DNA from: Syntrophobotulus glycolicus DSM 8271
GTDB taxonomy: Bacteria; Bacillota; Desulfitobacteriia; Desulfitobacteriales; Syntrophobotulaceae
DNA length: 64,000 nucleotides
Direction: 5' to 3'
NCBI RefSeq assembly: GCF_000190635.1
Contig: NC_015172.1
Coordinates: forward strand, 558,001-622,000
Shown here one piece after another: positions 1 through 64,000 of this stretch. Below the pieces are notes generated by a model. It saw only the letters and a list, made by a program, of their open reading frames with translations, ran no database searches and had not been told where the DNA came from. The first letter of the stretch is position 1, and the number at the start of each line of letters is the position of its first letter. The translations under genes and the position numbers were made by a program.

Positions 1-692
1 CCAATATAAGTATTCACTTTGTAATATTTCTTTACTTCCTCATAGGTATCTCCCGTATAAGCGCCGCAATCGACAAAACAAGAGAAACCCTTGTTCAGGG
101 TAATACCCGTTTTTACATAATCAACATAACCCGCACTGATGACCGTATTATCGAACTCCGAAGTGGCATAAGCACGCAGAAAGCTGCAAAACACATCCCT
201 GCTCTGGTCGTCCCCCATCAGTTCAAGGGCCTGTAATATTTCTTTTTCTTCTTGTCTCAGATTGACTCCCGGGGTGTTGTACGTGTTGTTGAAATGGTAG
301 TAATTGGACATACACATAACAGAGTGGCTGTATATAACATCTGTAAAACCGAGCTCGTTAAGATAGGCTGTAATATCCCCTATGCTGTACTTAAAGCGGT
401 CAAGGGCTATGATTACCTTGAAATTCTTATATTCTTGAGGCATATTCATATCATCGGCCTTATATACCGGTAGGCCGTAAAGCAGCTGCCCGGGTGTTGC
501 CGACCGATCAAGAAAGGCGGCGACAGGAGTTCCCAGAAACTTCAATATATTAAATACCAGCTTGCCGGTAATACCCGCACTGTAAATCAGAATCTTTTTA
601 CCCTGTGCTATATCTTCTTTTAAGTGATAATCAGGCGGAACCTGAATTTTTATGGACTCAGCTACATGATGCCTTGCTTCAATCAAATTCAT
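1..692 (-). CDS. FkbM-like methyltransferase with N-terminal Rossmann-type domain, partial (C-terminus beyond window)
   Basis: Reading the minus strand from an ATG at 692 gives 230 open codons running off the window edge, so the C-terminal part is missing. An AGGAG ribosome site lies 8 bases before the ATG. Residues about 33-80 form a nucleotide-binding-like fold (KKILIYSAG, later AAFLDR), as in sugar-modifying proteins with an accessory Rossmann domain. Residues 206-215 (FVDCGAYTGD) resemble the SAM-binding motif I of FkbM-family O-methyltransferases. It is the last visible gene of the minus-strand sugar operon, 17 bases after the GT2 gene. A role in methylating a glycan is inferred from the family and the neighbours; the substrate cannot be told. 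Confidence 0.7.
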   Translation of the reverse strand, partial: MNLIEARHHVAESIKIQVPPDYHLKEDIAQGKKILIYSAGITGKLVFNILKFLGTPVAAFLDRSATPGQLLYGLPVYKADDMNMPQEYKNFKVIIALDRFKYSIGDITAYLNELGFTDVIYSHSVMCMSNYYHFNNTYNTPGVNLRQEEKEILQALELMGDDQSRDVFCSFLRAYATSEFDNTVISAGYVDYVKTGITLNKGFSCFVDCGAYTGDTYEEVKKYYKVNTYI

Positions 693-709
693 TGGCTTAC
701 AACTCCTAT

Positions 710-2230
710 TTATTTTTCAATGTAAAACAAGTAATCCTTTATTGTTAACCGGACAATCGATTCATTTGAGTCTGCTGCAAATTGAGCGCCCTCAATAAGA
801 GCAGTTATCAAGTCTTCTATATTTTTGTCTATATTATGCATTTCAAAACCGGTTTGAACATTTGCGAATCTAAAGCTGCCAAGTATCTTGATAAAATCAT
901 CAATTAATATATCCACAGGAGTCTCGGTGTCACAGAGATCGTTTCTGCCTAATGTTGTAAACAGTTTGCGCACGTCATTGGTATTTCTGAGCTTAATAAG
1001 CAGTTTTCCACCCTTTTTTATCAAGGATAAAAGTTTCTTAATCAAATTCAAAGGGTTTGGATAAAGATTTACCGGCTCACCCAAAATCAGATAATCAAAA
1101 GATTCTGCCTCGAAGTGTTCCTGTATAGCATCAATCCGGTCACTATATACTTCACCGTCACAGATTGTCGCAAGTTCGGAATAATAGATGGCTTTTGTGG
1201 TGAAAGCGGAAGACCTTGTCTTTAAAACACCCGATTCACGAAGCTTGTTTTTAATCTCCAAAATCGGGGTGCCCATCCGGATATCGACGCCCAATATTTG
1301 AGGACAGTTATTTTGCGCGGACGGCTGGGGAAGCATATTTATAAGCGGTCTCTCAAAGTTATTTACATCGTCCCAGGCATCAAGACCGTGGTATTTGTCC
1401 TTATAATTCTGTCTGCCCATATTCAATGAATTTTGAAATTCAACCGGATCTTTATCCTCCATGTTTCGAAAATCATGGTCGTGATGAATATAAGTGTCTT
1501 CGCATAAGATTAATTTATAACCGGCACGTCTTATGCGAATAGCCAAATCATCCTCCGCAAAGTCATGAAAATAACCTGCATCTGTTTTGCCAACAATATC
1601 CAGTATCTCGCGAGAAAATATAACGATTGTGGTTATTAGTCGCATTCTTTCCTTCCATTTGAGAGAGTTAGAGTGATTATATTCTTTTGCCACTTCCTCC
1701 ATTTCTTCAAGCGAGTCAAACCTCCAACCTGGGTCCTGCAAATTGCTCACGTTTGAAGACAACGGTATAACCATACCGATTCTAACGTCGGACTCAAAAC
1801 AAGTCAGCAAATTGGACAACCAATGATGCGTGACAACGATGTCATTACTTACAATAACAAAATATTTGCCTTTAAAATTATTATACAAATAAAAACTGGG
1901 GAACGCTGCACCGACATTTTTGGTAACACGCACAATTTTTTTATCATGATAATCCACCGACTGAAAGAATTCATAAGTGCCGTCGGTTGAACCATTGTCA
2001 ACCAGGATAAGCTCAAAGGAAACATCGGTTGTGTATTTCAAAATGTTTTCCACACATCTTTTTGTTTTGCCTAATCTGTTATAGGCCTGCACAATAATGG
2101 ATGCGGTCGGGGCATTGGCGTCGAGCAGCTCATTGTAGACATTTTTTCTTGAAGTGTAAAGGTCATTTCCCACTTTGGGAGCTTCAATCGAATCCGTGTT
2201 CAGTATAATGGGTTCAACAAAAGTATTCAC
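710..2230 (-). CDS. Family 2 glycosyltransferase with C-terminal methyltransferase-like domain
   Basis: 506 residues. The N-terminal half is a GT-A fold: strand SIIVQAYNR at about 44-52, the nucleotide-sugar motif DNGSTDGT at 78-85, and an acidic SND segment in place of the usual DxD. Residues about 310-430 look like a degenerate class I methyltransferase (ILGVDIRMG, then a KKGGKLLIKLRN strand typical of the fold after motif III), so this is a two-domain protein. Six bases separate it from the upstream radical SAM gene, so it is co-transcribed. It probably adds a sugar to a glycan or protein acceptor; whether the second domain still binds SAM is uncertain. Acceptor unknown; flagellin is a contextual guess. 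Confidence 0.8.
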   Translation of the reverse strand: MNTFVEPIILNTDSIEAPKVGNDLYTSRKNVYNELLDANAPTASIIVQAYNRLGKTKRCVENILKYTTDVSFELILVDNGSTDGTYEFFQSVDYHDKKIVRVTKNVGAAFPSFYLYNNFKGKYFVIVSNDIVVTHHWLSNLLTCFESDVRIGMVIPLSSNVSNLQDPGWRFDSLEEMEEVAKEYNHSNSLKWKERMRLITTIVIFSREILDIVGKTDAGYFHDFAEDDLAIRIRRAGYKLILCEDTYIHHDHDFRNMEDKDPVEFQNSLNMGRQNYKDKYHGLDAWDDVNNFERPLINMLPQPSAQNNCPQILGVDIRMGTPILEIKNKLRESGVLKTRSSAFTTKAIYYSELATICDGEVYSDRIDAIQEHFEAESFDYLILGEPVNLYPNPLNLIKKLLSLIKKGGKLLIKLRNTNDVRKLFTTLGRNDLCDTETPVDILIDDFIKILGSFRFANVQTGFEMHNIDKNIEDLITALIEGAQFAADSNESIVRLTIKDYLFYIEK

Positions 2231-2236
2231 TGGAAG

Positions 2237-3274
2237 TTACCTCTTATTTCTAATTAATAGAGCCTGAAACAGTTTCTTCAGATGTTGTGCATTTTCATCA
2301 AGAACATCCTCTTCATACATACCGTAAATATATAAATTGCATTTCTCACAAACTCTGGAAGCGTTTTGATTGCCATCAAGCAATGCCAGCCTAAATTGAT
2401 TAAAATTTTGGCCGTTCCAAATTCTCTCTACATTTTGCTTGTTTGTGTCGCCCATAACAATCGGGTATTCCATTGAGCAACACGGCACAACCTTGCCGTC
2501 GGCATTAATCTGCATCATATAAAACGGCTCGGGGCATATTTGAGAATCGAGCAGGCGCTCGGCATTTTGGGGCTTGTCGGTTTTCATTCCTCCGGATAGT
2601 GTATCATAATCAATTTCTTTGATGGTAGGGGTTAAATGTTCAACGCTAATCTGATCACAGATTGGAGAAAAAAGTTCAAAGAATCTTTGCCGGTCCTCAA
2701 GGTCCTGAACCATATAATCAATTATCTTTATATAAACCTGAGTCTCCTTGGCCTGCTCGTGGAAATAACGAATTTGCGAAACCATATTTTCAAAATTTAC
2801 GGTTGCCTTGCTGTTTCTTTTATAATCTTGGTCGGAAAGGCCCTCAAGGGAAATCCGAAGTTTGGTAAGCCCTGCCGAGATGAGCGCATCTGACAAAGAC
2901 TTGGTTAGTAACGAGGCGTTGGTAACAATATCAATACTTTGGGCAACCCCCGCCTGTTTGGAATAAGCCACCATTTCATCGATACGCGGATGAAGCAACG
3001 GTTCTCCGATCCCCGCAAACCGGATCATTTTAAGCGGACGATTAAAGTTTTTCATGTCGTCTATACACTTTTTATAAAGTTCAATATCCATAAAAGTCAC
3101 ATCGGAAATATAACCATGCTTTGATTTATCCAGAGCATAGATGCAATAGCCGCACCGGAAATTGCAGCCATAAACGGGAAAAATCTGAATCATAAACGGT
3201 GTTTTAAGAGGCAGTACTTCAGCAAGGTTTGTCCGTACGCCACCTGGTGTAGGCCCATTTTGAAGCGTTCCCAT
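2237..3274 (-). CDS. Radical SAM/SPASM protein, paralogue 1 of 3
   Basis: 345 residues. The radical SAM cluster motif CNFRCGYC is at C37, C41 and C44, and the SAM-contacting GIGEP at 88-92. The C-terminal SPASM-like part has C247-x12-G-x4-C265, C266, then C309 and C312, fewer cysteines than a full seven-cysteine SPASM. It shares with the next two genes the lead-in PLxTPF, the central segment IKIID followed by FFELF, and an acidic tail (VLDENAQ). These are tandem duplicates. Two bases separate it from paralogue 2. Radical SAM/SPASM enzymes modify peptides or sugars (established for the family); the glycosyltransferase context favours a sugar or glycoprotein substrate, which is inference. Confidence 0.85.
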   Translation of the reverse strand: MGTLQNGPTPGGVRTNLAEVLPLKTPFMIQIFPVYGCNFRCGYCIYALDKSKHGYISDVTFMDIELYKKCIDDMKNFNRPLKMIRFAGIGEPLLHPRIDEMVAYSKQAGVAQSIDIVTNASLLTKSLSDALISAGLTKLRISLEGLSDQDYKRNSKATVNFENMVSQIRYFHEQAKETQVYIKIIDYMVQDLEDRQRFFELFSPICDQISVEHLTPTIKEIDYDTLSGGMKTDKPQNAERLLDSQICPEPFYMMQINADGKVVPCCSMEYPIVMGDTNKQNVERIWNGQNFNQFRLALLDGNQNASRVCEKCNLYIYGMYEEDVLDENAQHLKKLFQALLIRNKR

Positions 3275-3276
3275 CG

Positions 3277-4278
3277 TTATAACCTCTCTAAAATTCTCGT
3301 CGCCTGCTCATCAAGCGCATCCTCGGGATGAGAAACATCGTCCGGCGCGCAACAAACCCCGCAGCTTTTATTCTCACAGCGTTTTTTCAAAAGCTGCCGC
3401 GTTCGGAATTCCCGGAGCTCCTTGCCCTGCCACATTGCCAGCAATTTTTGGTGATAGATATTCCCGAGTATAACGGGCTTATAGATGGCATCACACGGCT
3501 TAACATCGCCGTTAGGCAGTACGCCCATCATATAAAAACAAAGCGGGCAGACCATACGGGGAGGATGCTCGTGACCATACCGGTCAGCCGTTGTTTCAAT
3601 ATCTCTGGTCATTTCGACGCCGGAATAGACCGGCCGGCACTGCTCAATAAACATCCGGTCCGAGATATGCCCGAAAAGCTCATAAAATTTGTTTTCCTCG
3701 CCAGCTTCCAGCGCAACGTCCATGATTTTAACATAAAGTTTGCATTGTTGTTTGTTGTTAAAGAAATAGGATATGTTCTCCATTAAATGATCGAAATTTA
3801 TTTGGTATCTGCAAATATGCGCATATTTGGCGGCTGAAAGGCCTTGCATAGAAATTCTCAGACAGTCAAGCCCGGCCGCGATAAGCCGATCCGATCGTTT
3901 TGGCGTTAGAAGGGAAGCGTTGGTAATAAATTCAATTCGCTCCGCTATATTGTTTTCCTTCGCGTAAGCAATCATTTCGGGAAGCTGAGGGTTCATAAGC
4001 GGCTCTCCATGCCCTGTAAGCGATAACACCTTAAAGCGCTCCGGGAATTCCTTCATCTGATCAACGACAGTCTTAAAGGTGGCAAGCGACATCTGCTCGG
4101 GCTCAAAATCATATTCTTCTTTCATTTTTTTATAACCGAGAGATTGTCCGCAATAGCTGCATTTGAAATTGCAGTAATTTGTTGGAAACACATAAATTGT
4201 AAAAGGGGTAGCCAAGGGTAAGACGTTACTTAATATTACACGATTTTCATCGCTTATCGGCTTTATTTCTGACAGCAT
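3277..4278 (-). CDS. Radical SAM/SPASM protein, paralogue 2 of 3
   Basis: 333 residues. The [4Fe-4S]-SAM motif CNFKCSYC is at C36, C40 and C43, with GHGEP at 89-93. SPASM-like cysteines are C244, C247, C262, C301, C306, C309 and C310: seven, the richest set clearly matching the SPASM layout, enough for one or two auxiliary clusters. It shares IKIMD and FYELFG in the middle and the tail ALDEQATRIL with its neighbours. It is packed between paralogues 1 and 3 (2 and 9 bases), so translation is probably coupled. Different auxiliary cysteine patterns among the three copies suggest different substrates or steps. No specific function can be assigned. Confidence 0.85.
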   Translation of the reverse strand: MLSEIKPISDENRVILSNVLPLATPFTIYVFPTNYCNFKCSYCGQSLGYKKMKEEYDFEPEQMSLATFKTVVDQMKEFPERFKVLSLTGHGEPLMNPQLPEMIAYAKENNIAERIEFITNASLLTPKRSDRLIAAGLDCLRISMQGLSAAKYAHICRYQINFDHLMENISYFFNNKQQCKLYVKIMDVALEAGEENKFYELFGHISDRMFIEQCRPVYSGVEMTRDIETTADRYGHEHPPRMVCPLCFYMMGVLPNGDVKPCDAIYKPVILGNIYHQKLLAMWQGKELREFRTRQLLKKRCENKSCGVCCAPDDVSHPEDALDEQATRILERL

Positions 4279-4287
4279 GCTTACACC

Positions 4288-5313
4288 CTATTTCTTAAAT
4301 TTCTTGAGCGCTTCGTCTATATGGTCATCAAGGTCTTCTGCGGGATCGGCTATACAAATGCAGGAGGAACATTCACGGCATTCCTCAATACTCATCCTGC
4401 CTTCTCGCAAATTTTTGCATATGAGTTCGTTGCGTGGCCTGTCATTCCAAATTTCAAGCAGGGACTTTTCTTTTGCGCAGCCCATTGAAAAACCATTCGG
4501 CAGCCCCGGAGTTGAGCAGGGAAAAGTCTGCCCGTCAATATTCACCTGCAGAAAATAGAACATAATACTGCATATCTTACGGGGCGCGACTAATTCATTA
4601 TTTAGATTTCTTGTGAAATCAACCATCCCTTGGTGATCTCCCATTTGCTTTTGCATCACAACCAAATGCTCTATATAGATCGCGTCACATAGATTACCAA
4701 ATAGTTCATAAAACTTTTTTTCGTCATTTTTATTCTTCAAAAGTGAATCAATTATTTTTATAAATACTGAAGCATTGCCTTTATGCTTGTAAAGATAGCT
4801 GATATTATCCAAGAGCGCCTTAAAGTCAATGTCAACCCCGCTGTTTTCTTGATAACCTTCCTTATTTACCGCCTGAATAGAAATCTGTATTCTTGAAATG
4901 CCTGCCGCCACTAACGCATCCGCCATCTTGGGCGTCAATAACACGCCATTGGTCAAAACGTCGATTCTGCCGGTGAACCCGGCATCTCGAAGTTCCTTTA
5001 TCATATTAGGCAGATCTTTATTCATCAAAGGCTCCCCCAGACCGGAAAAAGCGATGCGTTTTGGCGGCTGAGGAAAAGCCATAATATCCTTAATTATTTT
5101 TGTGTATAATTCACCGCTCATATTCTCTATTCTAAAGCCTTCTCTGTCCAACTGGCCGCCGGCAACCCCTCTGGTGGCATGCATACAATAAAAACATTTG
5201 AAATTACATCTTCTTGTTGGTTCGATATACATTCCGAGCGGAGCCTCCAGCGGAATTATATCAAGAAGTTTTTGCCTTTTTTTATCATAACTGGGTTGAA
5301 TTTCAGCCTTCAT
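4288..5313 (-). CDS. Radical SAM/SPASM protein, paralogue 3 of 3
   Basis: I start it at the ATG at 5313 (341 residues) rather than the ATG at 5328: GGAGG sits five bases before 5313, and this places the radical SAM cysteines (CNFKCFYC) at C36, C40 and C43, exactly as in paralogue 2. A GLGEP motif follows. The SPASM-like part has a C-x12-G-x4-C pair and a C-terminal cluster CRECSSCIC. The acidic tail LDDHIDEALKKF matches the tails of the other two copies. It is transcribed before paralogues 2 and 1. The enzyme class is secure. A role in glycan or flagellin modification rests only on the operon. Confidence 0.85.
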   Translation of the reverse strand: MKAEIQPSYDKKRQKLLDIIPLEAPLGMYIEPTRRCNFKCFYCMHATRGVAGGQLDREGFRIENMSGELYTKIIKDIMAFPQPPKRIAFSGLGEPLMNKDLPNMIKELRDAGFTGRIDVLTNGVLLTPKMADALVAAGISRIQISIQAVNKEGYQENSGVDIDFKALLDNISYLYKHKGNASVFIKIIDSLLKNKNDEKKFYELFGNLCDAIYIEHLVVMQKQMGDHQGMVDFTRNLNNELVAPRKICSIMFYFLQVNIDGQTFPCSTPGLPNGFSMGCAKEKSLLEIWNDRPRNELICKNLREGRMSIEECRECSSCICIADPAEDLDDHIDEALKKFKK

Positions 5314-5360
5314 TTCTACCTCCACCATAGAACGTCATAATTTAAACCGCGGCATATCTC

Positions 5361-6698
5361 CTATTGCGATTGCACCATCCCTCTCCAGAAAGATAAAACA
5401 TTGTCATTCGGATATGTTTCGGCAAATTGCAAAACAGAGCTTTTGCCTTGGCCTCTTAATATCGGGCGGCAATTTTGGATTGCGTCAATAATTTCAGTTT
5501 TTCGGTTGCGATTCGTCATTAGACCTTGGTCTAAGCTGTCGCAGAACATTTTTTTATCCTCTCCGAGGCAGGACAAAAACCATTCGTAAGGCTCAATTCC
5601 GAAAATAGAGTTAAAATCAAACAGACGCTTCGGTCTGCTTATTTCGTTATAAAATACCTTCCGCATTCCCTCAACATTTCTCTTGATGGAATATTTATTC
5701 AAAACGGTTTCTTTAGCGTTCTCGCCAATACGAACACGTTCGTCCGGAGAATAATACAAATACCGCATGAGCTTTACATATTCTTCTGCGTTATTTGCCA
5801 AAAGGCCGTCGGTCTTATGGGTAACAATATACTTTTCCGTACACTGGTTGAGCATCACAACGGGGAGACCTATAGACATTGCCTCAAGTACCACATTTTC
5901 AGTCGTACCGAAATGATAGGGATTGAGTGGATAACCGAAAACATCCAATGTTTCCAACTGTTCATCAACGCGGTCAGTGTAGCCCACAAACTCAAATCGC
6001 TCAGCAATCCCGTAATCTTGGATGTCCCTGAAAATCTTTTCGTTTCCGTTTAAATCACCAACCAAAATAAATCTGGATGACGGGATCTCCTTCAGGACTG
6101 CCTTGCAAAAAAGCGCAAACTCGGGATGTATTTTGCTCTCACTAAGAGTGCCGACATAACCTATGCGAAATTCTTCACCAGAACTGCGGAGCGTGACTGG
6201 CTTATGGGAGACTGCGTTTACGCCAAGCCCAAACAGGACCGTAGATTGCTCCTTTATTTTGTTCCTTTCTTCCGAGCTCCAAGCTGAGTTGTCATAGGAA
6301 AAAGCCGTCGTAAAAACCGTTTTATGCGGCAGCAAAGCCAATTCGGCCGGAAACGAAGGATATGTGCAGCCGGAAACGTGTACCCATAAGACTAGCCCAA
6401 TCTCTATTGGGGGGAATTTTCTCAAAAAACCTGACATAACAGGATTGTGCCACCAGTGGAGGACGACCAAGTCTGCTTCTTTAAAATCATCATAAAAATT
6501 GGTGTTCTGATCTTTGATCAAGACATCAATGCCATTATTCTCGCAAATTTCAACAAACTGTTTTTTTTTCGGTTGTTCCAACAGTATTATTTTATGTTCA
6601 AACGGTGAACGGTGCGTTTTTTCGTAGATTAAGGTTTCCGACAGGAACTTGCCGATTCCTCCGCCCATATGTGTCGTAATATGCAGCACCTTTGGCAT
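5361..6698 (-). CDS. Family 4 (GT-B) glycosyltransferase
   Basis: I start at the ATG at 6698 (445 residues) because AGAGGTG lies six bases upstream and the family usually begins with a strand like PKVLHITTH followed by a glycine loop (MGGGIGKF). An upstream in-frame TTG at 6731 lacks such a site. The C-terminal GT-B domain has RIGYVGTLSESK, then RFILVGD and the donor-binding region GTTENVVLEAMSIGLPVV, which contains the conserved glutamates of GT4 enzymes. The last 90 residues are an extra helical extension. It lies between rfbG and the radical SAM genes in one operon. It probably transfers a nucleotide-activated sugar during glycan assembly; donor and acceptor are unknown. Confidence 0.8.
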   Translation of the reverse strand: MPKVLHITTHMGGGIGKFLSETLIYEKTHRSPFEHKIILLEQPKKKQFVEICENNGIDVLIKDQNTNFYDDFKEADLVVLHWWHNPVMSGFLRKFPPIEIGLVLWVHVSGCTYPSFPAELALLPHKTVFTTAFSYDNSAWSSEERNKIKEQSTVLFGLGVNAVSHKPVTLRSSGEEFRIGYVGTLSESKIHPEFALFCKAVLKEIPSSRFILVGDLNGNEKIFRDIQDYGIAERFEFVGYTDRVDEQLETLDVFGYPLNPYHFGTTENVVLEAMSIGLPVVMLNQCTEKYIVTHKTDGLLANNAEEYVKLMRYLYYSPDERVRIGENAKETVLNKYSIKRNVEGMRKVFYNEISRPKRLFDFNSIFGIEPYEWFLSCLGEDKKMFCDSLDQGLMTNRNRKTEIIDAIQNCRPILRGQGKSSVLQFAETYPNDNVLSFWRGMVQSQ

Positions 6699-6778
6699 TG
6701 AATTCACCTCTTGCTTCATCATTTCCTGCAATGTTCAATATAATCTTTTTCCCTTATACAAAGCATACAGATTATTCG

Positions 6779-7879
6779 TTATCCCACTTCCAAATGAGCT
6801 TTATTCCTTTTTACCTCTTTAAATGCACTTAAGAAGGCTCTAAATTGCATCTGGGTCAACTTTTCAATTTCCTGCCCATTCGCCAAAGCTTTATACCAAT
6901 CGCCGGTCATATTCAGCGCTTTTTTAATATTCCAGGTTGTCTCCCAATTTAGGAGCGATTTCGCTTTTGTAGAATCCAATCTCAGAAAAGAAGCTTCATA
7001 AGGACCGTTATCGTTAAGATTTTTCCACTTTTGTCCTTCACCCCACTGTTTACAGAACAGATCGACCAAAGTCGCTGTTGTTACACAATCCCTGGTATCA
7101 GGACCAAAATTATAGCTTCCTTCATATTTCTCTTTATTTTCATACTGTTTCTGAGCCAGAAGCAGATATCCTGACAAACATTCCAAAACATGTTGATAGG
7201 GTCTGATTGAATGGGGGTTCCTCACAACAATATCTTCATGTTTTTGCGCCGCCCGTACACAATCCGGTATAATCCGGTCGGGAGAAAAATCCCCTCCACC
7301 GATTACATTGCCTGAACGAGCTGTTGATATCGCTGTTGAATCATCATTGTTAAAAAAAGAATGGACGTAACTATAGGTAACGAGTTCGCTGCAGGATTTA
7401 CTATTGGAATAGGGATCATGGCCACAAAGTCTGTCATTCTCTTTGTAGACCCTGTTTGATTCATCATTTTCATAAACCTTATCGGTTGTAACATTTACAA
7501 ATGACCTTACCTTTCCATAAAGCCGGGTACATTCAAGAATGTTTACCGTTCCCATGATATTTGTGTCATAAGTATTTACGGGATTCCTATATGATTCTCT
7601 GACAAGCGGCTGGGCCGCCAAATGAAATACAATATCAGGACCCGCCTCAAAAAAGACCTTCTTTAACTTATCAAGATCACGGACATCACCTTGTATTGAA
7701 TACATGTTCTTTGCTAATTTTAATAGTCCAAAAAGATTTGGCTTTGTTGGAGGAAACAGTGAGTAACCCGATACAAGTGCTCCTGCATCGAGTAATATAC
7801 TAGCAAGCCATGATCCTTTGAATCCTGTATGACCTGTAATAAGTACTTTACGACCTTTCCAAAAACTAATGTCGAACAT
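6779..7879 (-). CDS. rfbG: CDP-glucose 4,6-dehydratase
   Basis: 366 residues, the usual length. This short-chain dehydratase/reductase binds NAD through GHTGFKG (16-22) and carries the catalytic YSNSK segment plus TTDKVYEN, typical of RfbG. It converts CDP-glucose to CDP-4-keto-6-deoxyglucose, the entry point to CDP-linked dideoxy and branched sugars. The enzyme before it, RfbF, is encoded at 13734-14510 on the other strand. This is the first gene of the minus-strand operon. Its own ribosome site is weak (AGGGTAG). A perfect 7-base inverted repeat (7952-7980) lies in its leader. Function is confident; the final sugar cannot be deduced. Confidence 0.93.
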   Translation of the reverse strand: MFDISFWKGRKVLITGHTGFKGSWLASILLDAGALVSGYSLFPPTKPNLFGLLKLAKNMYSIQGDVRDLDKLKKVFFEAGPDIVFHLAAQPLVRESYRNPVNTYDTNIMGTVNILECTRLYGKVRSFVNVTTDKVYENDESNRVYKENDRLCGHDPYSNSKSCSELVTYSYVHSFFNNDDSTAISTARSGNVIGGGDFSPDRIIPDCVRAAQKHEDIVVRNPHSIRPYQHVLECLSGYLLLAQKQYENKEKYEGSYNFGPDTRDCVTTATLVDLFCKQWGEGQKWKNLNDNGPYEASFLRLDSTKAKSLLNWETTWNIKKALNMTGDWYKALANGQEIEKLTQMQFRAFLSAFKEVKRNKAHLEVG

Positions 7880-8220
7880 AAAAACTACCCTGCCCTTCCA
7901 GGATGCATTGACTATTTCCTAATCCGTTAGGAGAATGACTTTATCATAAGCGTGAAGTCTATAGATGCTTGATACTTCACAAAATCCATACTTACCTTAT
8001 GCTTTAATTATAAACTTCTTTACATACAATATCGTATATAAATCGCAATGGCTAAAGAGCTTTAATTGATGGACATCATATTTTAATACTTATTGATAAC
8101 CGCAGTACAAACAGTAGCAATAATGAAAGAACATAAAAAAATCAAGAAATTTCTTCAGAGTAGGATTGGTTTATACGATATAAATTATAGAATAAGAGCT
8201 TAAGGGTTAGGTGAGTTTAA
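7880..8220. other. Divergent intergenic region between rfbG and flgM
   Basis: 341 AT-rich bases with no convincing gene. It must hold the promoters of both the leftward sugar operon and the rightward flgM operon. A CGATAT element at 8176-8181 resembles the -10 of sigma-28 promoters, but no TAAA lies 15-16 bases upstream, so I do not call a promoter. An inverted repeat GTGAAGT (7952-7958) / ACTTCAC (7974-7980) could form a hairpin in the rfbG leader or be an operator. Confidence 0.5.
7952..7980. repeat. Perfect 7-bp inverted repeat upstream of rfbG
   Basis: GTGAAGT at 7952-7958 and ACTTCAC at 7974-7980 are perfect reverse complements with a 15-base loop. It is 73 bases upstream of the rfbG start. 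It could be a leader hairpin or a regulator site. Chance occurrence in AT-rich DNA is possible. Confidence 0.35.
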
Positions 8221-8508
8221 ATGAAGATTGATCCATTATCAGCAATCAAACCGGTGAGGAGTATTAGACCGACCGACCGTGACTCTGGAATCGGCGACAA
8301 TGGGCAGGCTTCTCAATCGGACAAGATCGCAGTATCCGGCAATGCGCAGGTTTTTCAAAATTTGCTGCAAAAAGCCAAAGTCTTACCGGAAATCAGAGAA
8401 GAAAAAGTAAACCAGATTAAAACGCAGATTGAAAATGGGAAGTTCGATCTTGACGGCGTTTCTCTTGCTGAAAGTTTATTATCTCCTGAAAAAATGGAGG
8501 AGAATTAA
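8221..8508 (+). CDS. flgM: Anti-sigma-28 factor FlgM
   Basis: 95 residues, the family's length. The N-terminus is a disordered basic stretch and the C-terminal half (from about 35) is the FlgM helical region with DKIAVSGNAQVFQNLL, then the terminal helices (VNQIKTQIENGKFD, LAESLL). FlgM holds FliA inactive until the hook-basal body is finished and is then exported. The site AGGTGAG lies five bases before the ATG. It is the first gene of the flgM-csrA operon and directly abuts flgN. The target sigma factor FliA is encoded at 43908-44660. Confidence 0.9.
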   Translation: MKIDPLSAIKPVRSIRPTDRDSGIGDNGQASQSDKIAVSGNAQVFQNLLQKAKVLPEIREEKVNQIKTQIENGKFDLDGVSLAESLLSPEKMEEN

Positions 8509-8988
8509 TTGTCCGAAGAGATTAAAAATTTTATAAACAATTTAAAAGAGCAATTAAACTTATATAAAGAGCTTCGGGAATTAGAACGGCAAAAAAAAGA
8601 TGCTCTGATTTTAAATAATCTGAAAGAAATTGAGTTAATAACTTCAGCAGAAGAACAGGCTTTGCATAAGGTAAGTTCTTTGGAAGAAGAAAGACTGAAA
8701 GATGCTGAATTTTTTGGGACAAAATTAGGGAAAACAGCTGAGAAAATTACCGTGTCGGATATGATGGAGATCGAACCGTCATTAAAAGACATTTATAATG
8801 AACTGGAAAATGAGATTGCGGAAATTAGTAATCTTAATAAGATAAATACCAAGCTCTTAGAAAACGCCGTCAATATTGTGAAAGTTACCATGAACGCACT
8901 CACCGCAGAAAAAAAAATTACGTATAAGAGAACCTCGAATACAGAGGATTCTCAAAATAATGTTTTTTTTATCAACAAAAATGTCTGA
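8509..8988 (+). CDS. flgN: FlgN-family flagellar export chaperone
   Basis: 159 residues starting with TTG directly after the flgM stop, with GGAGGAG seven bases upstream. The protein is almost all helix and rich in Lys, Glu and Leu, with a long coiled coil (about 5-125), as in FlgN chaperones that hold FlgK and FlgL before export. The sequence is poorly conserved in this family, so the name rests largely on position: flgM-flgN-flgK-flgL is the standard Firmicute order. It is lower in GC than the genes after it. Confidence 0.75.
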   Translation: MSEEIKNFINNLKEQLNLYKELRELERQKKDALILNNLKEIELITSAEEQALHKVSSLEEERLKDAEFFGTKLGKTAEKITVSDMMEIEPSLKDIYNELENEIAEISNLNKINTKLLENAVNIVKVTMNALTAEKKITYKRTSNTEDSQNNVFFINKNV

Positions 8989-9067
8989 ACAATATACATC
9001 AAGTACGTCCTTAGTTTTCAGAATGATTGAATTTACGGGTTTCTTATGAGGTGAAGGAGGAAGGTAA

Positions 9068-10549
9068 ATGGGATCAACTTTTGCGGGCTTGGAATTAGGA
9101 AAACGTGCTTTGTCTGCTCAGCAGCTCGCTCTTAATGCAGCAGGTCATAATATCTCAAATGCAAGCACCCAAGGATACACTAGACAGGTAGCAAACCTTG
9201 CGACGACCATACCGGACCAGCTTTATTTATTTGGTCACACTCAGAGTGTGGGAACCGGGGTAGCGGTTGCCACGATTATACGTGTGCGGGACAACTTTAT
9301 AGATCGCCAGTACCGTTGGGAAACAGCAAGGCAGCAATATTGGACAGAAAGACAAAACAGTCTGCAACAGGTTGAAGGAATACTGAATGAAGACTCGGCG
9401 GACAGTCTGCATAATGATCTGGATAAATTTTGGGTAGCATGGAGCGATCTCTCGACCAGTTCTGAAACCTTAGGAGCCAAGGCGGTTGTCCGTGAACGGG
9501 CTATAGCCCTTACCGGAACGTTAAACCATATATCCAAACAGATTACGGATATGCAAAATGATCTGGACAATAAGGTTAATGTTCAAGTCGGGTTGATCAA
9601 CAATATTGCCCAGCAAATAAAAGATCTCAATATGCAAATTAAATCGGCGGAGGTAGCCGGGGATAAACCCAATGATCTCTACGATGTACGAGATAATCTT
9701 GTGGATGAATTATCTAAAATTGTAAGTGTACGAGTAATCGAGTCGACAGATCCCATGTTTACGGACCGTCAAGTAGGGATTTACAAGGTTCAAATTGGCG
9801 ATGAGGCAGCCGGGCAATTACTTGTTGATGATAGCCAAGTGACCGAGTTGGCTTGGATAGACTCAGTCACTAATACAACCCAAGATTTGGATACAACCCC
9901 TGATGGCATACCCGATGTTGAATTTGGTCCAGGTTCAGGGATTAAGCTTCAACTCGGTTCTCAAATGGGCTCTTTGCAATCCCTGATTGATACGCGTTAT
10001 ACTTATTTGCAGAATTTACAGGGTAAGCTGGATAATCTGGCGGCGGGAATAGTGACGGCAGTAAATTCTCTGCACCAGGATACAGACCCTGCTACCACTG
10101 ACTACTTCTTTGATCCCACTAAGCTTACGGCTTCGGACATTACTTTGTACTCAGATATTGAGGACGATGCCGGCAGAATCATTACAGGGACCACTGGATC
10201 TGGCGACGGGGATGTGGCATCTAGTATCGCGGCGCTGGCGCACGGATGGTCTTCGGCCGCCACCCCAGCGGAGATGGGCTCGGCGGCATCTCTTGGCGAT
10301 TACTACAATGGGAATATTGTTGCCGTTTTCGGCGTTGATGTCCAGCAAGCTCAACGGATGACGGCGGTAGAGGATGCCTTGATAAACCAGTTAAGCAATC
10401 GGAGAGATTCGGTTTCAGGAGTGTCTATTGATGAAGAAATGACGAATTTGATAAAATTTCAGACAGCGTATTCCGCGGCAGCGCGGATGGTCACAATTAT
10501 GGATGATATGCTGGATAAAGTCGTTAACGGTATGGGTATCACGAGATAG
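9068..10549 (+). CDS. flgK: Flagellar hook-associated protein 1 (FlgK)
   Basis: 493 residues. The N-terminus (FAGLELGKRALSAQQLALN, then AGHNISNASTQGYTRQ) is the rod/hook-type D0 helix with the signature ANxxTxGY-like turn of FlgK. The C-terminus (EEMTNLIKFQTAYSAAARMV, then a final helix) is the matching D0 partner. It forms the first junction ring between hook and filament. GGAGGAAGG precedes the ATG. Followed 61 bases later by flgL, its usual partner. Confidence 0.93.
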   Translation: MGSTFAGLELGKRALSAQQLALNAAGHNISNASTQGYTRQVANLATTIPDQLYLFGHTQSVGTGVAVATIIRVRDNFIDRQYRWETARQQYWTERQNSLQQVEGILNEDSADSLHNDLDKFWVAWSDLSTSSETLGAKAVVRERAIALTGTLNHISKQITDMQNDLDNKVNVQVGLINNIAQQIKDLNMQIKSAEVAGDKPNDLYDVRDNLVDELSKIVSVRVIESTDPMFTDRQVGIYKVQIGDEAAGQLLVDDSQVTELAWIDSVTNTTQDLDTTPDGIPDVEFGPGSGIKLQLGSQMGSLQSLIDTRYTYLQNLQGKLDNLAAGIVTAVNSLHQDTDPATTDYFFDPTKLTASDITLYSDIEDDAGRIITGTTGSGDGDVASSIAALAHGWSSAATPAEMGSAASLGDYYNGNIVAVFGVDVQQAQRMTAVEDALINQLSNRRDSVSGVSIDEEMTNLIKFQTAYSAAARMVTIMDDMLDKVVNGMGITR

Positions 10550-10610
10550 GCTGTTTGACGGGCCAATTGAGTAACGAAACGGACAAGCCAATTCTAGCGA
10601 GGTAAAAAAT

Positions 10611-11525
10611 ATGCGAATGACGAATAATATGTTTTCACGGAATTTATTATTGAATCTTACAGCTGCCCAGGGGAAACTTGATAAGTTGCAAAATCAAATG
10701 TCCACCGGACTGCGTATCTTCAGACCTTCAGACGATCCGGTAGGGATTGAGAATGCCCTGCGCCTCAAAGGTAACCTCAGTATGGTTGCCCAGTATCAGA
10801 AAAATGCCGGCGAAGCTTTAAATTATATGAATACCACCGATTCAGTTTTGGGCGATCTAACAAAAATGATTCAAAGAGCTCAGGAATTGGTGCTCAGTGC
10901 CAATAACGGCACGAATTCCTTAAATGAAAGAAACGCCATTGCCCAGGAAATTAGTGAGATAAATGAGCAGGTTAAAGCATTGGCCAATACAAAAGTGGGC
11001 AATAAGTATTTATTTGCCGGCACAAAAACGGAACAAGCACCAATGTCCGGGGGGACTTGGTCAGGGAATACAGATTCGGTGCAATTTGATGTAGGTGAGA
11101 ACATCAAAATTTCCATCATGGTAGATGGACAGCAGTTGTTCACAACACCAAACGGTACTTACAGCTTACTAAGCGCCACAATTACTACTCCTGCAGGAAC
11201 TTCCGATGGTATCTTTGATCAGCTTTTGACCGAACTTGGCGGAAGTGATTCTATATCGGGAGAGGTCTTGGATTCTCTTGATCAGAATCTGCAAAATGTT
11301 ACGGCTTTGCGGGCGGAACTCGGAGCCCGCACCAATAGACTGGAATCAATTCAGTCTCAGCTGGCTTCTATGAATTACAATTTGCAGGCGAATCTGTCAA
11401 ATGTAGAAGATGTTGATATGGCCAAAGCCATCACTGATTTTACCAACCAGGTGAATGTTTATCAATCGGCTTTAGCCGTAGGGGCCAGGATTATTCAGCC
11501 CTCACTTGTTGATTTTATGAAATAA
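10611..11525 (+). CDS. flgL: Flagellar hook-associated protein 3 (FlgL)
   Basis: 304 residues with flagellin-like N-terminal coil (MRMTNNMFSRNLLLNL, LQNQMSTGLRIFRPSDDP) and C-terminal coil (NVEDVDMAKAITDFTNQVNVYQSAL). These pair to form the D0/D1 bundle. The shorter middle and the S-DDP signature separate FlgL from true flagellin. It makes the second junction layer between FlgK and the filament. GCGAGG lies upstream of the start. It is followed 15 bases later by the YviE-like gene. Confidence 0.93.
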   Translation: MRMTNNMFSRNLLLNLTAAQGKLDKLQNQMSTGLRIFRPSDDPVGIENALRLKGNLSMVAQYQKNAGEALNYMNTTDSVLGDLTKMIQRAQELVLSANNGTNSLNERNAIAQEISEINEQVKALANTKVGNKYLFAGTKTEQAPMSGGTWSGNTDSVQFDVGENIKISIMVDGQQLFTTPNGTYSLLSATITTPAGTSDGIFDQLLTELGGSDSISGEVLDSLDQNLQNVTALRAELGARTNRLESIQSQLASMNYNLQANLSNVEDVDMAKAITDFTNQVNVYQSALAVGARIIQPSLVDFMK

Positions 11526-11540
11526 ACCGGGGTAATCGTT

Positions 11541-12098
11541 ATGATAGATCTACAAGTTCATCAGCAATTTGGACGTATTGGATTGCAAATTTCCCCTTAT
11601 GAATTTAACCTCAAAATCAAACCCGCTGATTTTGAGGTTAAACAATATCCCGCCCAGATTGAAGTAGAGCAGCCGGCAGCGGTTTTGGACATTGACTATA
11701 CGGCGTTTCGGGAATCATTAGGGTACCGGAACATTGAGGCACAAGCCGAATACTTCCGGCAGGATTCCCAACAGACTTGCGCACAAGGTATTATGCGCCG
11801 TGCCCAGCAGGGAGAGGAACTGAGCGATTTGAGCAAAAAAATCAGTATCGCTCAAATTGCTGAACAGTCAACCCAACCCAAAGAACGGAATTTGCAGCTG
11901 GTGAGACTGGAACCGGTTAAAATCAGTGTTACAACGAAAGATCTGCAGTGGAGAGTAGATGCCGGAGGGGTTGATATAGAGTTTACGCCGCCTGATATTC
12001 AGGCAGAATTTCGACAAGGTGATGTAAAGGTTTACATAGAGAAAGAGCCTTACATTAGATTCGAGGCAGTTGGCTCGAATCTGGATATTAAAAGATAA
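11541..12098 (+). CDS. YviE-like flagellar-operon protein (DUF6470 type)
   Basis: 185 residues of mostly beta character with alternating hydrophobic residues (LQISPYEFNLKIKP, VEQPAAVLDIDY), no signal peptide and no membrane segment. Position between flgL and fliW matches B. subtilis yviE (DUF6470), whose function is unsettled. The sequence shows repeated short strands such as FEVKQYPAQIEVEQ near the start and VDIEFTPPDIQAEF near the end, so it may contain two related beta halves. Co-transcribed with fliW 14 bases downstream. Confidence 0.7.
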   Translation: MIDLQVHQQFGRIGLQISPYEFNLKIKPADFEVKQYPAQIEVEQPAAVLDIDYTAFRESLGYRNIEAQAEYFRQDSQQTCAQGIMRRAQQGEELSDLSKKISIAQIAEQSTQPKERNLQLVRLEPVKISVTTKDLQWRVDAGGVDIEFTPPDIQAEFRQGDVKVYIEKEPYIRFEAVGSNLDIKR

Positions 12099-12112
12099 AA
12101 GGAGTTTAGGTT

Positions 12113-12544
12113 ATGGAAGAGAAACAAATAAAAATAAAAATTCCTTTAGGAATTCCCGGTTTTGAAACTTATCATGAGTGGAACCTGATTTTGGAAAAGG
12201 ATACTCATCTGGCCCAGCTTGTTGCCATAAACAGCGAGTATGTAGGGTTTGTTTTAACACATCCTGAAGTTTATTTTCCATTATATATAGAAGAAATTGA
12301 ATTAGATTTTGAGGGTGAGCAAATACTTAGTGTTCAATGTGATACTAAGCTTGAGGTGTGGAATATTTTATGCTTGGACAATGATGTATTGAAAACTACA
12401 ATTAATTTAAAAGCTCCAATAATTATTAATTTAGAAAAGCAATTAGGTTATCAGTTAATTTTGAATGAAGAAAAGTATAATTCGAAGGTATTGTTATTCT
12501 CACAAAAGGAAGAAAGAAATTGTTCAGAAGGGGTGACAGGTTAA
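12113..12544 (+). CDS. fliW: Flagellar assembly factor FliW
   Basis: 143 residues, the family's length. Typical features are the opening GIPGFETYHEWNL and the central FVLTHPEVYFPLY. FliW is a beta-barrel protein that binds either free flagellin or CsrA. When flagellin is used up it sequesters CsrA and so frees hag translation (known in B. subtilis). AAGGAG precedes the ATG. The stop codon overlaps the csrA start by one base (TAATG), so the two partners are made together. The hag leader in this window has the expected CsrA site. Confidence 0.92.
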   Translation: MEEKQIKIKIPLGIPGFETYHEWNLILEKDTHLAQLVAINSEYVGFVLTHPEVYFPLYIEEIELDFEGEQILSVQCDTKLEVWNILCLDNDVLKTTINLKAPIIINLEKQLGYQLILNEEKYNSKVLLFSQKEERNCSEGVTG

Positions 12545-12789
12545 TGCTTGTTCTTTCCCGGAAGGTTAATGAAAGAATAAAAATCGGAGAAGGGGTTGAG
12601 ATTACCGTTGTATCGATCTCTGGTGATACTGTAAAGATTGGTATTGATGCTTCAAAGGAAGTAAAAATACTGCGCAGTGAAGTTTATGAAGAGATCAGCC
12701 GTCAAAATCAAGCAGCAGCCGAAACAAGTGACTTAGAACAAAGTCTGGAAGCAATCAATGCCCTGCGGGCTAAAATGGTTAAAGAGTAA
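12544..12789 (+). CDS. csrA: Carbon storage/translation regulator CsrA
   Basis: I start at ATG 12544 (81 residues): this gives the invariant opening MLVLSRKVNERIKIG, overlaps the fliW stop by one base, and has AGGGGTG eight bases upstream. CsrA is a small dimeric RNA-binding protein that covers GGA motifs in leader hairpins and blocks ribosome entry. The RNA-binding strand with VKIGIDASKEVKILRSEVY is intact. The last 25 residues form an extended helix longer than in E. coli CsrA, as in many Firmicutes. It ends the flgM operon. The obvious target is the hag leader at 17008-17043. Confidence 0.95.
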   Translation: MLVLSRKVNERIKIGEGVEITVVSISGDTVKIGIDASKEVKILRSEVYEEISRQNQAAAETSDLEQSLEAINALRAKMVKE

Positions 12790-12829
12790 CGACTAGTATA
12801 AGATCTTAAACAAAATATCGAGTCATAAT

Positions 12830-13019
12830 AAGCTGAAAATCCAGAATGCGATTTATCGAGCTGATTTAGGATTTTTCTCATCCAATCAACTTCAACTGTC
12901 AATTGGCTGACTTTTCGCTCCAGGTCCGCGATGTGTCCATCTTCTTCAACTAGCTTTTTTCTGATTCAGACGGGCCCTTTCTTAAATATTTCAGCTGCTC
13001 TTTCCATAAACTCTGCTTT
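12830..13019 (-). pseudogene. IS3-family OrfA remnant
   Basis: Read on the minus strand from 13019, the frame gives KAEFMERAAEIFKKG, an in-frame TGA at 12966-12968, then KKLVEEDGHIADLERKV and QLTVEVDWMRKIL. This matches the C-terminal leucine-zipper part of IS3-family OrfA proteins (typical ending QLxVExDFLKKK). The N-terminal helix-turn-helix, OrfB and any terminal repeats are missing. The left border near 12830 is approximate. It is a relic, antisense to its surroundings. Confidence 0.6.
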
Positions 13020-13029
13020 TCAGCGCCCA

Positions 13030-13656
13030 CTCGTAAGTCATGAAATTTATCGGCAACAACATGAAATGTTCAAGAAGGGTAAGCACTCCATAGAGGATCG
13101 CATTGTCAGCCTGCATATGCCTTTTGTCAGACCCATTGTACGTGGCAAAGCGAGTGCCGATGTAGAATTTGGAGCAAAGCTTGCGATTAGTGTTGTCAAA
13201 GGGTTTAGTTTCATGGAGAATCTAAGCTTTGACGCTTTCAATGAGAGCAAAACATTGATGCAATCGGTTGAACACTACTACAAAAGGTATGGGTTTTATC
13301 CTGAAGCCGTGATGGCTGACAAGATCTATCGGAATAGAGACAACCTCAACTACTGCAAGAGGCTAGGCATTCGACTGAGCGGCCCACCACTCGGAAGACC
13401 ATCCAAAGATCAAGGACTATTAAGAGAACAAAAGAAACAAGAACGTCTGGATGCTGGAATTCGAAATGCTGTTGAAGGAAAATTCGGAGAAGGAAAGCGG
13501 TTTTATGGGCTCGGACGTATCATGGCACGTCTTAAGGGAACCAGTGAAACTGTTATCGCCATGCAACTATTGGTGATGAACCTGGAGCGTAGACTCCGGA
13601 TTCTTATACTCAATTTTATTGAAGGATATTTCAGACTGATCAGGTTAGCTTATTGA
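13030..13656 (+). pseudogene. IS5/IS1182-type DDE transposase, 5'-truncated
   Basis: About 208 codons homologous to the C-terminal part of IS5-like transposases: RPIVRGKASADVEFGAKL, then MADKIYRNRDNLNYCKRLGI, GPPLGRP and the region around the catalytic glutamate (VEGKFGEGKRFYGLGR). The frame opens further upstream but the residues before about 13030 do not look like transposase and come from the adjoining IS3 relic. With no N-terminal domain and no visible terminal repeats it cannot be autonomous. The fragment lies between csrA and rfbF, marking an insertion or recombination point. Confidence 0.75.
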
Positions 13657-13733
13657 AAAAGCAGAGATCTGTTCAGCAATCTCTAAGTAATTTTAAAAGT
13701 GAATTCTAAAATTCTGAAAGGATGAAAGTACCT

Positions 13734-14510
13734 ATGAAAACCGTTATTTTAGCCGGAGGATACGGTACACGTATAAGTGAAGAATCTCATTTAAAGCCTA
13801 AGCCCATGATTGAAATAGGAGAACGACCTATTTTATGGCATATTATGAAGCTTTATTCCCATTATCATTTTAATGACTTTATTATTTGTCTTGGTTATAA
13901 AGGTTATGTCATCAAAGAATATTTTGCTCAATATTTTTTACATGGCTCAGATGTCACGTTTGATTTGGCCCAGAACAAAATGAGCATCCATTCCAGCGAA
14001 GAAATAGAACCCTGGCAAGTCACCCTTGCCAATACAGGGATTGATACGTTAACCGGCGGGAGAATAAAAAGAGTCAGGCAGTACATAGGGAATGAAACGT
14101 TTATGCTTACTTATGGCGACGGAGTATCGAATGTTAATATAAAAGAACTATTAGCTTTTCATAAGGATCACGGTAAACTTGCTACGGTTACGGCGGTTCA
14201 GCCAAGCGGAAGATACGGTATACTTGGACTTAATGAAGACGTCAGCGTACTAGAATTTATTGAAAAGCCCAAGACCCTTGACGCTTGGGTCAATGGCGGT
14301 TTTTTTGTACTTGAACCTGAGGTGTTGGACTATATAGAAGGGGACAGCACAGCTTTTGAGGGAAGTCCTCTGATGAAATTAGCTGAAGCCGGGCAAATTA
14401 TTGCTTATAAACATCCGGGTTTTTGGAAATGTATGGATACACAAAGGGACAAATATGTGCTGGAAAGTTTGTGGGAAAGCCAACAAGCCCCGTGGAAAGT
14501 GTGGAAATAA
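13734..14510 (+). CDS. rfbF: Glucose-1-phosphate cytidylyltransferase
   Basis: 258 residues from the ATG at 13734. An in-frame ATG at 13722 directly touches the only ribosome-like site (AAAGG), and family members begin MKAVILAGG, so I prefer 13734. Nucleotidyltransferase signature LAGGYGTRISEESHLKPKPM binds CTP and glucose-1-phosphate; GDGVSNVNI carries the metal aspartate. It makes CDP-glucose, the substrate of RfbG encoded at 6779-7879. Followed 21 bases later by the GT2-TPR gene. No clear promoter is visible in the 77 bases after the transposase relic. Confidence 0.92.
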   Translation: MKTVILAGGYGTRISEESHLKPKPMIEIGERPILWHIMKLYSHYHFNDFIICLGYKGYVIKEYFAQYFLHGSDVTFDLAQNKMSIHSSEEIEPWQVTLANTGIDTLTGGRIKRVRQYIGNETFMLTYGDGVSNVNIKELLAFHKDHGKLATVTAVQPSGRYGILGLNEDVSVLEFIEKPKTLDAWVNGGFFVLEPEVLDYIEGDSTAFEGSPLMKLAEAGQIIAYKHPGFWKCMDTQRDKYVLESLWESQQAPWKVWK

Positions 14511-14531
14511 GTATACGTTAGGAGGCAGACG

Positions 14532-16844
14532 ATGATATTAAGTATCTGTATGATGGTCAAAAATGAAGAACGAAATTTAAAAAGATGTCTTGACGGTCTC
14601 AAGCCTTTAATGAGAAATCTGGAATCAGAATTAATTATTGTGGATACCGGTTCCACTGACCATACAGTAGACATTGCCAAAACCTATACTGAACGGGTCT
14701 ATCTTCATCCTTGGAACAATCATTTTTCCGAAATGAGAAATATCACGATCAGTTACGCCACGGGCGAGTGGATTCTGGTTATTGACGCAGATGAAGAGCT
14801 TACCGACGGCACCGATATGATAAGTTTTTTAAACGATCCGAAACAGAGAGTCGCTTATAACGGATGCGCGATTCAAATTGCCAGTTTTACAAACCTTGGT
14901 AACAAACAGGACAAAGTAATGATCGCTTTACCTCGTTTGTTTAAAAACGATGGATTTTTTCATTTTAAGGGTAAAATTCATGAACAGCCCCAGTGGAAAG
15001 ATTCCCCCAATGGCATTTTTAATTTAAATTCCCTTTTTAAGCATTATGGCTATGATCATGCGGATAAAGGCTTAATGGAACTAAAATTTCAAAGATCAAG
15101 AAGATTACTTGAAGAGGAATTAACCAAAAACCCGGATAACATTTATTACCGCTACCAACTGAGCAATACCTATGGCATGTATGGGCAAACAGATAAAGCT
15201 TTAGAGGAAATACGGAAGACCTATCATTTAATGGCTAAGCAGAAACGGCATAGACGTTTATTAATAACCGTCTATGAAAGATATACCTCTTATGCCATTG
15301 ATCAAAATCATTTAGAGGAAGCTGAAAAGATTTGTCTTGAAGGAATTGACCTGGAACCGGAATATGTTGATCTGCATTTTATTTTAGCCCGCTTATATGC
15401 TTCGCAGGGCCGAGATTCCGCCGCGATTAAATCCTATCAAGATTATTTAGAATTAATCGGGAGATATGATAGGCTTAAGATCGTCAATGATCCCTCGATT
15501 CCAATCTATTATTCTAATAAGTCAGATGAAGCCATGCTCGACTTGAGTAAATTATATTGCAGAACCGAAGATTATAACTCTTCTATGCAGATAACCGAGC
15601 AGTTAATTGGTGCGGGCAGTGATTTACCCACACCTGTACTGGAACAAGGTCTGGCGGTTTATGTTGAGGCCGCGTTAAAATCTAAAAAGTTTTCCAAACT
15701 GAAAGAATTATATTTAAGTTTAGCTAAGCTTGAGGGAAAAAAATATTTTCTGGAAAAGCTGGAGGTTTCTCGGATCGCTTTACCGGAGAACGAACAGACG
15801 GGTATTATAGACCTTTTTGCCCAAAGCGAAGGCATTTATGCCGATTTAAACAAAATTAGAGTTGCGTTTCGGGAAAAACGCTTACCTGAAAGCAAAGAGA
15901 AAATACAGAGGCTTGCGGCAGATCTGGACTTTAACTCCGAATCCGACTTCTATGCGGATTTGTTTTTCTTCCAAATATCCCTGAAACAATCTTTGCCGGA
16001 TGTTTTCAATAGGCTTACCAAAGAAAAAGCCGATTCACTCTTTAAATATCTTTTGCAAACCCGGAAGTCTGTCAGCGGTCTTGTTCGAGATTATATTCTT
16101 GATTTAGCTGATTCTCAAGGGTTTGCAGAGCTGCGACTAAGCAGGTCATTACTCAAGCACACCTTGCTTTACGGCGAACTGAGCGATAATGACTACTCAG
16201 AACTGTTAAAAATGCTCATGCAAATAGGTGTAAAATACAGTAAAGCTTTATATAACCGGAGTGTAATGGAAACACAGCAATGGCAGTTTCTGGACAGAGA
16301 AGACGGATTCCTGCTCCAACTGACCCAAGCCAAGGAAGAAAAAGACCGGGGCAATTTCAGTCAAGCGCTTAAGCTCTTGAAAAATTCTCTGAAAACATAT
16401 CCCGAGCTAAACCGGGGAGTTGAGATACTGACCAAGGAGTTGCAAAATTCTACAGATGCGCTCCGAGAGTATGCAGAATACGCGCGACAGATCAAAAAAA
16501 ACATTGAAGACCTAATCAATAAGGATGAACTTGATTCAGCGGTTTCTTTACTTACTGAAGTTGAAAGGATCGTGGGCCGGGATTCGGAACTGGTCTCAAT
16601 GAGAGCGGTGATCAACTTAAAACAAGGGCAATTAGAGGAGAACAAACAGCTTCTGCAGCAGGCCCTAAACAGAGATCCCAGGAATTTTGAGTTGCTTTAT
16701 AACCTTGGCAACACTCATGAGCTTGACCAGAATTTTCCCGAGGCTTTGGACTATTATCAGAAGGCCAAGGAGTTCTGTCCCGATCAAGCCATGAGTGAAG
16801 CTATAGAGGAATATATTACAATTTTTAAGGATAAAACAGTTTGA
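14532..16844 (+). CDS. GT2 glycosyltransferase with TPR-rich C-terminal region, putative flagellin glycosyltransferase
   Basis: 770 residues. The N-terminal 230 are a GT-A domain (SICMMVKNEERNL, VDTGSTDHT at 38-46, DADEE at 85-89) of the type in SunS-like and tetratricopeptide-containing glycosyltransferases. The rest is helical with TPR-like units, for example YRYQLSNTYGMYGQTDKALE, and near the end LLYNLGNTHELDQNFPEALDYY. TPR domains commonly bind the protein acceptor, as in O-GlcNAc transferase. Its placement 21 bases after rfbF and immediately before hag makes flagellin the likely acceptor; this is inference. AGGAGG precedes the ATG. Confidence 0.82.
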   Translation: MILSICMMVKNEERNLKRCLDGLKPLMRNLESELIIVDTGSTDHTVDIAKTYTERVYLHPWNNHFSEMRNITISYATGEWILVIDADEELTDGTDMISFLNDPKQRVAYNGCAIQIASFTNLGNKQDKVMIALPRLFKNDGFFHFKGKIHEQPQWKDSPNGIFNLNSLFKHYGYDHADKGLMELKFQRSRRLLEEELTKNPDNIYYRYQLSNTYGMYGQTDKALEEIRKTYHLMAKQKRHRRLLITVYERYTSYAIDQNHLEEAEKICLEGIDLEPEYVDLHFILARLYASQGRDSAAIKSYQDYLELIGRYDRLKIVNDPSIPIYYSNKSDEAMLDLSKLYCRTEDYNSSMQITEQLIGAGSDLPTPVLEQGLAVYVEAALKSKKFSKLKELYLSLAKLEGKKYFLEKLEVSRIALPENEQTGIIDLFAQSEGIYADLNKIRVAFREKRLPESKEKIQRLAADLDFNSESDFYADLFFFQISLKQSLPDVFNRLTKEKADSLFKYLLQTRKSVSGLVRDYILDLADSQGFAELRLSRSLLKHTLLYGELSDNDYSELLKMLMQIGVKYSKALYNRSVMETQQWQFLDREDGFLLQLTQAKEEKDRGNFSQALKLLKNSLKTYPELNRGVEILTKELQNSTDALREYAEYARQIKKNIEDLINKDELDSAVSLLTEVERIVGRDSELVSMRAVINLKQGQLEENKQLLQQALNRDPRNFELLYNLGNTHELDQNFPEALDYYQKAKEFCPDQAMSEAIEEYITIFKDKTV

Positions 16845-16926
16845 TAAATGTTAAAAGGATAAAAGAGTTAGAATAAACAAGAAAATTAAATAAAAATAGA
16901 AATAATGCGCTTTGTTAGTGGGATTT

Positions 16927-16940
16927 GAGTCTAAAGACTC
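16927..16940. repeat. Inverted repeat enclosing the -35 of the hag promoter
   Basis: GAGTC-TAAA-GACTC is a perfect 5-base inverted repeat whose four-base centre is exactly the TAAA -35 element of the proposed sigma-28 promoter. It may be a regulator site overlapping the promoter, or chance. Confidence 0.35.
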
Positions 16941-16959
16941 TAAAATATCTTGACGATAA
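16932..16959 (+). promoter_or_regulatory. Sigma-28 (FliA)-type promoter of hag
   Basis: TAAA at 16932-16935 and GACGATAA at 16952-16959 match the sigma-28 consensus TAAA-N15-GCCGATAT, with a 16-base spacer. Transcription would start near 16966, giving an 84-base leader before the flagellin ATG. Flagellin is the classic FliA target, and FliA and FlgM are both in this window. Confidence 0.7.
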
Positions 16960-16978
16960 AGGAAGAGAAGAAGTAAAA

Positions 16979-16997
16979 TCCTCTTGCCGGCAGAGGA
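16979..16997 (+). promoter_or_regulatory. 5' leader hairpin 1 of hag mRNA
   Basis: TCCTCT (16979-16984) pairs with AGAGGA (16992-16997) around a GC-rich 7-base loop. It would lie about 14 bases from the predicted mRNA start, where a 5' stem commonly stabilises flagellin messages. It is not followed by a U-run, so it is not a terminator on this strand. Confidence 0.5.
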
Positions 16998-17007
16998 AAA
17001 AAATGTA

Positions 17008-17043
17008 CCACATGGATGTGGGCATAATGAAAAACATGGAGGG
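17008..17043 (+). promoter_or_regulatory. CsrA-binding hairpin and Shine-Dalgarno-overlapping second site in the hag leader
   Basis: CCACA (17008-17012), loop TGGA and TGTGG (17017-17021) form a perfect hairpin that presents GGA in the loop. The core ACATGGATGT is nearly identical to the known high-affinity CsrA consensus (ACARGGAUGU). A second ACATGGAGGG at 17034-17043 contains the flagellin ribosome site. Two sites, the second over the Shine-Dalgarno, is the arrangement known for B. subtilis hag. FliW and CsrA are encoded at 12113-12789. Confidence 0.75.
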
Positions 17044-17049
17044 ATAATC

Positions 17050-17871
17050 ATGATTCTGAACACGAATATTGCGAGTTTGAATACTCAGCGCAATCTGTTC
17101 AACACCAACAATGCTATGCAGAAATCTTTGGAAAAGCTGTCTTCAGGCTACAGGATTAACCGCGCGGCCGACGATGCCGCGGGTCTGGCTATTTCCGAAA
17201 CGATGAAGGCCCAGATTAATGGCCTGAATCAAGCTAAAAGGAATGCGCAGGACGGCATTTCTCTCATCCAGACGGCGGAAGGTGCTCTGAATGAGACGCA
17301 TTCTATTCTTCAGAGGCTGAATGAACTGGCTAACCAAGCTGCCAACGGAACTTATGACTCAACCACAGACTTGGCAAACATTCAAAAAGAAGTAGATTCA
17401 TTATTGACAGAAATTACTCATATTGCGACAAGCACAAAGTTTAATGGCAAGTCTTTGATTAGTTCAACGGGTGGTACGATCACCCTGCAAATTGGGGCAA
17501 CCTCCGCTTCCGCCGATCAAATGGCTATTACCCTTACAAGTGCTGATGTGGGTGCCTTGTCAGTTTCTTCTCTCAGTCTTAGTACTCAAGCAAGTGCGCT
17601 CAGTGCCATTGATAAAATTAGCGACGGCATCAAATCGGTTTCAACTCAGAGAGCTGTACTCGGTGCCTATCAGAACCGCTTAGAGCATACCATCAATAAT
17701 CTTGGCACGACTTCAGAAAACCTGTCTGCTGCTAATTCCCGTATCCGTGATGTGGATATGGCTGCGGAAATGTCTGAATTCACCAAGAGTCAGGTTCTCA
17801 ATCAGGCTGGTGTCGCGATGCTGGCCCAGGCTAATCAGGCTCCACAATCGATTCTTAAATTATTGGGTTGA
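17050..17871 (+). CDS. hag: Flagellin
   Basis: 273 residues from the ATG at 17050, which has GGAGGG six bases upstream and gives the canonical start MILNTNIASLNTQRNL. Upstream in-frame codons would add 22 unrelated residues. N-terminal coil (SLEKLSSGYRINRAADDAAG) and C-terminal coil (SRIRDVDMAAEMSEFTKSQV, ending QSILKLLG) are complete. The middle (about 140-205) is short and very rich in Ser, Thr and Ala, so the protein has only D0/D1 plus a minimal surface domain with many possible O-glycosylation sites. It forms the filament. It is controlled by the sigma-28 promoter and CsrA leader just upstream, and followed by a hairpin terminator. Confidence 0.97.
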   Translation: MILNTNIASLNTQRNLFNTNNAMQKSLEKLSSGYRINRAADDAAGLAISETMKAQINGLNQAKRNAQDGISLIQTAEGALNETHSILQRLNELANQAANGTYDSTTDLANIQKEVDSLLTEITHIATSTKFNGKSLISSTGGTITLQIGATSASADQMAITLTSADVGALSVSSLSLSTQASALSAIDKISDGIKSVSTQRAVLGAYQNRLEHTINNLGTTSENLSAANSRIRDVDMAAEMSEFTKSQVLNQAGVAMLAQANQAPQSILKLLG

Positions 17872-17890
17872 TCTTAGCTTTCAAATCTGC

Positions 17891-17921
17891 AAGCCGGTCG
17901 GCATTCTGCCGGTCGGCTTGG
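17891..17921 (+). terminator. Hairpin after hag
   Basis: A 13-base-pair stem (17891-17903 with 17907-17919, two G-T wobbles) with loop TTC, followed by GGATTTTAAT. The U-run is short, so it likely terminates most hag transcripts or protects their 3' end while some read through to flaG. Confidence 0.65.
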
Positions 17922-17979
17922 ATTTTAATAAGCTTATCTCCGATGTCATTGAGGTGAAGAAGCGAAGGAGGCTAAGGTG

Positions 17980-18351
17980 ATGATCAGCCAAGTCCAGCCA
18001 AATGGCCAGCAGGTCCCTATTCTGCCTGTTGATGCCTATCCCGGCCAAAAACTGGAAGGGGCCCGGGAAATGCCGCGTCTTGTGGTTGACAGCAAAGAAC
18101 AGGCTTCTGCGGCGAAAGAGGAAATCCCCAGAGAAGAAGTGGAGAAAGCAACTGATAAACTGAATCGGCTGATGGGTCTGATCGAAAAGAGACTCCGGTT
18201 TTCGATTCATGAAAAGAGCCAGCGGGTCATGGTCAAGGTCATTGATCAGGAGACCGGTGATGTGCTCCAGGAGATACCGCCCAAGAGAGTCCTGGATATG
18301 CTGAGCTCTCTGGCGGATCTGATCGGGGTATTTATTGATAAAAAGGTTTGA
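17980..18351 (+). CDS. flaG: FlaG family protein
   Basis: 123 residues from ATG 17980 (a GTG three bases earlier is also possible; GGAGG at 17967-17971 suits both). The first half is a polar linker. The second half has the FlaG domain: LNRLMGLIEKRLRFSIHEKSQ, then VMVKVIDQETGDVLQEIPPK and a closing helix. Its role is thought to be in filament length or cap assembly; its usual place is before fliD, as here. It ends 18 bases before fliD. Confidence 0.88.
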   Translation: MISQVQPNGQQVPILPVDAYPGQKLEGAREMPRLVVDSKEQASAAKEEIPREEVEKATDKLNRLMGLIEKRLRFSIHEKSQRVMVKVIDQETGDVLQEIPPKRVLDMLSSLADLIGVFIDKKV

Positions 18352-18369
18352 AAAGGGAGGGATTGAATA

Positions 18370-19869
18370 GTGGCAGTTTCCGGCATAAATTTGTCCGGTC
18401 TTTCCGGGTATGATTTCTCGGGAATCATTGAGGCCATGGTAAATTCCTATAAGATCCCCCAGGCCAGGATGGAGGATCAGAAAACTGAGCTGACAACCAA
18501 AAAATCAGCCTGGCAGGAGATCAATACAAAATTGTCCGCTGTGGATACAGCTCTGGATGCTCTGAAAAAATCAACGACCTGGAACGCAACGACAGCCACA
18601 ACACCGGCGAATCAGACTTATTTTACGGTCTCCGGTTCAGGGGCGGGTGTACAGGGCTTGTATAATGTCAATATCAGTCAGATTGCCAAGTCGGAAACAG
18701 ATGTCAGCAGGGAGCTTACTAATTCCTCCCTGGCGGCGTCCATGTATGCCGCGCTGGGAACCGCTTATTCAGATGACGGTACTGCGTCCAACTGGGATTT
18801 CACCTTAACTGTCAATGGGACAGAGAAAACGGTGCATGTACTGAAATCGGGCACAACAGGAGGGGCTGAGCCAACACTGCAGGATGTGGTCAATTCGATC
18901 AATCGTTCCGGTGCCGGGGTAAAAGCAAGCCTTATTCAAACCAGCAGCGGCAATTACCGTATCGCCTTCAATTCCACCCAGACGGGAGCGGAAAATGCGA
19001 TCACCTTCGGCGATCCCAATAATTTCTTAACGGCCATAGGAGTTCTCAATGCCGGAGGAGAGGTTGACGATTATTCGGGGACAGGGCTTTCCGACCCCGC
19101 GCTGGGGGGCAAAATACAAAATGCTCAGGATGCGGCATTTACAGTCAACGGTCTCAGCGTAACCAGCGCGTCCAATACGGTGTCCACAGCCATTCAGGGC
19201 GTGACCTTGACGCTCAATGCGGCTGGGGAATCTACAGTTTCCGTGAATGCGGATTCCGATACTGCCTTAAAAGCTGTGAAGACGTTCATTGAAGCCTATA
19301 ACGGCGCGCAGGATTTGATTGCCAAAAATCTTGCTTATGACGCCGATACGAAAACTAAGGGAACGTTGCTTGGTGATTCTATGCTGATGTCGATTCAATC
19401 CACTCTGAGACAAAAGGTAGGTTCGGCTTTAGGGACGGGAGCGTATAAATTTTTAAGCGAGATCGGGATCGGGACTTCAAGTGCAGATTACGGCAAAAGC
19501 GCAAGTTTGGTTCTTGATGAAACGAAATTTACCAATGCCCTGACCGCCGATCCGGAAGGTGTGGCCAATCTTTTTGGGGCCGCTTACGGTTCGGAATGGG
19601 GAACAGGGGGAGGACTGGCTGCCGAAATAGGCGATTATCTGGATCCCCTAACGAAATACGGCGGAGTCATTTTCGATAAGACAACCGGTTATAGTGACCA
19701 GATCAAATCTATTTCCGACAGAATCGCGGAGTTTGAAAAAAGAGCCGAGACTTACGAAGAAAACTTAACGAAAAAGTACGCTGCTTTAGAAGCGACCTTA
19801 TCCGGACTGAATTCCCAATTAAGCTGGCTGACGGCGCAAACCAGTGCGTTATATTCGTCCTCTGATTGA
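18370..19869 (+). CDS. fliD: Flagellar filament cap protein FliD
   Basis: 499 residues starting at GTG with GGGAGGG upstream. Typical N-terminus with LSGLSGYDFSGIIEAMVNSY, the FliD_N domain; a central Thr/Ser-rich adhesin-like region; and a C-terminal coiled coil (YSDQIKSISDRIAEFEKR) ending in the export-type tail LNSQLSWLTAQTSALYSS. It caps the growing filament and guides flagellin folding. Directly upstream of its partners fliS and the FliT-like gene. Confidence 0.93.
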   Translation: MAVSGINLSGLSGYDFSGIIEAMVNSYKIPQARMEDQKTELTTKKSAWQEINTKLSAVDTALDALKKSTTWNATTATTPANQTYFTVSGSGAGVQGLYNVNISQIAKSETDVSRELTNSSLAASMYAALGTAYSDDGTASNWDFTLTVNGTEKTVHVLKSGTTGGAEPTLQDVVNSINRSGAGVKASLIQTSSGNYRIAFNSTQTGAENAITFGDPNNFLTAIGVLNAGGEVDDYSGTGLSDPALGGKIQNAQDAAFTVNGLSVTSASNTVSTAIQGVTLTLNAAGESTVSVNADSDTALKAVKTFIEAYNGAQDLIAKNLAYDADTKTKGTLLGDSMLMSIQSTLRQKVGSALGTGAYKFLSEIGIGTSSADYGKSASLVLDETKFTNALTADPEGVANLFGAAYGSEWGTGGGLAAEIGDYLDPLTKYGGVIFDKTTGYSDQIKSISDRIAEFEKRAETYEENLTKKYAALEATLSGLNSQLSWLTAQTSALYSSSD

Positions 19870-19891
19870 TGAAAACAGGATTAGTGGAGAT

Positions 19892-19952
19892 TCAGGGAAA
19901 AAAGCAGTCAGGCGATAAACCGGATAACCGATCATAGAGCTTTTTTCCCTGA
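19892..19952. repeat. Perfect 14-bp inverted repeat between fliD and fliS
   Basis: TCAGGGAAAAAAGC (19892-19905) and GCTTTTTTCCCTGA (19939-19952) are exact reverse complements around a 33-base loop that contains a small CGG-ATAA-CCG stem. The stem carries its own T-run, so it could act as a weak terminator, an mRNA processing site or a stabiliser separating fliD from fliS expression. Confidence 0.6.
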
Positions 19953-20025
19953 GCACCTTATATCAGGTCTGAAAAACAATCAGTACATTCTCTGGTTATT
20001 CATATACAGGAACAGGAGGAACATC

Positions 20026-20436
20026 ATGAACACGCTGTCTAACCCCAGAATTTACGGCAATCCGCAGCAGGCTTACAGACAAACGGCCGTCGGGACGGCA
20101 TCTCCGGAAAAACTGCTTATTATGCTTTATTCGGGAGCCGTGAAATATTTGCATTTAGGGAAAAAAGCGATTGAAGAGAAGAAATATGAAACCGCAAATG
20201 AAATCCTGGTCAGAGTCCAGGATATGATCATAGAGCTGAATACGACCTTGAATATGGAAGCCGGCGGGGAAATCGCGAAGAACCTGCGCCTGTTGTATGA
20301 TTTTTATGAAGATGAGGTGATGAAGGCCAATCTGAAAAAAGACGCTGAGTTGCTCGTTCCGGTTATCCATTTTTTTGAATCGTTCCGGGATGTCTGGATT
20401 GAGGCGGCAAAACGAGCGCGTTCGGAGGCCAGATAA
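20026..20436 (+). CDS. fliS: Flagellin export chaperone FliS
   Basis: 136 residues, the normal length. Signature features are the N-terminal QQAYRQTAVGTASPEKLL, LMLYSGAVKYL-type helix (here IMLYSGAVKYLHLGK) and the following amphipathic helices. FliS binds the C-terminal D0 of flagellin in the cytoplasm and stops it polymerising before export. ACAGGAGGA precedes the ATG. Its stop overlaps the next start by one base. In Firmicutes FliS also takes part in the FliW-CsrA circuit. Confidence 0.94.
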   Translation: MNTLSNPRIYGNPQQAYRQTAVGTASPEKLLIMLYSGAVKYLHLGKKAIEEKKYETANEILVRVQDMIIELNTTLNMEAGGEIAKNLRLLYDFYEDEVMKANLKKDAELLVPVIHFFESFRDVWIEAAKRARSEAR

Positions 20437-20930
20437 TGTCCGGATTACTGGGGGATCTTGAAGAATATTATCTCAGGGATCTTGAAGACTATCGACAGTT
20501 ATTAGAGTTTATGCGCACCTTTGAAGAGTTCTTGGATAAAGAGCAAAGCAGGAATACAGATGGTATTTCGTCTCAGGAAAGTGATGAGTCAGAAGAAACC
20601 CAGAGGATTGTCGAAATGTTAAGGGATTTCTCTCAAAAGCGTGAAGAGTGGTTTGCGGTAATTATGGCGAGAAGGCAGGATTCTGATCGGCTGAAAAATC
20701 AGCTTAAAAAAAAGGGAGAAAAACCGGATAAATTGTTTGATTCTACTGCACAATTAAATATTCTCACTAAAGAGATCTTAGCCATCGATGAAAGCGTGAT
20801 TGCGAAAATCAAAATGGAGATGGAATTTGTTAAAAATGAGCTTAATCGCTTGCGATCGGGCAAGAAAGCAAAAAATGTCTATGGACAAAATCATGTTGCC
20901 GAAGCAAGATTTATTGATAAAATCAAATAG
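20436..20930 (+). CDS. Coiled-coil protein in the FliT position
   Basis: 164 residues, starting in the stop codon of fliS (TAATG). It is highly charged and nearly all helical, with EEYYLRDLEDYRQLLEFMR at the start and a long Lys/Glu-rich coiled coil at 60-150. There is no membrane segment and no sequence motif I can name. The gene after fliS is usually fliT, the FliD chaperone, and the size and helical character fit, but FliT sequences diverge too much to be sure from reading. A terminator follows. Confidence 0.6.
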   Translation: MSGLLGDLEEYYLRDLEDYRQLLEFMRTFEEFLDKEQSRNTDGISSQESDESEETQRIVEMLRDFSQKREEWFAVIMARRQDSDRLKNQLKKKGEKPDKLFDSTAQLNILTKEILAIDESVIAKIKMEMEFVKNELNRLRSGKKAKNVYGQNHVAEARFIDKIK

Positions 20931-20935
20931 AAAAC

Positions 20936-20966
20936 AAAAAAATTCTGATGTTCAGGATTTTTTTTT
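20936..20966 (+). terminator. Terminator after the fliS operon
   Basis: AATTCTGA and TCAGGATT pair (one G-T) around TGT, extended by an A-run upstream and a nine-base T-run downstream. It could work in both directions. It separates the filament operon from the fla/che operon. Confidence 0.85.
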
Positions 20967-21000
20967 GCCCAAAAGTCCTAGTAATCCCGCTTGCAATTCG

Positions 21001-21027
21001 TTTACATAATAATTATATTAATGTAAA
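21001..21027. repeat. Inverted repeat upstream of the fla/che operon
   Basis: TTTACAT (21001-21007) and ATGTAAA (21021-21027) are exact reverse complements 13 bases apart in an AT-rich stretch. The position just before the first reading frame of a 23-kb operon suits an operator or leader structure. AT-richness makes chance plausible. Confidence 0.35.
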
Positions 21028-21059
21028 ATAGAGGGAAAGGCTGGAAAATAGCATTATTT

Positions 21060-21179
21060 ATGATATTTTGGAGGATTATAATAATAAATGGCGAATTGTA
21101 TGTAGTAAAATATGGGTTTGTTGATAAACTGACGGATATGGAAGAAATACTTGGAAATAAGGAGCGCGAAGAAGCATGA
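21060..21179 (+). CDS. Possible 39-residue small protein coupled to cheA
   Basis: An ATG at 21060 opens 39 codons. The first 12 residues are hydrophobic (MIFWRIIII), followed by NGELYVVKYGFVDKL and an acidic helix ending in NKEREEA. Its TGA overlaps the cheA ATG as ATGA, the same coupling seen throughout this operon, which is the main reason to take it seriously. No good ribosome site precedes the ATG; a GGAGG lies inside the frame at 21070-21074. I know no matching family. It may instead be untranslated leader. Confidence 0.35.
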   Translation: MIFWRIIIINGELYVVKYGFVDKLTDMEEILGNKEREEA

Positions 21180-23437
21180 GCCAGGATGATACCAAAAACA
21201 ATGGATTTGATGTGGAAGAGTTCCTGGAATTTTTTTTGCAGGATTCCCAAGAACAGATAGAAAAGCTTGGCTCCGGTCTTTTGCAGTTGGAAAGGGAAGG
21301 GGAAAACTTGCCTCTGATTAACGAGCTTTTCCGCTGTGCGCACAGTCTCAAGGGTGCCTCGGGCACCATGGGATTTACCTCTATTGTGAAATTAACTCAT
21401 GCGGCTGAAGACATTCTGGATAAATTGCGTCAGGGCAAAATCAATCCAAACCATGATGTGATTGATATTCTCCTGGCTGTCACCGATAAGGTGAAGGCTA
21501 TGCTTGCCCAAGTCGAACAAAGACAGGAAATTTCTGGTGATTATGAGGATATTATTGAACAACTGAAAGCCCTGTCCGAAGCTCCCGCTGCGGATACCGC
21601 AGACTCGAGTGAACGGGAAGGCGACAAGGAACAAGATCGTGAGGAAAAGGAAAATCCTGAAGAGAACAGCGGCAAAGAAATTTCCGCGGAAGAGATGAAA
21701 GGACCGGAAAAGCAACAAACGTTTGCGCAAAAGGACTTCAGCTTAACCGGGGAAGAGAAGGCCGGTTTAACGGAAGCGGCTTACAGCGGAAAAAATATTT
21801 ATCAAATCGATGCCGTATTTGTTCCCGATACCTTGATGAAAGCCGTAAGAGCCGTGATGGTTGTCCAAAGGCTGGAAAACATGGGCAAGGTTGTGAAAGT
21901 GCTTCCATCTCTTGATGAGCTGGAAAACGGTCAGGCGGAAAGCTTCTCAGCGCTGTTTTTTTCCAACGAGCCGGCTGATGAAGTCCTGGCTGAAATCATG
22001 CAGGTGTCCGAAATCGACAGTGTGAAGATCAATCACTATGGGATTGCCGATACCAAGGCGGTGAATGAGGTTCAGACGGAACTCGTTCAGCAAGAAGGAG
22101 TGCAAAAAGCGGAAGTTGGCGGGCAGCATGAACTTACAGAACATCGTCAACCGGATGCGGCTAAACCGGCAAGTCATGAAGGAACTGTTCGGGAGTCAGC
22201 CTATCCTCCTGCTGCCCCTAAACAGGAAGTGCGGCAGGATACCAAAAGCGCTCAGGTACATACAATAAGAGTGGAAACGGCAAGACTCGATAACCTGATT
22301 AATTTGGTCGGGGAAATGGTCATTACCAGAACCAGATTAGTAAAGATTAGTAATGATTTAAAGGATCACTACCAAGCGGATTCGATGATCGGTGATTTAA
22401 ATGAAACAAATATCTATCTCGGCAGGCTGATGAGCGATTTGCAGGAAAGTGTAATGCGGCTGCGGATGGTTCCTGTCGGGACGGTATTCAGCAGGTTTCC
22501 CCGACTGATCAGGGATTTTTGCCGGAAGACCGGGAAAAAGATCGATCTGGTCATTAAAGGGGAAGAAACAGAGCTTGATAAAACAGTGATTGAACTGATC
22601 GGCGACCCTTTGACCCATCTATTGCGCAATTCCGTAGATCATGGACTGGAAACACCAGAAGCCCGAATTGCGGCCGGGAAAAAGGAAACGGGCACAATTA
22701 CCCTGGATGCTTACCATGAGGGCAACCATATCGCCATTATTATTTCTGACGACGGCCAGGGACTTGATCTGGAGAAGATTTATCAGGTGGCCGTGAAAAA
22801 AGGATTAATCAGTACCAGGGACGAGCTGCCGGAAAGAGAAATCGCCAATCTGATTTTCCTTCCGGGCTTCAGCACTGCCGATAAAATCACGGATATCTCC
22901 GGCAGAGGAGTCGGGATGGATGTCGTGAAAAAGGCCTTAAACAGCCTTGGCGGTCTGATTGATATTAAGACCAGTAAAGGAGAAGGGACATCATTTATTA
23001 TCAGATTGCCCCTGACCCTCGCCATAATCCAGGCTCTTCTGGTGGAAGTAAGCAATGAGGTTTATGCGGTGCCGCTTTCTTCTGTCCTGGAAACTTTGCT
23101 CATCAAAAGGGCCGATATTAAGTCGGTCGGCGGTATTCCGATGGTTCAGCTCAGAGGGAATACCCTGCCGCTGATTTCGCTTGCGGAAAAATTTAATCTC
23201 CGGGAAAAGGCAAACGGTCATGAAGAGACCTTTGTTGTCGTAGTAGGGCTGGGGGATAAGGCGATCGGCCTGATCGTTGATGAGCTGCAGGGACAGCAGG
23301 AAATTGTCATCAAATCTCTCGGTGACTTTCTGAACAATCTCCCGGGAATTGCCGGGGCCACGATACTGGGTGACGGGCAAGTGACCTTGATTTTGGATAT
23401 TGGTTCCCTGATTCAGGATGTTTTAATCGCTTATTAA
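21176..23437 (+). CDS. cheA: Chemotaxis histidine kinase CheA
   Basis: 753 residues. Domains in order: HPt/P1 with phospho-histidine H56 in CAHSLKGASGTMG; an acidic linker; a P2-like domain at about 200-290; dimerisation P3 (RVETARLDNLINLVGE); the ATPase P4 with N box HLLRNSVDHGLE, G1 DDGQGLD and G2 GRGVGMDVV; and the CheW-like P5. It phosphorylates CheY and CheB in response to receptors. AAGGAG is 11 bases before the ATG. It is first in the operon (after the small frame), upstream of cheW and cheB, unlike B. subtilis where the che genes follow the fla genes. Confidence 0.96.
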   Translation: MSQDDTKNNGFDVEEFLEFFLQDSQEQIEKLGSGLLQLEREGENLPLINELFRCAHSLKGASGTMGFTSIVKLTHAAEDILDKLRQGKINPNHDVIDILLAVTDKVKAMLAQVEQRQEISGDYEDIIEQLKALSEAPAADTADSSEREGDKEQDREEKENPEENSGKEISAEEMKGPEKQQTFAQKDFSLTGEEKAGLTEAAYSGKNIYQIDAVFVPDTLMKAVRAVMVVQRLENMGKVVKVLPSLDELENGQAESFSALFFSNEPADEVLAEIMQVSEIDSVKINHYGIADTKAVNEVQTELVQQEGVQKAEVGGQHELTEHRQPDAAKPASHEGTVRESAYPPAAPKQEVRQDTKSAQVHTIRVETARLDNLINLVGEMVITRTRLVKISNDLKDHYQADSMIGDLNETNIYLGRLMSDLQESVMRLRMVPVGTVFSRFPRLIRDFCRKTGKKIDLVIKGEETELDKTVIELIGDPLTHLLRNSVDHGLETPEARIAAGKKETGTITLDAYHEGNHIAIIISDDGQGLDLEKIYQVAVKKGLISTRDELPEREIANLIFLPGFSTADKITDISGRGVGMDVVKKALNSLGGLIDIKTSKGEGTSFIIRLPLTLAIIQALLVEVSNEVYAVPLSSVLETLLIKRADIKSVGGIPMVQLRGNTLPLISLAEKFNLREKANGHEETFVVVVGLGDKAIGLIVDELQGQQEIVIKSLGDFLNNLPGIAGATILGDGQVTLILDIGSLIQDVLIAY

Positions 23438-23518
23438 AAACAGAAAAATAAATGGAACGATCCTGGAATATGAGTACTTATGATCAAAAAACGATTGATG
23501 ATTAAGGAGGAATCGATT

Positions 23519-23965
23519 ATGGACGAAGAACAGCTGGTCACATTTTCGCTGGGGACCGAGGAATTTGGCGTCGATATCATGAAGGTACAGGAAATCATCA
23601 GGATTCCTTCGATTACCAGAGTGCCGAAGGCTCCGGAATATATTGAAGGAGTAATCAATTTGCGCGGAATCGTGATTCCCGTTGTCAACCTGCGGATCAG
23701 ATTTGGCATGCCGACGGCTGAAGAAAGTGATCTCGGCAGAATTGTCGTGTTGCAGGTTGAGGGGAAAGTCTTCGGAGTGCGGGTAGATGGTGTCACCGAG
23801 GTGCTCAGATTAAACAGTGAATCCATTGAACCGCCGCCGCCGGTCGCCCTGGGGATGGATGCGTCCTTTATCCGCGGAGTGGGGAAAATCGGGGAAAGGC
23901 TGCTGATCCTGCTGAATATTGAACAGATTATGGGCGGTGAAGTATTAGATGAGCAAACCGCTTAA
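23519..23965 (+). CDS. cheW: Chemotaxis coupling protein CheW
   Basis: 148 residues from ATG 23519, which has AAGGAGG upstream; an earlier in-frame ATG at 23480 would add 13 residues without a ribosome site. The fold shows VTFSLGTEEFGVDIMKVQEI, then VPKAPEYIEGVINLRGIVIP, the receptor- and CheA-binding groove segment. It links receptors to CheA at the cell pole. It overlaps cheB by 17 bases. A second, frameshifted copy is at 49665-50094. Confidence 0.95.
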   Translation: MDEEQLVTFSLGTEEFGVDIMKVQEIIRIPSITRVPKAPEYIEGVINLRGIVIPVVNLRIRFGMPTAEESDLGRIVVLQVEGKVFGVRVDGVTEVLRLNSESIEPPPPVALGMDASFIRGVGKIGERLLILLNIEQIMGGEVLDEQTA

Positions 23966-25085
23966 CAGGCCAATCAGAGTGCTGATCATTGACGATTCCC
24001 CTTTTATCAGAATGACCCTGAAAACCATTCTCAGCCGTGATCCCGATATTCAGGTTGTTGATATGGCCCGGGACGGCAGTGAGGGTATTCTTAAACTGAA
24101 AGAGCACAGGCCGGATGTGATCACCTTGGATGTCGAGATGCCGGTCATGGATGGCCTGCAGGCCTTGAGAGAAATTATGCGCTGGCAGCCTACCCCGGCC
24201 ATTATTGTCAGCTCCCTGACGACCGAGGAGGCGTCATTGACCATGAAGGCTTTTGATTTGGGGGCGGTTGATGTCGTCGCCAAACCGGTGGGTAACCGGG
24301 GAAATGATCTCAACACCCTGGCTAGTGATCTTATTCTTAAAGTCAAGTCAGTAGCTGAAATCGATCCCCGAAAATTATTCCGGGCCCGGACAGCCGGGCA
24401 GCAGACGATTTCAGCCGAAAGGTCCGCGGGAAAAAATTCTGAAAGACCACAGGAAAAAAGAAACGGCGGCGGTTATAGAGGCCCGGCAAAGGATATGCCC
24501 AAACACCGGATTGATATTGTGGCAATCGGCACATCTACGGGAGGCCCGTCCGCTTTGCAGACAGTGCTCGGCGGCCTTAGTGGCGATATACCCGTCCCGA
24601 TTGTGGTGGCCCAGCATATGCCGCCGGGGTTTACAGCTTCCCTGGCAAACAGGCTGAATGGAATATGTGCCGTTTCGATTAAAGAAATTGAGAATGGGGA
24701 GCTGCTCAAACCGGGAATTGCCTATATCGGACAATCCGGAATGCAGATGATGATTGAACGCAGCGGAGGTGATCTAATTGCCCGGGTCAGTGATCAATCT
24801 CCCATTTCAACTTTATATAAACCCTCGGTGGATGTCATGTTCATGTCTTTAGCCAAAGCGGTGGGAGCGGGAGTATTGGGCGTGGTTTTAACGGGGATGG
24901 GCAATGACGGGAGAGCCGGGATGAAGGAGCTTAAGGCGGAGGGGGCTTACTCCATTGCTGAATCAGAGAAAACCTGTATTGTCTATGGTATGCCCCGGTC
25001 TATCGTGGATGCGGGGCTTGCGGATAGAGTCGAACTTCTTTCGGATATTTCTAAAATTATCATGGAATGTACAGCAAGGAGGTAA
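23949..25085 (+). CDS. cheB: Chemotaxis methylesterase/glutamine deamidase CheB
   Basis: 378 residues. The receiver domain has IIDDSPF with phospho-aspartate D61 (TLDVEMPVMDG). A linker of about 50 residues leads to the esterase with the catalytic serine in IGTSTGGPSA, histidine in QHMPPGFT and aspartate in MGNDGRAGM, so it is intact. It removes methyl groups from receptors when phosphorylated by CheA. Its partner CheR is not in this window. It overlaps cheW and ends 2 bases before flgC. Confidence 0.96.
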   Translation: MSKPLNRPIRVLIIDDSPFIRMTLKTILSRDPDIQVVDMARDGSEGILKLKEHRPDVITLDVEMPVMDGLQALREIMRWQPTPAIIVSSLTTEEASLTMKAFDLGAVDVVAKPVGNRGNDLNTLASDLILKVKSVAEIDPRKLFRARTAGQQTISAERSAGKNSERPQEKRNGGGYRGPAKDMPKHRIDIVAIGTSTGGPSALQTVLGGLSGDIPVPIVVAQHMPPGFTASLANRLNGICAVSIKEIENGELLKPGIAYIGQSGMQMMIERSGGDLIARVSDQSPISTLYKPSVDVMFMSLAKAVGAGVLGVVLTGMGNDGRAGMKELKAEGAYSIAESEKTCIVYGMPRSIVDAGLADRVELLSDISKIIMECTARR

Positions 25086-25087
25086 CA

Positions 25088-25570
25088 ATGAGTCTTTTTT
25101 CAGGAATGGATATCAGCGCATCAGGATTAACGGCACAGAGATTGAGGATGGACCTCATTTCCAGTAATATTGCGAATATGAACACCAATCATACGGAAGC
25201 AACCACAGCTGCCGGGAATCCCATCCCATACCGCAGACAGATGGCGGTATTTTCCACCAGAAATTCCCCCAATGATTTTCTTTCCGCTTTTCGCAGTGCC
25301 GGTGAGTCTGAAGTCGGGCAGGGGGTTTCTGTTACGCAAATATTGGAAGATGAATCTCCGTTTAAGATGGAATATGATCCTGAATCTCCGGAAGCGGCCA
25401 AGGTCGCTGAGGAGGGTGTGCCCGTTGGTTATGTAAGGCACCCTAATGTCAATATCGTACAGGAAATGATCGATATGCTTTCGGCCTCAAGGTCATATGA
25501 GGCCAATGTGACGGCGTTCAATGCCAGCAAGGCTATTGCCGCCAAAGCTTTGGAAATCGGAAAGGGGTAA
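25088..25570 (+). CDS. flgC: Flagellar rod protein FlgC
   Basis: 160 residues from ATG 25088 with AAGGAGG upstream. N-terminal D0 helix (FSGMDISASGLTAQRLRMD) followed by the rod signature SSNIANMNT, and C-terminal partner NVNIVQEMIDMLSASRSYEANV. It is a proximal rod subunit. FlgB normally sits directly upstream of FlgC in Firmicutes; here flgB is about 23 kb away at 48421 and cheB takes its place. Confidence 0.94.
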   Translation: MSLFSGMDISASGLTAQRLRMDLISSNIANMNTNHTEATTAAGNPIPYRRQMAVFSTRNSPNDFLSAFRSAGESEVGQGVSVTQILEDESPFKMEYDPESPEAAKVAEEGVPVGYVRHPNVNIVQEMIDMLSASRSYEANVTAFNASKAIAAKALEIGKG

Positions 25571-25576
25571 TTTTTC

Positions 25577-25900
25577 ATGAGTGGTTTGGTCCCTATTACT
25601 GCGATATCTCCACTAACCCCCCTGCAAAGTATTGAGCCGATGAGGGGCGGGGATTCCGCTTCTGTTCAGTTTGGGAATTCTAGTGATTTTTCAGCTTTTC
25701 TGCAGAACGCGGTTGACAATCTTGAACAAACCCAGTCTGAGGCCTCGGTCGCCGTTGAAGGATTGACGACCGGAGCGATCAGTGACTTTCATGTTCCGGT
25801 CATCGCTCTGCAAAAAGCCGCTTTATCACTGGATTTGACTGTAAATGTCAGAAACAAAATTCTTGATGCCTATCATGAAATCATGCGTATGCAAATTTAA
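25577..25900 (+). CDS. fliE: Flagellar hook-basal body protein FliE
   Basis: 107 residues, the usual size. The conserved C-terminal half has FSAFLQNAVDNLEQTQSEA and VALQKAALSLDLTVNVRNKILDAYHEIMRMQI-type pairing helices. FliE joins the rod to the MS ring. It lies between flgC and fliF, the conserved order, 6 bases after flgC. Confidence 0.93.
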   Translation: MSGLVPITAISPLTPLQSIEPMRGGDSASVQFGNSSDFSAFLQNAVDNLEQTQSEASVAVEGLTTGAISDFHVPVIALQKAALSLDLTVNVRNKILDAYHEIMRMQI

Positions 25901-25920
25901 GGTCGGGGTGGAGGAGAAAA

Positions 25921-27525
25921 TTGAATTTTTCTTTAGCTGAAATCATCAAATCAGTCCGGGGTTTTTGGGAGAAACTTTCCAAACCGCAGCGGGTTATTTT
26001 GATTGCCGCTCCGCTGGTCGTTTTAACAGCTCTTACCATCCTGATTGTTTGGGCGAGTACACCCAGCTATGCCGTGCTTTTTTCCAAACTGAGTTCGACC
26101 GAAGCGGGTGCGATTACAACCAAGCTGAAGGACTTGAATTATAGCTACAAGCTTGAAGAAAGTGGAGCGACAATTCAGGTTCCGGAAAGCCAGCTGGCAC
26201 AGATCAGGCTCGATTTGGCCAATGCCGGACTTCCGCAGAAGAGCACTTTTAGTTTTGAAAATCTTAATGAGGTTCACCTCGGGGAAACGGATAAAGACAG
26301 GCAGCTCAGATATGTTCTCGGTCTTCAGAATGAACTGGAGACCACAATCCAGACCATGGATGGCATAGAATATGCCAGAGTGCATATTGTCATCCCGGAA
26401 CAATCTCTTTTTACGGAAAAACAAACAGAATCAACGGCGGCGGTCACAGTGAAAAAGAACCCGGGAACTGAGCTGTCGGCGGATCAGGTCAGAGCAATCG
26501 CCAATTTGCTGGTCTATTCGGTTGAAGGCTTACAAATTGAAAAGGTGACCATTGTTGACACCAATGGCAATGTCCTTTCCGATGAACTGGGAAAAGACAA
26601 GACGAACCGTATGAGCGTGACAGATCTGCAATTGCAGCAGTCCGTTGAAAACAACATCCAAAAATCTGTGCAGACGATGCTGGACAAGGCGTTTGGGGCT
26701 GGGAAAACGATTGTCAGGACGAATGCCGCTCTCAATTTTGATCAGCAAAAAATTACCAGCCAGACCCATACCGATGGAGCGATAGAGAGCAGGCAGGAAA
26801 CCTCGGAAAGAGTCAGCGACGGGCAGACCACCGGGGGGGTGCCGGGGACAGAGACCAATATCCCGACTTATCCGGCGGATGAGCAGACAGATCAAGGAAC
26901 GATTTCCGAGAAATACACTTCGACGGAAAACTATCAGCCCAATGTCGTTCAAGAGGAAACCGTAGTCAGCCCCGGGCAGATCAAGCGCCTGACCATTTCC
27001 GTAATGGCGGACACAGACAGTATTACTGCCCAGCAGCTGAGCAATATTGAAGCAATTGTCGCTTCGGCGGCGGGTGTGGATCAAAACCGGGGAGACGTAA
27101 TCCAGGTGGCCGGTTTGCCTTTTGATAAGACGACAACGCTCCAGGAACAGGCAGAGGCAGAGATCGCCGAACGCAATGCGAAAATCCTCCAATATGCGGA
27201 AATCGGCGTTGCCGTACTGGCCATTTTGTTGGTCGCCGTCATTTTATTGAGGAATAGAAGGGCCCGAAGGAGAATGTCCGGAGAGGAACAGGTGCTGGCT
27301 ACTGCGGAAGATATGACTCTGTTAACGGTCGAAGAAGCGGAAAGAATGCTTGCTGACCAGCTTGATGCCGAACGGCAGGCGGAATTAAGGATAGCCAAGA
27401 AAAAAGTGAAAAGTCCCGATGAAATAGAAAGAGAAAAGATCAGAAAAGAAGTCGAAAAATATTCAAACGAAAATCCCAGTGAAGTTGCCAGATTGGTACG
27501 GACTTGGTTGGCGGAGGAACAATAA
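25921..27525 (+). CDS. fliF: Flagellar MS-ring protein FliF
   Basis: 534 residues starting at TTG with GGAGGAG upstream. Transmembrane helices at about 27-47 and 425-445 bracket the ring-building domain (YAVLFSKLSSTEAGAI; IEYARVHIVIPEQSLF). The cytoplasmic tail ends in the FliG-binding motif region (PSEVARLVRTWLAEE). It forms the ring in the membrane around which the export gate and C-ring assemble. It abuts fliG with no gap. Confidence 0.96.
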   Translation: MNFSLAEIIKSVRGFWEKLSKPQRVILIAAPLVVLTALTILIVWASTPSYAVLFSKLSSTEAGAITTKLKDLNYSYKLEESGATIQVPESQLAQIRLDLANAGLPQKSTFSFENLNEVHLGETDKDRQLRYVLGLQNELETTIQTMDGIEYARVHIVIPEQSLFTEKQTESTAAVTVKKNPGTELSADQVRAIANLLVYSVEGLQIEKVTIVDTNGNVLSDELGKDKTNRMSVTDLQLQQSVENNIQKSVQTMLDKAFGAGKTIVRTNAALNFDQQKITSQTHTDGAIESRQETSERVSDGQTTGGVPGTETNIPTYPADEQTDQGTISEKYTSTENYQPNVVQEETVVSPGQIKRLTISVMADTDSITAQQLSNIEAIVASAAGVDQNRGDVIQVAGLPFDKTTTLQEQAEAEIAERNAKILQYAEIGVAVLAILLVAVILLRNRRARRRMSGEEQVLATAEDMTLLTVEEAERMLADQLDAERQAELRIAKKKVKSPDEIEREKIRKEVEKYSNENPSEVARLVRTWLAEEQ

Positions 27526-28527
27526 ATGGCAGAGTATACAGGTATCCAAAAAGCGGCTATTTTATTGATTGCTCTTGGTTCAGAAAGGTCTGCGGAAATT
27601 GTGCGTTTTCTGAATGAACCGGAAATTGAGCAGCTCACTTTGGAAATGGCTGAGGTTCGTAAGGTATCTGAAGAAGAGAGAAATCTGGTGATCGAAGAAT
27701 TTCATCAGATGTGTATTGCCAACAGCTATCTGACCCAGGGCGGGATTGATTATGCCAGGGATGTTCTGGAGAAAGCGCTTGGCGAGCAAAGAGCTTTTGA
27801 TATCATCAACAGGCTGTCCCGTTCCCTGAAAATGCGCCCGTTCGACCTGGTCCGCAGATCAGATCCGAAGCAGCTTTTTTCCTTTATTCAGGGAGAGCAT
27901 CCTCAAACAATCGCTTTAATCATGACTCATCTTCTATCAGATAAAGCGGCAATATTGTTATCCAATCTCCCCCATGACGTTCAGGCAGAGGTGACCAAAC
28001 GCATCGCCCTGATGGGGAGGACAAGTCCTGAGGTTTTAAAAGAGATCGAGGGAGTTTTGGAGAATAAAATCTCAAACCTCGCTCCGGCCGATTATACGAC
28101 AGCCGGCGGAATCCAGTCGGTGGTGGATATGCTGAACAGGGCCGACCCCGGCACCGTGAAATCCGTAATGGATATTTTAGATATGGATGACCCAGACCTG
28201 GCTGAACAGATTAAGAGAAAGATGTTTGTGTTTGAAGATATTGTGATGCTTGACGACAGGTCGATTCAGCTGGTATTGCGTGAGGTGGAAACCAAGGATT
28301 TGGCTCTTGCCCTAAAAGGCTCCAATGAAGAGGTCTCGGAAAAAATCCTGCGTAATATGTCAAGCCGTGCCGGTCAGATGCTGCAGGAAGACATCAAATT
28401 TATGGGTCCCGTCCGGCTGCGTGAAGTTGAAGATGCCCAGCAGAGCATTGTCAAGGTGATCCGCAAGCTGGAAGAAGCTGGTGCGATAGTTGTATCCAGA
28501 GGTGGTGCCGATGAAATTATTTATTAA
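27526..28527 (+). CDS. fliG: Flagellar motor switch protein FliG
   Basis: 333 residues, normal length. N-terminal domain binds FliF (YTGIQKAAILLIALGSE), the middle carries HPQTIALIMTHL (an EHPQ motif that contacts FliM) and the C-terminal domain has the charged torque helix (LVLREVETKDLALALKGSN). It couples proton or sodium flow through the stator to rotation. Overlaps fliH by 17 bases. Confidence 0.96.
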   Translation: MAEYTGIQKAAILLIALGSERSAEIVRFLNEPEIEQLTLEMAEVRKVSEEERNLVIEEFHQMCIANSYLTQGGIDYARDVLEKALGEQRAFDIINRLSRSLKMRPFDLVRRSDPKQLFSFIQGEHPQTIALIMTHLLSDKAAILLSNLPHDVQAEVTKRIALMGRTSPEVLKEIEGVLENKISNLAPADYTTAGGIQSVVDMLNRADPGTVKSVMDILDMDDPDLAEQIKRKMFVFEDIVMLDDRSIQLVLREVETKDLALALKGSNEEVSEKILRNMSSRAGQMLQEDIKFMGPVRLREVEDAQQSIVKVIRKLEEAGAIVVSRGGADEIIY

Positions 28528-29317
28528 GGATAAAGTATTAAAAAACTGTTCCATAGAAATCGTCGGTCCCAGAATCGTTGAATCTGTTTTCGAATTTCCC
28601 GAATCCGTCTTTCGAGCGGAGACCGAAGCCTGTTTCGAGGAGCTCCCGGGAGAAGAGCCGGATGATCATTTAAATGCAGTCATGGAAGAAACAGAGAGAA
28701 TACTCGAACAGGCCAAAAAGGAAGCTCTGGATATCCTCACTGAAGCCAAGGAAAAAGCAAGGGCTGTTCTTGCCCGGGCGGAAGAACAGGGGGCGGAAAT
28801 CAGGCTGAGAGTTCAGGAAGAGGTCCGCAGAGAGATCGTCCCGCAAATCAAGGCTGAAACAATCGCAGGGGCGGAGCAGGAAATTGCGGATACAAGGTTC
28901 CAGGCGCAGAGTTATTTTGATCTTGCCTGTAAGGCAATGGAAATTCAGTATGAGAAAGCCGAAAAGGACATCCTCAGTCTGGCCGTAAAGATAGCAGAGA
29001 AAATCATCGGTGTTTCCTTGAAAATAGAGCCTGGCAGGCTGCAAAAGATCATTCGGAGCTGTCCTCTTTTAAATATGGGCAAAGAAAACGTCAGAATCCA
29101 TGTCTCTCTGCCCGATTTTGCCTGGTTGAACGATTTGCCTGAGGGGCAGAAATTACTCTATCCCTTTGTTGCGGATGAGAGTTTGCTCCCGGGAGACCTC
29201 TATATTGAAAGTGATGAAGGCGCTTTTGATCTCAGGATTGCTTCACAACTGGAAAAGCTGCAAAATGCGCTCATAGGAGAATTAACGAATGGCGGATTGG
29301 ACAAACCTGGCCAATAA
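28511..29317 (+). CDS. fliH: Flagellar export ATPase regulator FliH
   Basis: 268 residues from ATG 28511, preceded by GAGGTGG; an earlier in-frame start at 28490 would overlap fliG further. The middle is a long coiled coil rich in Glu, Ala and Lys (AKKEALDILTEAKEKARAVL), followed by a globular domain similar to the peripheral stalk of ATP synthases. FliH holds FliI inactive and brings it to the export gate. It overlaps fliI by 29 bases. Confidence 0.88.
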   Translation: MKLFIKDKVLKNCSIEIVGPRIVESVFEFPESVFRAETEACFEELPGEEPDDHLNAVMEETERILEQAKKEALDILTEAKEKARAVLARAEEQGAEIRLRVQEEVRREIVPQIKAETIAGAEQEIADTRFQAQSYFDLACKAMEIQYEKAEKDILSLAVKIAEKIIGVSLKIEPGRLQKIIRSCPLLNMGKENVRIHVSLPDFAWLNDLPEGQKLLYPFVADESLLPGDLYIESDEGAFDLRIASQLEKLQNALIGELTNGGLDKPGQ

Positions 29318-30602
29318 ACTGAAGGATATGGAAACGGTTACGGCGCTGGGGCTGGTATCGAAAGTTACCGGTCTGCTGATTGAAGCCAATGGGCCAAAGG
29401 TAAGTGTCGGAAGATATTGCTGTATTGTATCTTCCAAATCGGAGATCCCCGCCGAGGTAGTCGGATTTAAAGATAATAAGACCCTGTTGATGCCTCTGGG
29501 GGAATTGGAGGGAGTATCCCCGGGCGACAAGGTGATTCCTCAGAAGGAGAAGCTTGCCGTTAAAGTGGGATCAGAGCTTTTGGGGCGCGTTCTTGACGGA
29601 TTGGGAAACCCTCTGGAAGGAAGGCCCTTGAAATCAAATATTGATTATCCTCTGCAAAATGCTCCTCCGCATGCTTTGCTGAGACCTCGTGTCAGTGAAC
29701 CGCTCAGTGTTGGGGTAAGATCGGTTGACGGTCTGCTGACAATAGGGAGAGGCCAGAGAATGGGCATATTTGCCGGTTCCGGTGTCGGGAAGAGTACCCT
29801 TCTGGGTATGATGGCCCGCAATACACAAGCGGATATTAATGTGATCGCTCTGGTGGGAGAACGGGGAAGAGAGCTTCGGGAATTCATTGAGAAGGATTTA
29901 GGTCCGGAGGGAATAAGCCGCTCAGTGATTGTGGTTGCCACATCTGACCAGCCGGCTTTAGTAAGGATCAAAGCGGCGTTTACTGCTACAGCTATTGCTG
30001 AATATTTTCGGGATACGGGAAAAAATGTCCTGCTAATGATGGATTCGGTCACACGCTTTGCCATGGCCCAGAGAGAAGTGGGCCTGACAATTGGAGAGCC
30101 GCCCGCAACAAGAGGATATCCCCCTTCAGTGTTCGCGATGCTCCCCAAGCTTTTGGAAAGAGCGGGGATGGCGGAAAAGGGCAGCATCACAGGTTTATAT
30201 ACCGTGCTGGTTGACGGAGATGATCACAATGAGCCGATCGCTGATGCGGTGAGAGGGATTTTAGACGGACATATCGTCTTATCCAGGGATCTTGCGGCAA
30301 GAAATCATTTTCCTTCTATTGATATTTTGCAATCTGTTTCCAGATGTATGAGTGATGTGGCGGAACCGGAGATGATCGGGCTGGCGGGAAAAGTACGCGA
30401 ACTGCTGGCGGTTTATCAAGGAGCGAAAGACCTGATCGACATCGGGGCTTATGTCCGGGGAAGTAATGCCAAGATTGATACTGCTTTAAAATATATGGAA
30501 AAGATCACCCTGTTTTTATGCCAAAGTACGGATGAAAAATTTAATGGTATTGATATGGTTGCGGAAATCAAGAAAATTTTTACCGAAGAGGGTAGATCAT
30601 GA
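29289..30602 (+). CDS. fliI: Flagellum-specific ATP synthase-like ATPase FliI
   Basis: 437 residues. F1-beta-like ATPase with Walker A FAGSGVGKST, the Walker B strand VLLMMDSVTRFAMAQREV, and the signature GEPPATRGYPPSVFAMLPKL. It drives unfolding and delivery of export substrates to the type III gate. All catalytic features are intact. Overlaps fliH upstream and fliJ downstream by 4 bases. Confidence 0.97.
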   Translation: MADWTNLANKLKDMETVTALGLVSKVTGLLIEANGPKVSVGRYCCIVSSKSEIPAEVVGFKDNKTLLMPLGELEGVSPGDKVIPQKEKLAVKVGSELLGRVLDGLGNPLEGRPLKSNIDYPLQNAPPHALLRPRVSEPLSVGVRSVDGLLTIGRGQRMGIFAGSGVGKSTLLGMMARNTQADINVIALVGERGRELREFIEKDLGPEGISRSVIVVATSDQPALVRIKAAFTATAIAEYFRDTGKNVLLMMDSVTRFAMAQREVGLTIGEPPATRGYPPSVFAMLPKLLERAGMAEKGSITGLYTVLVDGDDHNEPIADAVRGILDGHIVLSRDLAARNHFPSIDILQSVSRCMSDVAEPEMIGLAGKVRELLAVYQGAKDLIDIGAYVRGSNAKIDTALKYMEKITLFLCQSTDEKFNGIDMVAEIKKIFTEEGRS

Positions 30603-31051
30603 TGATTTTTCAATTCAGATTGGAGACCAGCCTGCGGATTTCCAAACAAATGATGGAAGCGGCCCAAGGCGTTTTAGCCGAAGCGATCAGGGAATTGCAG
30701 AAGCTTTCTGAAAAAAAAAGCATAGTGAATAATCAATACATAGAGGTGATTGAAAGGCAAAAAAAAGCCTGTCTCAGGGAGCCTCACCAATTAAATGACT
30801 GGCAGCGCTTTTCCAGCAGACAGAAAAAACAATTGGATGAGTTAGAGACTTTGGAAAAAGAACAAGAAATTACTGTAGCAAAACAAAGAGAAGAAGTCAT
30901 CCGGCTTAGGGTAGAGCATGAGAAATACAATAAGCTGAAAGAAAAGCAGTATCAGGCTTTTTTGCGGGAAGAGCTGAGAAAAGAACAAAAGGTGATTGAT
31001 GAAATCTCTCAGCGCAGTGCAGGGATAAAGGTACGGGAGGTTTTATCATGA
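30599..31051 (+). CDS. fliJ: Flagellar export chaperone FliJ
   Basis: 150 residues, almost wholly a two-helix coiled coil (LETSLRISKQMMEAAQGVLAE onward; many Lys/Glu/Gln). FliJ is the central stalk-like partner of FliI and escorts chaperones to the gate. The overlap with fliI (ATGA-type) and the conserved place after it support the name in spite of weak sequence conservation. Confidence 0.85.
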   Translation: MMIFQFRLETSLRISKQMMEAAQGVLAEAIRELQKLSEKKSIVNNQYIEVIERQKKACLREPHQLNDWQRFSSRQKKQLDELETLEKEQEITVAKQREEVIRLRVEHEKYNKLKEKQYQAFLREELRKEQKVIDEISQRSAGIKVREVLS

Positions 31052-31254
31052 TTTTTGTGAGAAGGCTGAACAAGAAGGTTTTAGCAATCAACCCCGATCT
31101 GATCGAGACCGTGGAAGAGACCCCTGATACTGTAATCATGCTGACGAACGGCAATAAATATGTGGTAGCGGATACTGCAGAAGAAATCATCAATAGAATC
31201 GTAGAATTTCGCAAAAGATGTTATCCGGAGTATAAGGGGGATAAGAATGGATGA
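31048..31254 (+). CDS. flbD: FlbD family protein
   Basis: 68 residues. It has the FlbD core: FVRRLNKKVLAINPDLIETVE and TPDTVIMLTNGNKYVVADTAEEI. Small proteins of this family sit before motAB or fliL in Firmicute flagellar operons; a role in assembly or swarming is suggested but unsettled. It overlaps fliJ and fliL by four bases each. Confidence 0.85.
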   Translation: MIFVRRLNKKVLAINPDLIETVEETPDTVIMLTNGNKYVVADTAEEIINRIVEFRKRCYPEYKGDKNG

Positions 31255-31688
31255 AATTTAATGTGGGCATCAGGAAAAGTTTGGTTTATGTGCTTGTAGG
31301 GCTGGTCTTTTTCGGGCTTGGTATCGGCAGCATGGTTCTTAAGGAAAAGCTTTACCCGTCAAACGAAAAAGTCGTGCTTGCTGATAATAAAAAAGGACCG
31401 CTTGTCGAGCTTGAGGAATTTACGGTTAATCTTGACGGAGGCGGGATACTCAGGGCCGAACTAACGGTGGAAACAGTAGATGAAAAGTCAAAGAAAGTGC
31501 TGGAGGAAGAGAAGGCCTTTTTAAGAGATAAGGCCCTGACCGTTCTGGCTGCCCAGAAAATCACTGACGTCAGTACCGAACTCGGCAGAGAAAAGCTGAG
31601 AAACACATTGCTGATGGAATTAAACAGTATAAGTAACAGTAAGATCAGGGACGTCTTATTTAAAAGTTATATGTATCAACCAAATTAG
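31251..31688 (+). CDS. fliL: Flagellar basal body-associated protein FliL
   Basis: 145 residues. One transmembrane helix at about 10-28 (LVYVLVGLVFFGLGIGSMV), then the periplasmic-side domain with VELEEFTVNLDGGGILRAELTVE and a C-terminal helix with REKLRNTLLMELNSI. FliL surrounds or stabilises the stator. The next gene, fliM, follows after 72 bases, the largest gap in this part of the operon. Confidence 0.9.
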   Translation: MKFNVGIRKSLVYVLVGLVFFGLGIGSMVLKEKLYPSNEKVVLADNKKGPLVELEEFTVNLDGGGILRAELTVETVDEKSKKVLEEEKAFLRDKALTVLAAQKITDVSTELGREKLRNTLLMELNSISNSKIRDVLFKSYMYQPN

Positions 31689-31760
31689 GAAAAAGCGGGC
31701 TCACAAATTGATCACTCCATCAAAAATATCATTTTGTTTTAGTTGGAAAGGGGGGATTGG

Positions 31761-32759
31761 ATGGCTGAAGTATTATCACAATCTGAAATTGATGCGTTGC
31801 TGAATGCCTTGTCTGACGGTTCGGTTGACGAAGAGGCAATTGCGTTGTCCAACTCTCACAAAGTCCGGCTCTACGATTTTAAAAGGCCAAATAAATTTTC
31901 TAAAGGCCAGCTGAATTCGCTGAGAAATATCCATGAGAATTTCTGCCGGAACCTGGTGACTTATCTGGCCGGTGCGATGCATACTGTAATTGAAGCAAAG
32001 GTTCTTTCTACTGAGCAAGTTACCTATGATGAATATACAAGGTCGCTGCCTTATCCGTCAATTCTGGGTATCTATTCTATGGACCCTCTTGAGGGAAATG
32101 CCTTAATTGAATTAAGCCCCGGGCTGGGATTTCATATGGTCGACAGGCTTCTGGGCGGGTATGGCAAGGATGCGATGAAGAACAGAGATTTAACGGAAAT
32201 CGAAAGAAGGATTGTCCAGGGCATGCTTCGTAAAATGATTTCGGTCATTGGCGAGGCTTGGAGTGAAATCTACACGATCACTCCTCAATATGTGGACATG
32301 GAGACAAATGTTCAGTTTATTCAAATTGTCGCTCCCAATGAAATGGTTGTCGTCGTGACCATGGAAGTGAAAATTGAAGATTCAATCGGCATGATCAACA
32401 TTTGTCTGCCCTATATTGTAATGAAACCTATTTTGGACAAGCTAAATAATATCCTTTTATTTTCATCAGCAGGCAAAGCTCAAAACCCGGAAGATCAGAG
32501 AACAATCAGAAGGAAAATTGAAAGAGTACGGGTGCCGCTCAAGGTCTTTCTCGGCCAGACTCAAATTACGGTCAGGGAACTGCTGGGCTTGGAAAAGGGA
32601 GATGTGATTCCCCTGCAGCAACATATTCAGGAACCGCTGGACATTTATGTCGGGAAATTCAAAAAATTTGCCGGTATTCCCGGCCTGCATAGCAACCGTC
32701 TGGCTGTTCAGATATCCGGAGTATTAAATGAAGAGGGAGGGGATAATGATGGGGAGTGA
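31761..32759 (+). CDS. fliM: Flagellar motor switch protein FliM
   Basis: 332 residues from ATG 31761 with AAGGGGGG upstream; an earlier in-frame GTG or ATG would add six residues and hide that site. N-terminal CheY-binding peptide LSQSEIDALL, middle domain with the YDEYTRSLPYPSILGIYSM signature, and C-terminal SpoA domain (LKVFLGQTQITVRELLGLEKG). It receives CheY-P and sets the rotation sense. Overlaps fliY by 14 bases. Confidence 0.95.
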   Translation: MAEVLSQSEIDALLNALSDGSVDEEAIALSNSHKVRLYDFKRPNKFSKGQLNSLRNIHENFCRNLVTYLAGAMHTVIEAKVLSTEQVTYDEYTRSLPYPSILGIYSMDPLEGNALIELSPGLGFHMVDRLLGGYGKDAMKNRDLTEIERRIVQGMLRKMISVIGEAWSEIYTITPQYVDMETNVQFIQIVAPNEMVVVVTMEVKIEDSIGMINICLPYIVMKPILDKLNNILLFSSAGKAQNPEDQRTIRRKIERVRVPLKVFLGQTQITVRELLGLEKGDVIPLQQHIQEPLDIYVGKFKKFAGIPGLHSNRLAVQISGVLNEEGGDNDGE

Positions 32760-33870
32760 GATGCTTTCGCAGGAGGAAATTAATGCTTTGCTTTCAGGTC
32801 CTGCCGACGACATGGAGCAAGAGGAGATCACACAAAAATTTCTGGAGGAGATAAGCTCGCTTGAAAGGGACGCCCTTGGCGAGATCGCCAATATTTCTAT
32901 GGGAACGGCGGCGACGACCTTGTCCCAGCTGGTTGGGCGCAAGGTAGAAATAACGACGCCAAAAGTGGATATTACAACACCCAGGGAGGTATTGGATGAA
33001 TATCCTGTTCCATATGTATTAATTGCGGTGAGCTACAAAAAAGGAATTACAGGATCAAATATGCTGATCTTATCCAGAAGCGACGGGTCAATTATCGTGG
33101 ATCTGATGATGGGCGGTTCAGGACAAAGCCCTTATGAAGAGCTTACTGATTTGCAGGTCAGCGGGATATCCGAGGCGATGAACCAGATGATGGGATCGGC
33201 TGCCACCTCGATGTCCACAATGTTCAGTTCAACAGTGGATATTACACCTCCAAATGTGATTATTACTAAAGAAGGTGAAGAGGACGCCTTCCTGCAAACG
33301 GATATTGATCCCAATGAGCCGGTAGTCAAGATTTCCTTCAAGATGAATATCGAGGGGGTCTTAGACAGCACGTTGCTTCAGGTAATCCCGTTGAGCGTAG
33401 CCAAAAATATGACGGAGAGGCTTTTGAATAACCAGCCGGAACCGCAATCCGGGCCCGAGGCCAGGCAGGAGCGCGAGTATCATTCAGAGCCACCTTTATC
33501 CCCTCCGCCGGATATATTTTGGCAGCAGCAATCTTCGATGAGCTCGCAGTCCACGCCTGTTCAACCGGCTCAGTTTTCCCAGCTGGTGACAGGAAATCAT
33601 CCGGCTATTCCCAATAATCTTGACCTGATTTTTGATGTGCCGCTTCAGGTTAGTGTAGAACTTGGCAAAGCCAATAAAACGATTAAGGATATTCTGGAAT
33701 TGGGTCCGGGGTCGGTTGTTGAGCTTGACCGGATAGCGGGAGAGCCTGTAGACATGATCGTAAACGGAAAACTGATTGCCAAGTGTGAGGTTGTCGTCAT
33801 TAACGAAACATTTGGAATCCGCATTACGGAAATTATCAATCAAGCCCAAAGAATGGAAACTTTAAAGTAA
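32746..33870 (+). CDS. fliY: Flagellar motor switch phosphatase FliY
   Basis: 374 residues from ATG 32746 (GGGAGGGG just upstream). Three parts: an N-terminal peptide EMLSQEEINALL like that of FliM; a CheC-type CheY-P phosphatase core with two sites (LGEIANISMGTAATTLSQL; GISEAMNQMMGSAATSM); a Pro/Gln-rich linker; and a C-terminal FliN/SpoA domain (VPLQVSVELGKANKTIKDIL). This is the FliY arrangement of Firmicutes, combining C-ring building with phosphate removal from CheY. Confidence 0.93.
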   Translation: MMGSEMLSQEEINALLSGPADDMEQEEITQKFLEEISSLERDALGEIANISMGTAATTLSQLVGRKVEITTPKVDITTPREVLDEYPVPYVLIAVSYKKGITGSNMLILSRSDGSIIVDLMMGGSGQSPYEELTDLQVSGISEAMNQMMGSAATSMSTMFSSTVDITPPNVIITKEGEEDAFLQTDIDPNEPVVKISFKMNIEGVLDSTLLQVIPLSVAKNMTERLLNNQPEPQSGPEARQEREYHSEPPLSPPPDIFWQQQSSMSSQSTPVQPAQFSQLVTGNHPAIPNNLDLIFDVPLQVSVELGKANKTIKDILELGPGSVVELDRIAGEPVDMIVNGKLIAKCEVVVINETFGIRITEIINQAQRMETLK

Positions 33871-33885
33871 CAAGGAGGAACAAAC

Positions 33886-34248
33886 GTGTCACACAAAGTA
33901 TTGTTGGTTGATGATGCAGCTTTTATGAGGATGATGCTCAAGGATATTTTATCGAATAATGGTTACCAGATTGTCGGGGAAGCAGAGAATGGGGCAGTTG
34001 CCATTGAAAAGTATGCAGAGCTGAAACCCGATATTGTTATCATGGACATTACAATGCCCGAAATGGACGGATTGCAGGCAATCAAGGAAATTAAGGCCAA
34101 GGACCCTCAGGCTAAGGTCATCATGTGCAGTGCCATGGGGCAGCAGGGTATGGTTATTGAAGCGATCCAATCAGGAGCAAAGGATTTCGTGGTAAAACCT
34201 TTCCAGCCGGACAGAGTATTGGAAGCGGTCGGCAAGGCCCTGAAATAA
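33886..34248 (+). CDS. cheY: Chemotaxis response regulator CheY
   Basis: 120 residues, single receiver domain, GTG start with AAGGAGG upstream. Acidic pair D9/D10, phospho-aspartate D54 (IVIMDITMPEMDG), the signalling Ser in MCSAMGQQG and the Lys in VVKPFQ are all present. Phosphorylated by CheA, it binds FliM/FliY at the motor. Positioned after fliY as in B. subtilis. Confidence 0.95.
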   Translation: MSHKVLLVDDAAFMRMMLKDILSNNGYQIVGEAENGAVAIEKYAELKPDIVIMDITMPEMDGLQAIKEIKAKDPQAKVIMCSAMGQQGMVIEAIQSGAKDFVVKPFQPDRVLEAVGKALK

Positions 34249-34249
34249 G

Positions 34250-34717
34250 ATGAACGGGATAGAAAACCAGCCGGTCAATCTTACGGACCCAATTGTGACG
34301 GCCAACACCGGCAATCCTTACCCTACTGGAGGGTTGATTGCCACAATCATATTTTTCTTAGTGATATTGGCTGTATCCTTATGGATGATACGCAGACTGA
34401 ACAAATATGCGTACAGGGGAATGCAGTCCCCCTGGGTCAGGGTGCTCGACCGCCAAACCTTGGGGGGCCAGCAGATGATCTATCTGGTGGAAGTAGCCGG
34501 AAAGATTTTTGTTCTGGCCGGAACCGACCATCACATAACTAAGATCGAGGAAGTTAATGATCCTGAAATCGCGGCGGAAATTCTGGAAGAGATTGCCAAT
34601 AGGCCGGAGGAAAAGGTTGACAGATTGATGGGTCAGCTCCGAAATAAGCTGCCGCGGAGAAAAAAAAGGGATTTTTCGATTGAACTTGAGCGCTTGCTCA
34701 AGGAGGATGAGGGATGA
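34250..34717 (+). CDS. fliO: Flagellar biosynthetic protein FliO
   Basis: 155 residues. One transmembrane helix at about 27-48 ([20 protein letters not shown]), then a conserved cytoplasmic part with [21 protein letters not shown], the FliO/FliZ signature, and a basic tail. It assists assembly of the FliP ring. Starts one base after cheY and overlaps fliP by four bases. Confidence 0.88.
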
Positions 34718-35466
34718 TCTTGCGAAAAAAAGAAAATATTTTGGCGGTATTCTTTATTTTGGTGAGCCTCTTGCTGCTCTTACCGCAGGGAGTCCGGGCG
34801 GCGGGGATTAACCTTGATCTTGGCAATACTCCTGTAGAACAAACCAGTTCCGCCATCCAGATATTTTTGATCATGACGGTGCTGTCACTGGTACCGGCCA
34901 TCCTGGTACTCATGACTTCCTTCACCCGTATTATTGTGGTTCTCTCCTTTGTCCGCAATGCGATGGGTACTCAGCAGCTTCCTCCCAATCAGGTCATTAT
35001 CGGTTTAGCGCTGATTTTAACCTTCTTTGTGATGGCCCCTACTTTTTCTCAGGTCAACACCAATGCCATAAAACCGTATATTGAGAATCAGATCAGCAGG
35101 GAAGAGGCTTTGACAAGGGCTGAGGCACCGCTGAGAGAATTTATGATCAAGCAGACCAGAGAGAAAGACCTGGCTCTATTTGTGGGACTGTCCCAGATTC
35201 CTCAGCCGAAGACTTATCGCGATATCCCTACTTATGTTCTGGTGCCGTCCTTTGTGATCAGTGAACTGAAAACCGCTTTCCAGATCGGTTTTGCTATTTT
35301 TATTCCTTTTATGATTATTGACATGATTGTCGCCAGTACGTTAATGTCGATGGGCATGATGATGCTGCCGCCAATGATGATCTCCCTTCCGTTTAAGATC
35401 TTATTGTTTGTTATTGTAGACGGATGGTATCTGATCGTGCAGTCCCTTGTTGCCAGCTTTAAGTGA
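34714..35466 (+). CDS. fliP: Flagellar export gate protein FliP
   Basis: 250 residues with a cleavable-type signal peptide ([20 protein letters not shown]) and the FliP signatures [36 protein letters not shown] and [19 protein letters not shown]-type helices. It forms the central ring of the type III export gate with FliQ and FliR. Order fliO-P-Q-R is conserved here. Confidence 0.96.
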
Positions 35467-35493
35467 AAATTATAGCAAATTTGAGGTAGTCTG

Positions 35494-35766
35494 ATGACAC
35501 AGAATCAAATCATATTCATGGCGAAAGAGGCAATGTGGACGGTGCTGCTTGTGGGAGGCCCTTTGTTGGCCTTGAGTTTGCTGATCGGACTGGTGGTCAG
35601 TATTTTTCAGGCCATGACGCAGATCCAGGAGCAGACCCTTTCCTTCATCCCCAAGCTCGTGGTCATTGCTGTTGCTTTGCTTCTTCTGGGACCGTGGATG
35701 CTGAATATTATGACGAGCTATACCGTCAATATTTTTCATAATTTAGTGACCTATGCCAGGTATTAG
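35494..35766 (+). CDS. fliQ: Flagellar export gate protein FliQ
   Basis: 90 residues, two transmembrane hairpin helices (about 15-38 and 52-75), with the conserved LIGLVVSIFQAMTQIQEQTL and FIPKLV motif. It is a small ring component of the export gate, next to FliP and FliR. Confidence 0.95.
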   Translation: MTQNQIIFMAKEAMWTVLLVGGPLLALSLLIGLVVSIFQAMTQIQEQTLSFIPKLVVIAVALLLLGPWMLNIMTSYTVNIFHNLVTYARY

Positions 35767-35780
35767 ATGGAGGAAAAACG

Positions 35781-36560
35781 TTGAAACTAGCAGAACTCCT
35801 GCAATGGAATCTGACATTGTTCCTGCTCATATTCTGCCGCTGGGCGGGCATGGTCATGATTGCCCCTGTCTTTGGGGCAAGAGGGGTCCCGAATTTGGTC
35901 AAACTGGGGTTGGCAATGGCCTTATCCGTCGTGCTGTATCCCACTGTTCTCTCGATGACGGTGCAGGTTCCGGTCGATACTCTTCTTTATATTGGGCTCA
36001 TTATTAAAGAAGTGACTGTAGGACTGGTGATCGGGCTGGTGATCAATTTATTGACCAGTGTCATGCAAACTGCCGGGGAATTGATTGACTATCAGATCGG
36101 GTTTACCCTTGGCAATACCATTGATCCGATCAATGGAATGCAAAGCCCGATGACCGGCAATTTTTTAATGGTTTTGACGACAATGCTTCTTCTGGCCATC
36201 AATGCCCATCATTTGATCATTGCCGCCATGGTAAAAAGCTATAGCTATATCCCGGTCAATACCGGAATTTTACCCAAAGGAATGACCTTTTATATTCAAA
36301 TTGTGGGTCAGGTCATCGCTTTGGGGGCCCAAATTGCGATGCCCATATTCGGAGCTTTATTCCTGGCTGATGTAGGGGTAGGGCTTTTATCCAAAACTGT
36401 GCCGCAGCTAAATATTTTTTCCGTGATTTTTCCGGTCAAGATTATCTTTGGCCTGACGCTGTTGTTTCTATCCATCCCTTATTTAGGAAGCACGGTTTCT
36501 AATCTGACGGATATTGTGATGAACTGGGTATTCCAACTCTACAGGGGGTGGACGCCATAG
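35781..36560 (+). CDS. fliR: Flagellar export gate protein FliR
   Basis: 259 residues starting with TTG, GGAGG 9 bases upstream. Six hydrophobic helices; signatures include CRWAGMVMIAPVFGARGVPNL and ELIDYQIGFTLGNTIDP. FliR completes the export gate helix. It overlaps flhB by 13 bases. Confidence 0.94.
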   Translation: MKLAELLQWNLTLFLLIFCRWAGMVMIAPVFGARGVPNLVKLGLAMALSVVLYPTVLSMTVQVPVDTLLYIGLIIKEVTVGLVIGLVINLLTSVMQTAGELIDYQIGFTLGNTIDPINGMQSPMTGNFLMVLTTMLLLAINAHHLIIAAMVKSYSYIPVNTGILPKGMTFYIQIVGQVIALGAQIAMPIFGALFLADVGVGLLSKTVPQLNIFSVIFPVKIIFGLTLLFLSIPYLGSTVSNLTDIVMNWVFQLYRGWTP

Positions 36561-37615
36561 CGGAAAAAAGATTTCCGGCCACGCCCAAACGAAAGCAGGA
36601 GGCGCGCAAGAAAGGACAGGTCCTGAAAAGTCAGGAGCTTACCTCATCAATCATGCTTTTGGCGATGATTGGAGTATTAAGGTTTTGGCTGCCCTCAGTC
36701 CTTGAAAGATTCGCTGATCTAATGAAATATGTTTATTCTCTGCCTACGGAATGGTCCAATATTTCTGTCGCCTCCTTAATGCTGAACATGACCTGGCAAG
36801 CGGCACAGATCCTGGCCCCCGTATTGCTTACCACAGTTGCGGTAGCCGTGGCAGTTAATTATATCCAGGTTGGTTCTTTGTTTTCCACTGAGGCGATCAT
36901 GCCGAAACTTTCCAGACTCAGCCTCATTGAAGGGGCAAAACGAATGTTTGGGGTCAGGGCATGGATTCAGCTGGCAAAATCCCTGCTCAAAGTCATTGCC
37001 ATCGGATACTTTCTGTATGCGGTGATCAGGGACCATCTGGAGATGTTTCCCGCTTTACAGCAAATCAATGCCCTTCAGGCCACAATGTTTCTGGGGGAAA
37101 TTCTTTTTGAGCTTGCCTGGAAAATCGCAACCGCTTTTCTTCTGATCTCCATCTTGGATTTTTTGTATCAGTGGTGGGAATACGAGAAAAACCTGCGAAT
37201 GTCTCATGAAGAAATTAAAGAAGAATATAAGCAGAATGAGGGCGACCCTCAGCTTAAAAATGAGATGAAAAAACGACAACGGGCCGTGGCTATGCGCCGG
37301 ATGATGGAGGATCTGAAAAAGGCTGATGTCGTCATCACAAATCCTACCCATTATGCGGTAGCCTTGAAATATGATCCGCAAAAATTTGACGCCCCTTATG
37401 TGGTCGCCAAGGGGCAGGACCAGGTTGCCTTGAGAATAAAGGAAACGGCCAGGGAAAACCGAATTATCATGATGGAGAACAAACCTTTGGCCAGAACTCT
37501 TTACACTCAGGTGGAAATCGGACAGGCTGTACCTGCGGAATTGTATAAAGCAGTTGCGGAAGTGCTGGCATTTGTGATGAAGATGAACCGGAAAAAAAGA
37601 TTTCATACGGCGTAA
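36548..37615 (+). CDS. flhB: Flagellar export switch protein FlhB
   Basis: 355 residues with GTG start. Basic N-terminus (EKRFPATPKRKQEARKKGQV), four transmembrane helices and a cytoplasmic domain with the self-cleaving motif NPTH at 265-268. Cleavage after the Asn switches export from hook to filament substrates, together with FliK encoded at 44731-46104. Confidence 0.96.
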   Translation: MDAIAEKRFPATPKRKQEARKKGQVLKSQELTSSIMLLAMIGVLRFWLPSVLERFADLMKYVYSLPTEWSNISVASLMLNMTWQAAQILAPVLLTTVAVAVAVNYIQVGSLFSTEAIMPKLSRLSLIEGAKRMFGVRAWIQLAKSLLKVIAIGYFLYAVIRDHLEMFPALQQINALQATMFLGEILFELAWKIATAFLLISILDFLYQWWEYEKNLRMSHEEIKEEYKQNEGDPQLKNEMKKRQRAVAMRRMMEDLKKADVVITNPTHYAVALKYDPQKFDAPYVVAKGQDQVALRIKETARENRIIMMENKPLARTLYTQVEIGQAVPAELYKAVAEVLAFVMKMNRKKRFHTA

Positions 37616-37652
37616 GTTCAAGACAGAGTATGGGAATCCAGGAGGGTAGCGG

Positions 37653-39731
37653 ATGGCAATCTCGACGAAGAACGTACAGAGAAAAATATTGGGCAATACC
37701 GATGTCCTGGCGGCATTCGGCATAGTCGGAATTGTAATCATGATGGTTATCCCGGTCCCGACCACAGTCATGGATATTTTGATTGCCCTCAATATCACCG
37801 GCTCCGTGCTTATCCTGATGCTGGCTGTTTTCACCAAAGATCCTCTGGAGTTTTCCGTGTTGCCGGCCTTATTGCTGACCATGACTCTCTTTCGCCTGGC
37901 GCTGAACATCTCGACGGCACGTTTGATTCTGCTTGATGCCGATGCCGGAGATATTATTCAGCAGTTCGGCCTTTTTGTCATCAGGGATAACGCAGTGGTC
38001 GGTTTTATTGTATTTTGCATTTTGGTCATCGTTCAGTTTATCGTGATCACCAAGGGCGCGGAGCGCGTTTCGGAAGTAGCGGCCCGTTTTACTCTTGATG
38101 CCATGCCGGGAAAACAGATGAGTATTGATGCCGATCTGAACGCGGGAATGATCACGGATGAACAGGCCCGGACACGCAGGAGAGCAATCCAGCAGGAAGC
38201 TGATTTCTACGGCTCCATGGATGGGGCCAGTAAGTTTGTCAAAGGCGATGCCATTGCAGCGATCATTATTCTTTTTATCAATATTATCGGCGGTTTGATT
38301 ACCGGGGTCGTGATGAAAGGCAATTCCATAACCGAGGCCCTGCATATCTACACGATTCTGACCATCGGGGATGGTCTTGTCACCCAGATTCCGGCCTTGC
38401 TGATCTCAACGGCGACAGGTCTTGTGGTGACCCGGGCGGCATCGGAAGCCAATTTCGGAGAAGAACTGGCCAAACAGCTTTTCCGTATCCCCAAGGCCCT
38501 TTATCTGACCGCCAGTGTCTTAGTTGTTCTTGCTGTTCTTGGTCTGCCCCGCTTTCCCATGTTTCTGCTGGCCGCTCTTTCCGCGGGGGCCGGTTATTAT
38601 TTGCAAAAGAATACGACCGCGACAGCCGAACAGGAAACAGCGGCCGCAAAAGCTACCGAGATAGAAGAAATCAAAAAACCGGAAAATGTGATGAATGTTC
38701 TCCATGTTGATTGCATGGAGTTAGAAATCGGCTATGCGCTGATCCCTTTGGTTGATGCCGGTCAGGGCGGGGATATCCTTGATCGGATTGTCCTGATCCG
38801 CAGACAGGTGGCCAATGAACTGGGTTTCATTGTTCCCGTGGTTCGGGTCAGGGATAATATGAACCTGAAGCCCAATCAGTATCTGATCAAAATTAAGGGG
38901 GCGGAGGTGGCTTCCGGAGAATTATTGGCCGATCATTATATGTCGATCAGTTCCGGTATTGAAGATGATTCGATTCCGGGGACTCCGACGAAAGAGCCGG
39001 CTTTTGGGCTTGATGCCAAGTGGATCAATGCCTCATACAGGGAACAGGCCGAGATGTCCGGATATACCGTGGTGGACGCGCCCACGGTCCTGGCCACCCA
39101 TCTTACCGAAGTGATTAAGTCCCATGCCTATGAGATTTTAAACAGACAAGATGTCAAAAAGCTCGTCGATCATATTAAAGAACAGGCTCCCGCCGTAGTG
39201 GAAGAGCTGATCCCCGATTTGCTCAGTCTTAGCCAGGTACATAAAGTTCTCTCAAATCTTCTGCGGGAAAGGGTATCGATCAAGGATTTGGCGACGGTGC
39301 TTGAGGCTCTGGCCGATAACTCCGCGCTGACCAAGGATATAGACCGCCTGACCGAGCATGTCAGACAAGCCCTGTCCCGGCAGATCGTCCAGCCATTATT
39401 GGATGAGCAGAAAAAGCTGAAAGTATTGACATTAGATCCGGTGATTGAACAAATGATCCTGGATCATTTAAAACCTTCGGATTATGGGGCATATGTCAAT
39501 CTGGACCCGCAAGTGATTCAAAAGCTGATTCAAGTTATTGCGGTTCAGGTGGAAAAAATCATGCTTAAAGGCCATAGCCCGATTATTCTTTGTGCACCGG
39601 TTGTCAGGATCAATCTCAAGAGAATGATGGAAAGACAGCTTCCCCATATCGTATTTCTTTCTTATAATGAACTTGTACCGGGTATTGAAGTTGAGGCCTT
39701 AGGAATGGTGGTAATGAACAATGAGAGTTAA
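37653..39731 (+). CDS. flhA: Flagellar export protein FlhA
   Basis: 692 residues, normal length. Eight N-terminal transmembrane helices with the FHIPEP signature region (RFTLDAMPGKQMSIDADLNAG), then the cytoplasmic docking domain. It forms the nonameric ring that accepts export substrates and chaperone complexes. ATG preceded by AGGAGGG. Overlaps flhF by 11 bases. Confidence 0.97.
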   Translation: MAISTKNVQRKILGNTDVLAAFGIVGIVIMMVIPVPTTVMDILIALNITGSVLILMLAVFTKDPLEFSVLPALLLTMTLFRLALNISTARLILLDADAGDIIQQFGLFVIRDNAVVGFIVFCILVIVQFIVITKGAERVSEVAARFTLDAMPGKQMSIDADLNAGMITDEQARTRRRAIQQEADFYGSMDGASKFVKGDAIAAIIILFINIIGGLITGVVMKGNSITEALHIYTILTIGDGLVTQIPALLISTATGLVVTRAASEANFGEELAKQLFRIPKALYLTASVLVVLAVLGLPRFPMFLLAALSAGAGYYLQKNTTATAEQETAAAKATEIEEIKKPENVMNVLHVDCMELEIGYALIPLVDAGQGGDILDRIVLIRRQVANELGFIVPVVRVRDNMNLKPNQYLIKIKGAEVASGELLADHYMSISSGIEDDSIPGTPTKEPAFGLDAKWINASYREQAEMSGYTVVDAPTVLATHLTEVIKSHAYEILNRQDVKKLVDHIKEQAPAVVEELIPDLLSLSQVHKVLSNLLRERVSIKDLATVLEALADNSALTKDIDRLTEHVRQALSRQIVQPLLDEQKKLKVLTLDPVIEQMILDHLKPSDYGAYVNLDPQVIQKLIQVIAVQVEKIMLKGHSPIILCAPVVRINLKRMMERQLPHIVFLSYNELVPGIEVEALGMVVMNNES

Positions 39732-40911
39732 ACGTTTTGTTGGGGAAAGCATCACCGATACCATGAACAAAGTGAAACGGGATTTGGGTGCCGATGCTGT
39801 CATTATCCAGACCAGAAAGATCAAAGAAGGCGGCTTTTTAGGGTTTTTCGCTAAAACAAAAGTAGAGATTACAGCAGTTTTGGAAGAAAAGAACAAAACA
39901 TTGAAAAAAGAAAGCCACCGGGAGAACAAGCCTTTGGTCAGTGCGGGGTTAGTCAAAAGAGCGTATGAAACAGTTCAGGGAACAAAAAACGGTCCGGGAC
40001 GAGAAACTCAAGGGCGAGAAACTCAAGGACAAGAAACAAATGCCCAGATGGAACTGAAACAGATGCGTACCATGCTGCAGGAGATCAGGGGCCATATTGT
40101 GAAGAATGACGGAGAAAAACAGCCGCTCCCTCTTCCCATGCAGAAGTATTACGGATTTTTGAAGGAAAAAGGGCTGAGCGAAGGAATGATCCAGTATCTT
40201 TGCGAAAACCTGTCCGCTTCATTAGGAGAAAAACAGCTCGAAAACAAAGAAGTCGTGCTTGATGTTTTGCGCAGGCAAATCATGAAAATCTGTTCCAACA
40301 CGGATATCATCAAGCCAAAAAGTTCTGAAACAATGGTTGTGGCCTTAATCGGCCCGACCGGTGTAGGCAAGACAACGACGATCGGTAAGCTGGCGGCAGG
40401 GTTCAGCATCATTGACAGGCGTAAGGTAGCCCTGGTTACGGCAGATACATACAGAGTAGCGGCGGTTGAACAACTTCGGACCTTTGGAGAGATTATCGGT
40501 GTTCCGGTTGAAATCGCGATGACCCCTGATGACTTGCAAGAAGCCATTAAGAGGCATTCGGACAAAGAGCTGGTCTTTATCGATACGGCCGGACGCAGCC
40601 CCCATCACGAGGCCCATATGTCCGAGCTCCAGAAGTTTCTGGAAAAGGCGTCTCCTGATCTGACCATGCTGGTGATGAGTGTGACGACCAATGCTGATGA
40701 TCAGGCCAAAGTCCTGGAAAAGTTTAAGAAATATTCGACTCATCTCATTTTGACCAAACTTGATGAGAGTACACATCTGGGCTCAATTCTTGATTTGGTT
40801 ACAAAAACGCCGCTGCCTATTGCCTATTTGACGAATGGACAAAATGTTCCAGATGATATTGAAGCGGCGACTCCGGAAAAACTGGCTCAATCTATATTGG
40901 GGGAGGGCTAA
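39721..40911 (+). CDS. flhF: Flagellar biosynthesis GTPase FlhF
   Basis: 396 residues. N-terminal basic domain with RVKRFVGESITDTMNKVKRD, a polar linker with GRETQGRETQGQET repeats (about 98-112), then the SRP-type NG domain: P-loop GPTGVGKTTT, DTYRVAAVEQLRTFGEI, DTAGRSPHHE and TKLDES. It sets flagellar position and number with FlhG, the next gene. Confidence 0.95.
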   Translation: MRVKRFVGESITDTMNKVKRDLGADAVIIQTRKIKEGGFLGFFAKTKVEITAVLEEKNKTLKKESHRENKPLVSAGLVKRAYETVQGTKNGPGRETQGRETQGQETNAQMELKQMRTMLQEIRGHIVKNDGEKQPLPLPMQKYYGFLKEKGLSEGMIQYLCENLSASLGEKQLENKEVVLDVLRRQIMKICSNTDIIKPKSSETMVVALIGPTGVGKTTTIGKLAAGFSIIDRRKVALVTADTYRVAAVEQLRTFGEIIGVPVEIAMTPDDLQEAIKRHSDKELVFIDTAGRSPHHEAHMSELQKFLEKASPDLTMLVMSVTTNADDQAKVLEKFKKYSTHLILTKLDESTHLGSILDLVTKTPLPIAYLTNGQNVPDDIEAATPEKLAQSILGEG

Positions 40912-40915
40912 GCTA

Positions 40916-41779
40916 ATGAATGATCAGGCAAGCACTCTGCGCAGCATGGTCAGTCAGAGGGATGCCGGGACACACAATAACATGAGAGTTATTGCGGTCG
41001 GCAGCGGCAAAGGAGGAGTGGGCAAGACAAGCTTTGTTGTCAACCTTGCGATCGCGCTTTCTGAGCTCAATTACCGGGTCATTGTCTTAGATGGGGACCT
41101 GGGGCTGGCAAATGTGGATGTCGTATTTGGAATGACGGCAAAATATAGTATTCGACACTTGCTTTCCGGGGAAAAGAGAATTGAGGACATCTTGTGTCCT
41201 GTGAAAAGGGGAATCAAAGTGCTTCCCGGTGCCTCAGGCATGTTTGAGCTTGCCAACCTGGACCGGGGACAGCTGAAAAATGTGCTTGTCAATCTCGGAC
41301 GGCTGGAAAAAATGGCCGATGTTCTGCTGATTGATACCGGAGCGGGATTAGGTCATACTGTGCTCAATTTTCTTTGCGCTTCGGATGAGGTTATCGTGAT
41401 CACGACACCGGAGCCTCCGGCAATGGCTGATGCCTATGGACTGTTAAAGTCGTTGAAAGGACAGCAGGAACAGCTTAACCTCAAGATTGTGATCAACAGA
41501 ATTCATCATGAATCTGAGGCTGAGATTTGTTTTGAGAAACTTGAACATGCCGCTAAAAAATTTTTAGGACTGAGGGTGAATCTTTTAGGCTGGATTTATG
41601 ATGATCCTCTCATGGGGAAATCAATTATGGAGCAATATCCTTTAGGTCTGGCCAATCCCGAAAGTCTTGCTTACAAGTATATCCAATGGATCGCTGGAAA
41701 TGTGACCGGGATGGATCAACGGCCGCCATCCTCAAGCGGGGGGATAAGGAAATTGATTTTTTCCATTCTGAAAAACTGA
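40916..41779 (+). CDS. flhG: MinD-like ATPase FlhG (YlxH)
   Basis: 287 residues from ATG 40916, 4 bases after flhF; an in-frame frame extending back into flhF is overlap only. A leading segment with a DQAxxLR-type activator motif (MNDQASTLRSMV) is known to stimulate FlhF GTPase. The ATPase core has the deviant Walker A GKGGVGKTSF, switch DGDLGLANVD and DTGAG. It partners FlhF in placing flagella. Confidence 0.93.
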   Translation: MNDQASTLRSMVSQRDAGTHNNMRVIAVGSGKGGVGKTSFVVNLAIALSELNYRVIVLDGDLGLANVDVVFGMTAKYSIRHLLSGEKRIEDILCPVKRGIKVLPGASGMFELANLDRGQLKNVLVNLGRLEKMADVLLIDTGAGLGHTVLNFLCASDEVIVITTPEPPAMADAYGLLKSLKGQQEQLNLKIVINRIHHESEAEICFEKLEHAAKKFLGLRVNLLGWIYDDPLMGKSIMEQYPLGLANPESLAYKYIQWIAGNVTGMDQRPPSSSGGIRKLIFSILKN

Positions 41780-41798
41780 ACAAATAGAGGTGGATTTG

Positions 41799-42440
41799 AT
41801 GCTTTACGAAGAGAAAATCTATGAAGGACTGTCAATAGAGCTTTTTGTTGACAATGGTCCTTACCAGGGCAGGTACCGGACAAAAATTGAAGAGGTCGGA
41901 AAAGCAATTTTATCCATTGGTGTTCCTTTTTCTGATGGACAATACCTTCCTTTGCGCGAAGGGACAAAATTGGAAATCGAGTTTGTCGATCACATCAGTG
42001 CTTATCATTTTAGGTCAATCCTTCTAAGAAGATTTTTAGCACCGGTTCCCACACTAATGATTGAATACCCGAAGTCTATCAATAAGATTCAGAGAAGAAA
42101 GCATGTGCGGATCCCTGTAGTCAGTTCCATTACGTATCAAATCATCGGCAAAGAAGGCTTAAGTGAGGAAAATACCGGATATCTTATTGATTTGAGCGGG
42201 GGAGGGCTAAAGTTCGTTTCGGAAGAAAAGCTGGAGATGAATGATCTGTTATTGGCTAAAATCAAGACCTATCATGAGGAATTGGATTTGCCGGTCAAGG
42301 TCGTAAGGCTGATTGAGGAAGAGAGTAAGAAATATAAGATTTCAGTTGAATATCAGGAGATATCTGAAAAAACGAGGGATAAAATCATTGCCTATATTTT
42401 TGAGGTCCAAAGAGAATTGAGACGGAAAGGGCTAATATGA
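41799..42440 (+). CDS. PilZ-domain c-di-GMP-binding flagellar brake protein (YcgR-like)
   Basis: 213 residues from ATG 41799 with AGAGGTGG upstream. An N-terminal YcgR/YpfA-type beta domain is followed by a PilZ domain with both c-di-GMP motifs: RRKHVRIPV (RxxxR) near 104-112 and LIDLSGGGLKFV (D/NxSxxG). By homology with YcgR and B. subtilis YpfA (DgrA) it slows the motor when c-di-GMP is high. Located inside the operon between flhG and cheC, a common Firmicute arrangement. Confidence 0.88.
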   Translation: MLYEEKIYEGLSIELFVDNGPYQGRYRTKIEEVGKAILSIGVPFSDGQYLPLREGTKLEIEFVDHISAYHFRSILLRRFLAPVPTLMIEYPKSINKIQRRKHVRIPVVSSITYQIIGKEGLSEENTGYLIDLSGGGLKFVSEEKLEMNDLLLAKIKTYHEELDLPVKVVRLIEEESKKYKISVEYQEISEKTRDKIIAYIFEVQRELRRKGLI

Positions 42441-42441
42441 A

Positions 42442-43038
42442 ATGGAGTTAACCGCTATCCAGTTTGAAGTACTGAAGGAAATAGGAAATATTGGTTCCGG
42501 GCATGCCGCGACTTCCCTCTCTGATCTGCTTCAAGCCAGAATTAACATGGAAGTGCCCAAGGTTTTGCTTGTCCCGCTGGAGAAGATCACAGAATTTCTG
42601 GGTGACGGAGATTCCGTATGTGTAGCGTTGTATCTGAGAATAGAGGGAGAAATTTCCGGTAAAGCGGTGTTTATCTTATCTGTGCAAGGCGCGGAGGAAA
42701 TTGCGCGCAGACTGCTGAGCCTCTCCCGGCCTCCGGAACTTTTTCATGATGAAATCGCCCAGTCGGCGCTGAAAGAAGTCGGAAATATTTTAGTCAGCTC
42801 GTTTGTTATCGCGATTACCCAGTTTACCGGGGTAAAGCTTTTGCCTTCGGTTCCTGCGATAGCCATAGATATGACGGGCGCAATTTTGGATGCGATTTTG
42901 CTGGAAGAAGGGGAAATGGATGATTACACCCTGCTCATTGATACCAAGTTAACCGGACTTAAAGATATGGAAGGGAAGTTCTTATTTATTCCAAATCAAG
43001 GATCATTAGAAATATTATTGGGAGCCTTTGGAGTATGA
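42442..43038 (+). CDS. cheC: CheY-P phosphatase CheC
   Basis: 198 residues. Two phosphatase half-sites are intact: LKEIGNIGSGHAATSLSDLL and LKEVGNILVSSFVIAI, each with the E-x2-N pair. CheC removes phosphate from CheY and binds CheD. It overlaps cheD by 4 bases. Confidence 0.94.
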   Translation: MELTAIQFEVLKEIGNIGSGHAATSLSDLLQARINMEVPKVLLVPLEKITEFLGDGDSVCVALYLRIEGEISGKAVFILSVQGAEEIARRLLSLSRPPELFHDEIAQSALKEVGNILVSSFVIAITQFTGVKLLPSVPAIAIDMTGAILDAILLEEGEMDDYTLLIDTKLTGLKDMEGKFLFIPNQGSLEILLGAFGV

Positions 43039-43514
43039 GCATAACAATTGTTGTTGGGATGGCGGATTATAAAGTAGGCAGGTCTCCGGATAAGATCATG
43101 ACGGCTGGCCTTGGCTCCTGTATCGGAATTTGTTTATACGATTCGATGTCTAAAATCGGAGGTATGGCCCATATCATGCTTCCAGAGTCCAAGAATATGA
43201 AAGGCTCACCGGCGAAATACGCCGATACTTGTATGGTCCTGTTACTGGAGGAGCTGATGAAGCAAGGAGCGTTGAAAAACCGGCTTAAGGCAAAGATTGC
43301 CGGCGGCGCCCAAATGTTTTCTTTTGCGGGGAAAGATCCGATCATGAAAATTGGAGAGAGAAATGCGCAAGCGGTGCAGAGATTATTGACTGAAATGCAC
43401 ATTCCTCTTTTGGCATCCGATGTCGGAGGAACCTTTGGACGGACAATCAACTTTGATATTCAGACCGGCAACCTCCATATTAAGACGATTAATTATGGTG
43501 AAAAGGTGATCTAA
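43035..43514 (+). CDS. cheD: Chemoreceptor glutamine deamidase CheD
   Basis: 159 residues. Catalytic Cys in GLGSCIGICLYD and His in GGMAHIMLPES are present. It deamidates receptor glutamines and is controlled by CheC and CheY-P. It overlaps cheC and the next gene, so cheC and cheD are made together. Confidence 0.95.
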   Translation: MSITIVVGMADYKVGRSPDKIMTAGLGSCIGICLYDSMSKIGGMAHIMLPESKNMKGSPAKYADTCMVLLLEELMKQGALKNRLKAKIAGGAQMFSFAGKDPIMKIGERNAQAVQRLLTEMHIPLLASDVGGTFGRTINFDIQTGNLHIKTINYGEKVI

Positions 43515-43918
43515 TGCACTCTGAAAACGAGCAATTGGAAAAGTGGTTTTTCCGGCTTGCCGCGGCAAGTTTTTTAGCTGCGGGGTCAATCAGTATTCTG
43601 ATCGGGGAAAAAATCAGCAAGGTTTTGCTGAGGGCGGTCGTTGCCTTTGCCGTGATTCTGATCTTATGTAAAGCTTTGCTTTTTGTCTGGAAAGCGATTT
43701 CTCCCAAGCAATCTGCGGAAGGTAAAGAAAAAAACTCTAGATTTGACATCATCGTGGGAGAAAACACTAGCATGGAACAGCTGGCGGCGACAGCTCTTCC
43801 CAAACAGGGAGTTGCCGGGCAGATTAACTTTGATGAGGAAACAGGGATGCCTGATCCGCAAACCCAGGCCGACATCATCAAGAAGATGGGATGGGGTGAA
43901 GAAGATCATGTACAATAA
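43514..43918 (+). CDS. Unknown two-helix membrane protein between cheD and fliA
   Basis: 134 residues. Two hydrophobic helices at about 15-32 and 38-60 separated by a short loop (GEKISKVLLR), followed by a soluble acidic tail of 70 residues ending in DPQTQADIIKKMGWGEED. I recognise no family. The ATG lies in the cheD stop codon and its end overlaps the fliA start, so it is made together with CheD and FliA. B. subtilis has a membrane protein, SwrB, just after sigD, with one N-terminal helix; this gene is before fliA and has two helices, so any link is speculative. Confidence 0.75.
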   Translation: MHSENEQLEKWFFRLAAASFLAAGSISILIGEKISKVLLRAVVAFAVILILCKALLFVWKAISPKQSAEGKEKNSRFDIIVGENTSMEQLAATALPKQGVAGQINFDEETGMPDPQTQADIIKKMGWGEEDHVQ

Positions 43919-44660
43919 TCAATACCATGCCATGGCCCGCGGTAATTTATCAGAAGAATATATTGATCAGTATTTGCCTCTGGTCAAACGGCTTGCAGGG
44001 AGACTGGCGATGTCACTGCCGTCTCATATTGAAGAGGAAGACCTGATCGGCTACGGTGTGTTCGGCTTAATCGATGCTTTGCAAAAGTATGAACCCTCAA
44101 GGGGAGTAAAATTTGAAACCTATGCCTCTCTGAGAATCCGGGGAGCGATGATTGACGGCCTGAGGTCGATGGATTGGGTGCCTCATTCGGCAAGGCAGAA
44201 GGTCAAAAAGGTCAGACAGGCCTACATAGACTTGGAGAACCTTCAGGGACGGACACCATCGATCGAAGAGGTGGCGGGCTTTTTAGAGATACAGTTAGAG
44301 GAATTGCACACCACTCTTCTGCACGGGCAGTACATGACACTGGTGTCCATGGATCAGCTGCTGGACGGCCATTCCGGTGATTCCGGCATTTCTCCCGTGG
44401 ACTTAATTATTGATGCTGAGGCCCAGGAATCCTTTAATAATATAGAGAAAGAAGAGCAGAAGCAGATCTTGGCCCGGGAGATAGAAAAGCTGTCGGAAAA
44501 GGAGAAATTGGTTATCGCCATGTATTACCGCGAAGAAATGACCCTGAAAGAAATCGCCGCGGTGATGAACCTTTCGGAATCAAGAATTTCCCAGATCCAT
44601 TCCCAGGCGATTTTAAGGCTGCGGGGATATTTAGGGAGACAAAAAAAGAATATTCTCTGA
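43908..44660 (+). CDS. fliA: RNA polymerase sigma-28 factor FliA (SigD)
   Basis: 250 residues from ATG 43908, preceded by GGGGTGA. Region 2 has LVKRLAGRLAMSLPSHIEEEDLIGYG and KFETYASLRIRGAMIDGLRS; region 4 has LSEKEKLVIAMYYREEMTLKEIA, the helix-turn-helix. It transcribes late genes such as hag and is held by FlgM (8221-8508). Upstream in-frame codons to 43683 only overlap the preceding gene. Last gene of the fla/che operon, followed by a terminator. Confidence 0.96.
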   Translation: MYNNQYHAMARGNLSEEYIDQYLPLVKRLAGRLAMSLPSHIEEEDLIGYGVFGLIDALQKYEPSRGVKFETYASLRIRGAMIDGLRSMDWVPHSARQKVKKVRQAYIDLENLQGRTPSIEEVAGFLEIQLEELHTTLLHGQYMTLVSMDQLLDGHSGDSGISPVDLIIDAEAQESFNNIEKEEQKQILAREIEKLSEKEKLVIAMYYREEMTLKEIAAVMNLSESRISQIHSQAILRLRGYLGRQKKNIL

Positions 44661-44661
44661 G

Positions 44662-44691
44662 ATCATCCCTAAAGTATAGGGATGATTTTTT
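44662..44691 (+). terminator. Terminator after fliA
   Basis: ATCATCCCTA (44662-44671) and TAGGGATGAT (44677-44686) are perfect complements around a 5-base loop, followed by six T. It closes the 23-kb operon. Its loop side overlaps the -35 of the sigma-28-like promoter of fliK. Confidence 0.9.
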
Positions 44692-44697
44692 CGATAT
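44670..44697 (+). promoter_or_regulatory. Sigma-28-like promoter upstream of fliK, nested in the fliA terminator
   Basis: TAAA at 44670-44673 and TTCGATAT at 44690-44697, 16 bases apart, the same spacing as in the hag promoter. The -35 overlaps the terminator hairpin. The first gene is fliK, 34 bases further on. The -10 lacks the GC start of the consensus, so this is a candidate only. Confidence 0.45.
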
Positions 44698-44730
44698 AGG
44701 GGTTAGATTGTCAACTGAGGGGGTGAATTA

Positions 44731-46104
44731 ATGAATGCGGCGGAAGTTCTTTCGACATTGAGTGTGGACAGCGGTAAATCTGAGTATGGCCGGAAGCAAG
44801 GCGAAGGTTCAGGAATAGACGGAACGCTCTTTGCCATGCTTTTAGGCAGTCTGCTCACAAATCAGGGAGAGTTGAAAGAACAGAATGAAGATGTTCAGGG
44901 TTATGCTCTTGCGGGAGAGATGTTTGGAAACGGAGCATATTCTCAATTTCTTCAGCGTATTTCACCGGCGGGCATGGAGGCCGATTCCGGGAAAACCGGC
45001 CGGAATTCCATTCAGGATTATCTGACAAAGCTCACAGGAGAATTGCTTCTGAACCCGATTCAGTTTCAGGGAACCGAAGCAGACGGCGGAGCTCAGATAG
45101 TCGGCGATTCGAATTTCCTGGCCGGGTTAGCAGATGCCGTTAAAACAGGGAGTGTTGCAACGGGATCAGGAGAGGGAGTATCCCTCGATTTTTCGGAGTT
45201 GGAAAAATATATTGGTATCCTTAATCAGGTTGAAAAATTATCCGGGAAACTGGAACTGAAGGCAGGAGGAGAACCTCGGCAGAGCGCTCAAGCTCCGGTC
45301 AATAATCAAGATCAGTCCGGGGATTCCGCTTTTGCGACAGTGGCGATATTCTCCGGGGAAAAATCCGATGACCTGACGGTCAAAGGCAATCAAGCCCGGA
45401 CAGACAACCAGGTTTGGACAGAGAATCAGGCTGGGACGGAGAATCAAGTCCGGGTAGAAAATCAGCTGCAGGCAGAAAGTCAGGTCCGGATGGATAAGCA
45501 AGCTTCGACAGGCGACAAAGACTGGACGGACAGCGACAGCCAGGCAGAGACGAATGACCAGGCAGGGACTGATCGGACACGGGCAGATCACCGGGTTCAG
45601 ACGGATAATTCCGTTCAGATAAACAACCAGGCATTATTCAAACATAATGAAGCGGTACTTACGGCCTTAACCAATCCGGCCAAGCTTTGGGCGCAAGTCC
45701 TGGAAGCTGTTCATGCCCAAAGAGGCACAGGAAACAGGGAAGTCAATGAGATTTCTCTTCAATTGCAGCCGGAGGAATTAGGAAAGCTGCATGTTTCCAT
45801 GAAAATGGAAAATGGGCAGCTCCATATGATCATCAATGCTTCGGAACAAGCGACCGGGGCTTTTATCCAGAACCACATGGCGGAGCTGAAGGAGAGCCTG
45901 TCGCAGGCAGGGATTGAATGCGGTGCTATGCAGATGGGGTTAGGCTCGGAAAACGATAAAAAACAGAATTGGAACGACGGCCAGAGCGGCGGCAGGCAGT
46001 TTAGGGCTGCCGAAGAACAGGAATCCGCCAGGACTTTCAGTATGATGGGATATGGGCTGTCTGCTCCCGTTCATGAACAGGGAAGCATAAATGTCAGTGT
46101 TTAG
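44731..46104 (+). CDS. fliK: Flagellar hook-length control protein FliK
   Basis: 457 residues. The C-terminal Flg_hook domain has NEISLQLQPEELGKLHVSMKM and a following helix (MAELKESLSQAGI) and switches FlhB specificity. The N-terminal and middle part is a low-complexity ruler. It contains ten copies of a six-residue repeat of the type NQxxTE at codons for 45388-45573. GGGGGTG lies before the ATG. The gene starts a second hook-related operon with flgD and flgE. Confidence 0.9.
   Translation: MNAAEVLSTLSVDSGKSEYGRKQGEGSGIDGTLFAMLLGSLLTNQGELKEQNEDVQGYALAGEMFGNGAYSQFLQRISPAGMEADSGKTGRNSIQDYLTKLTGELLLNPIQFQGTEADGGAQIVGDSNFLAGLADAVKTGSVATGSGEGVSLDFSELEKYIGILNQVEKLSGKLELKAGGEPRQSAQAPVNNQDQSGDSAFATVAIFSGEKSDDLTVKGNQARTDNQVWTENQAGTENQVRVENQLQAESQVRMDKQASTGDKDWTDSDSQAETNDQAGTDRTRADHRVQTDNSVQINNQALFKHNEAVLTALTNPAKLWAQVLEAVHAQRGTGNREVNEISLQLQPEELGKLHVSMKMENGQLHMIINASEQATGAFIQNHMAELKESLSQAGIECGAMQMGLGSENDKKQNWNDGQSGGRQFRAAEEQESARTFSMMGYGLSAPVHEQGSINVSV
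45388..45573 (+). repeat. Ten 18-bp degenerate repeats within fliK
   Basis: The codons give NQARTD, NQVWTE, NQAGTE, NQVRVE, NQLQAE, SQVRMD, KQASTG, DKDWTDSD, SQAETN and DQAGTD in succession, a hexapeptide with Gln at position 2 and an acidic last residue. It lies in the disordered ruler part of FliK. The 18-base units are degenerate, so it is an old expansion. Confidence 0.8.
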
Positions 46105-46130
46105 TAAGGTTACGGACTGGAGGCAAGACA

Positions 46131-46565
46131 ATGAGCATGGTGAACGGAGCATATTCGATCGGGACGACAGGTTCCGGCGGCAGCGATACCGTCACAAGCA
46201 CTGCTTCAAAGGATTTGGGAAAAAACGATTTTCTTCAGCTTCTTGTGGCACAGCTTAAATATCAGGACCCCATGTCGCCGATGGACAATACCCAATTTGT
46301 TTCGCAAATGGCCCAGTTCAGCGCTTTGGAACAGATGACCAATGTCGCCGATGCGATCGTCACTCTGACTTCCCTGTACAGCCAGTCCCTGCTGTATCAA
46401 GGTTCGGCCATGATCGGCAAGACGGCGGCTTACCAGGCCGGCAGTGAAGGCCAGGAGCTGACGACGGGCAAAGTGAATTCAATAAGGATTCAGGATAATG
46501 TCCTGCAGGTACAGGTCGACGATCAGTGGGTTGACCTGGGGAATATTTTGCAGGTCAGTGAATAG
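46131..46565 (+). CDS. flgD: Hook assembly scaffold FlgD
   Basis: 144 residues. Signature region LGKNDFLQLLVAQLKYQDPMSPMDNTQFVSQMAQFSALEQM is clear. It caps the growing hook. The C-terminal domain is short, as in several Firmicutes. It lies between fliK and flgE, the standard order. Confidence 0.93.
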   Translation: MSMVNGAYSIGTTGSGGSDTVTSTASKDLGKNDFLQLLVAQLKYQDPMSPMDNTQFVSQMAQFSALEQMTNVADAIVTLTSLYSQSLLYQGSAMIGKTAAYQAGSEGQELTTGKVNSIRIQDNVLQVQVDDQWVDLGNILQVSE

Positions 46566-46652
46566 GCCGAGGTTGAGCAGATCAAAAGGTGAAAGACAAA
46601 CAGTGATTGAGATCATTGCAAAAAAAGTTCTTTAGCGGGAGGAATACCAGAG

Positions 46653-47552
46653 ATGATGCGTTCATTGTACTCAGCCATTTCAGGGCTGAAAAACGAACAG
46701 ATCGCCATGGATGTGATCGGCAACAATATTGCCAATGTGAATACCGTAGGGTATAAGTACTCAAGGACAGGATTTTCCACCATGCTGTCCCAAAGCATGC
46801 GCGGAGCTTCGGCCCCGGATACGGCAGACCCTTCGACATATGGGGGGACAGACGGGATTCAGATCGGTTTGGGTTCAGCAATCGGTTCTATTGACCAGAT
46901 CATGACCCAGGGCGGTTCTCAAAGCACGGGAAAAAATACGGATCTGATGCTTCAGGGAGAAGGATTCTTTATGCTGCAGGACAGCAACGGAAATGTCTAC
47001 CTCTCCCGCAACGGGAATTTTAAAACAGATGGCGCCGGTAATCTTGTCGATGCTTCCACAGGGTTTATTGTACAGGGATATGAGAATGACGGATCCGATC
47101 CGTGGGATACTCTGGCAAATATTAATTTAGCGATTGGAAGGTCAGACCCGGAAGGCGGGACTAATACCTTATCCAGTTTTGAAATCAATTCCCAGGGGAT
47201 CATCATGGGAACATTTACCGATTCTGACTCTACTGACGGTACTACAGATCCGGCTTATACCGTGCCTCTTTATCAAATTGCTGTCGCGACATGCAATAAC
47301 CCTTCAGGCTTGACACCGGTAGGCAATAATTATTACCAGGAAAGTCCCAACTCAGGGGAGGTAAAGATCAATGTGGCCGGGGAAAACGGCAATAGATCGA
47401 TTAGCACCGGCTGCTTGGAGATGTCAAATGTTAACCTTTCAGAGCAGTTTACGGACATGATTGTCACCCAGCGCGGTTTCCAAGCCAATTCCAGGGTTAT
47501 TACCGTATCGGACAGCATGCTGCAGGAGCTTGTGGATCTCAAACGCCAGTAG
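46653..47552 (+). CDS. flgE: Flagellar hook protein FlgE
   Basis: 299 residues. N-terminal D0 helix with MRSLYSAISGLKNEQIAMDVIGNNIANVNTVGYK and C-terminal partner with NVNLSEQFTDMIVTQRGFQANSRVI. Both ends are complete, so the short length (FlgE is often 400 or more) reflects small middle domains, not truncation. GGGAGGA precedes the ATG. It builds the hook after FlgD. Confidence 0.88.
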   Translation: MMRSLYSAISGLKNEQIAMDVIGNNIANVNTVGYKYSRTGFSTMLSQSMRGASAPDTADPSTYGGTDGIQIGLGSAIGSIDQIMTQGGSQSTGKNTDLMLQGEGFFMLQDSNGNVYLSRNGNFKTDGAGNLVDASTGFIVQGYENDGSDPWDTLANINLAIGRSDPEGGTNTLSSFEINSQGIIMGTFTDSDSTDGTTDPAYTVPLYQIAVATCNNPSGLTPVGNNYYQESPNSGEVKINVAGENGNRSISTGCLEMSNVNLSEQFTDMIVTQRGFQANSRVITVSDSMLQELVDLKRQ

Positions 47553-47571
47553 GGTGTTGAAGGAGCTTTGT

Positions 47572-47610
47572 AAATCCTTTTGACTGCTGTTTGGCTGAAA
47601 AGAAGGATTT
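47572..47610 (+). terminator. Hairpin between flgE and the flgG-like gene
   Basis: AAATCCTT (47572-47579) pairs exactly with AAGGATTT (47603-47610) around a 23-base loop, followed by only two T. It is a weak terminator at best, or an mRNA processing or stability element. Confidence 0.3.
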
Positions 47611-47646
47611 TGCTTCGAGAAGGAGAACAATTTAAGGAGTGCAATC

Positions 47647-48417
47647 ATGCGCATATCTGCTGAATATATGAATCTTCTGCAAAGCCGCTTGGATATGGTC
47701 GGGAATAATTTGGCGAATGCCAATACCACGGCGTTTAAACAACAGCTCCTTTCTGAGGAGGAAGGGATGGACACCCAGGAGCTCAGCAAAAGCAGGGCCA
47801 TGTACGGCGGTGTGGCGCCGGGGATTGCCGCAGACCAGACCGCCCTTCCGGTCTACAACGGGAATCGCTTTGATTTCTCCCAGGGGACGCTGGTTCAGTC
47901 TGATCAGCCTCAGAATATGGCGATCAGCGGGGAAGGCTTTTTTCAGGTGGCAGCGGCAAACGGCAGGACCGGCTATACAAGAGCGGGAAATTTCGGTCCT
48001 GACGGCAATGGCAGGATCGTCAATCCTCAGGGCCTATTGTTGGAGCTGGGAGCTGAAATCCCGGAAAATGCCTCCGATCTTTCCATCGGCAGTGACGGAA
48101 AAATCACGGCGGTAGTTGATGATGAGCTGACTGAGCTTGGTCAATTGACGCTGGCAAGATTTGAAAATCCTCACGGATTGCAGCAGGCCGGAGATGACAT
48201 TTATTTGGAAACGGATCAATCCGGACCGCCTCTTACAGGAAATCCGGGAACGGAGGGTTTCGGGCAAATTCAAGGAGGTATGCTGGAACGGTCAAATACC
48301 GACACGGCCAAGGCCATGAGCAATATGATTGAAGCCCAGAGAGCGTACCAGATTGAAATCGGCATCACCAAAGATCAGGATCAAATGATCGCAGAGGCAA
48401 TTGCGCTTAGGGGGTAA
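47647..48417 (+). CDS. Flagellar rod/hook-basal body protein, FlgG-like
   Basis: 256 residues. The N-terminus is shortened and unusual (MRISAEYMNLLQSRLDMVGNNLANANTTAFK) but has the rod signature; the middle has NMAISGEGFFQV and YTRAGNFG, and the C-terminal helix has MLERSNTDTAKAMSNMIEAQRAYQ. It belongs to the FlgE/F/G rod family; likely FlgF or FlgG (distal rod). AAGGAG precedes the ATG. It ends 3 bases before flgB. Confidence 0.8.
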   Translation: MRISAEYMNLLQSRLDMVGNNLANANTTAFKQQLLSEEEGMDTQELSKSRAMYGGVAPGIAADQTALPVYNGNRFDFSQGTLVQSDQPQNMAISGEGFFQVAAANGRTGYTRAGNFGPDGNGRIVNPQGLLLELGAEIPENASDLSIGSDGKITAVVDDELTELGQLTLARFENPHGLQQAGDDIYLETDQSGPPLTGNPGTEGFGQIQGGMLERSNTDTAKAMSNMIEAQRAYQIEIGITKDQDQMIAEAIALRG

Positions 48418-48420
48418 GTG

Positions 48421-48819
48421 ATGAATAACTGGTTGGATACCAGGGTTTTAAATATTCTTGAAGGCGGACTGGATGGCTTGAGCCTGCGCAATAAAGTGCT
48501 GGCGGATAATATTGCCAATGTTGACACTCCGAACTTTAAAAAATCGGATGTCAATTTTGAGGCGGTTCTTCAGGAGGCCATCGGCGAGGATCAGGCTTTG
48601 CCGATGAAGATGTCACTCCCCGGGCACCTGCCGGGAGTAGGCGCTTCTGCGGGAACGGTCGTACTCCAGGATAACAGTACGACCATCCGCAATGACGGCA
48701 ATAATGTGGACGTTGATTTGGAAATGTCCAAGGTAGCGGAAAATACCCTCCATTACAATGCCTTGGCTCAGGCCCTGATTTCCCAGTTCACGATGTTAAA
48801 ACAGGCGATGAGGGAATAA
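48421..48819 (+). CDS. flgB: Flagellar rod protein FlgB
   Basis: 132 residues from ATG 48421 (a GTG at 48418 is possible; GGGGG lies upstream). Signature LSLRNKVLADNIANVDTPNFKK and a C-terminal helix (NTLHYNALAQALISQFTMLKQAM) are intact. It is the proximal rod subunit that normally accompanies FlgC; here it lies between two FlgG-type genes instead. Confidence 0.93.
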   Translation: MNNWLDTRVLNILEGGLDGLSLRNKVLADNIANVDTPNFKKSDVNFEAVLQEAIGEDQALPMKMSLPGHLPGVGASAGTVVLQDNSTTIRNDGNNVDVDLEMSKVAENTLHYNALAQALISQFTMLKQAMRE

Positions 48820-48850
48820 AAAGGATCTCATAACAGAATGGTGGTAAAAG

Positions 48851-49624
48851 ATGATCAGAGGGCTATATACGGCGGCAGCCGGAATGCTGGCAAATAATCA
48901 GCAGAGTGATACGATCGACCAAAATATTGAGAACCTGAAAACACCGGGGTACAGGCAGGCCAGTGAAAAATTGCAGGCCTTCCCCGCTATGCTGGTGGAA
49001 AGAATGGAACCTTCGTCAACAGAACCGGTTGTGATGGAAAGGACGCCGATCGGGAGTCTGGGGACCGGAGTTCAGATTGAAAGCGTGATGTATCAGGATG
49101 GCCCGGGGATGCTCAGGGAGACAGGAAATCAAACGGATGTGGCGATAACCGCGAGAGGCTATTTTGCTGTTTCCACGCCGGATGGAGAAAGATATACGCG
49201 CAGCGGCCATTTTCTTTTGGATTCCGCGGGTGGCCTGCGCACGCCCAGTGGTTGTCCCGTTTTGGGACAAAACGGTCCGGTAGGTCCAATACCGGAAAAC
49301 TTTGAGATTCGTGAAGACGGAACGATGATCAATAAAGAAGACAATATGGAAGTGGATCGCTTGAGATTGGTGGATATCCCGACAGAGGCCCTGCAGCGGG
49401 AAGGAGATACTCTTCTTTTCAGTTCAAGCGAGGGTGTTGTGGATATTCCCGCGGGTGAGGTCAGATTAAAACAAGGATATGTGGAAGAATCAAATGTCAA
49501 CCTTAATGCTCAGATCGTGAAAATGCTCGAAGTGGTCAGATCATATTCGGCAAATCAGAAAGTGGTTCAGACCAATGATTCACTTCTCCAGAAAGCAGTA
49601 AATGAAATCGGCAAACTGGCGTAA
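48851..49624 (+). CDS. Flagellar basal-body rod protein, FlgF/FlgG type
   Basis: 257 residues. N-terminus with MIRGLYTAAAGMLANNQQSDTI and the rod motif NIENLKTPGYR; middle with NQTDVAITARGYFAVSTPDGERYTRSGHF; C-terminal helix with NVNLNAQIVKMLEVVRSYSANQ. It builds the distal rod. Two such genes are needed; the other is at 47647. The usual IANVNT is altered to IENLKT. Confidence 0.85.
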   Translation: MIRGLYTAAAGMLANNQQSDTIDQNIENLKTPGYRQASEKLQAFPAMLVERMEPSSTEPVVMERTPIGSLGTGVQIESVMYQDGPGMLRETGNQTDVAITARGYFAVSTPDGERYTRSGHFLLDSAGGLRTPSGCPVLGQNGPVGPIPENFEIREDGTMINKEDNMEVDRLRLVDIPTEALQREGDTLLFSSSEGVVDIPAGEVRLKQGYVEESNVNLNAQIVKMLEVVRSYSANQKVVQTNDSLLQKAVNEIGKLA

Positions 49625-49664
49625 TTGGAGTAAGGTAATGCGGTGGTCGTAAGGAGGTGCTGGT

Positions 49665-50094
49665 TTGTCCTATCAGGCAGTCATATTTTCATTGGGGCAG
49701 GAAGAGTACGGGGTGCCGATCGAATCCGTACAAGAGATCACCAGGTTAAATGAAATTCATCCTGTGCCGAGTTCCCGATTATATTTTAGGACTGGTCAGT
49801 CTCAGGGGAAGCGCTTTGCCTCTGATCGACATGCATCAGAAATTTGGTCATAGCCGGGATGATCGTCCCAAGTTCGCGATTGTCACGGAAATCAATCATA
49901 ATCTGATTGGGATGGGGGTTGATGAGGTCAAAGAGGTAAGAGTATTCGAACAGATCGATCCTCCTCCGCCCCTGCTCACCGCTCCATTTATCGGCGGGAT
50001 TATTAATCTGAAAGACAGAATGATTGTTCAGATTATCCCTGAGCGCATTTTTAATGAAGATGAGTTAGGCAAAATCAATACAATGAACGAATGA
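49665..50094 (+). pseudogene. cheW2: Second CheW, frameshifted near 49785
   Basis: TTG at 49665 with AAGGAGG upstream opens VIFSLGQEEYGVPIESVQEITRLNEIHPVPS, a CheW start. From about 49785 the CheW sequence continues in the next frame: VPDYILGLVSLRGSALPLIDMHQKFG to the stop at 50094. The first frame stops at 49851-49853. One extra base around AGTTCCCGA explains it. All of CheW is present if the shift is bridged, and codon use stays normal, so it may be a fresh mutation, a sequencing error or a programmed shift. It ends the fliK operon. CheW1 at 23519 is intact. Confidence 0.75.
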
Positions 50095-50098
50095 AGAA

Positions 50099-50126
50099 AT
50101 TCCCCTTGATTAAGGGGTAATTTTTT
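50099..50126 (+). terminator. Terminator after cheW2
   Basis: ATTCCCCTT pairs with AAGGGGTAAT around GATT, followed by six T. It ends the fliK-cheW2 operon. Confidence 0.85.
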
Positions 50127-50158
50127 ATAAATGGACAGAAAGATATTGGGATGTGAAG

Positions 50159-50611
50159 ATGATGGACCTGGTGAACTATTACCGGCAGTTGTTCTTAATC
50201 AGCTGGCCAGCCTTTTGTCTCTTTCTGTCAATCATGATTTTTTTTGTTTATCGGTTTGCTTTGAGGATGAAAGCTTACCGTACCGGAGGCAAAAAGACCA
50301 AAGCTCTGATCAGGATGTGGGTCATGACCCTGATCTCACTGGCTGTGATGATTGTTTTTGGAACCATGTTTCTGACTGAACACGGGGAATGGCTGGAAAA
50401 GCCGGGCTATATGAAAGGGAAAATCAAAGAGATCAACAGTTCGGGAGAAAAAGCTGTTTTGACGATAGACGGTGCACAAAGCACTTTGGATCTATTTGCC
50501 GAAAAAAGTATTCAGGAAAAGCTTAATAAGGGAGATATTGTTGAATTATTCTATATCCCTGGGAAAAAAGTAATATATCAATGCAATTTTTTGACCGAAA
50601 AATCCGATTAG
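50159..50611 (+). CDS. Unknown membrane protein with C-terminal soluble beta domain
   Basis: 150 residues from ATG 50159 (GTG at 50153 or ATG 50162 are also possible). Two hydrophobic helices at about 12-32 and 55-75 (LISLAVMIVFGTMFL) with a basic loop between them, then a soluble domain with GYMKGKIKEINSSGEKAVLTI and GDIVELFYI, like a small beta-barrel of the SH3 or OB kind. I recognise no family. It follows the cheW2 terminator, so it is likely its own unit, and nothing links it to flagella. Confidence 0.7.
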   Translation: MMDLVNYYRQLFLISWPAFCLFLSIMIFFVYRFALRMKAYRTGGKKTKALIRMWVMTLISLAVMIVFGTMFLTEHGEWLEKPGYMKGKIKEINSSGEKAVLTIDGAQSTLDLFAEKSIQEKLNKGDIVELFYIPGKKVIYQCNFLTEKSD

Positions 50612-50716
50612 CGCATATAATATGGCTATAATGGGCTAATGATATAGGATAAAGAGATTCAGGACAGGGCTCAGGAAAAAACAAAAAATGATGACTGAAA
50701 TCATATTGACTGATTA

Positions 50717-50725
50717 TGCTATAAT
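50717..50725 (+). promoter_or_regulatory. Extended -10 promoter of mecA
   Basis: TGC followed by TATAAT at 50720-50725, 52 bases upstream of the mecA ATG. No good -35 lies at 17 bases; the TTGACT at 50706 is too close. Extended -10 promoters need no strong -35. Confidence 0.5.
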
Positions 50726-50776
50726 GGAATAGAGCTTAACCTTAAAAAAAGCTCAACGAAAGGAGAGTGAAATATT

Positions 50777-51400
50777 ATGCGGATTCTTAAGGTAAATGAG
50801 AACACAGTGAGGATTTTTATATCATTTAGCGAGCTTTCAGCAAGAAATATTTCACTTGCCGATTTTTTTCAGCGCTCAGAAAGAACCGAACAGTTCTTTT
50901 GGGAGATAATTGGCAAAGCAAGAGAAGAAGTTAATTTTAATCTGGATCAGCCTTTTTGGATACAGGCGACAGTGGCTTCGGATGATGAATTTGTCATTAC
51001 GGTGATCAAACAGGATGAACAAATTGAGGCCGAAATTAATCATATTATTCAAAATAACTTTAATGACAAGAAAAGTACGCCTAAAGTTTCGGTAAAGACA
51101 GCCAATTCGGATTGGGTATATGTTTTTTCCGACTTCGAAGATGTGCTGAATTGTTTAAGCCTGATTCCTGATGTGCCGCAGCTTAGCTCGGCCCTATACA
51201 AGTATGAACAGGAATATTTCCTCAGCTTGGGTAAGATGACTTCCTCCAGAAAGAGAAAGATCATGGAAGCGATCCTGGACGAATATGGGGAAGCGATTTT
51301 GCTGTCCGATATTTTCCTCAAGGAGCATGGAGAAACCATCATTAGTGAAAATGCGATTTCCAAGCTGAAAAAGATCGTTGAGGACAAGACTGTTATCTAA
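50777..51400 (+). CDS. mecA: ClpC adaptor protein MecA
   Basis: 207 residues. The N-terminal domain begins MRILKVNENTVRIFISFSEL (normally MKIERVNDNTVRIFIS) and the C-terminal MecA domain is present (LYVF-like WVYVFSDFEDVLNCL; later KYEQEYFLSL). The middle linker is short and acidic. MecA brings unfolded or specific proteins to the ClpC/ClpP protease and in Bacillus also controls competence. AAGGAGAG precedes the ATG. Followed by a two-way terminator. Confidence 0.88.
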   Translation: MRILKVNENTVRIFISFSELSARNISLADFFQRSERTEQFFWEIIGKAREEVNFNLDQPFWIQATVASDDEFVITVIKQDEQIEAEINHIIQNNFNDKKSTPKVSVKTANSDWVYVFSDFEDVLNCLSLIPDVPQLSSALYKYEQEYFLSLGKMTSSRKRKIMEAILDEYGEAILLSDIFLKEHGETIISENAISKLKKIVEDKTVI

Positions 51401-51438
51401 GCTTTAAACAGTAAGCTATTCCATTGAGCAGCAAAAAA

Positions 51439-51480
51439 GAACCTCTGATCCTTTAACCGGGATCTGAGGTTCATTAATTT
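51439..51480. terminator. Bidirectional terminator between mecA and the minus-strand zinc-ribbon gene
   Basis: GAACCTC (51439-51445) pairs with GAGGTTC (51466-51472), and ATCC (51448-51451) with GGAT (51459-51462). An A-run on the left serves the minus strand as a T-run; an AT-rich stretch lies to the right. It is placed between two convergent genes. Confidence 0.75.
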
Positions 51481-51491
51481 ACTGCGACTTT

Positions 51492-51686
51492 TCAGCCGTT
51501 CTGGCAAAAATATCCTTCAATATAAAGTTGCCTGATGCTTTTCAGGCAGGTAAAGCAAATAGTTTGCTTTTTAAAAGAAATAAGGTGATTTTCCTTGCCG
51601 CAAAAAAGACATTTTTTTCTGGGGTCTGGTAGAGGAGTCTTGAGATGGACCAGGTTGAAAGCGGTATTTTCTTCAGGTGCTACCAT
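51492..51686 (-). CDS. 64-residue zinc-ribbon protein, Gin (CsfB)-like
   Basis: I start at ATG 51686, which has GGAGGG eight bases upstream; the frame continues to a TTG at 51737 without a ribosome site. The protein has two CxxC pairs, CLFC and CFTC, 14 residues apart, a zinc ribbon. Length (64 residues) and spacing of the pairs are close to Gin (CsfB), the small anti-sigma-G protein of spore-formers. That is suggestive only; other short zinc ribbons look alike. It runs opposite to mecA and the LCP gene. Confidence 0.6.
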   Translation of the reverse strand: MVAPEENTAFNLVHLKTPLPDPRKKCLFCGKENHLISFKKQTICFTCLKSIRQLYIEGYFCQNG

Positions 51687-51818
51687 TAATGCTGCCCTCC
51701 GATAATCTTGTGTAATATTCAATCTTGAATCTATCAATATATTAAATGATCTGCTATGTCGAAAGCATGAATTTTAAAGAGGATGAAAAAATTTTTCAAA
51801 AAGAAGCGTACTCAGTTA

Positions 51819-51827
51819 TGGTATAAT
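51819..51827 (+). promoter_or_regulatory. Extended -10 promoter upstream of the LCP gene
   Basis: TGG followed by TATAAT at 51822-51827. A matching -35 is not clear. It would produce a leader of about 160 bases covering the small broken reading frame. Confidence 0.45.
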
Positions 51828-51867
51828 GCATTTATTGTGAAAAACAGAGAATAGAACAGGGATCAGG

Positions 51868-51979
51868 ATGTCATACTATAAGGATGTTATTCCAGCTGAT
51901 TTTTTTAGAACTTGGATATTTTTATGATGCTTTTGAATATGAAATTAATCATATAAACGGATCAAGATCGGAAGAATGA
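51868..51979 (+). pseudogene. Small ORF (about 36 residues) interrupted at a T7 run
   Basis: ATG 51868 with AGGG six bases before it reads MSYYKDVIPADF, then goes out of frame in a run of seven T at about 51901. Removing one T restores LELGYFYDAFEYEINHING to a TGA at 51977-51979. The restored frame reads like a real small protein. It may be a pseudogene, a sequencing error in the homopolymer, or expressed through slippage. No family recognised. Confidence 0.35.
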
Positions 51980-51994
51980 AGTGGAGTGGAACAA

Positions 51995-53041
51995 TTGCGA
52001 AGAAAAACAATCAAAATTTTGGCAGTAGTTCTGATGATCCTTGTTGCAGCAGGTACGTTAGGTTACTATTTTGTGTTTACAAAGCAGGACAATAATTTAG
52101 ATATCGCCGACGACGGTTTTTTAAACAACAGGGTTAGTTTTTTACTGATCGGAGCGGACAAAAGACCTCAGGATCCGGGCTTTAATGCCGATTCCATTAT
52201 TATGGCCAGTGTTGATCCCCAAAGCAAGATCATTTCCATGCTTTCTATCCCCAGAGATACCAGGGTCCGGCTTTCTGAGGATAACTTTGTCAAGATGAAT
52301 TCTGTGCCCATGCTGGAGAGTACTTCTGTCCTCATGGACAAAGTGACGGAATTGACCGGTGTGCCCCTGCAAGGGTATATCATGACCAATTTTAATGGCT
52401 TTAAATCGATCATTGATACTCTGGGCGGTATTGATCTTTATGTCGAAAAAGATATGTATTATGAAACAGGAGACAACGAGGACGGTTATATCAATCTGAA
52501 ACAGGGAGAGCAAAGGCTTAATGGCGAGCAGGCTCTGCAATACGCCCGTTTCAGGCACGATGCTCTGGCGGATATTTCCAGGACAGCCAGGCAGCAAAAA
52601 GTGCTGAGGGCTGTGGCTGATCAGTTGCTGCAAGTCAAGACCATAACCAGGCTTCCGGCATTAATCGCCCAATTTAAGGCGGCTGTTGAAACCAATCTGA
52701 GTTTAACCGATTTGTTGAGGATGGCCAAAGCAGCGGCAGCCTTCGACAGTTCCAATATTGTCGCTCAGACTTTACCGGGAGCATTTCTGGACTATGACGG
52801 AATCAGCTATTGGGAGGTTAACCCGGAGCAAACCAAAATTACCGTCCAAAATCTATTCTTGGGGATTACATCGGACAAGGTCATAGATAATGAGGTCATT
52901 GATCTGCTTGATCCGGGGATAAAAGCCCATATCAAGGTTCCGGGCAACCCTCAGGACCCCAACAGCAAAAAATCTCCCTCATACCAGGATTTTTTAAAAA
53001 ATTATCCGCTTCCAAGCGCCACTGAACGTAAAAATGACTGA
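51995..53041 (+). CDS. LytR-CpsA-Psr (LCP) family cell-wall glycopolymer ligase
   Basis: 348 residues from TTG 51995 with GGAG 8 bases upstream; a GTG at 51986 is also in frame. A membrane anchor at about 6-27 is followed by the LCP domain: VSFLLIGADKR, SIPRDTRV with the catalytic-site arginines, and ALQYARFRHDALADISRTARQQ near the lipid-phosphate pocket. The family attaches teichoic acids or other polymers to peptidoglycan outside the membrane. The target polymer is unknown. Confidence 0.9.
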   Translation: MRRKTIKILAVVLMILVAAGTLGYYFVFTKQDNNLDIADDGFLNNRVSFLLIGADKRPQDPGFNADSIIMASVDPQSKIISMLSIPRDTRVRLSEDNFVKMNSVPMLESTSVLMDKVTELTGVPLQGYIMTNFNGFKSIIDTLGGIDLYVEKDMYYETGDNEDGYINLKQGEQRLNGEQALQYARFRHDALADISRTARQQKVLRAVADQLLQVKTITRLPALIAQFKAAVETNLSLTDLLRMAKAAAAFDSSNIVAQTLPGAFLDYDGISYWEVNPEQTKITVQNLFLGITSDKVIDNEVIDLLDPGIKAHIKVPGNPQDPNSKKSPSYQDFLKNYPLPSATERKND

Positions 53042-53054
53042 ACAGACGCAAATG

Positions 53055-53101
53055 AACTGAATAGTTTTTAGGAATATTACGATATAATATTAAGTTCAGT
53101 T
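53055..53101. repeat. Inverted repeat flanking the fapA-like promoter
   Basis: AACTGAA (53055-53061) and TTCAGTT (53095-53101) are exact complements on both sides of a -10 TATAAT at 53083-53088. CGATAT at 53080-53085 preceded by TGAA 16 bases earlier also resembles a weak sigma-28 promoter. It may be an operator. Confidence 0.35.
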
Positions 53102-53133
53102 TATGTTTTTGTTAAACAAGGGGGGAGAAAAAC

Positions 53134-55068
53134 TTGAAAGAAATAATTGCCCATGGGAAGTCCCTGGATGAGATTCGTGCAGAATGGGCAGAAAAGTGGG
53201 AATGTCAACCGGAGGACCTTGAACTGGAAGTAAAAGCAAAGCCGGGAATTTTTCATAAAAGTTGGACAGTACGGGTTGTTCTGAACGAACAGGCAGCGGC
53301 TGCCCCCCAGGAAACAGAGATCACTTGGGACGGAGAAAAATATAAGATTATCCCCGGTAAAGAGGTCGAAACCATTTATCCGTTTACACCGGCCGGCAGA
53401 CTAAATCACGAAAATCAGGAATTATTTGAGGAGTATACAGTAACCAGAGGAGATTCTTTGGAGTTTTACCCTTTGATGAGAGAAGGCGGCCTCAAATGGA
53501 ATCTCCAGGTTTCCCCTGACGGCAGCATGGCCGTTGCTTTTGTCAAACATGACCATGCCGGCAAATATATTTTTGTTGAAGAGATTCCCAATGAATCACG
53601 TTTTTATCTTGAAAAATATCTGCGCTGGGAACCATCTGAGGATAGGGGAGAAGTATGGGATGAAGAAAAGCTCAAAGAGGAATTAAAAGAAAATCAGATC
53701 ATTCACGGAATAAAGCCGGATGCCTGGGCCAGAGTTCTGGCCGTCGAAGGAGCGGCCCAAGTGGTTATTGCGGAAGAAACCCCGGCGGTACCTACGATAC
53801 ACGCAAAATTGGAGGATTATATCGGGAAATCCTCCGACCAAATCAATGATGATGAAAAGATCGACTATTTTGCTTCCAAACTGAAGGTTTGCCAGGAGGG
53901 GGATCTCTTGGCCAAAAAAATTCCCGGGCAGGAAGGGACGCCGGGGATGAATATATTTGGGGATATCAGGCCCGTTGAAAAAATGATTGATTTTCAGTTC
54001 AAGCGAAAACAAAAGCAGAACGTTTGTTTTTCCGAAGATGGGCTGGAAGTCAGGGCCGCCTGTACAGGCACCCCGAAAAAATCTGACAATTACACGTATC
54101 ATGTAGAAAATGTTTATATTCTGAATAATGATGTTGATCTAACGACGGGAAGCGTAGATTTCCCCGGGAATGTGATGATTAACGGAAATGTGCAGGAAGG
54201 ACTTCATGTTTGTTCAGGAGGGACAGTCAGCCTTCAGGGGTCGGCCTCTAATGCGGTGATCAAAGCAGGGAGCGGGCTTTTAGTGAAAAATAACATTATT
54301 GCCAGCAAGATCATTGTCGGGGAGAAATATGTTTCACGCTCTCAGTACATAAAATTACTCAAAGACCTGACTGAAGACCTGGAGGATTGCGTCACCCAGG
54401 TGGAACAAATTGAAAGCAGCGCGGCAGGCAGAAATGTGCCGATTGGGCAGTTATTAAAAATTGTGCTGGAAAAGAATTTCCGGACTCTTCCCAAAAAAGC
54501 GGAGGAAGCGGAAAAGAGCCTGGCTGCGCAGGATGAACAGATGTCCGATAAAGAACTTGATATTGCCATAAAATCGATCAAGCATTTTGTGGTGGGAACC
54601 GGGCCTTTGCAAATGAAAAGTTTAACTTTCCTCAAAAGCTCATTCAAAGTTGTGGAAAATTTTGTGAAAATGGTCACCGATGTTGTTGCGGAGAATATCG
54701 TTTGTGATGTCAATTACGTCCAAAACTCCGACCTGAAATGTGCAGGGGATTTTGTCTGCAGGAAAGGTGTATATAATTCTACAATTAATGCAGAGGGCAA
54801 AGTTGATATTTTAGGAGTTTGCAGGGGCGGGGAAATATTCTGCGGCCAGGATGCCTATTTTAAGGAGCTGGGCGGGTCAAACATCAGCGCGACAGTCATT
54901 CGGGCCAACAAACAGAGTAAAATCAATGTTGATTATTGCAATTCAAATGTGATTTTTTACAGCGGCAAAGAGATCATCAGAATAGATGAAGATGTTCAAA
55001 AATTAAGTATTTATCGAGAAAACGGACTGCTCAAAGCAGATAAGCTGAAATGGGACAAGCAATCGTAA
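53134..55068 (+). CDS. FapA/DUF342 family protein
   Basis: 644 residues, TTG start with GGGGGGAG upstream. An N-terminal KH-like Jag domain (EIIAHGKSLDEIRAEWAEKW) is followed by a long beta-helical DUF342/FapA region: GDLLAKKIPGQEGTPGMNIFGD and repeated polyhydrophobic turns (VDFPGNVMINGNVQEGLHV; then NAVIKAGSGLLVKNNIIASKI), with a coiled coil near 415-490. FapA proteins sit near flagellar genes and are linked to polar placement, but their mechanism is not established. Followed by a strong terminator. Confidence 0.85.
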   Translation: MKEIIAHGKSLDEIRAEWAEKWECQPEDLELEVKAKPGIFHKSWTVRVVLNEQAAAAPQETEITWDGEKYKIIPGKEVETIYPFTPAGRLNHENQELFEEYTVTRGDSLEFYPLMREGGLKWNLQVSPDGSMAVAFVKHDHAGKYIFVEEIPNESRFYLEKYLRWEPSEDRGEVWDEEKLKEELKENQIIHGIKPDAWARVLAVEGAAQVVIAEETPAVPTIHAKLEDYIGKSSDQINDDEKIDYFASKLKVCQEGDLLAKKIPGQEGTPGMNIFGDIRPVEKMIDFQFKRKQKQNVCFSEDGLEVRAACTGTPKKSDNYTYHVENVYILNNDVDLTTGSVDFPGNVMINGNVQEGLHVCSGGTVSLQGSASNAVIKAGSGLLVKNNIIASKIIVGEKYVSRSQYIKLLKDLTEDLEDCVTQVEQIESSAAGRNVPIGQLLKIVLEKNFRTLPKKAEEAEKSLAAQDEQMSDKELDIAIKSIKHFVVGTGPLQMKSLTFLKSSFKVVENFVKMVTDVVAENIVCDVNYVQNSDLKCAGDFVCRKGVYNSTINAEGKVDILGVCRGGEIFCGQDAYFKELGGSNISATVIRANKQSKINVDYCNSNVIFYSGKEIIRIDEDVQKLSIYRENGLLKADKLKWDKQS

Positions 55069-55084
55069 AACCACTTTTACCGGA

Positions 55085-55123
55085 AGCAGCGGTGATTTTT
55101 GAATACCCGCTGCTCTTTTTTTT
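55085..55123 (+). terminator. Terminator after fapA-like
   Basis: AGCAGCGG (55085-55092) pairs with CCGCTGCT (55107-55114), followed by C and eight T. Confidence 0.9.
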
Positions 55124-55238
55124 ATCAAGGCAGGATCACAAAGCTGAGGGCCGGAAGGAATATTTACCTGTCTATTGAAAAATAATGAGATAAGGATAAA
55201 AGCAAACCAATCTCTCCGGAGAAAAAGGAGGAAAGCGT

Positions 55239-56738
55239 TTGAAGAACAACCATATTGCTCAGATTGTCCGAGAAACGGCAGTCCTTGCAGATCAGGGGTA
55301 TTTGATCGTGAGAGCCCAGTCAAATCAAAAATGGAGTGTCAGGTTGAATAACGGAAAGATTGAGAAAATGACCGTAGATCACGATCAAGGAATGGGTGTG
55401 CAGGCATGGACAAAAAACGGAACCAGCGGCTTTGCCTGTGAAGACAGGATAACCCGGGAAACCGGGACGGTACTGGTGAGGAGGGCCTGGGAGCTTGCCG
55501 AGCAAAATGAAAGATATCAAGGAGAAAAAAATAAAAATATTTTCTTGGCCCCTTTGGTCAATGAGGGACTGGATGTTCATGGCGAAAGCGGTTTTGACAA
55601 CATAACCCCTGAACAGATCATCGAAAAAACTTCCCAAATTCATCAAAATCTTTTAAACGGGACCTGTCTGAGCAAAGGAACGGTGTCCTGGCAAACAAAT
55701 TATTTCCAGGTGGAAGACCACTGGTGGATAGGAAGATCCGACGGCAGTCTGGTCTCTTATACAGTGCCTCGTTCGGTCATCATCCATATAGGAACGGTCA
55801 AGGCAGATGGGCAGGTTCAAAGTATGCAGGTTCATCGCAGTGCTGCGGGACCGGATCTTTTGAGCTCTGAGCTTGACGATCGGATTTTGGAGAGAAGGGC
55901 GTATAACCGGGCGGAATTTGCTTTAAGGGTATTGCAGGCAGGCACAATTTCAGCGGGAAGCTATCCCCTGGTCATTGATTACGGTTTAGCGAAGGGACTG
56001 GCCCATGAAGCATTTGGTCATGCTGTGGAATCAGATCTTTTGCAGCAGTCGGTACTGGGAGAAAAGGGAAAGCTGCGCAAAAATCTGAAAATTGCCCCGG
56101 AAACTGTGGATATTGTTGATGGTCCGCTCCTTAATGATTGGGCTGATCAGCCTTATTCCGCCAATGGGATACCCAGAAAAAATGTCTATATTGTTCAAAA
56201 GGGCGTCCTCAGGGAGCAATTAGGAGATATTTTCAGCGGAGAAACCGGGGAAGGAATTGTCTCGGATGCCGCGAGGACGGAAGATTATGCTTCCATACCC
56301 TTGCCCCGCATGACGAATATCAGATTAATCATTAACAATACAGTTGAGCTGAAGCACAGTGAAGATCTCTTTGAGGAGATCAGATCATTGCAGGAAGTAA
56401 TGCAGAAAAACAAGCTGCTGGAAGAAAAGGATCACCTGCTTCTTTTAGGCTACAGAGGCGGGCAGGTGAATACCAAAACAGGGGATTTTGTTTTCCAATG
56501 TGACGGAATCGTCAATCTGGCCGATCCCCGGCTGACCATATATAAGCCGACCATTTTCAGCGGCAGGATATTGTCGGCTTTAAAGGCACTGAAAGCGGGA
56601 GTGGGAGAAGAGGTATTCGATGCCATCGGAACCTGTGGTAAAGGCGGCCAGTCTGTTCCTTCAAGCGGGGGCAGCAGCAGTTATGTTCTGTTAAACCGTG
56701 ATGAGCAGATCCGTCTGGGAGGTGACGCGAACAAATGA
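55239..56738 (+). CDS. tldD: TldD-type metalloprotease subunit
   Basis: 499 residues with the zinc motif HEAFGH at 256-261 (TldD HExxxH) and the C-terminal GTCGKGGQSVPSSGG region that forms the substrate groove. TldD pairs with TldE to cleave unfolded peptides, for example in maturation of microcins and modified peptides. AAGGAGG precedes the TTG start. The partner gene follows with a 4-base overlap. Confidence 0.92.
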   Translation: MKNNHIAQIVRETAVLADQGYLIVRAQSNQKWSVRLNNGKIEKMTVDHDQGMGVQAWTKNGTSGFACEDRITRETGTVLVRRAWELAEQNERYQGEKNKNIFLAPLVNEGLDVHGESGFDNITPEQIIEKTSQIHQNLLNGTCLSKGTVSWQTNYFQVEDHWWIGRSDGSLVSYTVPRSVIIHIGTVKADGQVQSMQVHRSAAGPDLLSSELDDRILERRAYNRAEFALRVLQAGTISAGSYPLVIDYGLAKGLAHEAFGHAVESDLLQQSVLGEKGKLRKNLKIAPETVDIVDGPLLNDWADQPYSANGIPRKNVYIVQKGVLREQLGDIFSGETGEGIVSDAARTEDYASIPLPRMTNIRLIINNTVELKHSEDLFEEIRSLQEVMQKNKLLEEKDHLLLLGYRGGQVNTKTGDFVFQCDGIVNLADPRLTIYKPTIFSGRILSALKALKAGVGEEVFDAIGTCGKGGQSVPSSGGSSSYVLLNRDEQIRLGGDANK

Positions 56739-58060
56739 CCAATAATCTCGTGAATCAATTGAACGATGTTCTTACTGCCGGGCAAAAACATTCGACAGGG
56801 CGCGGAGCAAGGATCAGGGAATGGAGAACGAATATCAGCGGGGAAATGGTCTTGTCTGCCGGAATAAAAAATAATATCCCGGGCAGTATTTATACTCCTC
56901 CTTCTTTAAAAAGCATCCAACGGGGAAATGTTTATATTGTCTGGAATGATGGCAAGTGCAGTTATGGGACCGTGGAAAGTATCTTTCAAAATAAAGGGTT
57001 TGACTGGGAAAAACAGCTTGATTACTGGAGAATGGCGGCATTTGAAGACATTTACATTGCGGGTGTGCCTCAGCCTCAACCCATACCGGAGGTCAAGGTA
57101 GAGAACAGATCAATTCGTGAGCTGATTGATGATGATCATGAACCTGTTTTTGCCAGGCTGCAGGAGATCCTGGACAGATGCCCGGCCGGTGTTCATCTCA
57201 ATGCCAACATCATGTGTTCGGCAGGAATGAACTATGTTCAATCCTCAACAGGCCTGTCCGTTGCATATCCGGATACCGCATATGCTCTTTCCTGGTCCTT
57301 AGACAGTATTGTGGGGAACGGGTTTGCGCAAAGACGGCCGGTGACGGAAAAAGAAATAGCCGGCTTATGGGGAGACAGCATTCGGATGAACGAAGCCTTT
57401 CAAAGCAGAGGGAACCCGGTTGGAGTTGAGACAGCCGTCATCTTCACCCCTTCTGTAACAGGACAGTTTCTAGCCCAATATATTATGGCTAATTTTAACG
57501 GAGAAAGCGTTTTGGAAGGGCAAAGCAGGTTTTCCAGGGAACAGTTCAGGGCAGGGGAACAAGTTTTCAGCAGCGGCCTGGAGCTGGAGATCAATCCTCT
57601 TCTCCCGGAAAGATGGGGAAGCTATCCTCTGACATCCGAGGGTATTCCGGCATGCAGAACACCATTAATCCAGAACGGGGCTTTAAACTCTCCTTTTTTA
57701 ACCGTGAAAAACGCCCAAAGATGGGGGACGGAGCCAACGGCATTACCGGCGGGAGGAGCAGGGCTTATCCTGAAGCACCGGCGGACAGGAACCTGGCAAG
57801 ACGTCCTGAAAAAGATTGATGATGGGGTAATCGTCCATTCCATTTTAGGGCTGCACACCCAAAACCCTGTTACAGGGGAATACTCACTTTCTGCTCCCTG
57901 CAGTCTCAGAGTAATAAGGGGGGAGATTACCGGGAAGGTGGATATCAAGATCAGCGGCAGCTTCTGGGAGATCTTGAAGAGCGAAGAGACAGAAACGGCT
58001 TCTTCCGATCTTTACAATTATCCTTATCTGATCACGAAAACCGGAGCTGAAGCCTTGTAA
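56735..58060 (+). CDS. tldE: TldE/PmbA-type subunit
   Basis: 441 residues of the same superfamily but without a HExxxH motif, as in TldE (PmbA), the non-catalytic half. The C-terminal half has GLILKHRRTGTWQDVLKKI and a final EITGKVDIKI barrel. It overlaps tldD, so the two are made together and form the TldD-TldE heterodimer. Confidence 0.87.
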   Translation: MTNNLVNQLNDVLTAGQKHSTGRGARIREWRTNISGEMVLSAGIKNNIPGSIYTPPSLKSIQRGNVYIVWNDGKCSYGTVESIFQNKGFDWEKQLDYWRMAAFEDIYIAGVPQPQPIPEVKVENRSIRELIDDDHEPVFARLQEILDRCPAGVHLNANIMCSAGMNYVQSSTGLSVAYPDTAYALSWSLDSIVGNGFAQRRPVTEKEIAGLWGDSIRMNEAFQSRGNPVGVETAVIFTPSVTGQFLAQYIMANFNGESVLEGQSRFSREQFRAGEQVFSSGLELEINPLLPERWGSYPLTSEGIPACRTPLIQNGALNSPFLTVKNAQRWGTEPTALPAGGAGLILKHRRTGTWQDVLKKIDDGVIVHSILGLHTQNPVTGEYSLSAPCSLRVIRGEITGKVDIKISGSFWEILKSEETETASSDLYNYPYLITKTGAEAL

Positions 58061-58091
58061 GCAATTGGAATGAGGAAAAGAGGTATGGTCA

Positions 58092-58850
58092 GTGCTTGAT
58101 TTGCATGTACATTTGTTAGGTCACCTGGAAAGAACAGGTTCTCAGGAAAACATTCGCGGTTTTTTAGATAAAGCGGTTGAAGCCGGCCTGTCTGAGATAG
58201 GCTTTACAGACCATGATGATTATTTTGATCATCTTGATTTTGGTCTGATCAGGGAAGTGGCGGCAGAGTATCCTCATCTGAGGGTCAAGGTTGGTTTGGA
58301 AGCGGATTATCGGGAAGGTGAGGAGGGACGGATAAAAAGTCTTTTATCCCGGTTTGATTTTGATTATGTGATCGGTTCGGTTCATGAAATCAGAGGATGG
58401 CTGTTTGATATGCCGCAAGAGGAGCAGGCACACTATATCAAGGAGCCGGACAGGATGTATAAAGACTATTTCCGGCTTCTTGAAAAAGCGGCCCGCAGCG
58501 GCTTATTCCAGATTATCGGCCACCTGGACCTGATCAAAATATTTGGGGTCAGGCCGAAAACAGATGTCAGGGAACTTGCCGCCGGAGTCTTGGATGCCGT
58601 GCAGGAATCGGGGTTAGCTGTGGAAATCAATACCAATGGCAGGTATAAGCCGGTAGGAGAATGGTATCCGGAACAGAAACTGATCGAGGAAGTGATCAGG
58701 AGGAATATTCCCCTTGCTCTAGGTTCAGATGCTCATGTCCCTGAAAATGTCGGCAGGGATATTCAAGAAGTCGCCGCTCTGCTCAGAAAAATGGGAGTGG
58801 GCCAAATCGTCAGCTTTGACCGGGAAAAAAAAATTCTGATCAATTTATAA
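58092..58850 (+). CDS. PHP-domain phosphatase, histidinol-phosphatase-like
   Basis: 252 residues with GTG start and AGAGGT upstream. PHP metal motifs are in order: LHVH at the start, FTDHDDYFD, a Glu in GLEADYREG, VIGSVHEI, IGHLDLIK and LGSDAHVPE. These ligate three metals. Members include HisJ-type histidinol-phosphatases, but PHP proteins act on several phosphate esters and no histidine gene is nearby, so the substrate is left open. Confidence 0.85.
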   Translation: MLDLHVHLLGHLERTGSQENIRGFLDKAVEAGLSEIGFTDHDDYFDHLDFGLIREVAAEYPHLRVKVGLEADYREGEEGRIKSLLSRFDFDYVIGSVHEIRGWLFDMPQEEQAHYIKEPDRMYKDYFRLLEKAARSGLFQIIGHLDLIKIFGVRPKTDVRELAAGVLDAVQESGLAVEINTNGRYKPVGEWYPEQKLIEEVIRRNIPLALGSDAHVPENVGRDIQEVAALLRKMGVGQIVSFDREKKILINL

Positions 58851-58902
58851 AATGATTGCGGTTCCCTGTATAAAAAGAGCGCAAGAAGATCATAATAGAA
58901 AA

Positions 58903-58956
58903 TGTGTTATTCTTACATAAATGAGGATTTCTTACTAGCTTGTTCGGAATAACACA
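58903..58956. repeat. Perfect 10-bp inverted repeat upstream of the 53-residue zinc-ribbon gene
   Basis: TGTGTTATTC (58903-58912) and GAATAACACA (58947-58956) are exact complements with a 34-base loop. The repeat ends 33 bases before the gene's start. It could be a leader structure, the terminator of the PHP gene (no T-run) or an operator. Confidence 0.55.
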
Positions 58957-58989
58957 AACGAAGAGATTTTCTTTAGGGAGATGCAAATC

Positions 58990-59151
58990 ATGATTGAAAA
59001 ATGCCGTTCCTGTGGATTTGAACATGGTGACCTGACGAGAGTTGTTTTTCGCCGGAATCATGTCAGCAACCGGATGCTGCCGTACTGTATGTGCTGTATG
59101 CGGAGGCTTTATAAAGTTCCTTACAGGCCGGACCGGGAATTGGATATTTAA
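58990..59151 (+). CDS. 53-residue zinc-ribbon protein
   Basis: ATG 58990 has AGGGAG nine bases before it. The frame has two cysteine pairs, CRSC at about residues 5-8 and CMCC near 35-38, with a basic middle (TRVVFRRNHVSNRM). This is a small zinc ribbon of unknown role; some such proteins bind RNA or ribosomes. It stands alone between the PHP gene and the ferredoxin gene. Confidence 0.7.
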   Translation: MIEKCRSCGFEHGDLTRVVFRRNHVSNRMLPYCMCCMRRLYKVPYRPDRELDI

Positions 59152-59303
59152 TTCCCCGAAAAGTTAAAGATCAGGCAGGATATTCAATAAAAATTGGAGT
59201 ATTTATGAAAAAAAGGAGAATGAATAAAAAAATTATTCTTGCCTTTTCCTTTTCTCTTTGATATAGTTGCACTTGAAAAAGAGGAGAAAGGGAGGTTTTT
59301 GAT

Positions 59304-59474
59304 ATGGCATACGTAATTACAGACGATTGCATCAGCTGCGGGGCTTGTGTTGATGAATGTCCCGCCAACGCGATCAGCGAAGGTGACAGCAAATACGTTA
59401 TTGATGCTGATTCTTGCGCAGATTGCGGCGTTTGTGTTGATGCATGTGCAGCTAACGCAATTGTTGAAGGTTAA
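59304..59474 (+). CDS. Clostridial-type 2[4Fe-4S] ferredoxin
   Basis: 56 residues, the classic length. Cluster motifs: CISCGACVDECP and CADCGVCVDACA. The second lacks the usual proline after its last cysteine (CA in place of CP), a frequent change. It carries electrons for anaerobic redox enzymes in the cytoplasm. GGGAGG precedes the ATG and a terminator follows, so it is a single-gene unit. Confidence 0.95.
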   Translation: MAYVITDDCISCGACVDECPANAISEGDSKYVIDADSCADCGVCVDACAANAIVEG

Positions 59475-59488
59475 TTCAATTCTCCCTT

Positions 59489-59522
59489 GGGAAGGATCGT
59501 AGAGGATGCCTTCCCTTTTTTT
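59489..59522 (+). terminator. Terminator after ferredoxin
   Basis: GGGAAGG (59489-59495) pairs with CCTTCCC (59509-59515), followed by seven T. Confidence 0.9.
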
Positions 59523-59605
59523 GTGCAAAATTTGTTGACGGGTTAAGTGTAGAGGAATATAATTTATTAAGAATTAAAATAATTTTTAGAATAGAAGATC
59601 ACAAG

Positions 59606-59619
59606 ATAATAGTTATTAT
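59606..59619 (+). promoter_or_regulatory. Possible PerR/Fur-type box before perR
   Basis: ATAATA-GT-TATTAT, with GATAAT at its left edge, is a palindrome similar to Fur-family operators. It lies 52 bases before the perR start, where autoregulation is expected. AT-richness lowers certainty. Confidence 0.45.
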
Positions 59620-59670
59620 AATTAAATGTATTGATTCAGGCGGTATTTTAAGAACGGAGAAGGGATTTCT

Positions 59671-60087
59671 ATGAATGCAGTTGAGATTCTTAAGGGATTA
59701 AAGAGCAGAGGAGTAAGGTTTACTCCCCAAAGGCAGGCGATATTGGAATATCTTCTTTCAACACATTCTCACCCTACTGCCGAGGAAATCTATAAAGAGG
59801 TCAAAGAGAAATTTCCGGGAGTGAGCCTGGGGACGATATACAATACCCTCAATATGCTCAAGGAACACAGGTTTATCCTGGAATTGCCCTGTGGCGATAT
59901 GTCAAGCAGGTTTGACGGTAATCCGGTCAACCACTATCACGTGATGTGTTCTAACTGCGGAGTAGTGGTGGATTTTCACGTTTCCTTGATTGATATGGAT
60001 GATCTGGTTTCCAGAGAAACCGGGTTTAAAGTCGATACCCATAACTTGGTGTTTTATGGGTTGTGCCCAGAATGCCGGAAAAAATAA
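59671..60087 (+). CDS. perR: Fur-family peroxide-type regulator PerR
   Basis: 138 residues. DNA-binding helix region with RFTPQRQAILEYL and LGTIYNTLNML. Regulatory metal ligands correspond to H34, D82, H88, H90 and D101 (Fur-family PerR uses three His and two Asp). Structural zinc cysteines are C93, C96, C132 and C135. The Asp at 101 (VVDFH) and the segment RFDGNPVNHYH favour PerR over Fur. It senses peroxide by metal-catalysed His oxidation. GAGAAGG lies upstream. Confidence 0.87.
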   Translation: MNAVEILKGLKSRGVRFTPQRQAILEYLLSTHSHPTAEEIYKEVKEKFPGVSLGTIYNTLNMLKEHRFILELPCGDMSSRFDGNPVNHYHVMCSNCGVVVDFHVSLIDMDDLVSRETGFKVDTHNLVFYGLCPECRKK

Positions 60088-60148
60088 TGGTTTATTCTAC
60101 ATATTTCATGAAAGAGCCTGGCGGGCTTTTTATTTTTTGGTGGAACAC

Positions 60149-62272
60149 ATGTTTAAAAGATTAGTTTTAATCATCATTAGTCTATTTGCCTTATCCCTTT
60201 TTTCTTTATGTGTTTCATGGCATAATGACCCGGAAGTCGAGCTGTATTCAGACAGCGGTGTCAGTTCCTTTTCCAGACTGGCCCAGGATCTAAGCGGCAA
60301 ATGGAGTAAATATTCAAGTATAAAAGAAGCTTTTCTGGCCCAAAACGATGCTGGTGATGAGAGCACTAACCTTATGGACAGGCTTTCCGGAGAGGATAGT
60401 ATTGTCCTGCCTTCCAGCGGAGAATTCAAAGTTGTGGCTAAACAGTTTAAGGTAAACAGCAAATGGGGGGCCAGAAACTCTATTTTAGCTTTGGACGGGG
60501 TCTATGGTAAGGTAAGAGTTTACTTAAACGGAATTAACCATGTCAATGTCATTGGCGAGTTTGATGGATATGGTGAGACACATAATCTGGAGATTCAGCC
60601 CTCAAGGTTTGATTATGGAAAAACCAATACACTCTTTATTGAAACAATAAGAGGCGGCGCGGCAAATCATCAGGCTTTAGAAAGCATTTTTTCGCCAACG
60701 GCAAAGATCACGGGAAAAATTATCTTGGAGGCAGTTACGGAAACAAGTATAGATCTTGAACATACCTCAGTTGACTTTGAGCCGGGGAAAAAACAGCTCC
60801 TGGTCAATGCGATGTTATGGCATCATGAATCCTTGCAAAACGGCCCCTGGGTTTTAGAAGGAAAGCTGATCAGGGATAAGACTGTTGTTGCTCAATGCTT
60901 GCTGCCTTTGGCGTCCGACGGCAGTTACAGGCAAAAAGCAGGTCTTGTTTTTGATCTGCCTGAGGTTTCCCTGTGGAGTCCGCTTCAGCCGGAACTTTAT
61001 GAGCTGGATCTGACAGTGTCCAATGCAATGGGAGATCAGGACAGCATCCAATTCCCGGTCGGCTTGAGAACGGCGGAAGAAAAAAACGGCAAGATTCTTT
61101 TAAATGGTTCTCTCTGGAATGTTCAGGGGATAGCCTTAACGCCTGGGCAGGAATCAGAGCTCCGGCACAGTAAAGGACAAAAGGCCTGGCTGGCCGAACA
61201 AAAGAAAAATGGGTTCAATATGATCTACTTTGTCGATCAGTTCCCCGATGAGAGCTGGCTTTCTTCCGCGGATCAGATCGGGATGGGAATATGGGCCGAA
61301 CTGCCTGCGGGCCGGATTTTTTCCAAGCAAGAGCTTGAACAGGAAAGCCTGGAGATTTTTGTCGGCAGGGCTCGGCAGCATCCTTCCCTGCTTGCCTGGA
61401 CAATCATCAAAGGGCTGGATGGTACCGAGGAAGAAAAAGACGGGATTAATGAGCGGAAACAACTTGTCGAGCCGGCGCCCGTCTTTGCTCTGGATTTTAG
61501 GGCCGGGGGGATGAGGCAGGAAGGGATTGAGACAGTGAACGCCGGAAATCAAACCTTGAGCGGGGCTTGGGGAAGTATTGCACCGGTGAAGGAAGCGGAT
61601 CAGAAAAATCATTGGCCTCAGGAAAGGCTTACGGCGATAATCTGGGCTTTGATCAGTATTGTGGTTGCTTTTCAAGGCTTGCGCTCAGTGAATTGGAGAT
61701 ATAAGGAATTGGATAATGGGAATCCAAAAAGAAAATTGCGCAGGGCGTTTTTTTGGAGCGCAATCGGGTTTATCTGCAGGATGTTTACACTCGCCGCAGT
61801 GATGACTGATTTGATATTCAGAATTCCCCAGCCTTTAAATTTCTGGCTGCAGGAGGAATTTACTTTTATTGGAGCTTTGCAGTCTCAGCAGCCTTTATTG
61901 CTCATCTTGACCACAGGGCTGCTGCTGGCCTTGTGCCGGTTGCTGCAGGTTGGTGTCGCGGCTCCCGCTTTCCCGGGCAGCCCGGAGGCCCTGAGCCTTA
62001 CCTGCTGGCTGGAACGAAGATATGTATGGTTCCCGTTGGTCGCTGTTTTATGGGTCCTGTTATTCTGGAATCTTCCCATCTATGTGCCGGCAGCGGTCTA
62101 TGTGCTTCTGACCGTGATCGCATTCCCGATCAGATTTAGAGATTGCAGGCGGATTGGGGCCAAATACCGCTGTCTCTTCCTTGTTCCTTTACTCGGAATA
62201 TTGTTGGCCATCTTTGGGGCGGCTTGGAACTATTCTGATTTCCTGTATCTTTACAGAATCTTCATGGGTTAA
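60149..62272 (+). CDS. Membrane protein with GH2-like extracellular domains lacking the catalytic glutamate
   Basis: 707 residues from ATG 60149, with GGTGG upstream. A signal anchor at 4-22 is followed by a long outside region built like glycoside hydrolase family 2: a jelly-roll with GVYGKVRVYLNGINHVN at about 113-130, an Ig-like segment, and a TIM barrel-like part with NGFNMIYF (354), ADQIGMGIWAELP and HPSLLAWTII (411-420). In active GH2 enzymes that last strand runs into an Asn-Glu catalytic pair; here it reads KGLDG. The C-terminal 200 residues have about six hydrophobic helices. It may bind wall or surface glycans rather than cut them; the function is unknown. Confidence 0.72.
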   Translation: MFKRLVLIIISLFALSLFSLCVSWHNDPEVELYSDSGVSSFSRLAQDLSGKWSKYSSIKEAFLAQNDAGDESTNLMDRLSGEDSIVLPSSGEFKVVAKQFKVNSKWGARNSILALDGVYGKVRVYLNGINHVNVIGEFDGYGETHNLEIQPSRFDYGKTNTLFIETIRGGAANHQALESIFSPTAKITGKIILEAVTETSIDLEHTSVDFEPGKKQLLVNAMLWHHESLQNGPWVLEGKLIRDKTVVAQCLLPLASDGSYRQKAGLVFDLPEVSLWSPLQPELYELDLTVSNAMGDQDSIQFPVGLRTAEEKNGKILLNGSLWNVQGIALTPGQESELRHSKGQKAWLAEQKKNGFNMIYFVDQFPDESWLSSADQIGMGIWAELPAGRIFSKQELEQESLEIFVGRARQHPSLLAWTIIKGLDGTEEEKDGINERKQLVEPAPVFALDFRAGGMRQEGIETVNAGNQTLSGAWGSIAPVKEADQKNHWPQERLTAIIWALISIVVAFQGLRSVNWRYKELDNGNPKRKLRRAFFWSAIGFICRMFTLAAVMTDLIFRIPQPLNFWLQEEFTFIGALQSQQPLLLILTTGLLLALCRLLQVGVAAPAFPGSPEALSLTCWLERRYVWFPLVAVLWVLLFWNLPIYVPAAVYVLLTVIAFPIRFRDCRRIGAKYRCLFLVPLLGILLAIFGAAWNYSDFLYLYRIFMG

Positions 62273-62312
62273 AAGTATTCAATATTATAGCGTATTGGGC
62301 CAGGCTGGCAGT

Positions 62313-62341
62313 TTGATTCTTATCAGGCCATAATCTATAAT
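62313..62341 (+). promoter_or_regulatory. Sigma-A promoter upstream of the DUF1858 gene
   Basis: TTGATT (62313-62318), a 17-base spacer and a perfect TATAAT (62336-62341), 40 bases before the ATG. Confidence 0.75.
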
Positions 62342-62380
62342 ATAAGAATATGATCAAAACAACAGAGAAGGAGGATCATC

Positions 62381-62578
62381 ATGATCACGAAGGAAATGGT
62401 TATCGGGCAGGTTCTTAGAGAATATCCTGAAACAGCTAGATTTTTCCTGGAACTTGGAATGCATTGCTTAGGCTGCCCTTCAGCAACAATGGAGAGTGTT
62501 GAAGGCGCTGCTTTGACTCATGGTAAAGACCCTGACGAATTGGTTGCCGAGCTGAACAAAGCTATAGCCGAGAACTAA
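62381..62578 (+). CDS. DUF1858 protein (hybrid-cluster-protein-associated redox disulfide domain)
   Basis: 65 residues. Typical sequence TKEMVIGQVLREYPETARFFLELG, then MHCLGC with the two cysteines thought to form a redox disulfide, and a C-terminal helix. Members are found beside redox and nitric-oxide-response genes in anaerobes. Single-gene unit with its own promoter; AAGGAGG precedes the ATG. Confidence 0.88.
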   Translation: MITKEMVIGQVLREYPETARFFLELGMHCLGCPSATMESVEGAALTHGKDPDELVAELNKAIAEN

Positions 62579-62630
62579 TCCGGACAGGAGTTAAGGCTCT
62601 TTTGAAATGTGAGAAAAGATTTTGCATTTT

Positions 62631-62683
62631 GAAGTACACCCCGAATAGCAGTTGGTTTTTATCCAATATTTGGGGTGGGCTTC
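62631..62683 (+). promoter_or_regulatory. Long structured leader or terminator upstream of the patatin gene
   Basis: Nested pairings: GAAG (62631-62634) with CTTC (62680-62683); CACCCCGAATA (62637-62647) with TATTTGGGGTG (62667-62677, one G-T); TTGG (62652-62655) with CCAA (62663-62666). That makes 19 pairs in one long stem. No immediate T-run follows. It may be the terminator of the DUF1858 gene or a regulatory RNA in the next leader. Confidence 0.6.
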
Positions 62684-62720
62684 ATCTTGTGGACTCTTTT
62701 CTTTTTTGATCAGGATTGCT

Positions 62721-63995
62721 ATGATTAAAGAGAGGAAAAACACAGGTAAAGAATCCGGGGTGATGATGTTGTACGGACTGGTCCTGGAGGGCGGCGGAGC
62801 GAGAGGTTCATATCAGATTGGGGCTTGCCGGGCTCTGAGCGAAATGGGATATGATTTTCAAGTTGTTGCAGGGACATCAATAGGCGCTTTGAACGGAGCA
62901 ATGATTGTTCAGAATGAATTAGAGAAGGCTTATGAACTCTGGTATAATATCAGCCCTTCCCAGTTGTTTGATCTTGACGAAGAGAAACTGGAAAAGATTT
63001 TAAACAGGGAAATCACGCAAGACAGTCTTTTGTATGTGATGAAACAGGCCAGGGACATCATCTCCCAAAAAGGGCTGGATATCAGCCTGATTAAGGCTTT
63101 TTTGCAAGAGAATATTAATGAATCCAAATTGCGTTCTTCCAAGATAGAATTTGGCTTTGTCACGGTTTCTCTTTCCGATAAAAAGCCTCTGGAGCTGTAT
63201 CTGGAGGATGTTCCCAAAGGCAAACTGACCGAATATTTATTTGCCAGCGCTTATTTGCCGGCGTTTAAACGGGAAATGATTGACGGAAAGCATTTTTTGG
63301 ACGGAGCTTTTTATAACAATCTCCCGATCAGCATGGTAACCCGCAAAGGAATGAAGGATGTCATAGCCATCAAGACCAACTCGCTGGGGATTGTCCAAAA
63401 AAAAGAACTTGCCGGTCAACACATCGTTTACATCCAGGCTAATGAAAATCTGGGCCGGACTCTGGATTTCAGCAATGCCCGGGCCAGAGAAAACCTTCAA
63501 CTGGGGTATTATGACGCCTATAGGACCATACGTGGTCTGGGCGGGAAAAAGTATTATCTGACCTTAAAAAATAACGAAAAATATTTTTTTGAATTTCTTT
63601 ACGCCATCGAAGAAGAGAGTGTGGTCAGGGTAGGGGAAAGCCTGGGGCTGGCAGATATGCCTTACCGGAGGATTTTGTTTGAGCAGATTATTCCAAGGCT
63701 GGCCTATTTATTTGAGCTGAAAAAAGGATCGATGTATGAAGATATTGTGATCGCTGCAATGGAAGTTCTCGCTGAGGAATATGGATTGGAAAGATTCACG
63801 ATTTACTCCTTTGCGGGAATGCTGGATGAGGTGAGAAGAGCTTACCGTCTGAGGCCTTTTAACGGCGATCTCCAGGAACTGAAAAAGGTTCCGCTCTTTT
63901 GGAAACAAGGAACAGTTTTGTCAAAGAAGATGAGAAATATGCTGATCCGGCAAATCGTATTCGGACTGTTTGAAGGACGACTGAAACAGGATTAG
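62721..63995 (+). CDS. Patatin-like phospholipase
   Basis: I start at ATG 62721 (AGGA five bases upstream); ATGs at 62763 and 62766 are alternatives. Patatin motifs: oxyanion loop LEGGGARGSYQ, nucleophile GTSIGALNG and the Asp of FLDGAFYNNLP, so the Ser-Asp pair is intact. The C-terminal 150 residues are an extra helical domain. The family hydrolyses phospholipids or other acyl lipids, usually inside the cell. The physiological role here is not visible. The window ends 5 bases after the stop. Confidence 0.87.
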   Translation: MIKERKNTGKESGVMMLYGLVLEGGGARGSYQIGACRALSEMGYDFQVVAGTSIGALNGAMIVQNELEKAYELWYNISPSQLFDLDEEKLEKILNREITQDSLLYVMKQARDIISQKGLDISLIKAFLQENINESKLRSSKIEFGFVTVSLSDKKPLELYLEDVPKGKLTEYLFASAYLPAFKREMIDGKHFLDGAFYNNLPISMVTRKGMKDVIAIKTNSLGIVQKKELAGQHIVYIQANENLGRTLDFSNARARENLQLGYYDAYRTIRGLGGKKYYLTLKNNEKYFFEFLYAIEEESVVRVGESLGLADMPYRRILFEQIIPRLAYLFELKKGSMYEDIVIAAMEVLAEEYGLERFTIYSFAGMLDEVRRAYRLRPFNGDLQELKKVPLFWKQGTVLSKKMRNMLIRQIVFGLFEGRLKQD

Positions 63996-64000
63996 CTCAT

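Follow-up and report, generated by a model that had tools for sequence, protein, structure and literature searches.

Is the leader of the flagellin gene in Syntrophobotulus glycolicus simply another CsrA-controlled leader of the Bacillus subtilis hag type, or does it carry a further RNA element with a role of its own? S. glycolicus is an anaerobe that is reported to be non-motile despite its flagellar genes, and the genome of strain FlGlyR comprises 3,406,739 bases (PMC3156405). We have analysed positions 558001-622000 of this single-contig genome, a stretch of 64,000 nucleotides referred to below as the window, which contains flgM, flgK, flgL, a DUF6470 gene, fliW, csrA, a gene with a transposase domain, sugar-modification genes, the flagellin gene, flaG, fliD, fliS and a FlgN/FliT-like gene. 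The genes on which the argument depends are listed here in window coordinates.

10611-11525, + strand: FlgL-like flagellin-domain gene (PF00669/PF00700), with the GGA hairpin absent from its leader in a leader scan
12113-12544, + strand: fliW
12544-12789, + strand: csrA (TIGR00202), 81 amino acids with a C-terminal extension, its start overlapping the fliW stop
17050-17871, + strand, stop codon included: flagellin gene (PF00669/PF00700), 273 amino acids
17977-20930, + strand: flaG, fliD, fliS and the FlgN/FliT-like gene, downstream of flagellin

That fliW and csrA are encoded in the same window, as the initial annotation had it, is borne out by the domain matches, with PF02623 at 12113-12544 and PF02599 starting at 12544. 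The two genes lie 4.5 kb upstream of flagellin within a flgL-DUF6470-fliW-csrA block, and a single match genome-wide makes this the sole fliW of the genome. The 81-residue CsrA aligns with 1t3o and with chain D of 5dmb along its C-terminal extension, and in extended CsrA proteins it is the C-terminus that is bound by FliW (PMC7652899). A transposase DDE-domain gene at 12931-13656, just 3' of csrA, parts the fliW-csrA block from the flagellin region. The nearest flagellins from metagenome-assembled genomes are 81-82% identical to that of the window.

Four features, all on the + strand, make up the promoter and leader of the flagellin gene.

16932-16959, + strand: promoter of the sigma-D (sigma-28) type, read from the sequence, with TAAA at 16932-16935, 18 nt, and CGATAA at 16954-16959
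16979-16997, + strand: 5' hairpin, with UCCUCU (16979-16984), a bulged U16985, a G(CCGG)C apex and AGAGGA (16992-16997)
17008-17021, + strand: predicted CsrA hairpin, BS1-like, with CCACA (17008-17012), a UGGA loop and UGUGG (17017-17021), the GGA at 17014-17016
17034-17043, + strand: predicted second CsrA-type site, ACATGGAGGG, overlapping the Shine-Dalgarno sequence GGAGGG (17038-17043)

All three RNA elements that had been reported for this leader by the initial annotation are present, the 5' hairpin with exactly the same limits, 16979-16997. We place the probable transcription start near 16966, and the Shine-Dalgarno sequence lies 6 nt ahead of the ATG at 17050. Our preferred explanation as a whole, a sigma-D-transcribed leader of roughly 84 nt with three RNA elements that combine a CsrA switch with a conserved 5' hairpin whose loop is self-complementary, is probable. 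The minimum-energy RNA fold of the leader contains both hairpins, that around GGA being lengthened by AUGU/GCAU pairs, and the apex of the 5' hairpin is the palindrome GCCGGC (16986-16991). The 5' hairpin of S. glycolicus is modest, at -7 kcal/mol, and the complete leader exceeds its shuffles in stability by little (z -1.17), so that single-sequence folding alone is unconvincing. A GGCC- or CCGG-capped hairpin at least as strong as the 5' hairpin occurs once on the + strand of the window, and the same search on the - strand returns the 5' hairpin from the other side together with two unrelated hairpins. From the modest hairpin and the weak z score one might take the leader for an ordinary B. 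subtilis-type CsrA leader preceded by a chance hairpin, a reading that we regard as scarcely credible, since it is contradicted by the blind model search and by the enrichment in independent genomes that are described below.

Two other features of the leader were considered and rejected. An upstream open reading frame of 14 codons at 17003-17047 spans both CsrA sites, is preceded by AGAGG and stops 3 nt before the flagellin start; its frame is lost in one related leader (L087) and its start codon is missing in two others (L086 and L088), and we have set it aside as a chance occurrence. Pairing at long range between CCUCU (16980-16984) and the Shine-Dalgarno sequence, which appears in the centroid fold, is not conserved, the 5' arm being GGUUUCC-like in other family members, and on the fold model it could still form in S. 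glycolicus itself.

In order to gauge the CsrA site we have considered chance, conservation and consensus. The string ACANGGATGT is found once in 64 kb against 0.35 expected and is thus not significant as sequence alone, and a GGA-loop hairpin as strong as that of the window arises within 45 nt upstream of the Shine-Dalgarno sequence in 103 of 20,000 dinucleotide shuffles (p about 0.005). Flagellin leaders were gathered from 77 loci of other genomes and from the window's family, order and phylum, and a first set comprised 150 homologous leaders. In 99 of these a GGA-loop hairpin no weaker than that of the window lies near the start (shuffled mean 3.1, maximum 7), as against 0 of 6 FlgL-like paralogues, the leader of the FlgL-like gene providing a built-in negative control. 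For stem pairs we used 79 leaders picked solely by the position of ANGGA and blind to pairing: over six positions 76.6% of cells are paired as compared to 45.3% after shuffling (maximum of 1000 shuffles, 52.7%), double changes number 178 against 73.6, and compensatory changes are found at 6 of 6 stem positions. These leaders come from Firmicutes, Actinobacteria, Spirochaetes and others, nearly all related leaders share the layout with a second GGA over the Shine-Dalgarno sequence, and FliW and CsrA are found in nearly all relatives.

Because compensatory changes preserve the GGA hairpin across phyla, we count the window leader, by features that can be read from its own sequence, as a further member of the FliW-CsrA-flagellin switch, which on this distribution is an old and ordinary feature. 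The proposed parallel with B. subtilis hag is upheld: compensatory pairs conserve the GGA hairpin, the ribosome site is overlaid by a second site, and the genome has a single fliW with a csrA linked to it. Not so the further suggestion of an unusually close match between the first site and the in vitro consensus. This site reads ACAUGGAUGU, with U where the SELEX consensus RUACARGGAUGU has R (PMC7652899), while 12 of 150 leaders have ACANGGATGT, 4 of 150 have ACARGGATGT and the fliC leader of Clostridioides difficile is predicted to carry TGACAAGGATGT (PMC8523840), a better fit to the SELEX consensus than the window's site.

The comparison of leaders across relatives has a second side. While the GGA hairpin is kept across several phyla, it is lost or altered in one genus of the window's family, g11, despite the presence of fliW and csrA: in two genomes (G023 and G024) both genes are kept and the flagellin leaders are without a canonical GGA hairpin, the leader loops of G023 reading CAAGAUG or CAAGACG. 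Loss of the hairpin in relatives with fliW and csrA had been named in advance as telling against the switch; it is found locally, in g11. This genus looks more like a lineage with an altered CsrA-RNA pair than like a case against the switch in general. At the G023 locus L112, with flagellins at 361, 1329 and 2493, the hairpin is retained as UGCAAGAUGCA or GCAAGACGC with GGA cut to GA, one G short, and the Shine-Dalgarno sequence AAGGAGG is unaltered. In two genomes of g11, the open frames G022:C12:40887-41222 and G024:C13:32721-33056 hold two CsrA domains each (144 and 150 amino acids), a tandem or fused CsrA.

A second csrA lies elsewhere in the S. glycolicus genome, at L115:11147-11395 (G000:C1:1089147-1089395). 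Its product, of 82 amino acids, is 28% identical to the fliW-linked CsrA and nearest to CsrA structures of the Escherichia coli type. The gene immediately precedes another flagellin gene and belongs to an additional distal flagellar set (L115:2834-12701; FlgE-like, two FlgK-like, FlgL, FliD, unknown, CsrA2, flagellin 2) of this genome reported as non-motile. A GGA hairpin precedes csrA2 as well as flagellin 2, and in either leader a further GGA lies on the Shine-Dalgarno sequence, the csrA2 leader itself showing the hairpin GGCA-GGGAA-UGCC and the Shine-Dalgarno sequence AAGGAGGG, an arrangement that suggests autoregulation. There is no second fliW in the genome, and since FliW and CsrA of B. 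subtilis act near 1:1 (PMC6529632), the question arises whether csrA2 escapes FliW and represses itself.

We turn to the 5' hairpin. Within the window's family it has a fixed CCGGC core and changing stems (CCUCU/AGAGG, ACCUCU/AGAGGU, GGUUUCC/GGAAACC and UUCCAG/CUGGAA), the pair counts for the family coming from an imperfect alignment. More distant Firmicutes have a hairpin with the loop GCGGCCGA at the same place in the leader. In six such leaders, taken for the shared loop alone and aligned without gaps, 12 of 13 stem pairs have undergone double changes, and covariation scores 0.646 as compared to 0.297 for shuffled sets (0 of 500 reaching it). A covariance model of 44 positions, covering the 5' hairpin only and neither the CsrA sites nor the gene, was then searched in 398 genomes, and the 7 best matches, from 7 families, all lie just upstream of flagellin, established by tblastn for six and by the encoded N-terminus for the seventh (L150). 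In total 11 of the 30 loci examined are flagellin leaders; one locus (L146) is a contig from which a training sequence had been taken. Once the blind matches are added, double changes occur at 7 of 7 inner pairs, with a score of 0.768 against 0.246 shuffled (0 of 500).

Among 168 low- and mid-GC leaders, 50 have a GGCC- or CCGG-capped 5' hairpin, as compared to 0 in one round of single-nucleotide shuffling; about 70% have none that is detectable, and the element is accordingly not universal. The GGA hairpin is present as well in 47 of the 50. The 5' strand is bulged by 1-3 nt in 39 of these capped hairpins, and 4 contain a 1x1 mismatch, for example G.A. Rfam 15 covariance models gave no match at gathering thresholds in the leader region, with three weak chance matches at E<1, none of them in a leader; a plasmid search with the leader gave no match, and the open-access literature that was searched does not report a 5' hairpin of flagellin leaders. 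An exact-pattern genome scan for GCCGGC-GGANG-GGAGG was too loose to inform. The 5' hairpin appears to be a conserved RNA element with no Rfam entry, common to many distantly related bacteria and, going by Rfam 15 and the open-access literature searched, apparently undescribed. The inverted repeat might alternatively be a DNA operator for a dimeric transcription factor, near-palindromic DNA just 3' of a promoter being typical of operators, but we consider this very improbable given that the arms vary freely with compensatory changes, that the asymmetric 5' bulge spoils the dyad symmetry and that the repeat falls within the region that is probably transcribed.

A sigma-D-like -10 match of the CGA(T/A) type is found in 33 of 37 leaders with the 5' hairpin, usually 6-31 nt ahead of it, so that the hairpin should occupy the extreme 5' end of the transcript. 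Where flagellin genes stand in tandem (three Dehalobacter-like genomes of one genus, G119 and Allobacillus), the 5' hairpin is found on the first cistron only and the GGA hairpin on every cistron, from which we infer that the former acts per transcript and the CsrA site per cistron. One leader, L149 (G161), has the reversed order, with the GGA hairpin upstream of an GCGGCCGA hairpin, and the two hairpins are therefore modular; in this assembly fliW is present and csrA was not found.

Such a placement would also suit a hairpin that merely stabilises the 5' end by blocking RNase J or a 5' pyrophosphohydrolase, with the letters of the loop of little weight. The hairpin begins a few tens of nucleotides at most into the putative transcript, it is confined to the first cistron of an mRNA that is among the most abundant in bacteria, and its stems drift while stability stays constant. 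We nevertheless regard this as unlikely to be the whole explanation, for it leaves unaccounted the palindromic tetraloops (43 of 76, with about 2 by chance), the shared GCGGCCGA loop and the regular 5' bulge. The initial annotation had likewise seen in 16979-16997 a third hairpin that may stabilise the message; the hairpin is real, but it is not incidental: it represents, in this leader, an element that is widely conserved and whose loop is self-complementary.

It is this loop that sets the element apart. The apical loop is centred on GGCC in most lineages and on CCGG in the window's family, and family f2 of the same order has loops (A/G)CCGGCCGG that hold both GGCC-type and CCGG-type cores and so bridge the two. 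An automatic search for the best hairpin between -165 and -46 in 168 low- and mid-GC leaders found a 5' hairpin in 76, with a palindromic tetraloop in 43 of these (shuffled mean 2.1, maximum 4) and GGCC or CCGG in 35 (shuffled mean 0.1, maximum 1); the palindrome test was framed after the data had been seen, and the leaders are related, so that these counts are inflated and do not represent independent events. Other tetraloops found in some lineages, UCGA and CAUG, are self-complementary as well. The extended palindrome differs by lineage yet stays a palindrome: CGGCCG, CCGGCCGG, GCCGGC, GUGGCCAC, GGGGCCCC, UCGGCCGA, AUGGCCAU, UGUCGACA and GCAUGC. Since the pairs that flank the tetraloop are palindromic by construction, only the identity of the tetraloop is independent evidence for self-pairing. 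In three close relatives (L099, L101 and L102) the self-complementary core is reduced to CCGG. In three related spirochaete leaders, L058, L061 and L065, a hairpin with a bulge lies at about -111 and ends in the palindrome GCAUGC; it may be a 5' element of the same type.

For self-duplexes of the palindromes the computed energies range from -8 to -19 kcal/mol and are comparable to or above those of HIV-1 DIS palindromes, the same computation giving -10.9 for the DIS-type GCGCGC and -7.9 for GUGCAC. As read from the leaders, the combination of a bulge with a changing palindrome is as expected of a kissing-loop dimer site, where a change in the loop is allowed only if both halves change. That the loop does self-pair we put forward as plausible, if somewhat short of an even chance. 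A loop read by a protein or ligand that recognises GGCC- or CCGG-type apices with a 5' bulge, the palindromy then arising from a symmetric binder or being incidental, strikes us as distinctly unlikely, although GGCC predominates among the tetraloops, GCGGCCGA is invariant in 16 class-1 members (10 of which came from a search whose model scores the loop), 5' bulges of 1-3 nt are reminiscent of features that proteins recognise and the guanidine-II riboswitch pairs palindromic ACGR loops around its ligand (PMC7357161). The lineage-specific loops GGCC, CCGG, UCGA and CAUG are all self-complementary, something that a sequence-specific reader does not need. Pairing of GCGGCCGA with the coding sequence was also considered, in that the AAD codons of flagellin are able to read GCGGCCGAC and do so in the window, and was rejected as palindromic-loop leaders mostly lack GCGGCCGAC in their coding regions.

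The leader can be compared to known systems. CsrA-FliW control of flagellin has precedents in B. subtilis hag and Campylobacter jejuni flaA (PMC4894983, PMC6529632, PMC7652899). With hag BS1 and BS2 the window leader shares two CsrA-type sites, one in a hairpin and one over the Shine-Dalgarno sequence, as well as the fliW-csrA pair and a sigma-D-like promoter; it differs in that fliW-csrA belongs to the distant flgL-DUF6470 block and in that the genome has a second, divergent csrA. With flaA it shares leader GGA hairpins conserved by compensatory changes, which in C. jejuni are read by CsrA and countered by FliW (PMC4894983), an action that is predicted for S. glycolicus. The flaA leader is only 45 nt long and has two ANGGA stem-loops (PMC4894983), leaving no room for a 5' hairpin. 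The C. difficile fliC leader, of 91 nt, resembles that of the window in its predicted BS1, given above, and its predicted BS2, CTAAGGAGGG, and the available text of PMC8523840 describes no palindromic 5' hairpin. For the 5' hairpin itself the nearest likenesses are the kissing loops of HIV-1 DIS and of the oskar 3'-UTR, hairpins with a GC-rich apical palindrome of six nucleotides and extra nucleotides beside it (PMC7357161). These are viral or eukaryotic and their dimers have been demonstrated experimentally, whereas the flagellin element is bacterial, is a candidate dimer site and has a 5' bulge and a tetraloop rather than one 9-nt loop. In the guanidine-II riboswitch, too, bacterial mRNA leaders form short hairpins whose tetraloops are self-complementary, but its loops are ACGR and its two hairpins probably pair within one RNA around the ligand, and the flagellin leader has no Rfam match.

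Given the leader elements and genes observed here, with their linkage, position, conservation and covariation, the following mechanism may be proposed. The GGA hairpin and the GGA over the Shine-Dalgarno sequence would bind one CsrA dimer, blocking ribosome entry; export of flagellin would free FliW, which would remove CsrA from the leader, and cytoplasmic flagellin would sequester FliW, giving homeostasis as in B. subtilis. Binding of CsrA to this leader and its release by FliW are expected by analogy (PMC6529632, PMC7652899, PMC4894983, PMC8523840). The 5' hairpin would add kissing-loop self-pairing between flagellin mRNAs and would also shield the 5' end. We propose tentatively, as a doubtful but real possibility, that many Firmicutes and perhaps some Spirochaetes carry a 5' homodimerisation hairpin whose palindromic kissing loops stabilise or co-localise flagellin mRNAs alongside CsrA control. 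No precedent for loop self-pairing in a bacterial mRNA was found in the literature searched.

The CsrA half of this leader is ordinary, but it extends the hag switch, on the evidence of sequence, over several phyla. If the proposal is true, the 5' hairpin would serve bacterial mRNA specifically for dimerisation, and the literature searched describes no element of this kind. The flaA mRNA of C. jejuni is polar (PMC4894983). Should the loop self-pair, flagellin mRNA would be among the few bacterial messages in which a dimerisation site has evolved, and this would bear on the stability of flagellin mRNA and on its clustering or localisation.
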